This document shows, piece by piece, positions 1 to 30,963 of a DNA stretch of 30,963 bases (position 1 is the first letter of the stretch; each line of letters opens with the position of its first letter). Position numbers and translations under genes: made by a program. The notes below the pieces were generated by a model. It was not told the origin of the DNA. It searched no databases and saw only the letters and a list, made by a program, of their open reading frames with translations. This stretch comes from a virus: IMG/VR virus record IMGVR_UViG_3300045790_000797, positions 1-30,963 of that record. The stretch is one strand, 5' to 3'.

Positions 1-37
1 TTACTATTAGAAACTTGGGTTTAAAAAAATAAAAATT

Positions 38-637
38 ATGGCAACTATACCATTAGGACAAAAATTCCACACTACAGAAAGCCCCGCTACAGGAGGGCCG
101 AGCACAACTAACAAAGGGTCCGCCCAAGCCAACACTTTAAGGGAGGCTTATACTATGCAGGATATCATAAACACTGTCCCAGCGGCGACGGGAACTATTA
201 CGGGTTCTGGAACATTAGATTTTTTACCTGTCTTCACAGCAGCAGAAGCTATTGGAGATTCTCCTTTTTCTGTAGACGGATCAAATAACTTAAAGATCCC
301 CTCTCTGGTTTTAAACTCTACCGACACTACTACCTCTATGGGGTTCCCCACAGCATCAACTTTTGAGCTGAGAATATCGGGAGATTTAAAACTTTCTTCT
401 GATGCCACCTCAATAACTTTATACTCTAATGCAGGGGATGAAAGACTAACTACTACCGCGAAGGGTATAAAAGTAACGGGACAAATGGACTTAGCTGCGT
501 TGAATACAGCTCCGACAAGTGCAGGAGATACAGGTACTTTAGGTGAGATACGTTGGGCGTTAGATGGTGTAGATGCATATGTGTATCTTTGTACTGCTGC
601 AAACACATGGGTGAGAGCGCCTTTAGTAACTTTTTAA
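38..637 (+). CDS. Short virion fibre/tail protein (putative)
   Basis: 199 residues. I do not recognise a named domain, but the composition is that of phage fibre or tail-spike accessory proteins: low in charge and Cys, rich in Thr, Ser, Ala and Gly, and predicted beta. The C-terminus (about residues 160-199) carries the pattern GDTGTLGEIRW...DAYVYLC.A.NTWVRAPL, a short ending I recognise from many marine phage structural proteins, where it closes the polypeptide after a repeat-rich body. The start ATG follows an A-rich leader (AAAAAAATAAAAATT), typical of Bacteroidetes translation signals. It heads a run of host-recognition genes and is followed 12 bp later by the next gene. A role in the distal tail or a head fibre is inference from context and composition. 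Confidence 0.7.
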   Translation: MATIPLGQKFHTTESPATGGPSTTNKGSAQANTLREAYTMQDIINTVPAATGTITGSGTLDFLPVFTAAEAIGDSPFSVDGSNNLKIPSLVLNSTDTTTSMGFPTASTFELRISGDLKLSSDATSITLYSNAGDERLTTTAKGIKVTGQMDLAALNTAPTSAGDTGTLGEIRWALDGVDAYVYLCTAANTWVRAPLVTF

Positions 638-649
638 TAATAAAACAAA

Positions 650-1135
650 ATGGCATATCAAAGATTACAAGTCAGTGAGGGGTTAGCAGTTATACCAAGT
701 AACACTGTCCCTATCCCAGATCCGGCATCGGAGGCGCTAAGCGGCACTGCAGATTTTTCTGTAGCGAGCACTCTTACAGATGTTGGAACCACTTTTCTGT
801 CAGATGGCATACAAATGAATGCTATCGTATATAACACTACGGCTCAAATTGCTTACTTTGTTACAGCAGTTACCGACGATTTAAACTTAGCTCTTAGCCC
901 CGCCACTACTGGTGGTGCTGCTGACAACTATATCATCTTCAACGCTCCTACTAACGCAGCTACTCTGTATGTCGGAACAACAGGAGATCTTGTTGTAGAG
1001 ATGGCGAGTCAAAGAAACTCTTCAGATACTCCAACACTTACATTTAAAAACATCCCTAACAGTGCTTTCTTACCTGTCTTAGTAACTAAGGTTGGTGCTT
1101 CGACTACTGCCACGGATATTATAGCTTTATTTTAA
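650..1135 (+). CDS. Spike-base-like virion protein
   Basis: 161 residues. Two parts are visible. Residues about 30-98 form a beta-type module (TDVGTTFLSDGIQ...IVYNTT...VTAV....LAL...YIIF) that recurs in several other virion proteins here. Residues about 105-161 follow LYVG..GDLVVEMA....TLTFKNIPNSAFLPVLVTKV...TTATDIIALF, which resembles the C-terminal pattern of the gene-transfer-agent/phage 'spike base protein' family. The likely role is joining a spike or fibre to the virion. Its stop codon is immediately followed by the ATG of the LamG protein, implying co-expression and probably a shared structure. The family match is from memory and is moderate. Confidence 0.65.
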   Translation: MAYQRLQVSEGLAVIPSNTVPIPDPASEALSGTADFSVASTLTDVGTTFLSDGIQMNAIVYNTTAQIAYFVTAVTDDLNLALSPATTGGAADNYIIFNAPTNAATLYVGTTGDLVVEMASQRNSSDTPTLTFKNIPNSAFLPVLVTKVGASTTATDIIALF

Positions 1136-2284
1136 ATGCCAACCGGGATAGGAATGGGAATTGCTGGGGAGGTTTTCCAAAACTTCCGTGTCTCTGCTGC
1201 TCCAGTAGCTGATTGCCCTACCTCTAATTCTTTAGAGTTCGATGGAATTTCTGACTACGGTCTTATTACCGGGGCACTCGGGATAGGGGCTTTAGACTTT
1301 AGTATCTCTTTCTGGATAAAAGTTCCCGATATAACGGGAGGCGGAGTAGGGATGTCTATCTGGGAGTCAGGCTTTGGCGTGACCGCCCCTCTTAAGATTG
1401 AATTTGATGCATCTGGGGTACTCACGGCTTCTTCTACGGATGCCACTGTTACGGACTTAATTTTCCCTAACATAACAACTATTCCTAACGATACATGGAC
1501 TCATATCGCTTTAACTGCAGATCGTTCAGGCGACTGGAAGTGGTATATCAACGCAGTAAATACAACCACGACAGACTTTAGTGCTATAACAAGGAGCTTC
1601 CCTACTTCTGCCCTTTCTTATTTCCTTGCTCGAGACAGCGGAGTTTATTTCGAAGGGCTTGCTACTGAGTTCTCTATATGGGATGATGCGTTACGACCAT
1701 CTGAAGTTCGGGCTATATACACCAATATGTCTGGGGCACAAGATTGTTTAAACGCCCTTGCCTTTGATAACAACCATATCCAAAATGGAAACTTTGAAGC
1801 TACACCTTCTGATCTTTATTGGGCTTCCGCGGTTTCGGGAGCAAACCTTATAACTTTTGGGCCTACCTCAGTGAGAATGGAATCTCCTACAGGATCGGGT
1901 ACTTGCAACTTTAGACAGAATGGAGTGCTGGAGATTGGAGCGGCTACTACCGTAACATATACTGTAACTGCCGCTTCCGGAGTCGGAAGCACTATGACTC
2001 TTAGTTTCAGTGGCGGGTCTTCGCTAATTAACACTGTAGGAACTCATACTATGACCTTTACTGCCACATTAGCTGATCTTATTTTTACCCAAGTTGGTAG
2101 TGTAGACATGTCTATAACAGATATAATTTGCACACAAGTGTCCACGGCAAACGTAGTTACCTGGTACAGTATGACTGGTGACGCTGGGTGGAACACAATT
2201 TCTTATAATATACTTGACGCATCAAATTATATTACGTGGCAAAATATGGACGCCTCTAACCTTTCAACCGACGTACCGACATAA
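1136..2284 (+). CDS. LamG/concanavalin-like adhesin with C-terminal carbohydrate-binding-like domain
   Basis: 382 residues. Residues about 31-195 match the LamG_3/concanavalin A-like lectin fold: SLEFDGISDYG, then DFSISFWIKVP, WTHIALTADRSGDWKWYINA, and a closing FSIWDDALRPSEVRAIY. Residues about 215-335 (NGNFEA......W, then alternating beta strands, ending near DMSITDI) resemble a CBM4/9-type carbohydrate-binding sandwich. Both domain types bind glycans, so this is a good candidate receptor-binding protein acting at the host surface. The ATG abuts the preceding stop (TAA-ATG), and the gene's own stop overlaps the next start (TAATG). No enzymatic domain is visible, so binding and not degradation is favoured. 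Domain calls come from recognised patterns; which virion part carries the protein is unknown. Confidence 0.78.
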   Translation: MPTGIGMGIAGEVFQNFRVSAAPVADCPTSNSLEFDGISDYGLITGALGIGALDFSISFWIKVPDITGGGVGMSIWESGFGVTAPLKIEFDASGVLTASSTDATVTDLIFPNITTIPNDTWTHIALTADRSGDWKWYINAVNTTTTDFSAITRSFPTSALSYFLARDSGVYFEGLATEFSIWDDALRPSEVRAIYTNMSGAQDCLNALAFDNNHIQNGNFEATPSDLYWASAVSGANLITFGPTSVRMESPTGSGTCNFRQNGVLEIGAATTVTYTVTAASGVGSTMTLSFSGGSSLINTVGTHTMTFTATLADLIFTQVGSVDMSITDIICTQVSTANVVTWYSMTGDAGWNTISYNILDASNYITWQNMDASNLSTDVPT

Positions 2285-2547
2285 TGGCTATAGCAGATAG
2301 AAAATACGTGTCCTTAACTGTTGCGCAGGCAAGAACTATAGACTTTACTCAGTTTATAACTACAGACTGGGACTCCGCCCGATGGGATGATACCAGCGAT
2401 GCATGTTTAGTTAAGTGGGTGGGCCGAACGCCTTCGAGTATCTCGCGTATACGTGGCCTTACAATAAAGACTCTCGGCGAGATGCGAACTAAAGTTAGAA
2501 CTCCGGGAGACGAATACATATCTCGCGGTCCAGTTCCGCGACGTTAG
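2284..2547 (+). CDS. Small protein following the adhesin (unknown function)
   Basis: 87 residues, translationally coupled to the adhesin through a TAATG overlap. It begins KYVSLTVAQARTIDFTQF, a motif I have seen at the start of small proteins next to tail-fibre genes in marine phages, but I cannot attach a function. The C-terminal 25 residues are strongly basic (RTPSSISRIRGL..., ending PVPRR). There is no signal peptide, membrane segment or Cys pair. A chaperone or attachment role for the adjacent adhesin is possible from position only. The gene ends just before a promoter element, so it closes the host-recognition block. Confidence 0.6.
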   Translation: MAIADRKYVSLTVAQARTIDFTQFITTDWDSARWDDTSDACLVKWVGRTPSSISRIRGLTIKTLGEMRTKVRTPGDEYISRGPVPRR

Positions 2548-2550
2548 CCT

Positions 2551-2558
2551 TATCTTTG
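2551..2558 (+). promoter_or_regulatory. Bacteroidetes -7 promoter element, lysis block
   Basis: TATCTTTG matches the Bacteroidetes sigma -7 consensus TAnnTTTG. It sits 3 bp after the stop of the preceding gene, in the 81-bp gap before the lysis genes. No TTG is visible at the expected -33 spacing. The expected start of transcription is about 4 nt downstream, almost on the ATG of a 21-codon leader ORF. Confidence 0.6.
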
Positions 2559-2563
2559 TGCCT

Positions 2564-2629
2564 ATGAATAACTGGACAACAAATGTTACGTGGGACGGAG
2601 GGTTTTTATATATATATATACAGGAGTAA
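2564..2629 (+). CDS. Candidate 21-residue leader peptide
   Basis: A tiny ORF of 21 codons whose ATG lies 5 nt after the -7 element and whose TAA overlaps the ATG of the following membrane peptide gene (TAATG). The peptide begins MNNWTTNVTW and ends LYIYIQE; its last third is encoded by a (TA)7 run. The spacing to the promoter equals that seen at the acetyltransferase-like gene (5 nt), which supports a nearly leaderless start. It may act only as a coupling device that delivers ribosomes to the lysis gene. Short length and the repetitive DNA make chance possible. Confidence 0.3.
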   Translation: MNNWTTNVTWDGGFLYIYIQE

Positions 2630-2790
2630 TGCCAGAAGAAGTGAAAGATACATTAACAGTTATAGCTGCCAACGGTGGCGCTTTAGGAGTTAGCTTAACT
2701 CAATGCAATGAAATTCTGCAGTTTGTCTCTATGTTGTTAGCTATAGGCTATACCGCATATAGGATATATAAACTTAAAGGCATCAAATGA
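2629..2790 (+). CDS. Small one-TM membrane protein, putative holin-type
   Basis: 53 residues from the ATG at 2629. An upstream GTG would add 13 residues, but these are encoded by the TA repeat, so I prefer the ATG. Residues about 28-48 (ILQFVSMLLAIGYTAYRIYKL) form one hydrophobic helix ending in basic residues, preceded by an acidic, soluble N-terminus (MPEEVKDTL). An AGGAG lies only 2 nt before the ATG, too close to act normally as a ribosome site. The stop overlaps the next start by 4 nt (ATGA). Position directly upstream of the DUF5675 gene and the 3TM-type protein suggests a lysis role (holin, antiholin or spanin-like), which is inference. Confidence 0.6.
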   Translation: MPEEVKDTLTVIAANGGALGVSLTQCNEILQFVSMLLAIGYTAYRIYKLKGIK

Positions 2791-3257
2791 AGCTGGAGGT
2801 ATTGCGTATAAGCTCACAAGTGGACTCTACTTCGGGTCTCCTTTTTGATATATCTAACAATAAAAGAAAATTTTTATGCTACACGCTCGAAGATGAAAGC
2901 AGGGAAGAAAAGGTTTGGGGAGAGACTTGTATACCTTCCGGCGAGTATTGCCTCGGTCTTAGAACTGTGGGCGGCCTTGACGCCAGGTATTCTAAGAGGT
3001 TTGCTGACATTCATATGGGGATGCTTCACGTACTGGATGTACCTAATTTTAAATATATTCTTATTCATTGCGGTAATACTGACGAAGATACTGCTGGATG
3101 TTTGCTCTTGGGTGATACTCAAGAAAACAACCTCGTCAAAAAAGACGGATTTATAGGCAAGTCTACTCTTGCGTATATGAGGGTGTATCCTGCTATAGCG
3201 GCGGCTTTAGAAAGAGGGGAGGAGGTCACTATTGAATATACCGACTATGATACCTAA
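2787..3257 (+). CDS. DUF5675 family protein, probable lysis protein
   Basis: 156 residues. The pattern matches the DUF5675 family: an N-terminal strand ending FLCYTLED (29-36), IPSGEY (49-54), HVLDVPNFKYILIHCGNT (81-98), DTAGCLLLG (101-109) and a C-terminal AYMRVYPAIAAALERGE. The His and Cys of IHCGN...DTAGC recall the catalytic H...C arrangement of L,D-transpeptidase-like folds, so a cell-wall role is plausible, but the family has no proven activity that I know of. No signal peptide or membrane helix is visible, so it would need holin-type help to reach the peptidoglycan. It lies between two small membrane protein genes, overlapping both (4 nt and 11 nt), a classic lysis cassette layout. No other muralytic enzyme was recognised in the window. 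Confidence 0.75.
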   Translation: MKLEVLRISSQVDSTSGLLFDISNNKRKFLCYTLEDESREEKVWGETCIPSGEYCLGLRTVGGLDARYSKRFADIHMGMLHVLDVPNFKYILIHCGNTDEDTAGCLLLGDTQENNLVKKDGFIGKSTLAYMRVYPAIAAALERGEEVTIEYTDYDT

Positions 3258-3654
3258 TTTTTTAGGAGGGTTATTTGGAAGGATCGTAGAGAATGCAGAA
3301 GGCATCCTCGACGAAGTTATCACGACCAAAGAGGAGAAGGCGCAGATTAAATTAGAGTTAAAAAAAATATTACTGGAAGCGGAGCGGGAGGCTTTTAATA
3401 AAGAGGTGGAGGATCGTAAAGACGCCCGGTCTCTATATAAAGACGATAGTCTTATTCAAAAAATTCTTGCGACTATTTTTACCGCAGCGTACTTTCTACT
3501 TTCATATGTTATGTTTAAGTATTTTGTTTTACATGACGTAGTTCTTTCGGAATATGAGATAGGATTTATCTCAACTATATTCGGAGCTATGTCCGCAAAA
3601 GTAAATACTATAGTAGACTTTTTCTTTGGGGGCAGCAGTAAGGATAATAAGTAA
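3247..3654 (+). CDS. 3TM-type phage holin (GTA_holin_3TM-like)
   Basis: 135 residues from the ATG at 3247; a TTG at 3232 would add five residues but is less likely. After an amphipathic N-terminus (MIPNFLGGLFG) comes a charged helix (about 20-65, KEEKAQIKLELKKILLEAERE), then hydrophobic helices at about 75-100 (ILATIFTAAYFLLSYVMFKY) and 106-128. The ending IFGAMSAKVNTIVDFFFGGSS is the hallmark of GTA_holin_3TM-type proteins. These proteins insert into the inner membrane and time lysis. The reading frame overlaps the DUF5675 gene by 11 nt. The family assignment is from sequence pattern; the first, amphipathic helix counts as the third 'TM' only weakly. Confidence 0.75.
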   Translation: MIPNFLGGLFGRIVENAEGILDEVITTKEEKAQIKLELKKILLEAEREAFNKEVEDRKDARSLYKDDSLIQKILATIFTAAYFLLSYVMFKYFVLHDVVLSEYEIGFISTIFGAMSAKVNTIVDFFFGGSSKDNK

Positions 3655-3665
3655 AGTTATTTTCT

Positions 3666-3673
3666 TATCTTTG
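3666..3673 (+). promoter_or_regulatory. Bacteroidetes -7 promoter element, fibre block
   Basis: TATCTTTG in the 46-bp gap after the holin gene, matching TAnnTTTG. It lies 27 nt before the next ATG, leaving an A/T-rich leader of about 24 nt that contains ATTAAA (3686-3691). No -33 TTG at usual spacing. Confidence 0.6.
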
Positions 3674-3700
3674 CCTTAACAATAAATTAAATCTATTAAT

Positions 3701-3934
3701 ATGAAAAAAGTAAAAGACGAAGAGTTAAAGCAGTTGCAAGACCTTAATGCGGAGTTTAACAAAATTAAAACTCAGTTAGGGGATATTACTCTGCAAGAAC
3801 ATGGATTGGTTCTAAGAGTACAAGAAATTAAACTCCAGTTCCAAAAAGCCGAGAAAGGTTTAATGGAAACCTATGGAGAGAACGCTGTTATAAATTTAGA
3901 AACAGGAGAAGTTAAAGATAAAGAAAATGGCTAA
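3701..3934 (+). CDS. Small coiled-coil phage protein, conserved type
   Basis: 77 residues. Residues 1-60 are heptad-rich and helical (EELKQLQDLNAEFNKIKTQL, then VQEIKLQFQKAEKGL), followed by YGENAVINLETGEVK near the C-terminus. I recognise this arrangement (helix, then 'tYG..avINl.TGEv') as a small protein often found in Bacteroidetes phage genomes, without known function. It is the first gene behind its own promoter and overlaps the fibre gene by 8 nt, so it may assist fibre assembly. That role is inference from position only. Confidence 0.65.
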   Translation: MKKVKDEELKQLQDLNAEFNKIKTQLGDITLQEHGLVLRVQEIKLQFQKAEKGLMETYGENAVINLETGEVKDKENG

Positions 3935-5786
3935 GATTGAAAACACTACCGTATATCCGTTAACGACTCCCTCGGCGGATGACTTTATTATTGGAACGGA
4001 TACAAGCGACGATAATAGAACGGTATCTTTTAGTATCAGTACGCTTACTGCTACGGGTGGTCTTCAGGGTCTTCAATCTGTTTTAGATACGGGTGCTATA
4101 GCCACACAAAATATAAACCTTACGGGTAATATAACAGTGGTTGGCACAGTGGAACCCACTACTATTACTGCTTCGGCTTCTACGGGTGCGGCAGGCCAAG
4201 TGTTAAGCTCCACAGGAACTGGACTTCAATGGATCGCGGCTGCATCAGTATCATGCTGTTCTCTGGACGACACTCTTACTGTTGGGAATACCACCGCTCA
4301 GGATATTAATACCACCGGGAACGTTGCTATGTCAGGGGCAGGGACATCTCTTGCTTTTACAGGAGGGTCTAATATTACTTTAGCTGCAGCAAGTTCTATA
4401 ACCACAGAGGACGATATTATATTAGGTTCGGCTTCGGTCTTAAACCTTAACGCTACCTCTGTAATAAACGACGCAACGGGGGCCGTAGGGTCAACAGGTC
4501 AAATCCTTACAGTTAACGCAGCGTTAGGAGTAGAATGGTCTACGGGTGTGCCAGCAGCTTCTATGCCGACATTACAAGAGGTCCTTACTGCGGGGAATAC
4601 AGCTACAGCAATAGGAATGGCTTTAAGTGGGGTATCTAATACTACTTTTTCTGTGGACTCTGCTATACAGTCGGCAGGAACAAATGTGTTTAGCGGGAAC
4701 AATACATTTAGCGCCAATGGAACTACAACGGCCTTAGCAGGCGTCAATCTTACAGGAAGCTTTAGCGATGGAGTAGGTACAGGAACCACGGATCAAGTAT
4801 TAACTTCTACTGTAACAGGGGTGCAGTGGAAAGATGTCTCTGCAGTGGGGGTCTCGAGTGTAGAAGCCGCTCCGCCATCACTGGCAACAGTCGCCTTGAC
4901 TCCTATTACCGTAACCCCCATAACGGGAGCTGTTGAAGTAATTCAAAAAATATATAACGGAGGGCCTTTTATCGGATGTGTTCCAGGTTCAGGAACGGCA
5001 GGCACCTTCCTTGAGGGGAACGGAAACTGGGCAACCCCTACGGGAGCAGTAACCTCCGTGAGTGTATTAGCTTCAGCAACCTCTACAGGGCCAACAGACG
5101 CTATAAAAATATCGCCTACTACCGGAGCGGTTCAGGTTCAGTCTAATGCTTTTGGAGGCGGGGACGCTGTAGGTCACGTACCGGATGCCACTGGAAATAC
5201 TGCTAAATTTTTAAAGGGTGACGGAACATGGGCCGCGGGATCAGCGGCAGCTCCAGAGTGGGTGCAGACTATAGGTGTGGGAACCGTAAAAGTTACCATG
5301 ACAGGTGGTGATTATTATATGTCCGGTATTGCAGGTGCGGCCGGAGTTGAGTCTAACACTTCAAATTGGAACTCTAATTTAAGCACGTCTCCTCCTTCCA
5401 CAGCACCTCCATCAGATGGCCAACATGCTATGAGTATGGTTTATGCAAACAACTCTGTTACAGGGTGTACAACATCTTATCCTAACCACACTCTATGTGA
5501 CGCCATTATAATGGTCAGCGCGGGCTACTCGGACACGTTTTTTGTTACTCTCTGGAAGGGCCCTCTCGCTTCTCATAGCATTTATCAAGCGGTCCCAGCT
5601 GCTACATGGACGGAGGCTATTACAGCAACGAATATAAATGTTACTAAAAACATGACAATAGCCACAAGTGGCACAGAGATCCTTGAGCCAGGGTTTGGGT
5701 TTTTTGCTACGGTACGGGCCGCTACTGGTGGTGTACAAGGGACTTGGGTGGCGAGGATAGTTCTTAAATTTAGTGGATCGGTATAA
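3927..5786 (+). CDS. Repeat-built tail or head fibre protein
   Basis: 619 residues, Ala/Gly/Thr/Ser-rich and nearly free of Lys. The shaft contains three copies of the fibre repeat G..GQVL.ST.TG..W at about 85-101 (AAGQVLSSTGTGLQW), 187-201 (TGQILTVNAALGVEW) and 282-297 (TDQVLTSTVTGVQW), each followed by about 90 residues of beta-rich sequence. Two further caps, FLEGNGNWATP (about 361) and FLKGDGTWAAG (about 426), are the '(F/L)L.G(D/N)G.WA' motif of phage fibres. Residues about 440-619 differ (Trp- and Tyr-richer, with APPSDGQHAMSMVYANN) and are probably the receptor-binding tip. A trimeric fibre is expected. Whether it sits on the tail or on the capsid cannot be decided here. Confidence 0.82.
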   Translation: MAKIENTTVYPLTTPSADDFIIGTDTSDDNRTVSFSISTLTATGGLQGLQSVLDTGAIATQNINLTGNITVVGTVEPTTITASASTGAAGQVLSSTGTGLQWIAAASVSCCSLDDTLTVGNTTAQDINTTGNVAMSGAGTSLAFTGGSNITLAAASSITTEDDIILGSASVLNLNATSVINDATGAVGSTGQILTVNAALGVEWSTGVPAASMPTLQEVLTAGNTATAIGMALSGVSNTTFSVDSAIQSAGTNVFSGNNTFSANGTTTALAGVNLTGSFSDGVGTGTTDQVLTSTVTGVQWKDVSAVGVSSVEAAPPSLATVALTPITVTPITGAVEVIQKIYNGGPFIGCVPGSGTAGTFLEGNGNWATPTGAVTSVSVLASATSTGPTDAIKISPTTGAVQVQSNAFGGGDAVGHVPDATGNTAKFLKGDGTWAAGSAAAPEWVQTIGVGTVKVTMTGGDYYMSGIAGAAGVESNTSNWNSNLSTSPPSTAPPSDGQHAMSMVYANNSVTGCTTSYPNHTLCDAIIMVSAGYSDTFFVTLWKGPLASHSIYQAVPAATWTEAITATNINVTKNMTIATSGTEILEPGFGFFATVRAATGGVQGTWVARIVLKFSGSV

Positions 5787-5801
5787 TTAAAATTAAATGA
5801 A

Positions 5802-6020
5802 ATGGACATTAGAAAAATATCAATCGGCGCAGACTATAAGTCTGGCGCGATGCATTACATAGTAGGGCAGGATGTCTTGGGTGGAAGCCATAAGATACAC
5901 CTTATACAAGACAACGACGAAGCGTATAGGATCTGGATACAGAAAACCGAAGAGGTATATCTGTGGAAGGAGTTTCGAAAAACGCTACCTATTTCTTTAG
6001 AGTTTAATATAAACTTCTGA
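5802..6020 (+). CDS. Conserved small protein of Bacteroidetes phages (unknown function)
   Basis: 72 residues beginning MDIRKISIGADY and continuing AMHYIVGQDVLGG.HKIHLI, then VYLWKEF and an ending SLEFNINF. I recognise this as a small, well-conserved protein of flavobacterial and crAss-like phages, with no known function. The start is the ATG at 5802; another ATG at 5797 is in a different, short frame. The leader holds two ATTAAA copies (5786-5791 and 5792-5797). Its TGA overlaps the next ATG (TGATG), so it is co-translated with the GroES-like gene. Confidence 0.7.
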   Translation: MDIRKISIGADYKSGAMHYIVGQDVLGGSHKIHLIQDNDEAYRIWIQKTEEVYLWKEFRKTLPISLEFNINF

Positions 6021-6580
6021 TGAAGTCCCCTTTTAGCTTTCTTGTAAAAGCATATAACGAAAGGAGATACGATAACATTAAAAAAGTAGGTGACATTGAT
6101 TTAGTCACCAGCGTATCTAAAGAGGATCACGTTTCTTCTAACCGCTTTGCGGTAGTAGAGGAGACTCCTATTAACTACTGCGGACCTGTAAAGAAGGGCG
6201 ACACCCTTCTCGTTCACCACAACGTATTCAAGTACTACTACGATATGCGGGGTAGAGAGAAGAGTGGGAAAAGCTTCTTCAAAGACGACCTATTCCTTAT
6301 CGATCCAGACCAGTTTTTTCTGTATAAATCTGCAGATAAATGGAGGGCGTATGGGAAATATTGTTTTATAGAACCCGTAAAGGCGAGGGAGTCTGTGGTA
6401 TACAAGCGTGGAGAGGAGCCTTTGATTGGGATAGTTAGATATATAAACGCTGAGCTGGAAGCTTTAGGAGTTAAGGAAGGGGATGAAGTTTGTTTCGAAC
6501 CAGAAAGTGAGTACCCCTTTACTGTCGAGGGGGAGAAACTGTATCGTATGTTTACAAATAACATTACTATGATACTATGA
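6020..6580 (+). CDS. GroES-like (Cpn10-type) double-barrel protein
   Basis: 186 residues. Two segments look like Cpn10/GroES beta-barrels. Residues about 43-71 (FAVVEETPINYCGPVKKGDTL, then LVHHNVFK) resemble the GroES 'V..VG.G...VKVGD.VLF' core. Residues about 134-183 (PLIGIVRYIN...ALGVKEGDEVCFEP, ending GEKLYRMFTNNIT) repeat a barrel-like pattern. The middle (about 85-115) is more variable. Related proteins occur next to packaging genes in crAss-like phages. It could serve as a phage cochaperonin for folding capsid or tail proteins with host GroEL, but a clear mobile loop is not obvious, so a non-chaperonin barrel role remains possible. Coupled by TGATG upstream and ATGA downstream. Confidence 0.55.
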   Translation: MKSPFSFLVKAYNERRYDNIKKVGDIDLVTSVSKEDHVSSNRFAVVEETPINYCGPVKKGDTLLVHHNVFKYYYDMRGREKSGKSFFKDDLFLIDPDQFFLYKSADKWRAYGKYCFIEPVKARESVVYKRGEEPLIGIVRYINAELEALGVKEGDEVCFEPESEYPFTVEGEKLYRMFTNNITMIL

Positions 6581-7152
6581 TATATATAGTGGACGATATA
6601 ATAGAGAAGGATCTTTTTCAACTCGCTACGGACTATTTAAACGAGGGAGAATTTGAGAAGGTAGAGTCTGGAGGCAAAGACTTTTATATAAAAGAATCTC
6701 CAGAAAGCTTTACTAAATATATCTTAAACAAGCTGGAGGAGAAGGAAGGAAGGGAGATGGAAAGCATCTTGGCTTTCTTTAGGCAATCTACAGATGAGTT
6801 AGACGTCACATGGCGTATCCATTCGGACTTAAATATAAACGGTCAACGTCCAGACAGGGCGTTAGTTTTATATATGTCCCCCAGGGAAAAGGAAGACCTA
6901 CACGGCACAGCTTTGTGGGAGCATCAGAGGTACGGTAGAGAGCTTCCAAAAGATATAACGGACGCAGAGTATGACCGCATGATAAAAGTGGACTCAGAGG
7001 TCTTAGATATGTGGAGGCTAAGTTCTGTAATTGGATATGAACAAAATAGAATGGTCTCTTACCCATCCAGTTATTTCCATAGTAAATATCCAAACACCTC
7101 CTGGAAAGAAGGTAGACAAGTATATGTAATGTTTTATAAATATAAAAATTAA
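6577..7152 (+). CDS. 2OG-Fe(II) oxygenase-like protein
   Basis: 191 residues. The order of residues fits the double-stranded beta-helix dioxygenases: HxD as H82-S-D84 (in TWRIHSDLNING), a distal His at 168 (SSYFHSKYP) and Arg180 (EGRQVYVMFYK), which would bind 2-oxoglutarate. Strands RALVLYMSP (94-102) and SVIGYEQNRMVSY (150-162) lie where expected. The N-terminal 70 residues are helical and specific. Such proteins are frequent in phages and hydroxylate proteins or modify bases; the substrate here is unknown. Its position among assembly genes (after the GroES-like gene, before terminase) argues for a protein substrate, but this is inference. It overlaps the upstream gene by 4 nt (ATGA). Confidence 0.68.
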   Translation: MIYIVDDIIEKDLFQLATDYLNEGEFEKVESGGKDFYIKESPESFTKYILNKLEEKEGREMESILAFFRQSTDELDVTWRIHSDLNINGQRPDRALVLYMSPREKEDLHGTALWEHQRYGRELPKDITDAEYDRMIKVDSEVLDMWRLSSVIGYEQNRMVSYPSSYFHSKYPNTSWKEGRQVYVMFYKYKN

Positions 7153-7155
7153 ATC

Positions 7156-7350
7156 ATGGGAGTACAGAAAAATATCTCTCTACTAAAAAGTAGGAGCGAA
7201 GACGTAACGGAGAATTTAAAGAAGTTAATTCTGGAGGAGAAACAAACACGAGAGTTAGCTATAGGCACCTTAGAGTTGTTAAAACTTATGCCAGGGTATG
7301 ACGAGGCTTTGGCTTTATTAAAAGAAAAAGCTGGGCAAGATGGACATTAA
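7156..7350 (+). CDS. Small helical protein before the terminase genes
   Basis: 64 residues, almost wholly helical and charged (NLKKLILEEKQTRELAIGTL), ending with a Leu-rich helix (MPGYDEALALLKEKAG). No domain recognised. It is preceded by ATTAAATC, and its 3' end overlaps the next gene by 11 nt, indicating coupled translation with the candidate small terminase gene. A partner of that protein is possible, from position only. Confidence 0.6.
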   Translation: MGVQKNISLLKSRSEDVTENLKKLILEEKQTRELAIGTLELLKLMPGYDEALALLKEKAGQDGH

Positions 7351-7618
7351 GGAACTTAAACTAAGTATCATCATGGCTGGCGAACAGGCTGTTAAACAGT
7401 TAGTTAGGGTAGCTAAAGAAGATATTATAAAGTATGATACTGAGGATGAGCTGGCTGCGGACAGGTTAAAGAATGCCGCTGCCACTAAGAAGCTCGCTAT
7501 ATTTGACGCCTTTGAGATACTCAAACGTATCGAAGAGGAACGGGCTATATTGGAGGGGACTGTCGTAGAAAAGAAAAACAATACACCGAAAGGATTTGCA
7601 GAGTCACGATCAAAATAG
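7340..7618 (+). CDS. Candidate small terminase subunit / conserved pre-terminase protein
   Basis: 92 residues. Contains DELAADRLKNAAATKKLAIF followed by DAFEILKRIEEE (about residues 33-64), a segment I recognise as conserved in Bacteroidetes phage proteins encoded just before TerL. The whole is helical, with a charged tail ending NNTPKGFAESRSK. Size and position immediately upstream of TerL fit a TerS (DNA recognition for packaging), but no clear helix-turn-helix is visible, so this remains inference. It overlaps the preceding small gene and ends 13 bp before the TerL start chosen here. Confidence 0.55.
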   Translation: MDIKELKLSIIMAGEQAVKQLVRVAKEDIIKYDTEDELAADRLKNAAATKKLAIFDAFEILKRIEEERAILEGTVVEKKNNTPKGFAESRSK

Positions 7619-7631
7619 TTTATATAAGGTT

Positions 7632-9842
7632 ATGCATAAACATGTGCCTAAGTCTGTTCTTGTTTCTAAGAACAAGGCTCGCACTTGGCTATACGGATAT
7701 AATGAAAAGTATGACGTAATAATAATTTCTCAAGACGGAACTTTAGGTGAGGTATATTATATCAATGGTTTATATATAGGTCTCCCTAAAATTTCTAAGG
7801 ATGTATTTAAAAGGTCGGGGAAGAAAGAGGAGCAATATTGGGAACCAACACCTATCGCAAAAGAACTGAAGAGGATTAAGTCTATCTTTCAATGGCACGA
7901 AACGCCAGACACATTTAAAGCGGAGTGGGTAGACTATGTCGAGCAGGAGTTCGATAGAAGAGAACAGGGTCATTGGTTTATGAATAACGGTTCTCCTGTG
8001 TACCTAACTGGTACACACTATATGTATCTGCAGTGGACCAAGATAGACGTAGGGAATCCAGACTTTCGTGAAGCGAATAGGATATTCTATATATTTTGGG
8101 AGGCGTGTAAAGCAGACAAGCGTAGCTTTGGGATGTGTTACCTTAAGATACGTCGTTCAGGATTCTCCTTTATGAGTTCTTGCGAAGGCGTAAACCAAGC
8201 TACTATAACTAAAGACTCCAGGATAGGTATACTTTCAAAGACAGGATCAGATGCTAAAAAAATGTTTACCGATAAGGTTGTACCTATCTCTAATAACTAT
8301 CCGTTCTTCTTCCGTCCGATACAGGATGGAATGGATAAGCCTAAAACAGAGCTGGCTTATCGTGTTCCTGCTTCGAAGATTACAAAGAAGAACATGTACC
8401 ACCTGGCGGACGAGGAGCTGGAAGGACTGGACACGACGATAGACTGGAAGAATACCGGAGACAATAGCTATGACGGAGAGAAGCTACAGCTTCTTCTCCA
8501 CGATGAGAGTGGGAAATGGGAGAAACCAGACAATATCCTAAACAACTGGCGTGTCACTAAGACATGTCTTAGATTGGGAAGTAAGGTTATCGGGAAATGT
8601 ATGATGGGCTCTACGTCTAACGCTTTGGATAAAGGCGGAAGGAACTTTAAAGCTTTGTACGAGGACTCTCTCCCAACGAAAAGAAACGCAAACGGACAGA
8701 CCAAGAGTGGACTGTATTGTTTATTTATTCCTATGGAGTGGAACTTCGAGGGGTATATAGATATATTCGGGATGCCTGTATTCACTACTCCAGGGAAACC
8801 TATAATAGGAATCGACGGGGAAGATATAACTCTGGGGGCTATAGACTACTGGAAGAATGAGGTAGACTCTTTGACTCAAGACCCGGACGCTTTAAATGAG
8901 TTCTACAGACAGTTCCCTCGCACGGAGTCGCATGCCTTTAGAGACGAGAGTAAGCAATCCTTATTCAACCTAACAAAGATATACCAGCAGATAGATTATA
9001 ACGACTCTCTTATAATGGACCACCACGTTACCCGAGGATCGTTTAGATGGAAGGATGGTATAAAAGATTCTAAAGTCATATGGTCGCCCGACAAGAGGGG
9101 GAGGTTTTTGGTTAGCTGGACTCCTCCCCCACATATGCAAAATAGAGTAGAGGTAAGGAACGGTAGGAAATATCCTGGCAACGAACACCTCGGAACGTTT
9201 GGGTGTGACTCATATGATATATCAGGAGTGGTAGTAGGAAAGGGTTCGAACGGATCACTCCATGGGTTAACTAAGTTCAATATGGACGAGGCCCCTGCAA
9301 ATGAATTTTTCTTAGAGTATATAGCCCGCCCTCAAACGGCGGAGATATTTTTCGAAGAAGTTCTAATGGCGTGTGTGTTCTACGGAATGCCTATACTATG
9401 CGAGAATAATAAACCAAGGCTCTTATACCATTTAAAGAACAGAGGGTATAGAGGGTACTCTATGAACAGGCCCGATAAAATATACAATAAACTTTCAAAA
9501 ACCGAGAAGGAGTTAGGAGGTATACCTAACACTTCGGAAGACGTAAAGCAATCCCATGCCTCTGCTATAGAATCATATATAGAAAAACATATAGGTATAG
9601 ATTTAAACGGGGACTTTAGGGACGCTGAGGATATGGGGGTTATGTATTTTAGGCGTACCTTAGAGGACTGGGCGAAGTTTGATATTAATAACCGTACTAA
9701 GTTTGATGCGTCTATTAGCACTGGGTTGGCTATAATGGCTAATCAAAAACACTTATATACACCTTCTAAACAGACTACGAAAATAAGCATTAACTTTGCA
9801 AGGTATAATAACAACAGCGCAACAAGTCAGATAGTTAAATGA
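7632..9842 (+). CDS. terL: Terminase large subunit (crAss-like TerL)
   Basis: 736 residues from the ATG at 7632; a TTG at 7596 would overlap the upstream gene by 23 nt and is less likely. This is the packaging motor ATPase/nuclease that cuts and pumps DNA through the portal. N-terminal hallmark: HWFMNNGSPVYLTGTHYMYLQ and FWEACKADKRSFGMCYLKIRRSGFSF (split here at SFGM). The P-loop is non-canonical (IRRSGFSF, about 173-180, no GK[ST]). Walker B is LLLHDE (about 287-292) and the coupling motif is GSTSN (about 326-330). The C-terminal RNase H-like nuclease has Asp526 (FGCDSYD), Glu591 (ILCENN) and Asp692 (TKFDAS). Pattern and length match crAss-like and flavophage terminases. It overlaps the portal gene by 4 nt (ATGA). 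A TAACTTTG at 9791-9798 inside its end could serve the portal. Confidence 0.95.
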   Translation: MHKHVPKSVLVSKNKARTWLYGYNEKYDVIIISQDGTLGEVYYINGLYIGLPKISKDVFKRSGKKEEQYWEPTPIAKELKRIKSIFQWHETPDTFKAEWVDYVEQEFDRREQGHWFMNNGSPVYLTGTHYMYLQWTKIDVGNPDFREANRIFYIFWEACKADKRSFGMCYLKIRRSGFSFMSSCEGVNQATITKDSRIGILSKTGSDAKKMFTDKVVPISNNYPFFFRPIQDGMDKPKTELAYRVPASKITKKNMYHLADEELEGLDTTIDWKNTGDNSYDGEKLQLLLHDESGKWEKPDNILNNWRVTKTCLRLGSKVIGKCMMGSTSNALDKGGRNFKALYEDSLPTKRNANGQTKSGLYCLFIPMEWNFEGYIDIFGMPVFTTPGKPIIGIDGEDITLGAIDYWKNEVDSLTQDPDALNEFYRQFPRTESHAFRDESKQSLFNLTKIYQQIDYNDSLIMDHHVTRGSFRWKDGIKDSKVIWSPDKRGRFLVSWTPPPHMQNRVEVRNGRKYPGNEHLGTFGCDSYDISGVVVGKGSNGSLHGLTKFNMDEAPANEFFLEYIARPQTAEIFFEEVLMACVFYGMPILCENNKPRLLYHLKNRGYRGYSMNRPDKIYNKLSKTEKELGGIPNTSEDVKQSHASAIESYIEKHIGIDLNGDFRDAEDMGVMYFRRTLEDWAKFDINNRTKFDASISTGLAIMANQKHLYTPSKQTTKISINFARYNNNSATSQIVK

Positions 9843-12274
9843 AAGGACTTCAAGTAGAGATAAATTCAGCCGTTTTCCCGAATCAGTTTGTATCTGATTC
9901 CGATAAAGCAAAAAAAGAGTTTGGCCTTCAAGTAGGTCAGGCTATACAATATGAGTGGTTTAGAAGAGACGGGTTATCGTGTAGGTTCTACAGTCAGTTT
10001 CAAGAGTTCCATAGACTAAGACTATATGCCAGGGGGGAGCAGTCTGTTGGAAAATATAAAAACGAATTAGCTATAGATGGAGACCTATCATATCTAAACT
10101 TAGACTGGACTCCTATTCCTATTATACCCAAGTTTGTGGATATAGTAGTAAACGGAATGTCAGACAGGTTGTTTGACGTTAAGTGTTATGCACAGGACTC
10201 TCTCTCGGCAGAGAAAAGAAACCAGTTCCAAGAGATGGTGGAAAGAAATATGGTCTCCCAAGATCTGTTCCGCCAGATAAAAGCAGACTTTGGAGTAGAC
10301 GCATTTGAAGTCAACCCAGACCAGCTTCCAGAAAGCGATATCGAGATGGAGCTTTATATGCAGTTAAATTACAAGCCTGCTGTAGAGATTGCAAACGAAG
10401 TTGCTATAAATACTATGTTGGACGAGAGTCACTATAGCGATATCCGAAAAAGGGTGGACTACGATATGACTGTCCTGGGGATAGGTATATGCAAACATAC
10501 TTTCCAAAAGGGAGATGGAGTAAGGGTAGAGTATGTAGACCCCGCTAACGTGGTATACAGCTATACGGAAGACCCATACTTTAAGGACTGCTTCTATTGG
10601 GGGGAGTTGAAGACTATTCCTATTACGGAGGTTTTAAAAATAAACCCAGATTTAACAGAGAGTGATTTAGAAGAAATATCTAAGTACAGCCAATCGTGGT
10701 ACGACTACTATAACGTAGCCGCTATGTATGAGAACAGTATGTTTGCTCGAGACACATGCACTCTCCTATACTTTAATTACAAGACTACAAATAGTTTTGT
10801 ATATAAGAAGAAGAAGATGAGCGACGGCAGTTTTAAAACTGTTGAGAAGGATGACCAGTTCGACCCTCCACAGGAGATGATGGACGAGGGGGAGTTTGAA
10901 AGAGTAGAGAAAAGAATCGATGTATGGTATGAGGGCGTCATGGTAATGGGGACTAATATTATTATACAGTGGGATATGATGAAAAATATGGTGAGGCCAA
11001 ATTCAGCAAATCAATTTGCTATGGCTAACTATGTGGCTTCTGCCCCAAGGATGTATAAAGGAGTTGTGGAGTCTTTAGTCAGAAGGATGATTCCGTTTGC
11101 GGATCTTATCCAGATGACTCACTTAAAGATACAGCAAGTAGTTTCTCGTGTTGTTCCAGACGGAGTCTTTATAGACGCCGATGGTTTAAACGAAGTAGAT
11201 TTAGGAACAGGGAGTGCGTATACTCCTGAAGATGCTTTACGTCTATACTTCCAAACAGGTAGTGTGGTAGGGAGAAGTTATACCCAAGACGGGGAATACA
11301 ATAACGCCAAGGTTCCTATTACTCAACTCACTGCAAGTAGCGGAGCGAGTAAGATGCAGATGCTTATAGGAAACTATAACCATTATTTAGATATGATAAG
11401 GCAAGTGACTGGGTTGAATGAGGCTCGTGACGGGTCCACTCCAGACCCTAACTCTTTAGTTGGGGTTCAGAAGCTGGCTGCTTTAAATTCTAACACCGCT
11501 ACGCGACATATCCTTCAGGCCAGTTTATTTATTACGAAGACTGTTGCCGAAGCTCTATCGCTTCGTTGTGCAGACGTCTTAGAGTACGCCGAGTTTAGGG
11601 ATGAGTTTGCTATGCAAATAGGTAAATACAACTTAGGGATCTTAGAAGAGATATCTAACTTATATATATATGACTTTGGGATCTTTATAGAGATGTCTCC
11701 TGACGAAGAGCAGAAACAAATGCTCGAGCAAAATATCCAAATGGCTTTATCTCAGGGAGATATAAACTTAGAGGACGCAATAGATATCCGCGAGATCCGA
11801 AACCTTAAGATGGCGAACCAGCTTCTAAAGGTAAAGAGGAAACAAAAGCAACAACAGTCGCAGCAGGCGGAGGCACAGAAGCAACAGATGCAAGCTCAAG
11901 TAAACCAACAGTCTCAACAGATGGCAGCTCAAGCGGCTATGCAGAAGATCCAAGCGGAGGTGCAGGCTAAGATGCAAATCAAACAGGCTGAAGTAGGTTT
12001 TGATATTGAGAGACAAAAGAACGAGGCTATGCTTAAGCAACAGCTTATGCAGGTGGAGTTCCAGATGCAGATGTCTTTAGCCGGGGCGCAGCAGCAGCAG
12101 GTAGATTCTCGAGAGACCCAGCGCGAAGACGCCAAGTCTGAACGCATCAGCCAAGCCAATACCGAACAATCGAAATTAATCCAGCAGAGGAAAAATAACT
12201 TACCGCCTATAAACTTTGAGTCCAATGAGGATAGTTTAGATGGCTTCGACCTCGCTGAGTTTAATCCAAGATAA
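9839..12274 (+). CDS. Portal protein (crAss-like)
   Basis: 811 residues. Forms the dodecameric vertex through which DNA enters and leaves the head. Diagnostic segments: IPKFVDIVVNGMSDRLFDVK (about 96-115), MELYMQLNYKPAVEIANEVAI, then RKRVDYDMTVLGIGICKHTF and VRVEYVDPANVVYSYTEDP (about 220-245), as in crAss-like portals. The clip/stem region lies near IPFADLIQMTHLKIQQVVSR (about 420-440). From about residue 660 to 780 the chain is a Gln-rich coiled coil with about 40 Gln, probably the barrel or an internal extension inside the head, ending in an acidic tail (ESNEDSLDGFDLAEFNPR). It starts on the TerL stop (ATGA). Confidence 0.92.
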   Translation: MKGLQVEINSAVFPNQFVSDSDKAKKEFGLQVGQAIQYEWFRRDGLSCRFYSQFQEFHRLRLYARGEQSVGKYKNELAIDGDLSYLNLDWTPIPIIPKFVDIVVNGMSDRLFDVKCYAQDSLSAEKRNQFQEMVERNMVSQDLFRQIKADFGVDAFEVNPDQLPESDIEMELYMQLNYKPAVEIANEVAINTMLDESHYSDIRKRVDYDMTVLGIGICKHTFQKGDGVRVEYVDPANVVYSYTEDPYFKDCFYWGELKTIPITEVLKINPDLTESDLEEISKYSQSWYDYYNVAAMYENSMFARDTCTLLYFNYKTTNSFVYKKKKMSDGSFKTVEKDDQFDPPQEMMDEGEFERVEKRIDVWYEGVMVMGTNIIIQWDMMKNMVRPNSANQFAMANYVASAPRMYKGVVESLVRRMIPFADLIQMTHLKIQQVVSRVVPDGVFIDADGLNEVDLGTGSAYTPEDALRLYFQTGSVVGRSYTQDGEYNNAKVPITQLTASSGASKMQMLIGNYNHYLDMIRQVTGLNEARDGSTPDPNSLVGVQKLAALNSNTATRHILQASLFITKTVAEALSLRCADVLEYAEFRDEFAMQIGKYNLGILEEISNLYIYDFGIFIEMSPDEEQKQMLEQNIQMALSQGDINLEDAIDIREIRNLKMANQLLKVKRKQKQQQSQQAEAQKQQMQAQVNQQSQQMAAQAAMQKIQAEVQAKMQIKQAEVGFDIERQKNEAMLKQQLMQVEFQMQMSLAGAQQQQVDSRETQREDAKSERISQANTEQSKLIQQRKNNLPPINFESNEDSLDGFDLAEFNPR

Positions 12275-12304
12275 TATTACTAACTTTACAAAAAATTAAA
12301 TTAA

Positions 12305-13420
12305 ATGGAAGAGTCAAAATTTGTAGTAAAAGCCGTCTCAGATGTAGAAGAGAAATCTACAGCGGAAGTAGAAGAGCAACTTCTAAAAAACCATGAGGAG
12401 AAATTCTCTGCGGAAGAAAGCAATTCGGAACCTGAAAAGGTAGAGCCCGTTGCTGAAGAAGTGGAAGTACCTACCGAGACAGGTGATTTAAAAGATGAAG
12501 ATATTCTTAAGTATATTAAGGATAGATATAATAAAGAAATAAACTCTGTTGATGAGTTGTTTGCAACGCAAGAAGCGAATGAGGATTTACCAGAGGATGT
12601 GTCAGCGTTCTTTAAATATAAAAAGGAAACAGGAAGAGGGATAAGTGACTTCGTAAAACTACAACAGGATTACGACGAAATGGAACCCACGGAAGTGTTG
12701 TCTAATTATTACTCCCAAACCGAAGAAGGGTTGGACGAAATTGATATTCAAGATCTCATAGAAGATAAGTTTGGATACGACGAAGACCTGGATGAGGATA
12801 AGGATATAAAGAAAAGAAAGTTAGCACAAAAACGAGAGCTTGTAAAAGCGAAGAAATTCTTCACTGAACAGAAAGAACAATACAAAGCTCCCCTTGAGTC
12901 AAGCGGGAGTCTTAGTTCCAAAGATCAGACAGAAGAGTTTAATCGCTATAAGAGCTTCGTAGAGGATTCCACTACTCGTGAAGAGGAAATGAAGAAGAGG
13001 TACAGTTGGTTTGTTGAGAAAACGGGTGACGTTTTCAACGATGACTTCAAAGGTTTTGAGGTTTCGGTAAACGACAAGTCATATACCTACAAACCTGGTG
13101 ATGCGTCAGAACTGATGAGCAAGCAGAAGGATGTAAATAATTTTATCAAACCTTATTTAGATTCTGAAAGCGGCATGATGAAAGACGCGGAAGGATATCA
13201 TAGAGCTATGTCTATAGCTATGAATCCAGAGAAGTTCGCCAAATTTTTCTATGAACAGGGTAAGGCTGAGACTATTGATGATGTTTCTAAAAAATCAAAG
13301 AACATCGATATGGTTCGTCAGACCCCTCAGTCTTTCAGCAAGAATGGTTTAAATATCAGACCTGTTGGAGATACATCGAGTGGAAAGGGACTCAAAATTA
13401 GGAGTATAAAAAAAGTTTAA
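12305..13420 (+). CDS. Putative capsid scaffolding protein
   Basis: 371 residues between portal and major capsid genes, the usual place for scaffolding proteins. Very acidic N-terminal two-thirds (EEKSTAEVEEQLLKNHEEKF; EDKFGYDEDLDEDKDIKKRK), helical middle, and a basic, Gly-rich C-terminus (about 340-371: NGLNIRPVG..SSGKGLKIRSIKKV), which could be the capsid-binding helix/tail. No protease motif is visible, and no separate prohead protease was recognised nearby. Acidic body plus basic end is typical of scaffolds, but the sequence itself has no named domain that I recognise. It has an ATTAAA-containing leader (12295-12300). Confidence 0.65.
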   Translation: MEESKFVVKAVSDVEEKSTAEVEEQLLKNHEEKFSAEESNSEPEKVEPVAEEVEVPTETGDLKDEDILKYIKDRYNKEINSVDELFATQEANEDLPEDVSAFFKYKKETGRGISDFVKLQQDYDEMEPTEVLSNYYSQTEEGLDEIDIQDLIEDKFGYDEDLDEDKDIKKRKLAQKRELVKAKKFFTEQKEQYKAPLESSGSLSSKDQTEEFNRYKSFVEDSTTREEEMKKRYSWFVEKTGDVFNDDFKGFEVSVNDKSYTYKPGDASELMSKQKDVNNFIKPYLDSESGMMKDAEGYHRAMSIAMNPEKFAKFFYEQGKAETIDDVSKKSKNIDMVRQTPQSFSKNGLNIRPVGDTSSGKGLKIRSIKKV

Positions 13421-13444
13421 TAATTTAAAAAAAAACAAGAAAAC

Positions 13445-14908
13445 ATGGCTGTAAATGCTACACCAGGGTTCAACTTGATTCCGTCCGCGGAACGAGTTCC
13501 TCTGTCAACAAACTATATTACCAACTTCGATTTCCTCAATCAGTATCTTCCAGATACTTATGAGAAGGAATTTGAGCGTTACGGTAATAGATCGATCTCT
13601 TCATTCCTAAGAATGGTGGGAGCGGAAATGCCTTCTAACTCTGACATGATTAAGTGGGCAGAGCAAGGAAGATTGCATATTAAATACACACAGTGTACCA
13701 CTACTTCTGTTGCTGGAACAGATCAGCTTGCTCTATGGACCGTCGCGGACGTTTTAACGGGCCCTGCTGGACAAACTACTACGGCTGGAACAGGAAATAT
13801 CGCTATCAGAATCGGTCAAACGGTTATGATCTCTGATAACACGGATGGCACTGGCTTAAGTAATAAAGCTGTGGTTACCGCTATAGGTGCTGCTGGTACT
13901 CAAACCTTTACGGTTTCTTACTACGAAGCTGGAGGACAGGCAGTGGGCGCTGGAGTTAACTGCACTGTATTCATCTACGGTTCTGAGTTTGAAAAAGGAA
14001 CTCCTGGAATGCTTGACTCTTTAGAGTCTGACGACTACATCTTTGAGAATAAGCCGATTATCATTAAGGACAGATACGCTGTATCAGGTTCAGATATGGC
14101 TCAGATCGGATGGATCGAGATTACTTCTGAGGATGGAGCTAACGGATACCTATGGTACCTAAAGTCAGAGCACGATACAAGACTTCGTTTCGAAGACTAC
14201 TTGGAGACTGCTATGGTGGAGGCTGTACCTGCGGAAGTTGGTTCAGGAGCTTCTACTGACTTAGGTAATGGAACAGCTGTAGTAGGTGCCGCAACTGGAG
14301 CTGGTTCAGACGGAGTATTCTACTCAGTAGGGAATAGAGGTAACGTATACGGCGGGGGTAACCCAGTTGCATTAGCGGACTTCGATAATGTAATCCAGAG
14401 ATTGGATAAGCAGGGTTCTATCGAGGAGAATGCTCTCTTTGTAAACCGTCAGTTCTCTTTCGATATGGACGATATGTTAGCTGCACAAAACTCTTACGGA
14501 GCGGGTGGTACTTCATACGGACTCTTCGATAACGATCAAGAGATGGCGCTTAACTTAGGTTTCACAGGATTCCGTAGAGGTTACGACTTCTATAAGACAG
14601 ACTGGAAATACCTTAACGACGCTTCTATGAGAGGTGGTATTGTAAATGGTGGTATCAACGGACTTTTAGTCCCAGCTGGTTCTACTACTGTATACGATCA
14701 AGTTTTAGGAAAGAACGCTAAGCGTCCATTCTTACACGTTAGATACAGAGCTTCAGAAACTGAAGATAGAAGATACAAAACTTGGATCACTGGTTCTGCT
14801 GGTGGAGCGACTAACTCTTCTTTGGATGCTATGGAGGTTAACTTCTTGAGTGAGAGATGTGTATGTACTTTAGGTGCAAACAACTTCTTCTTATTCCAGA
14901 ACGCATAA
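13445..14908 (+). CDS. Major capsid protein, HK97 fold
   Basis: 487 residues, the most abundant head protein. The N-terminal block (about 30-85) reads YLPDTYEKEFERYGNRSISS, then FLRMVGAEMPSNSDMIKWAEQ and GRLHIKYTQC, as in MCPs of crAss-like and flavophages. Residues about 95-182 form a beta-rich insertion (IRIGQTVMISDN...VVTAIG...FTVSYYEAGG...VFIYG) that resembles a module shared with other virion proteins here. After it come the P- and A-domain segments: ENKPIIIKDRYAVSGSDMAQ, LRFEDYLETAMVEAVPAE, FDMDDMLAAQNSYGAGG and the C-terminal FLSERCVCTLGANNFFLFQ. An A-rich leader precedes the ATG and a strong terminator follows 17 bp after the stop, fitting very high expression. Confidence 0.9.
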   Translation: MAVNATPGFNLIPSAERVPLSTNYITNFDFLNQYLPDTYEKEFERYGNRSISSFLRMVGAEMPSNSDMIKWAEQGRLHIKYTQCTTTSVAGTDQLALWTVADVLTGPAGQTTTAGTGNIAIRIGQTVMISDNTDGTGLSNKAVVTAIGAAGTQTFTVSYYEAGGQAVGAGVNCTVFIYGSEFEKGTPGMLDSLESDDYIFENKPIIIKDRYAVSGSDMAQIGWIEITSEDGANGYLWYLKSEHDTRLRFEDYLETAMVEAVPAEVGSGASTDLGNGTAVVGAATGAGSDGVFYSVGNRGNVYGGGNPVALADFDNVIQRLDKQGSIEENALFVNRQFSFDMDDMLAAQNSYGAGGTSYGLFDNDQEMALNLGFTGFRRGYDFYKTDWKYLNDASMRGGIVNGGINGLLVPAGSTTVYDQVLGKNAKRPFLHVRYRASETEDRRYKTWITGSAGGATNSSLDAMEVNFLSERCVCTLGANNFFLFQNA

Positions 14909-14925
14909 CATAACATAATGGAAAT

Positions 14926-14957
14926 GGGGGAGGCTTTATCTCCTCCCCCTTTTTTTT
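14926..14957 (+). terminator. Intrinsic terminator after the capsid gene
   Basis: Perfect 8-bp all-G/C-type stem GGGGGAGG (14926-14933) / CCTCCCCC (14942-14949) with an 8-nt loop, followed directly by eight T (14950-14957). It lies 17 bp after the MCP stop. Confidence 0.92.
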
Positions 14958-14975
14958 AACTTTAATTAAAATATA

Positions 14976-15725
14976 ATGAAAAACAAAAAGATATTTACGT
15001 CTAAGGCGTACAGATTAAAAACTAATGCGACCCCGCTTAACTATATGCTGGCCTCTCATAACTCGAGTAGATCTCCTTTACTTTATTTCGACGAAGACAC
15101 AGGTGTTAACCGCCCACTTCGATATGCCCGTAACCAAAAGTCTCCCTTTGTGGAGGAGCAGGATGGGAACGCTATCTTAGAGCCTATCGTTTTTGAGGAC
15201 GGTCTACTTTATGTAACAAAAGAAAACCAAGTCCTTCAGCAGTTTCTATACTACCACCCTATGCGAGACAAAGTCTTCGAGGAGGTGAATAACGAAAGAG
15301 ACGCTTCTGAAGATGTGGAGATATTAGAGATGGAGTTGAATGCTCAAATTTTAGCTAAGGAACTTTCTTTCGAGAAACTTCTATCTGTAAGTAGGATTCT
15401 TATAGGGGGGTCCGTGGATAAATTGAGCACTGCAGAGTTGAAAAGAGATATATTACTCTTTGCTAAATACAACCCTGAAGACTTTATAGAGGTAGTTAAC
15501 GATCCAGACTTAGAGTTCGGAGATGAGGTAAGACAGTTCTTCGATGAGAACATGCTAAGCTTCCGAAATAAAAACAAGGACGTATACTTTAACCTCAAAG
15601 GAAACAAAAAGAAAATGCTCACTATCCCTTTCGGAGAGGACCCATACCATGTGGTAGGATCTTATCTAAAGACGGACGAGGGAGTCCATATCTATAAGGG
15701 TCTCGTAAAGATGCTGGGTGAGTAA
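14976..15725 (+). CDS. Conserved post-capsid protein of Bacteroidetes phages
   Basis: 249 residues. I recognise the family pattern that follows the MCP in flavobacterial and crAss-like phages: PLNYMLASHNSSRSPLLYFD, GVNRPLRYARNQKSPFVEEQ followed by DGNAILEPIVFEDG, a helical, acidic middle (about 95-180), and SFRNKNKDVYFNLKGNKKKM followed by IPFGEDP near the C-terminus. Its function is not established to my knowledge; a head-completion, auxiliary or internal head role is inferred from its fixed position. The gene sits between two terminators. The only candidate promoter is an imperfect TAACTTTA (14957-14964), so read-through from the capsid gene probably supplies part of its transcript. Confidence 0.72.
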   Translation: MKNKKIFTSKAYRLKTNATPLNYMLASHNSSRSPLLYFDEDTGVNRPLRYARNQKSPFVEEQDGNAILEPIVFEDGLLYVTKENQVLQQFLYYHPMRDKVFEEVNNERDASEDVEILEMELNAQILAKELSFEKLLSVSRILIGGSVDKLSTAELKRDILLFAKYNPEDFIEVVNDPDLEFGDEVRQFFDENMLSFRNKNKDVYFNLKGNKKKMLTIPFGEDPYHVVGSYLKTDEGVHIYKGLVKMLGE

Positions 15726-15747
15726 TCCGCATCTCCTTCCCAAATTA

Positions 15748-15776
15748 AAAGCACTCAGAGATGGGTGTTTTTTTTT
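15748..15776 (+). terminator. Intrinsic terminator after the post-capsid gene
   Basis: Stem AAAGCACTC (15748-15756) / GGGTGTTTT (15763-15771), nine pairs including two G-T wobbles, 6-nt loop AGAGAT, with nine T from 15768 to 15776. Lies 22 bp after the stop. Confidence 0.75.
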
Positions 15777-15779
15777 GCT

Positions 15780-15787
15780 TATATTTG
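15780..15787 (+). promoter_or_regulatory. Bacteroidetes -7 promoter element, MEKF genes
   Basis: TATATTTG, a match to TAnnTTTG, only 3 bp after the terminator T-run and 30 nt before the next ATG. The leader downstream (from about 15791) is the left part of a 37-bp sequence repeated before the next gene. No -33 TTG at usual spacing. Confidence 0.62.
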
Positions 15788-15792
15788 TAGCG

Positions 15793-15829
15793 TATTAACA
15801 CATAAATTATTTTTATTATGGAAAAATTT
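15793..15829 (+). repeat. 37-bp direct repeat, copy 1 (leader plus first codons)
   Basis: A/T-rich leader beginning TATTAACACATAAATTA, running through the ATG and codons for MEK and F. It is identical over 37 bp to 16113-16149, 320 bp downstream. Downstream sequence then diverges at the DNA level, although the protein start remains alike. Confidence 0.92.
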
Positions 15830-16111
15830 TTAAGCATCCCTGTAACAAGCGAGGGCAACCAACTGGTCCCTGTTACTGATGTAAAACTTATTGAGTGGGA
15901 GTCAACGACTACAACCTCTCTGACTTATGGGAGTGGGAAAGTAATTACTATTACTCACGGAGATGTCGGAGCCGCGAGTGGTACAAACTCTGGAAACCAG
16001 TTTAGACAGTTTATACAGTCAAGTGCTGTTGCTGCTTTGCAAACTTCTTGGACTAACCCTTCTTTTTTAGTTACCCCATTATACCCAGTAAGCGATATTA
16101 CTATTGCTTAA
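15818..16111 (+). CDS. MEKF-family small virion protein, paralogue 1
   Basis: 97 residues, starting MEKFLSIPV. Pattern: conserved start, then VTDVKLIEWESTTTTSLTYG, GKVITITHG, an Ala-rich helix QFIQSSAVAALQTSWTNPSF and the ending VSDITIA. The following two genes share the same start, the central GK(V/I)ITIT strand and the AV..A...AL.T.W helix, so the three are paralogues. I recall proteins of this type ('MEKFL.F..') among marine phage structural proteins. A capsid decoration or neck role would fit the location between capsid and ring genes, but that is inference. Own promoter and A/T-rich leader suggest strong expression. Confidence 0.7.
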   Translation: MEKFLSIPVTSEGNQLVPVTDVKLIEWESTTTTSLTYGSGKVITITHGDVGAASGTNSGNQFRQFIQSSAVAALQTSWTNPSFLVTPLYPVSDITIA

Positions 16112-16112
16112 C

Positions 16113-16149
16113 TATTAACACATAAATTATTTTTATTATGGAAAAATTT
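16113..16149 (+). repeat. 37-bp direct repeat, copy 2 (leader plus first codons)
   Basis: Same 37 bp as 15793-15829, covering the entire short leader and the MEKF codons of the second paralogue. It begins 1 nt after the stop of paralogue 1. The promoter element of copy 1 (TATATTTG) is not repeated here, so the shared part acts at the mRNA or translation level if it is functional. Confidence 0.92.
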
Positions 16150-16488
16150 CTTAGTATCCCCGTATTAGACGGGAACAATACAAACAGTCAAGACCAATTG
16201 GTTTCGATTGTAGGTATCCTAAGTATAGGACAGGCTACCACAACAACTGCCACTATTAATTATATCGGCGGTAAGATTATTACCTTAACATGGCCAACAG
16301 CTTACGCTGCTCCAATTCTTCAGGAGGCAGTGCAAACAGCTGCGATGAGGGCATTAACATCAGGATGGACTGCGGTAACAGAATACTACGCTCCGAAAGG
16401 AATGGTCGCAGGACCAGCCGTTAACACAGCCACTGAAACCGGGTCGTTCTTAAATGTTAACCCGCTTTCAGCAATAGCAATAGCTTAA
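16138..16488 (+). CDS. MEKF-family small virion protein, paralogue 2
   Basis: 116 residues, starting MEKFLSIPVLDG. It keeps the family plan: QLVSIVGILSIGQATTTTAT, INYIGGKIITLTW, a helix LQEAVQTAAMRALTSGWTAV and the ending LSAIAIA; compared with paralogue 1 it has an insertion (PKGMVAGPAVNTATETG) before the last strand. It is translated from a leader identical to that of paralogue 1, and the two probably come from a tandem duplication followed by strong divergence. It is separated from the third paralogue by 13 bp. Function not known; structural virion component inferred. Confidence 0.7.
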   Translation: MEKFLSIPVLDGNNTNSQDQLVSIVGILSIGQATTTTATINYIGGKIITLTWPTAYAAPILQEAVQTAAMRALTSGWTAVTEYYAPKGMVAGPAVNTATETGSFLNVNPLSAIAIA

Positions 16489-16501
16489 TATGCTTTCAAA
16501 C

Positions 16502-17335
16502 ATGGAAAAATTTATAAACTTTAAACAACTTAACGTTGTTAAGACAGGAACCTCAACAGCGGATGGATCTGCTGCTCTAACGCTAACCGATAGTGCTGCG
16601 CTTTTTACACAACTTGTGTTACCTCATGCTATTGTATGGGACCGAGCGACAGCAAGAAAGTACCTTGTAACAGAAGTTACTTCGGATACTGTATTAGCCC
16701 TTGAGCCTATAGGCGTCGATACTGGAACAGGTGTTCCAAATGCAACTGCGTATTTTATTTATATGCCAGAGTATACGGTTGTAACAGGTTCAACAACTGA
16801 CGCTTCTCAAGCTGCTGACACATTTCAGATAGTGGATACTACTGTAGACTTTTTAAGCTTAGGAGTTAAGGTAGGAGATACCGCACGAGATATTACAAAT
16901 GATGTAGATACTCAAGTATTAAGTATAACTACTACTACCAATCCTCACGACACGCTTAATGTTTCTGCAAGCATAGGGGCAACACCAGTTAAATATATTA
17001 TATACAGAGATGGAGCTGACGATCATGATACGATAGTAAGATCGGCGGATGTTGCGGATGTTTCAAACGCATCAGCGGATACTTCTATAAATAATATTAC
17101 ATATGGGCCAGCAGGAACGGCGGTAATGAAAATTGATTACGCATATTCTTCTACTGTGGGAGCTAACTCAGATATGAGAAACGCGGTGCAAGACGCTGTA
17201 ACAGCTTCTTTACAAACTGCATGGCCATCTGTAGCGTATGATTTCCCAGGGCTTTTAAACCCTGCTGTTGCAGTAACAAACGCAACGTGGTTAGGTGGAC
17301 AAAACTACTTCTTCTTAAAAATACAAAAAGTATAA
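16502..17335 (+). CDS. MEKF-family virion protein, large paralogue with beta-module insert
   Basis: 277 residues from the ATG at 16502; an ATG at 16490 adds MLSN, but the MEKF alignment with the two upstream paralogues supports the internal start. Residues 1-9 (MEKFINFKQ) and about 190-277 (NNITYGPAGTAVMKIDY, then DMRNAVQDAVTASLQTAWPS) match the paralogues' beginning and end. Between them lie two tandem beta modules: about 13-82 (LTDSAALFTQLVLPHAIVWD through AYFIY) and about 87-167 (FLSLGVKVGDTARD through KYIIY). So the protein looks like a small MEKF protein enlarged by insertion of two modules. It is followed by a strong terminator. Confidence 0.7.
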   Translation: MEKFINFKQLNVVKTGTSTADGSAALTLTDSAALFTQLVLPHAIVWDRATARKYLVTEVTSDTVLALEPIGVDTGTGVPNATAYFIYMPEYTVVTGSTTDASQAADTFQIVDTTVDFLSLGVKVGDTARDITNDVDTQVLSITTTTNPHDTLNVSASIGATPVKYIIYRDGADDHDTIVRSADVADVSNASADTSINNITYGPAGTAVMKIDYAYSSTVGANSDMRNAVQDAVTASLQTAWPSVAYDFPGLLNPAVAVTNATWLGGQNYFFLKIQKV

Positions 17336-17355
17336 TATAATACTACATATATTAG

Positions 17356-17388
17356 AAAGGGGTTCCAAAAAATGGGACCCTTTTTTTT
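17356..17388 (+). terminator. Intrinsic terminator before the ring-protein genes
   Basis: Stem AAAGGGGTTCC (17356-17366) / GGGACCCTTTT (17374-17384), eleven pairs with two G-T wobbles, 7-nt loop, and eight T at 17381-17388. Followed 4 bp later by a -7 promoter element. Confidence 0.88.
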
Positions 17389-17392
17389 GTCT

Positions 17393-17400
17393 TATCTTTG
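17393..17400 (+). promoter_or_regulatory. Bacteroidetes -7 promoter element, neck/tail genes
   Basis: TATCTTTG directly behind a terminator, 15 nt before the ATG at 17416, giving a predicted leader of about 12 nt. This terminator-promoter pair resets transcription for the ring, muzzle and tail genes. No -33 TTG at usual spacing. Confidence 0.65.
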
Positions 17401-17415
17401 TGGAAACATTTAGGT

Positions 17416-18489
17416 ATGCCTATAAACGATGTAAGAAATACGGTATTAGCTATAGCTAATAAAAATAACTACGGATATATATCTCCTCAAGATTTCAACC
17501 TCTACGCTAAACAGGCGCAGATGGATATGTTTGAGGACTACTTCTATCAGTATAACAATTGGATAAACAGAGAGAACCAGAGGAGCTCGGGTAGTGGGTA
17601 TGCAGATATTATAAAAGGATTAGAGGAGGTTATAGACTCCTTTTCTACCCAAGCTTTTTTAGCTCAGCTTAATCCTCCGAATGTACCTAACGTTCCTTCT
17701 GGTCTATCAGGCTCGGCTGTATATCAGCTACCTTCAGACTACTATCTTATAAATAAGTTGTATAGGTACCCTACGCTTAGAGTACGGGGAGTCACGAGCA
17801 GCTCAGTATTTGCTGGAAACCTCCTGATAGATAATACAAAGAACTTCTTTACTTCAGGCGTACAGCCAGGAGATTTAGTTGTCAATACCACTGCAACAGG
17901 ATCTGCACCATATCCCGCGACAGGGGCTCCAGGGTTGCAGGGTTGGGTGCAAAATATACAGGATGGCGCGACACCTATAGGATCTATTGTAACATGCTCA
18001 GCCACTTTGTTCTTAAATCCCACAGGAGGGGTGTCCGAGGGATACGCTATATACGATTCCAATAATATCGTAGAGGTAGAAAGGGTAAGTCAAAGCAAAA
18101 TATTTAACCTTACCAGCAGCAACCTTACTTATCCTACGCCTCAATATCCTTGTTATGTTTTAGACGGAAACTTAATATCTGTATACCCAACCACATGGGA
18201 CGGTTTAAATGACCCGTACACTCTGGGGGATGATATGGGTCCATGTGATGTTAAAGCTCAGTACATCAGATACCCTAATGCTCCTAAGTGGACATGGGTA
18301 GAATTAATAGGCGGAGAGCCTTTGTTTAACGCCTCTGCAACGGACTATCAAGACTTTGAGCTACCTCTCTCTGATGAGCCTTCTTTAGTGGCTAAGATAT
18401 GTCAGTATGTGGGTATAGAGATTCGTGAGGCTGAAGTTGCTAACTTCGGAATTGCTGAAGAACAAGCAGACACACAAGAAACAAGCTAA
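17416..18489 (+). CDS. Neck/ring protein (crAss-like ring-protein type) with inserted beta module
   Basis: 357 residues from the ATG at 17416. A TTG at 17398 would start inside the promoter element and is rejected. N-terminus MPINDVRNTVLAIANKNNYG, then YISPQDFNLYAKQAQMDMFE (about 20-40) is the pattern of a virion protein found throughout Bacteroidetes phages; VYQLPSDYYLINKLYRYP follows at about 100-118. Residues about 120-215 look like an inserted beta module (FFTSGVQPGDLVVNTT ... GYAIYD). The C-terminal part resumes with VERVSQSKIFNLTSSNLTYP, QYPCYVLDGNLISVYP and an acidic DFELPLSDEPSLVAKICQYV. It is probably one of the stacked ring proteins that join portal to tail in crAss-like virions; which ring is not decidable here. 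Confidence 0.75.
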   Translation: MPINDVRNTVLAIANKNNYGYISPQDFNLYAKQAQMDMFEDYFYQYNNWINRENQRSSGSGYADIIKGLEEVIDSFSTQAFLAQLNPPNVPNVPSGLSGSAVYQLPSDYYLINKLYRYPTLRVRGVTSSSVFAGNLLIDNTKNFFTSGVQPGDLVVNTTATGSAPYPATGAPGLQGWVQNIQDGATPIGSIVTCSATLFLNPTGGVSEGYAIYDSNNIVEVERVSQSKIFNLTSSNLTYPTPQYPCYVLDGNLISVYPTTWDGLNDPYTLGDDMGPCDVKAQYIRYPNAPKWTWVELIGGEPLFNASATDYQDFELPLSDEPSLVAKICQYVGIEIREAEVANFGIAEEQADTQETS

Positions 18490-18494
18490 TTATA

Positions 18495-19418
18495 ATGACG
18501 TATATAACAGATTATCAGTATTACGAAAACAGTCAAGTATCTCCTACGGATGCTAACTGGGGATCGTATCAATATGTTTCTTTGGATGATATAGTTAACA
18601 ATTTCATGTTAATGTATCAAGGGAATAATGAGCTTATAAATAATATAAATAGGTATCAGGTTTTATTTTTTGCTAAGAGAGCAATACAAGAATTAAACTA
18701 CGACGCTATGAGGGAGATAAAAATCCTTCAGTTAACAATTGACGATCAGCTAAGATTTATCTTGCCTCCCGACTACGTTAACTGGGTGAGGATTTCTATA
18801 TACCGCAACGGGACGCTTCTTCCTTTGACAGAGAATATACAGACCAATTGGAGCGGGGCATACTTACAGGACAATGACGCTCGGATTCTTTTTGACGCCT
18901 ACGGAGACGTTCTTAAGCCTGACGATTCTAAGTTAGATATAGATCGCATTACAGGGCAAACCAGAAGTATATATCTTAACGCAGGTAGCCCCTACAATAA
19001 CACTATGGGGTGGAATGTTGATGGAGCATGGTATTTCGACTACGCTATTGGAGCTCGTTTCGGATTAAATACTGAGACGGCTAACGCTAATCCAACCTTT
19101 AGCATAAACAAAAAGGGTGGTGTTATAAACTTTAGCTCAGGTGTAGGAGGAGAGTCTGTGGTTTTGGAGTACATATCTGACGGGATGGAGAGTGGGAATG
19201 ATTCGAGCGTAAGTGTAAATAAACTTTTTGAAGAATATCTATACGCTGCCATTAAGTTTTATCTTCTCAACAACAGACTGTCAGCTCAAGAGTATGTGAT
19301 AAACAGAGCTCGGAAAGATAAATCCTCTTTGCTGAGGAACGCAAAACTAAGATTAAGTAACATGCACCCCGGACGACTCTTAATGAATATGAGAGGGAAA
19401 GATAAATGGATAAAGTAG
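18495..19418 (+). CDS. Neck/ring protein (tail stabilisation type)
   Basis: 307 residues, starting 5 bp after the previous stop. The helical N-terminal half, VSLDDIVNNFMLMYQGNNEL followed by INRYQVLFFAKRAIQELNYD (about 30-75) and RFILPPDYVNWVRISIYRNG (about 92-112), is the pattern I know from crAss-like ring proteins, distant relatives of P22 gp4-like adaptors. The C-terminal region ends in a basic helical tail, LFEEYLYAAIKFYLLNNRLS followed by RKDKSSLLRNAKLRLSNMHP. It should bind the underside of the portal or the neighbouring ring. The adaptor assignment is knowledge-based; the exact ring number is not. The muzzle gene follows after 1 bp. Confidence 0.8.
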   Translation: MTYITDYQYYENSQVSPTDANWGSYQYVSLDDIVNNFMLMYQGNNELINNINRYQVLFFAKRAIQELNYDAMREIKILQLTIDDQLRFILPPDYVNWVRISIYRNGTLLPLTENIQTNWSGAYLQDNDARILFDAYGDVLKPDDSKLDIDRITGQTRSIYLNAGSPYNNTMGWNVDGAWYFDYAIGARFGLNTETANANPTFSINKKGGVINFSSGVGGESVVLEYISDGMESGNDSSVSVNKLFEEYLYAAIKFYLLNNRLSAQEYVINRARKDKSSLLRNAKLRLSNMHPGRLLMNMRGKDKWIK

Positions 19419-19419
19419 T

Positions 19420-22400
19420 ATGCTAATACAAACTAATTTTATTGCAGGTAAGATGAACAAAAGCGTCGATGAACGCTTGGTTCCTCTTGGCGAATATGTT
19501 AACGCTTTAAACGTTCGCTTGGGTTCTACTGAAGCGACAGAGGTCGGGGCGGTAGAAAACTCTAAGGGCAACACCAACCTTACCCCTAATATTGAGTACA
19601 ACGGAAATCCTCTATCGGTTAACGCGCGGTGTATAGGCGCGTTTGAAGATGGCATGGCGGAAACAATCTATTGGTTTGTGTATGATCCAGGCGACCCTGC
19701 AACGGGGCAGGTAGCGGTAGACATGATACTATCATATAACACCAATACCAACACGCTGTTGTATCACGTAGTAAGCACCAGTGTGCTTAATTTCAACCCG
19801 ACATATCTTGTCAACGCGGTAAATAAAATTGAGGATCTATTATTCTTTACCGACGACTTAAACCCTCCACGTTATATTAACGTGACCAGGACATACCCTG
19901 TCCCTGGACAAGTTCCGTCTCTAACGGAAGAAGACATTAGCGTTATCCTTAAGCCTCCAGGATACGAGACTATAAGTGCTGTCACTTTAAACAACCCATT
20001 ACGCTCTCCCTTTGTAGAGTTATCTAATCAAGTAGATTTTCAAGGCGATTATTTAGAGATGCGCTTTTTAAGATTTGCGTATCGATATAGGTATTTAGAT
20101 GAGGGATATAGCGCAACCTCTTTGTTTAGCAATCCAGCTTTTGAACCTAAAACTTTTGCCTTTAGTAATGAGACGTTTAAAAACGTTGGAATGGTAAATA
20201 GATTTAATACCGCGCAGGTATATTTTTCTACAGGATCGCGAAGAGTAAAGGAGATACAGCTACTATATAAAGACACTACGAGCAATAATATTTTTATTGT
20301 AAAAACATATAACAAGCAAGATTTAGGTATACCTGACGACTCATATTTTTCTCAGCAATTTGACAATAGTAAGATCCTTACTCTGTTGGGTTCTGATGAG
20401 TTGCTTAGGCTCTATGACAATGTTCCTCGAATAGCAAAAGCTCAAACTATTCAAGGCAATAGGTTAATGTATGGCAACTATGTTGATCAGTATGACATCA
20501 CTAATAGGGAAGATGGAGATCTTATTCAGATGGACTACTGGCTTAACGCAGACTCGCAAGAGTTAGGCGTGTCTGATTTCCCTACACCAGAAGGGTCGCC
20601 AGGAACTTATAGTATAGATCCAGCTGCCGCAGGAACGGTAATACCTGACGCAACTATAGGGTTTGACTTATCTTCTATTACAGAAGACATCGTTGCGGGA
20701 ACTACATTTCGTTTTCAACTGGCTTTACAAAACGTACAAAGCGCGAGAAGCGGAAGCGCTCAACAGCCCGCTGCAACTGTCATACCTTCGTTTGGGGTGA
20801 CGCTTACTTTTGTGGCCAGTCAGACATATACATCTGTAAATCAGATGCTTTCGTCTCAAGAGTTTGCCGCAGCTGTGGGGTCGGACAACACATTTCTCCA
20901 GCTAATACCATACACAACTCCTGCACCACCATCATATCCTCCTACAGAAAACCCCACAAGTTTAGGGACTACGCTAACAGATGTATTTAACAACTCTCTT
21001 CCATATGCGTGGCAAAATGGAACGGATTATTTACTGCTGGTAGATACAGCTATTTCAAACACATGTGCTGTAACGGGGATGACGCCTTTCCCTCCTACCG
21101 CTCCGGTATGTACTCAACAAAGTTTTGAACTTATAGTAGCTGGGTCTACATTTACATTGCAGGCTCCTGCGGCTACATACTACTTTAACTCTACTCCTAC
21201 AGAAACTATTCAGTATGAGTACTTGGCTTTTAATTTGGGAAGCTCGGGGGGGTTTATGCAAACTTTACCGACCAGCGGAAGCCTACATAGCCATAGAGAT
21301 TATGAAGTGGGGGTAGTATATATGGATGACTACGGTAGGTCCTCTACGGTATTGACAAGTCAAAACAACAGTATATTTTTTCCTGCCAGCACTTCTGTTT
21401 TCCAAAACAAGATACAGGTTCAATTACAAAACTTAGCTCCTTACTGGGCTAAGTTCTATAAATTTGTAGTAAAACCTACGCAGGGGCTATACAATACCAT
21501 ATGGAGCACCATGGTGTTTCAGCAATCTGGATCTACTGAGGGGCCTGAACCTTTCATTGCAGATTCAGAAAGCTACTGGTTTAGGCTGGAGGGGGATAGT
21601 CAAAATATAGTTTCAGTAGGGGATGTTCTTACAGTAAAGCGAGACGCTAATGGAGCTGTAGGGGCCTTTCTTACAGCAGAAGTTTTAGATAAAGAGGCTA
21701 TATATTCTCAGCAGATAAACTCTACGAACCCAGCGGGCATATACATGAGGCTAAAAGCCAGTGGATGGGCTACTGTAGGGAATAACGCTCAAACTAACAT
21801 ATCTTCTAATGACACCGTAACCAATACAAACGGACAGGTAGAAAACTGTGATGACATTAATGATTTAGTTCCAGCCACTTCTCCGCCGATATCAGGGGAG
21901 GTTCCTGCGGGAAGTACTGTTAGGGTGCGTATACATAATAGCCGTACAGGAACAAATAACATCCAATGTACAGATAAAGTTATTATCTGGGATAGTGGAG
22001 ACCAACTTGTTAATGAAACATATGCAAATATACGCGTGTGTTTAATACAGTTAGGGTTTCCTCAGTTATGCACCGCGAACCAAGCTGAGCAAAACGTGGG
22101 GGAAATGGGGTTAGAGTTTGACTCCGGTGAATATAACAATACAGAAGTAGTTCCCGTAACTTGTTTTAATTCTAAAGTATATGTTACAGATGACGGAGCG
22201 GGGAATTTTCGCATAAAGAATAAATCAGGCATACCTACGTGTACACAGCTGGTATTTCAAGAAAAAGAATCTGTTACCCGTTTGGAAGTAACTATAAATT
22301 ATTCTTCAGGAACATTCTGTTTTGAAACTGAGCCCGCAGCTGTAGACCCAAATCTTTTCTACGACGCTTCAGATATGACTCCGTGCTATACGTCGCTTTT

Positions 22401-24309
22401 AGATGGGAACTCTTATCATGTGGCGGCACAAGAATGGGCGGCTCCTAACGGGCCATACTCTGTAGTCGCAGGGGGGCAAACCCAAAGCTCTGGGGGGCCT
22501 CTTATTACAACGTTGGATTTCTATAACTGCTACGCGTTTGGTAACGGGGTAGAGAGTTTTAGAATAGAAGACCGTATAGACGGTAGATTTTTTAGGTTGG
22601 GAGATAGGGTTATGGCAGAGTCTAACCAAACCTTTAGCGAGGCGGATAGGTTTGCGGGCATGACTTACAGCGGGGTATATAGCAACGCCTCTAACTTAAA
22701 TAACCTTAACGAGTTTAATTTAGGGCTGGTAAATTATAAAGACTTAGAGACCAACTTCGGTCCTATACAGGTTTTACATTCTCGTGAAACAGATATCTTA
22801 GTTCTACAAGAGGATAGGATTTCTTACGTTCTTGCAGGCAAAAATGTCATAACGGACTCTACAGGGGGAGGGGCTATAGCTTCGGTGCCTGAAGTTTTAG
22901 GGACGCAGATAGCTCGCATAGAAGAGTATGGGATAAGTTTCAATCCAGAAAGTTTTTCTGCGTGGGGACATAATGTATTTTTTACAGACACTAAGAGAAG
23001 TGCGGTGCTCTCTTTAACTGGGGGTAGCAAAAATTCCGATCAGCTACAAGTTATCTCACAGATGGGTATGCGTTCGTGGTTTAGAGATCAGTTTACAGAG
23101 CAGCTTACTACACAGAAGTTAGGGGGCTACGACCCTTATATGAATGAGTATGTGTTAGGAACAAATAATATTGCAGTGCCTATGCCATTGGTAGAGTTTC
23201 CGTGCGGGCAAGAGGCAAGTCAAAATGCTACCGACCAAACGTTAAACTATACCGTTAACTTTGGCTCTTTAATTGGTCAAATAGATATTCCATACAGTAT
23301 AACTCAGGGGTCTATTATTATAAGCGTTACTTGGAACGGGGTTACTACCAGCACAGGGGTGGTAAATACTAACGGAACTTTGTCTTTTAATAAAACGTCT
23401 TCTAACCCAACAACAGCAACGTTTAGTATAGTGCCTTATAGCGCTGGTTTGCCAGGAAATGTGCCCGCTTCTTATAGCTTAACTCCTGGGTGCCCTCCTC
23501 AAGATAATGTGACGTTAATTCAAGTTGTAGTAAACGGTAATAACTATATAAACGAATCGATACATTATGGTTTTGATTGGAGTGATGGCGTGACGACCAG
23601 TCCGATATCTTCTACACCTGTTAGTATGATAGGAGGGGCAGCTACGTCAGCTTATCTTGAACAGACGGGAAATGTATCGCAAGGTATATTCCCATACGAC
23701 GGATCAAATATAACTCTTCGGACTACACAAATTCCGCCGGATGATTTTTCTTTCAACCCTACTCTGCATAAGTTTAGAATACTGTCAAGCAACACTCTGT
23801 ATACCAATACTGTAGCGGACATAACGTCTTTACTGGCTGCGGCAAGTGAGGTAGTTCCTATAACAAACCCTTCAACTGCTATCTTCCAAGCTACAGAGAC
23901 AGCTTTCGCTATGCCTGGAAACGATTATCTATACCTGGTTTGGGATTTCAGAAACATTACACAAGACCAGCTGTGTTATAGCGCTGTAAGCGCTGATGAC
24001 GCGTGTTGTAATTGTACGACAGCTTGCAATAGATGTTGGTTTAGCCCAGTGCAGTCGAGTCAACCTTCGGCATGTGCGGTGGATACAAATAGTTTCGGAA
24101 GCAGTCTTATTCAATTTACTGGAGCGGGACTTATCCCTGCTATAGGAGATATTGTGTATGCAGTAGGTAATGTTTCTTGTCAGCCATCAGCGGGTCTTGG
24201 GACTTCAGGGTTCTATATAGTAGACCCCGATCAACCTTCCGGAGCTAACCCTAAAAACTGGATAGAGGTGGGCGCAAACGGTTTAGTAGTAAATTCAGGA
24301 ACATGTTAA
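19420..24309 (+). CDS. Giant muzzle/tail-nozzle protein (crAss-like)
   Basis: 1629 residues. The N-terminus NFIAGKMNKSVDERLVPLGE followed by YVNALNVRLGSTEATEVGAV and ENSKGNT is the signature of the crAss-like 'stabilisation' or muzzle protein. Residues about 1110-1240 (ETDILVLQEDRISYVLAGKN; VPEVLGTQIARIEEYGIS; SAWGHNVFFTDTKRSAVLSL; MGMRSWFRD; LGGYDPYMNEYVLG) give the beta-propeller-like blades of that family. Inserted beta domains lie between. The C-terminal 100 residues are Cys-rich (ACCNCTTACNRCWF near 1530) and end with a module, GDIVYAVGNVSC...GFYIVD...GLVVNSGTC, that resembles the C-terminus of the next protein. It forms the open end of the short tail. Oddity: the Cys-rich module at the tip. 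Confidence 0.82.
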   Translation: MLIQTNFIAGKMNKSVDERLVPLGEYVNALNVRLGSTEATEVGAVENSKGNTNLTPNIEYNGNPLSVNARCIGAFEDGMAETIYWFVYDPGDPATGQVAVDMILSYNTNTNTLLYHVVSTSVLNFNPTYLVNAVNKIEDLLFFTDDLNPPRYINVTRTYPVPGQVPSLTEEDISVILKPPGYETISAVTLNNPLRSPFVELSNQVDFQGDYLEMRFLRFAYRYRYLDEGYSATSLFSNPAFEPKTFAFSNETFKNVGMVNRFNTAQVYFSTGSRRVKEIQLLYKDTTSNNIFIVKTYNKQDLGIPDDSYFSQQFDNSKILTLLGSDELLRLYDNVPRIAKAQTIQGNRLMYGNYVDQYDITNREDGDLIQMDYWLNADSQELGVSDFPTPEGSPGTYSIDPAAAGTVIPDATIGFDLSSITEDIVAGTTFRFQLALQNVQSARSGSAQQPAATVIPSFGVTLTFVASQTYTSVNQMLSSQEFAAAVGSDNTFLQLIPYTTPAPPSYPPTENPTSLGTTLTDVFNNSLPYAWQNGTDYLLLVDTAISNTCAVTGMTPFPPTAPVCTQQSFELIVAGSTFTLQAPAATYYFNSTPTETIQYEYLAFNLGSSGGFMQTLPTSGSLHSHRDYEVGVVYMDDYGRSSTVLTSQNNSIFFPASTSVFQNKIQVQLQNLAPYWAKFYKFVVKPTQGLYNTIWSTMVFQQSGSTEGPEPFIADSESYWFRLEGDSQNIVSVGDVLTVKRDANGAVGAFLTAEVLDKEAIYSQQINSTNPAGIYMRLKASGWATVGNNAQTNISSNDTVTNTNGQVENCDDINDLVPATSPPISGEVPAGSTVRVRIHNSRTGTNNIQCTDKVIIWDSGDQLVNETYANIRVCLIQLGFPQLCTANQAEQNVGEMGLEFDSGEYNNTEVVPVTCFNSKVYVTDDGAGNFRIKNKSGIPTCTQLVFQEKESVTRLEVTINYSSGTFCFETEPAAVDPNLFYDASDMTPCYTSLLDGNSYHVAAQEWAAPNGPYSVVAGGQTQSSGGPLITTLDFYNCYAFGNGVESFRIEDRIDGRFFRLGDRVMAESNQTFSEADRFAGMTYSGVYSNASNLNNLNEFNLGLVNYKDLETNFGPIQVLHSRETDILVLQEDRISYVLAGKNVITDSTGGGAIASVPEVLGTQIARIEEYGISFNPESFSAWGHNVFFTDTKRSAVLSLTGGSKNSDQLQVISQMGMRSWFRDQFTEQLTTQKLGGYDPYMNEYVLGTNNIAVPMPLVEFPCGQEASQNATDQTLNYTVNFGSLIGQIDIPYSITQGSIIISVTWNGVTTSTGVVNTNGTLSFNKTSSNPTTATFSIVPYSAGLPGNVPASYSLTPGCPPQDNVTLIQVVVNGNNYINESIHYGFDWSDGVTTSPISSTPVSMIGGAATSAYLEQTGNVSQGIFPYDGSNITLRTTQIPPDDFSFNPTLHKFRILSSNTLYTNTVADITSLLAAASEVVPITNPSTAIFQATETAFAMPGNDYLYLVWDFRNITQDQLCYSAVSADDACCNCTTACNRCWFSPVQSSQPSACAVDTNSFGSSLIQFTGAGLIPAIGDIVYAVGNVSCQPSAGLGTSGFYIVDPDQPSGANPKNWIEVGANGLVVNSGTC

Positions 24310-24320
24310 AAAATTAAATT

Positions 24321-25304
24321 ATGCCAACTCCTTCAACCTTTTATTACGATAGCGCAGTCTTTTGTGACGCCACAAATATATGGACGGACCTCGCGTTAAT
24401 CACGCCATCTGCGGACGGGTGGTATCAAGTGGGCGGTGTGTATCGCCAAAAACTTAGCGGCGCCTTAGGCCCATGCCAAGCTTGCCCTTCGTGCGGCGCA
24501 GGATTTGCAGACTGTGACGGAAGTGTTTATGGAGCTGGAACTACAGGTAAATACGTAGTAAACTTTAATGTAGGAACAGGAGTGGGAGCAGTAGTTATTG
24601 CTTTTAACCCTGTATCTCAACCCGATAAATGTACGTGGACCTATGATGGTTTATCTGCTTCAGAATATTCTTCTCGCCCTTATGGATATAGGCAGGGTGT
24701 AATAGGAGATGAAACTACTGGCGGCTTGATAGGTCTTACAAATTTATTAGGAAGTAATGGGGCTACATATACTGGTAACTTATATTACTATAACTCCTCA
24801 ATTTCGTCTTTTGTAAGTTCTCCTCCATATCTCTCTGAAACTTTAGGCCCTTATCTACCACAAGCCACTTACCCCGCGGTGGGGGGAGTGGATCTTACCG
24901 CAGGAGGGTACAGTCCTCCTTCGTCATTGGCATATATGGTTGTGCCTAAAACAAATCCTTTAGTAGAATTTGTTCAAATAGAAGTTGAAGCTCCAGGCCC
25001 CACTACAGTATGGAGCCTTACCGCTTATTGCCCTAAATCTCTTAACCCTTTTCCACACGCACTGTCAGGAGGGAGTTGCACTTCTTTAAGTAAAATTATG
25101 TACACATGTTCGGTATCAGGAAATGGAACAAATACTATGTTGGGGATTAATGATTGGGTGTTTACAGATTATGCGGGGGTAAGCGCTATGCCTGCAGGGG
25201 TATACCCTGTTGAGGATGGAGACGGTGTAACAAAATGTGTTACCGTTGATGCTAATGGAACTATCACCAATATTACCACTGGGCCATGTACAACAAATTG
25301 TTAA
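24321..25304 (+). CDS. Cys-containing tail protein sharing its C-terminal module with the muzzle
   Basis: 327 residues. The N-terminus STFYYDSAVFCDATNIWTDL, then ADGWYQVGGVYRQKLSGALG and PCQACPSCGAGFADC (about 4-65), is a beta unit typical of flavobacterial phage tail proteins, where a 'DG.Y..G...R...G.LG....C..C' unit is repeated. The middle (about 70-235) is beta-rich without recognised domain. The final 60 residues (GINDWVFTDYAGVSAMPAGV; VTVDANGTITNITTGPC) resemble the end of the upstream muzzle protein. Cys come in pairs, suggesting metal binding or disulfides. It follows the muzzle after 11 bp with an ATTAAA leader (24313-24318), so a partner at the tail tip is likely. Inference. Confidence 0.65.
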   Translation: MPTPSTFYYDSAVFCDATNIWTDLALITPSADGWYQVGGVYRQKLSGALGPCQACPSCGAGFADCDGSVYGAGTTGKYVVNFNVGTGVGAVVIAFNPVSQPDKCTWTYDGLSASEYSSRPYGYRQGVIGDETTGGLIGLTNLLGSNGATYTGNLYYYNSSISSFVSSPPYLSETLGPYLPQATYPAVGGVDLTAGGYSPPSSLAYMVVPKTNPLVEFVQIEVEAPGPTTVWSLTAYCPKSLNPFPHALSGGSCTSLSKIMYTCSVSGNGTNTMLGINDWVFTDYAGVSAMPAGVYPVEDGDGVTKCVTVDANGTITNITTGPCTTNC

Positions 25305-25315
25305 TATAAAACACT

Positions 25316-26152
25316 ATGGCAGATAAAGCAGCTACACTATCGTACTCGGAAGACTCCAAAGGATGGCCGTCTTTCTACTCTTACCTACCTGATTATATGA
25401 TCGGGATGAATGGATATTTCTATAGCTTTGGCCCTACTACCAATGATGACGGGAGCGTCAGTGGAGGGAATCTATATCGACATAATGTAAACGAAACCAG
25501 GAACGAGTACTACGGAGTTCAATACAAATCTACCATTACAGGCGTGCTAAACGTTGAGCCTAAGACCATTAAACTCTTTAAGACTATGTCATATGAGAGT
25601 GACGATAGGTGGGAGTGCACATCTTTAATAACAGACTTAGGCACAGGGTCTATGCTGGCTACATATTTTGTACAAAAAGAAGGAGAGTGGTTTACTTTTC
25701 TTAGGGAGACAGAAGGGACAAGAGATTACAAAGACAGAAACGTAAACGGAATTGGATTTTGCGTAGGCGTAGGGGGGCCGTCTTCTTCTGTGGGGATTCT
25801 GTTTAATGTTCCTATTGGAGATATATTAAGCATAGGAGACTATATCTACTCTACATCAACTACAGGTATCCCTCCCGTAGCTACAGGTGCTCCCCAATAT
25901 GGGGGGCAAGTTATTGCGGTTGACCTTATAAATCAAACTGTTACAATAGACACCTCTATCGTTGAGCCTGGGCCAGGCGGTACGTCAGGAGTTAACCCTA
26001 ACGCAGGGGATTACGTCTTCTTCTTTAAGGACGTCGTAGCAGAGTCTCACGGAGCTCGCGGATACTTTATGCAGTTTACTTTAGAGAATGATAACACCGC
26101 ACCTATAGAGTTATTTGCAGTAGGGGGAAGTGTCATGAAGAGTTACCCATAA
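25316..26152 (+). CDS. Beta-rich tail-associated protein
   Basis: 278 residues. N-terminus: SYSEDSKGWPSFYSYLPDYM followed by IGMNGYFYSFGP (about 9-42) and LYRHNVNETRNEYYGVQY, then SVLNVEPKTIKLFKTMSYES-type strands; this start is one I associate with tail proteins next to the muzzle gene in Bacteroidetes phages. Residues about 165-245 hold another beta module (SIGDYIYSTSTTG...GGQVIAVDLINQTVTIDTS...DYVFFFKD). The C-terminal 30 residues (GARGYFMQFTLENDNTAPIE; VGGSVMKSYP) are the family's usual ending. Tail hub or fibre-anchor role is inferred. The last gene before the next promoter, it closes the neck/tail block. Confidence 0.62.
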   Translation: MADKAATLSYSEDSKGWPSFYSYLPDYMIGMNGYFYSFGPTTNDDGSVSGGNLYRHNVNETRNEYYGVQYKSTITGVLNVEPKTIKLFKTMSYESDDRWECTSLITDLGTGSMLATYFVQKEGEWFTFLRETEGTRDYKDRNVNGIGFCVGVGGPSSSVGILFNVPIGDILSIGDYIYSTSTTGIPPVATGAPQYGGQVIAVDLINQTVTIDTSIVEPGPGGTSGVNPNAGDYVFFFKDVVAESHGARGYFMQFTLENDNTAPIELFAVGGSVMKSYP

Positions 26153-26159
26153 TTTGTGC

Positions 26160-26167
26160 TATCTTTG
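26160..26167 (+). promoter_or_regulatory. Bacteroidetes -7 promoter element before the GNAT-like gene
   Basis: TATCTTTG ending 5 nt before the ATG at 26173. With the usual 4-nt offset to the transcription start, the mRNA would have only about 2 untranslated nt. No -33 TTG at usual spacing. Confidence 0.62.
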
Positions 26168-26172
26168 TAGTA

Positions 26173-26583
26173 ATGAAATTAAATATAGAACCATTACAAG
26201 AAGGAGATTACGAAAACATATTGTGCCAATGGTGGAAAGACTGGCGATGGACACCTCCGTCGAAAGATTTTTTACCAGAGAATGGTACGGGTGGTTTCAT
26301 GGTTTCTGATGACGGGGTTCCCGTGTGTGCTGGCTTTATGTATAGGACCAATTCGAAAGCCGTTTGGTGCGATTGGATAGTTTCTAATTTTGAATATAAA
26401 AATAAACAAGGGAGGAAGGAAGCCATAGAGTTATTGATAAACACTATAGCGGACTTAGCCCAGGAGTTAGATAATAGTTTTGTATACGCTTTGATAAAAA
26501 ACAAACCCCTTATAAACAGCTATAAAAAAGCTGGCTTTGTAGAGGGCTCAAGCTATACTACAGAGATGATAAAAAAGTTTTAA
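26173..26583 (+). CDS. GNAT-like acyltransferase family protein
   Basis: 136 residues. N-terminus EGDYENILCQWWKDWRWTPP, then KDFLPENGTGGFMV (about 10-45) is a segment I know from small phage proteins of the GNAT superfamily. VCAGFMYRTNSKAVWCDWIV gives the beta4-type strands, and NKQGRKEAIELLINTI (about 77-92) sits where the acetyl-CoA pyrophosphate loop and alpha3 belong, although the loop (QGRKEA) only partly fits Q/R-x-x-G-x-G/A. SYKKAGFVEGSS (about 118-129) is the usual C-terminal 'y.k.GF' motif. It would transfer an acyl group from CoA to an unknown substrate. It has its own promoter and lies among virion genes. Confidence 0.65.
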   Translation: MKLNIEPLQEGDYENILCQWWKDWRWTPPSKDFLPENGTGGFMVSDDGVPVCAGFMYRTNSKAVWCDWIVSNFEYKNKQGRKEAIELLINTIADLAQELDNSFVYALIKNKPLINSYKKAGFVEGSSYTTEMIKKF

Positions 26584-26585
26584 TT

Positions 26586-27371
26586 ATGGCAGTAACAACA
26601 GCAGCAGTAGTAGGTATAGCCTCGGGTGGCTTTCAAGCAGTCCAAGGTTTTACAAGCGCAGCCAACGCAAAGTCAGCAGCACAAGATGCAGAGAATGAGG
26701 CAACGAGGATGATGAACGAAGCTCGGAAGAGAGCGGAGGTAAATGAGTACGAAAAATTGAATATCCCTTTAGATGCATACGAGGCTAAGTTTGAGAACAA
26801 CCTCGCCGCAGATAAGCAGGCTATTGAGGCCCTCCAGGAAGGGGACTCTCGTGCGTTAGCGGCTGGTGCAACCAGGGTCGGTGCTCAACAAAATGTGGAG
26901 GCTGAGCAGACACGTATAGATATGGCTGATGAGATGTTTAATTTAGACAAAATGAAAACTGACGCACGAGAGCAGCAAAAGCAGCAGCTTATAGCTATGG
27001 ATGTAGGTGAGGCTAAGATGCAAGATCAAAGGGCAAGAGAGCAACAGCAAATTAGGGCGGACTCTATTACGTCAGGTATTCAAGGGGTAACTCAAATTGC
27101 TGACAGCGCTGCTTCTTTAGCTCCGCTGTATGCTAAGAACACAGCAGACAGAAGGGCAAGCAAGATGATAGATGATCCAGCAATGAGAATGAAAGCTGAG
27201 CTGGCAGGCGTAAACTTAAATGATGAGGGAGCATTGCTCGACTTTCTGTCTGAACAGGGGATGACAGGGAGGCAGGTAAGAAATAGAAACCAAGGTTTAA
27301 CTAACGAAAGTATGTTTGATCTATTGGAAGGTAACTACATGAGTCAATTTGATAGACGTAGAAGAAGATAA
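26586..27371 (+). CDS. Internal virion (ejection/cargo) protein candidate
   Basis: 261 residues, starting 2 bp after the previous stop. N-terminus: a Gly/Ala hydrophobic segment (VVGIASGGFQAVQGFTSAAN, about 8-28) that could enter a membrane, followed by a long charged, Gln- and Ala-rich helix (about 30-165; EQQKQQLIAMDVGEAKMQDQ, RAREQQQI), a second small-residue stretch (SGIQGVTQIADSAASLAPLY, about 160-180), and a basic end (FDRRRRR). This plan, hydrophobic patch plus long helix, is that of T7 gp14-type internal core proteins that leave with the DNA and line a channel in the host envelope. The function is inferred from architecture and from the two helical proteins that follow. Confidence 0.6.
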   Translation: MAVTTAAVVGIASGGFQAVQGFTSAANAKSAAQDAENEATRMMNEARKRAEVNEYEKLNIPLDAYEAKFENNLAADKQAIEALQEGDSRALAAGATRVGAQQNVEAEQTRIDMADEMFNLDKMKTDAREQQKQQLIAMDVGEAKMQDQRAREQQQIRADSITSGIQGVTQIADSAASLAPLYAKNTADRRASKMIDDPAMRMKAELAGVNLNDEGALLDFLSEQGMTGRQVRNRNQGLTNESMFDLLEGNYMSQFDRRRRR

Positions 27372-27373
27372 TT

Positions 27374-29350
27374 ATGGCAAGAGATTTAAGCGTAAAAAGT
27401 AAGATAGTAGACTCAGATCAGTATGTCTATCGGCAAGAGCGGGATCTAACTAAGACACAAGTCGATTGGGATACCGTCACCAAAGACCTGACGGAGACCA
27501 TAGAGACCGTTCGTGACGATAGGGAAAACCGCAAAGCTGAAATACAAGAGGCTACTACCAAGTCTATAAATGACTTGGCGGAGATGGAGCAGTACGACTC
27601 TGAGTCTTTAAACGTAAAAGTCTTGCAGGGTAGCCAGTGGGGTTCGGAGTTTTTGGCTTCACAAAATACGCTTATGAAGAGGGGCCTATTAAAGCCTTCT
27701 GATTTTATGCAGTCTAAGCAAAAAGTTTCGGATTCTTTTACGCAACTTAAATCAGCTTTAGGAAAATTCGATGCTGAATATAAGGAGGGGCAAGAGCGTA
27801 TGAACTCGCAGGTCCCTGGAGAGCAGTCCAATGTACTGGAGCAGGGTATAAAGTTAGGGATGTCGGGAGTCGCGGGGTTATCTCAGTGGGATTTTGCAGG
27901 AAACCCTGCCACAGGAGACATGAACTTTGTGAAGAAGGGAACTGACGCCAGTAACCCAGCAAACTTAATGAGTTTAAACTCAATCAATCAGCGCCTTACC
28001 CAGAGGAGTGACTATGTCTCATTAAGCACCTCTGCTTCAGAAGAGGTAACACGTTTGGGGACTCAGATAGAAGCCAGCTTTATTAAAGATGGACAAAGGG
28101 GAGCGGTAGAGTCTATAGAAAGTTGGTTACTAATGGATAATAGTAAGGATATGCTGAAGTCATTGGTGGGAACGGTGACTGCTACTGAGGCTCAACGGAT
28201 TAGCATCTTGCAAGACGCGGGGGTTACAGCTAAGATGATGACTCAAGATCCCGAGGAGGCGGCAGCTAACCCTGGGGATGGTACACCAGGCAACCCTGGG
28301 TATGTCCTTATGGTTCCAAACGGAGATGGACAAGGAACTTTAGAAGCTGAACTTTCTCCTTCACAACAAGGTCTTGTAGACAAAGAAGCGGAGAAAATTA
28401 TCAGAAGTCAGCTGGATGAAAAGCTGAAGATTGAACAAAGACTTGCTACTACATACGAACCAAAAGACAGTGCTGCAGAAATTAATAATGAAAATAAAAA
28501 TAAGGAGTTAGCGGGCATGTATGAGGAGGTAGTCAATTTTGTAACAGGGAATGCGGCGCAAGCAGAGCAAAGTGCTACCGCTCTGGCGAGTTACGCAAAT
28601 AATAATATAACAGACCCAGACCTGAAGATAAAGACAATCACAAGGCCAGACGGAGACGGGAACTTTACGGTCACAAGAGCAGATGGCTCTACGTTTGACG
28701 TATCATCTAAGGCTGCAGATGGCACTGTCTTAAGCACCACTGATTTAGTTGACTCACTTTACGGAGACTTAATTGGAGAAAGCAATGTGGCTACAGCTCG
28801 GGGAGCATATGGAGAAACAGGAGGTGTAGTTGGAGATACTCGAGGAGTAGGAGGCGCTGCATCTAATGTTAGAAGCAAACCGATCCAGCCTATAAATTAT
28901 CAAGGGTCTATTAAGGTTGACGGAAATGATATAGGAGCGGAAGCTTACTTAGTTTCTAAGCTGCAAGAAAGTTTTGACAGTGGAGACAATGCTACAGGAG
29001 GCGAGATTCAATCAGCGTTTACAACAGTAATAGACGAGCTAATAATAGGCAATGACCAACTTATCGATCTTGGCTTTAGAGTCAAAGCCACAGACGCAAA
29101 TGACAACGGGAATGATGTGATAGCGTTTGAATTGCCAGGGTTGCCTGATACAGGGGATGGACCTGGGATAAGAGTAATTTCAGGCACTAACGCAAAAACT
29201 ATAGCCGAAGCATATTCTGAGATGCAGGCGTTTATAAATGATTGGGTGAAGTCTACCAATGAAAGCAATAAATCTCCAGGCGCAGGAGACACCGCAGGTC
29301 AAGGAGGCGTCCCGGCTGGAAATGTTATTTTAGAAGAAGAAGAAGAATAA
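27374..29350 (+). CDS. Large helical virion (cargo) protein candidate
   Basis: 658 residues, 2 bp after the preceding stop. Mostly charged and helical: VDWDTVTKDLTETIETVRDD, ENRKAEIQEATTKSINDLAE (about 30-75), SEEVTRLGTQIEASFIKDGQ near 220, and KLQESFDSGDNATGGEIQSA near 530; a Gly/Val-rich linker (RGAYGETGGVVGDTRGVGGA, about 475-495) divides it. It ends in an acidic tail LEEEEE. I recognise no catalytic motif. The position between a candidate internal virion protein and a giant glycine-zipper protein suggests an internal cargo or ejection component. Function otherwise unknown. Confidence 0.6.
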   Translation: MARDLSVKSKIVDSDQYVYRQERDLTKTQVDWDTVTKDLTETIETVRDDRENRKAEIQEATTKSINDLAEMEQYDSESLNVKVLQGSQWGSEFLASQNTLMKRGLLKPSDFMQSKQKVSDSFTQLKSALGKFDAEYKEGQERMNSQVPGEQSNVLEQGIKLGMSGVAGLSQWDFAGNPATGDMNFVKKGTDASNPANLMSLNSINQRLTQRSDYVSLSTSASEEVTRLGTQIEASFIKDGQRGAVESIESWLLMDNSKDMLKSLVGTVTATEAQRISILQDAGVTAKMMTQDPEEAAANPGDGTPGNPGYVLMVPNGDGQGTLEAELSPSQQGLVDKEAEKIIRSQLDEKLKIEQRLATTYEPKDSAAEINNENKNKELAGMYEEVVNFVTGNAAQAEQSATALASYANNNITDPDLKIKTITRPDGDGNFTVTRADGSTFDVSSKAADGTVLSTTDLVDSLYGDLIGESNVATARGAYGETGGVVGDTRGVGGAASNVRSKPIQPINYQGSIKVDGNDIGAEAYLVSKLQESFDSGDNATGGEIQSAFTTVIDELIIGNDQLIDLGFRVKATDANDNGNDVIAFELPGLPDTGDGPGIRVISGTNAKTIAEAYSEMQAFINDWVKSTNESNKSPGAGDTAGQGGVPAGNVILEEEEE

Positions 29351-29354
29351 GAAT

Positions 29355-30963
29355 ATGGAAGATAAGCTTAAGAAAATATTTGATCTATATGTTCAGCAAG
29401 GATTGCTCACAGAAGACGAGGCTTCATTTGAAAAGTGGAGTAAGGCCAATGAGAACCAACAGGAACAGCTGTTTAAGTTAGGGCAGAAGAGTGGTATCTT
29501 TTCTAAAGAAACTCCTTTGGAATCCTTCTCTGCTATTTGGGGAGTAAAAAAAAAAGACGAATCCGAACCTACTTCTCAAGAGGGAGATATGGCATCCACT
29601 ACACCAGTGGCGGGGGAAGAACCTATCTCATCGGAGTCTTCCGAGGTCGTTGACTCAAGCGTTACAATCCCTGGAGGTAGAAGAGGTGACGTTATAGGGC
29701 AGGTCCCAGATGAGTTTGGTGGGGGAGACATCACACAGTTTGAGTCTGGGAGAAGGCATAGAGGACAAAGGAGTACTCGAGCGGAAGAAGATCGAGATAG
29801 AAGAGCCTCATTGTGGGACGAGAGAGGGGGTACCGTCGCTACTGGGGAGAAAGATACTGCCCTGGAAAGAACGTTTGGAAAGAATGAGGTAACAGATTTC
29901 TTTGGAGATATATGGAGGGCGGGAGCGAAAGGAGTAGAGACGGGGAATACCGTAGACGAAGCTTTAGAGATGATGTACAAAGGGAAGGAGGCGTCGTCCC
30001 AAGATATCCAAGACTACCTAAATGCCAGCGAAGCTTTAGCTGAGAGAGGAGAGTCGGATGAGATGCGGAGTTTTAACCAAGCTTTTCAAGCGGCTGGAGG
30101 TGGAGCATGGGGTTTCTTAAACGGTATGTGGGATTCTCCTACGGCAATATCTGAGATCGCTATTACAAGTATAACACAGATGCTGAACCCAGCATCTTTA
30201 GCTGCGGCAGGAGCTACAACAGCGGCGTTTACGGCAGCAGGAGCGGCATCAGGTGCTGCTGGTGGTTCTCTATTCATGGGTGTGGGAGCAGCTCCAGGTG
30301 CTGGAGTAGGAGCGGTAGCAGGGGCGGCAGCCAGTATCCCTTACGCTATAGGAGCGGCGGGAGCTACGTTGGAAGCAGGGTTATCTTTCTCTGAGTTCCT
30401 TCAAGAGGAGGTCTCAGCTATGGGGTTGGACTTAGATGAGGATGGAGTACGTGCCGTCTTTGAAGACCCCGACGCTATGTTAAGGATTAGAATGAAGGCA
30501 GCAGGTAGGGGTGTAGTTATTGGTATTATCGATGGACTGACAGCTGGAGTAGCAGGTAAGATAGGAGCAGGTATAACTAAGACAGGTGTTAAAACAGGTA
30601 AGGCCCTTAAGAGGAGTAAGCTTGAAGCCTTAGCTGCAGGTACTGTTATTGAAGGAGCAGGAGGAGGATTAGGAGAGGCTACTGCACGGGCCGTAGTAGG
30701 GCAAGAGATGGATGCTTTAGAGATTGGATTTGAGATGGTAGGCGGTGGGCCGGGGTCTATCCTTTCGGTAGCCCCAGCGTTGGTAGGAAAAGGTAAGTAT
30801 GCCTTCGGTCCTGACGGGGCTCCTATGACTCGGGAGGAGATGATTAAGATGGTGACCGAAACAGACGACGTCACCTTTGCCGGATCGAAGTTAAAAATAA
30901 AAGGCGATCCAGGCTTGAAGCTTTTAGCAGAGGAAAGGAAGACCAAGCTACGGAAGCAGGCTG
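29355..30963 (+). CDS. Giant internal virion protein, N-terminal part (runs off window)
   Basis: 536 codons open to the end of the window with no stop; ATG 29355 lies 4 bp after the preceding stop. Residues 1-65 form a short duplicated unit: LFxLYVQQGLLTEDEASFEK-type followed by QLFKLGQKSGIFS...FSAIWG, a start I know from giant virion proteins of flavobacterial phages. Residues about 70-180 are low-complexity and acidic/basic. From about 245 to 345 comes a Gly/Ala zipper region (PASLAAAGATTAAFTAAGAA; GAAPGAGVGAVAGAAASIPY), then GATLEAGLSFSEFLQEEV, RMKAAGRGVVIGIIDGLTAG and a second small-residue stretch, probably membrane-active. In crAss-like genomes very large virion-packaged proteins, including RNA polymerase, lie here, but no catalytic motif is visible in this part. 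Confidence 0.72.
   Translation, partial: MEDKLKKIFDLYVQQGLLTEDEASFEKWSKANENQQEQLFKLGQKSGIFSKETPLESFSAIWGVKKKDESEPTSQEGDMASTTPVAGEEPISSESSEVVDSSVTIPGGRRGDVIGQVPDEFGGGDITQFESGRRHRGQRSTRAEEDRDRRASLWDERGGTVATGEKDTALERTFGKNEVTDFFGDIWRAGAKGVETGNTVDEALEMMYKGKEASSQDIQDYLNASEALAERGESDEMRSFNQAFQAAGGGAWGFLNGMWDSPTAISEIAITSITQMLNPASLAAAGATTAAFTAAGAASGAAGGSLFMGVGAAPGAGVGAVAGAAASIPYAIGAAGATLEAGLSFSEFLQEEVSAMGLDLDEDGVRAVFEDPDAMLRIRMKAAGRGVVIGIIDGLTAGVAGKIGAGITKTGVKTGKALKRSKLEALAAGTVIEGAGGGLGEATARAVVGQEMDALEIGFEMVGGGPGSILSVAPALVGKGKYAFGPDGAPMTREEMIKMVTETDDVTFAGSKLKIKGDPGLKLLAEERKTKLRKQA

Follow-up and report, generated by a model that had tools for sequence, protein, structure and literature searches.

The genes that lead into the terminase of this virus belong to a conserved core of g72, a GroES-like gene, g92, TerL and portal, and the predicted 2OG-Fe(II) oxygenase gene that follows the GroES-like gene is an optional addition to it. 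About half of our confidence goes to the explanation that the product of this gene is a P4H-type oxygenase in an accessory role, which probably hydroxylates a protein and is translated together with a second co-chaperonin where the packaging genes begin.

The window, i.e., the whole stretch of DNA analyzed, is a virus record of 30,963 bases that carries its packaging genes in a single forward operon. Five open reading frames at 5802–7618, encoding 72, 186, 191, 64 and 92 amino acids, run into the TerL gene at 7596. The block opens with g72 (5802–6020), a core member with no Pfam family and no assigned function, which shares one nucleotide within a TGATG motif with the gene of a tandem, double-barrel GroES-like co-chaperonin (6020–6580). 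This gene in turn overlaps the oxygenase gene (6577–7152) by four nucleotides (ATGA). A 3-nt gap leads to g64 (7156–7350), which overlaps g92 (7340–7618) by 11 nt, and g92 overlaps TerL (7596–9842, 748 aa; PHROG 6681, E 2e-174) by 23 nt. The list of reading frames confirmed the gene coordinates and the oxygenase residue numbers of a preliminary description of this DNA. Its TGATG, ATGA and 11-nt junctions were correct as well, but the 3-bp overlap given there is in fact the gap before g64; the 23-nt overlap with TerL is an addition to that description. Further upstream, the window encodes a Laminin-G-like protein (1136–2284, E 1e-13) and a DUF5675 protein (2787–3257, E 4.5e-24).

For comparison we used the best 80 of 441, the best 80 of 327, the best 80 of 140 and the best 80 of at least 579 loci; all fractions describe this sample, and distinct counts were obtained by collapsing identical DNA of the gene stretch used. 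Among 210 sampled distinct GroES-like/TerL loci, g92 was a separate gene in 206. The slot after the GroES-like gene held the oxygenase in 103 and lacked it in 107, with the core otherwise intact, and g64 was found at 61 loci (46 + 14 + 1). The g72 gene stood upstream of the GroES-like gene in the window-lineage loci and also in the podovirus MW202828, Flavobacterium phage elemo and Maribacter phage Panino. On a tree of GroES-like protein and TerL (114 rows), the state of the slot changed at least 11 times, which would fit repeated loss or gain of the oxygenase gene.

The core gene g92 gave no Pfam match and no confident PHROG match. Its profile aligned co-linearly over 81 columns with the N-terminal region of longer TerLs (hhalign E 0.003, probability 10%), and a control alignment with the oxygenase profile gave E 0.54. 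Unlike the window, elemo, Panino and Callevirus phi38:1 have a TerL of 876–879 aa and no separate g92; the latter is also missing at locus L277, and in all four the TerL frame is open from the GroES-like gene onward. TerLs of 876–879 aa with a g92-like N-terminal region lie at L003:9540-12170, L152:7549-10185 and L155:7582-10221. The similarity is suggestive of g92 being a split-off TerL domain or else a TerS, and splitting or fusion of a TerL domain possibly lies behind the presence and absence of g92. We keep the label of TerS candidate as a tentative one.

The same 23-nt overlap between g92 and TerL recurred in 86 distinct junctions that have no ATG start common to all. A TTG was located at −22 in 131 of 173 distinct junctions and at −25 in eight more. 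TerL lay in the other frame in 30 junctions, and an ATG either directly followed the g92 stop (25 of 173) or overlapped it (5 of 173). The Phe codon that makes the TTG was TTT in 137 and TTC in none of the +1-frame group (6 without the motif), compared with 27 TTT and 3 TTC in the other frame group (Fisher p 0.005, with rows that are not independent). We rejected a programmed +1 frameshift from g92 into TerL, given the junctions in the other frame, the ATG starts at the g92 stop, the variable codons before this stop and the TTG at −22. The simpler reading is that the TTG within g92 is the probable TerL start in the window lineage; in another sublineage, TerL begins with an ATG at the g92 stop. 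At L045:6042-9275, TerL matches fell into two blocks about 0.9 kb apart, as if an intron or homing gene had been inserted.

Where the oxygenase occupies the slot, its 4-nt overlap with the GroES-like gene was kept in 108 of 109 distinct gene pairs, i.e., beyond chance. At loci that lack the oxygenase, the GroES-like/g92 junction was variable, with start positions that are approximate. In 47 thinned slot-clade loci, GroES-like distances correlated with oxygenase distances (r 0.77) and with TerL distances (r 0.75). As the former correlation is as high as the latter, we conclude that the slot-clade oxygenase was inherited with its neighbors. The near-invariant overlap and the co-divergence together indicate that the direct coupling of GroES-like and oxygenase genes, which had been proposed from the window, is real in the slot clade.

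The GroES-like protein matched PHROG 13932, named ‘co-chaperonin GroES’, with E 4.6e-20. Its Pfam Cpn10 score of 15.0 bits lay below the cut-off of 21.1, which some relatives pass, e.g., phi38:1 at 24.1 bits, and a PDB search by sequence returned weak GroES matches only. In the structure model (pLDDT 78.4, pTM 0.73, with a low-confidence loop at 30–36), the C-terminal barrel at residues 107–186 aligned with GroES over 77 residues (VIA Z 9.4), a match that Foldseek found as well. The full chain aligned with 7ekq_R over 160 residues (VIA Z 9.9, rmsd 4.6). We take 7ekq_R to be a chloroplast Cpn20/23-type co-chaperonin. Model, structural matches and PHROG assignment thus support the double GroES-like barrel that had been read from the sequence. 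The closest known systems are GroES/Cpn10, T4 gp31 and the tandem chain 7ekq_R; compared with GroES/Cpn10, the window protein has two barrels per chain and scores under the Pfam cut-off.

This protein would not be the only co-chaperonin of the phage. GroEL was matched in 39 of 42 related records (38 over the cut-off), and a separate short Cpn10 frame, judged from frame lengths, was present in 39 of 42. The three records without GroEL are 48–52 kb long and may be fragments. No GroEL gene was seen in the 31 kb of the window itself; in the relatives, this gene lies beyond the part that the window covers, and judging from them the window phage probably encodes one too.

Structure prediction gave a model of the oxygenase with a mean pLDDT of 92.0 (53 aligned rows). 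Foldseek returned 301 PDB matches at E ≤ 0.001, and the top 50 rows were 2OG-Fe(II) oxygenases or unannotated structural-genomics entries of the same fold. VIA scored 702 of 1000 chains at Z ≥ 8 on the double-stranded β-helix fold. The metal triad H82, D84 and H168 was, together with R180, invariant in 33 of 33 aligned rows, down to 21% identity, and also in all 53 rows of a second alignment. R180 is the basic 2OG-binding residue after the distal His and sits on the last strand of the model. A PDB search by sequence found no match; Pfam PF20043 (DUF6445) matched over most of the protein with 25.6 bits, above the cut-off of 24. From the predicted fold and the conserved ligands we consider the assignment of 6577–7152 to the 2OG-Fe(II) oxygenases convincing, and the H82-x-D84, H168, R180 pattern picked out in the preliminary description holds.

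The protein also matched PHROG 1644 (E 1.2e-9), which is named ‘minor coat protein’. A cyanophage S-ShM2 gene with this label has the same H-x-D, H, R pattern as the window oxygenase. As this gene adjoins three annotated 2OG-Fe(II) oxygenases, the name is probably a label carry-over. Two loci, L172:8001-8720 and L173:8001-8717, encode an oxygenase whose C-terminus is extended by about 50 aa and ends in a Cys-containing tail; at L172, the end of the gene overlaps a g64 relative.

VIA Z scores of the oxygenase were 14.7 for PiuC, 14.4 for OGFOD1, 14.1 for P. putida P4H, 14.0 for SnoN and 13.9 for PHD2. P4H rows hence lie within 1 Z of PiuC and SnoN, i.e., protein hydroxylases are tied with small-molecule enzymes. 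P4H-type oxygenases (P. putida P4H with EF-Tu, 4iw3/4j25; OGFOD1/Tpa1; PHD2) and PiuC share the fold of the window protein over 150–160 residues at Z around 14, but identity is just 10–15%, and small-molecule enzymes score equally. The oxygenase might instead be a small-molecule or metabolic enzyme, acting on an amino acid, a siderophore-like compound or at the level of 2OG, as an auxiliary metabolic gene of the kind proposed for cyanophages. PiuC as the top VIA row and HygX and GriE as the first Foldseek ranks speak for it. However, no metabolic partner gene was constant across the genomic contexts, and none emerged from a co-occurrence screen that covered 24 records, of which 15 have an oxygenase and 9 have none, and 66 families present in at least 5 records. 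The best non-self families occurred in 12 of 15 versus 0 of 9 records, a difference confounded by kinship, and three of these families had no Pfam match. A link to DUF1599 was rejected, as this family was confined to 2 of 42 records that both lack the oxygenase. We rank a metabolic role second and regard it as rather unlikely.

Not all oxygenase genes of this family are found next to a GroES-like gene. Of 151 sampled distinct genes, 110 occupied the slot flanked by the GroES-like gene and g92/TerL, 32 were located at ribonucleotide-reductase genes in a related lineage and 9 elsewhere. Pfam searches at two ribonucleotide-reductase loci identified NrdB, NrdA, a B12-type large subunit, thymidylate synthase and a MazG-like protein. 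In the oxygenase tree, slot and ribonucleotide-reductase contexts are one change apart. Records with non-slot contexts still carried the GroES-like gene in 22 of 23 cases (24 of 25 handles, including two slot-type ones), and in those compared it was tens of kb away from the oxygenase. Like the window lineage, Elemovirus (Flavobacterium), phi38:1, Panino and MW202828 have a GroES-like gene before TerL and their own GroEL and GroES. Unlike in the window, about 28 kb separate the oxygenase of elemo, which lies in the replication region and falls within the ribonucleotide-reductase group of the tree, from the GroES-like gene; that of Panino is one gene away from groEL, and MW202828 and phi38:1 gave no oxygenase match. 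A search with the Panino oxygenase recovered no viral relatives. Tenacibaculum phage records also matched the oxygenase, and a scan of bacterial genome contigs yielded two oxygenase loci, one of which, in a metagenome-assembled genome, resembles a phage ribonucleotide-reductase cassette.

The 32 oxygenase genes that neighbor ribonucleotide-reductase genes of class I or B12 type, in a region that also encodes thymidylate synthase and MazG-like proteins, could point to a nucleotide or DNA base as substrate, i.e., to precursor or DNA modification. Against this, PF02867 was found in 0 of 20 slot-type oxygenase-positive records searched, the gene neighborhood may be a mere landing site, and the best structural matches include protein hydroxylases. 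We therefore regard a nucleotide substrate as unlikely. Ribonucleotide reductase as an obligate partner of the oxygenase was rejected, since 2 of 33 records contained PF02867 and neither was both slot-type and oxygenase-positive.

The 64-aa helical protein g64 is optional, judging from alignment and genomic contexts. A g64 gene followed within 700 nt downstream of 30 of the 32 ribonucleotide-reductase-located oxygenase genes. It occurred without oxygenase at 14 of 210 sampled loci and in records G023, G024 and G025, which have no oxygenase match, and was hence rejected as an obligate oxygenase partner. Since its relatives are found in ribonucleotide-reductase and GroEL/GroES operons, g64 is not packaging-specific. 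In records without oxygenase match, g64 relatives were seen between GroEL and GroES at L358:2197-2361 on the minus strand, between the same two genes, by coordinates, in G025, and between NrdB and NrdA at L360:2745-2951 on the plus strand.

Returning to the accessory P4H-type oxygenase that we favor, we propose the following. The block would be the head of a late packaging and structure operon, in which the oxygenase, often accompanied by g64, fills the gap behind the GroES-like gene as an accessory. In the slot clade the oxygenase is probably translated by stop-start coupling at the ATGA. The GroES-like protein may be expressed late and give the phage’s own GroEL a second cap for folding large late proteins. 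The oxygenase itself, judging from model and ligands, would most likely be an active P4H-type dioxygenase that hydroxylates a protein. For a putative substrate present both late and in DNA-precursor synthesis, a host or non-structural protein is a better candidate than a fixed component of the virion.

The preliminary description had proposed that the GroES-like protein and the oxygenase act jointly on a virion protein, by folding and hydroxylation or as quality control. The slot precedes TerL and portal, the Panino oxygenase is close to groEL, and the strongest point is the overlap in 108 of 109 pairs together with the co-divergence at r 0.77; these could mean one joint task, which would favor this proposal. 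Yet the oxygenase is absent from 107 of 210 loci with the core intact, and in the related lineage it is found at ribonucleotide-reductase genes while the GroES-like gene is elsewhere in 22 of 23 records. 2OG oxygenases are numerous in phages: one cyanophage genome is reported to have 24 of their genes; their viral functions are said not to have been studied specifically, and none is named, in the portion of that paper considered here, among the 45 proteins of the virion proteome, 13 of which are of unknown function (PMC9602691). Two observations speak against an essential modification of the virion: the context changes between late packaging and a DNA-precursor cassette, and many relatives keep the same core without an oxygenase. 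Of the single coupled assembly operon claimed from the window, the tight run into TerL and the stable overlap remain, but not the joint assembly or quality-control unit, given the 107 oxygenase-free loci and the 32 of 151 oxygenase genes at ribonucleotide-reductase genes. We found no pointer to a virion substrate, and we consider joint action on a virion protein improbable. Our ranking hence places a hydroxylase of host or non-structural proteins first and a metabolic role second, followed by nucleotide or virion substrates.

It is very unlikely that the oxygenase, forming one co-translated unit with the GroES-like protein, has the phage chaperonin (GroEL or its caps), or a client bound there, as its hydroxylation target and so ties late folding to oxygen and 2-oxoglutarate, although the ATGA overlap, the co-divergence, the Panino oxygenase near groEL and the g64 relatives between GroEL and GroES in two relatives would fit this.

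A literature search, in which subscription journals were sparsely covered, found no paper on the GroES-like/oxygenase gene pair. The components of the block are ordinary and their conserved arrangement is unusual; the domain assignments made from the window alone were right, and the functional story built on them was over-extended. Across a large marine phage group, the tandem GroES-like gene upstream of TerL belongs to the core. A single oxygenase family can be traced across many related phage contigs: its gene stably overlaps that of the co-chaperonin in one clade, is located next to ribonucleotide-reductase genes in a second, and is cleanly missing from other relatives. Because near relatives with and without the oxygenase exist, its substrate is testable by comparison.
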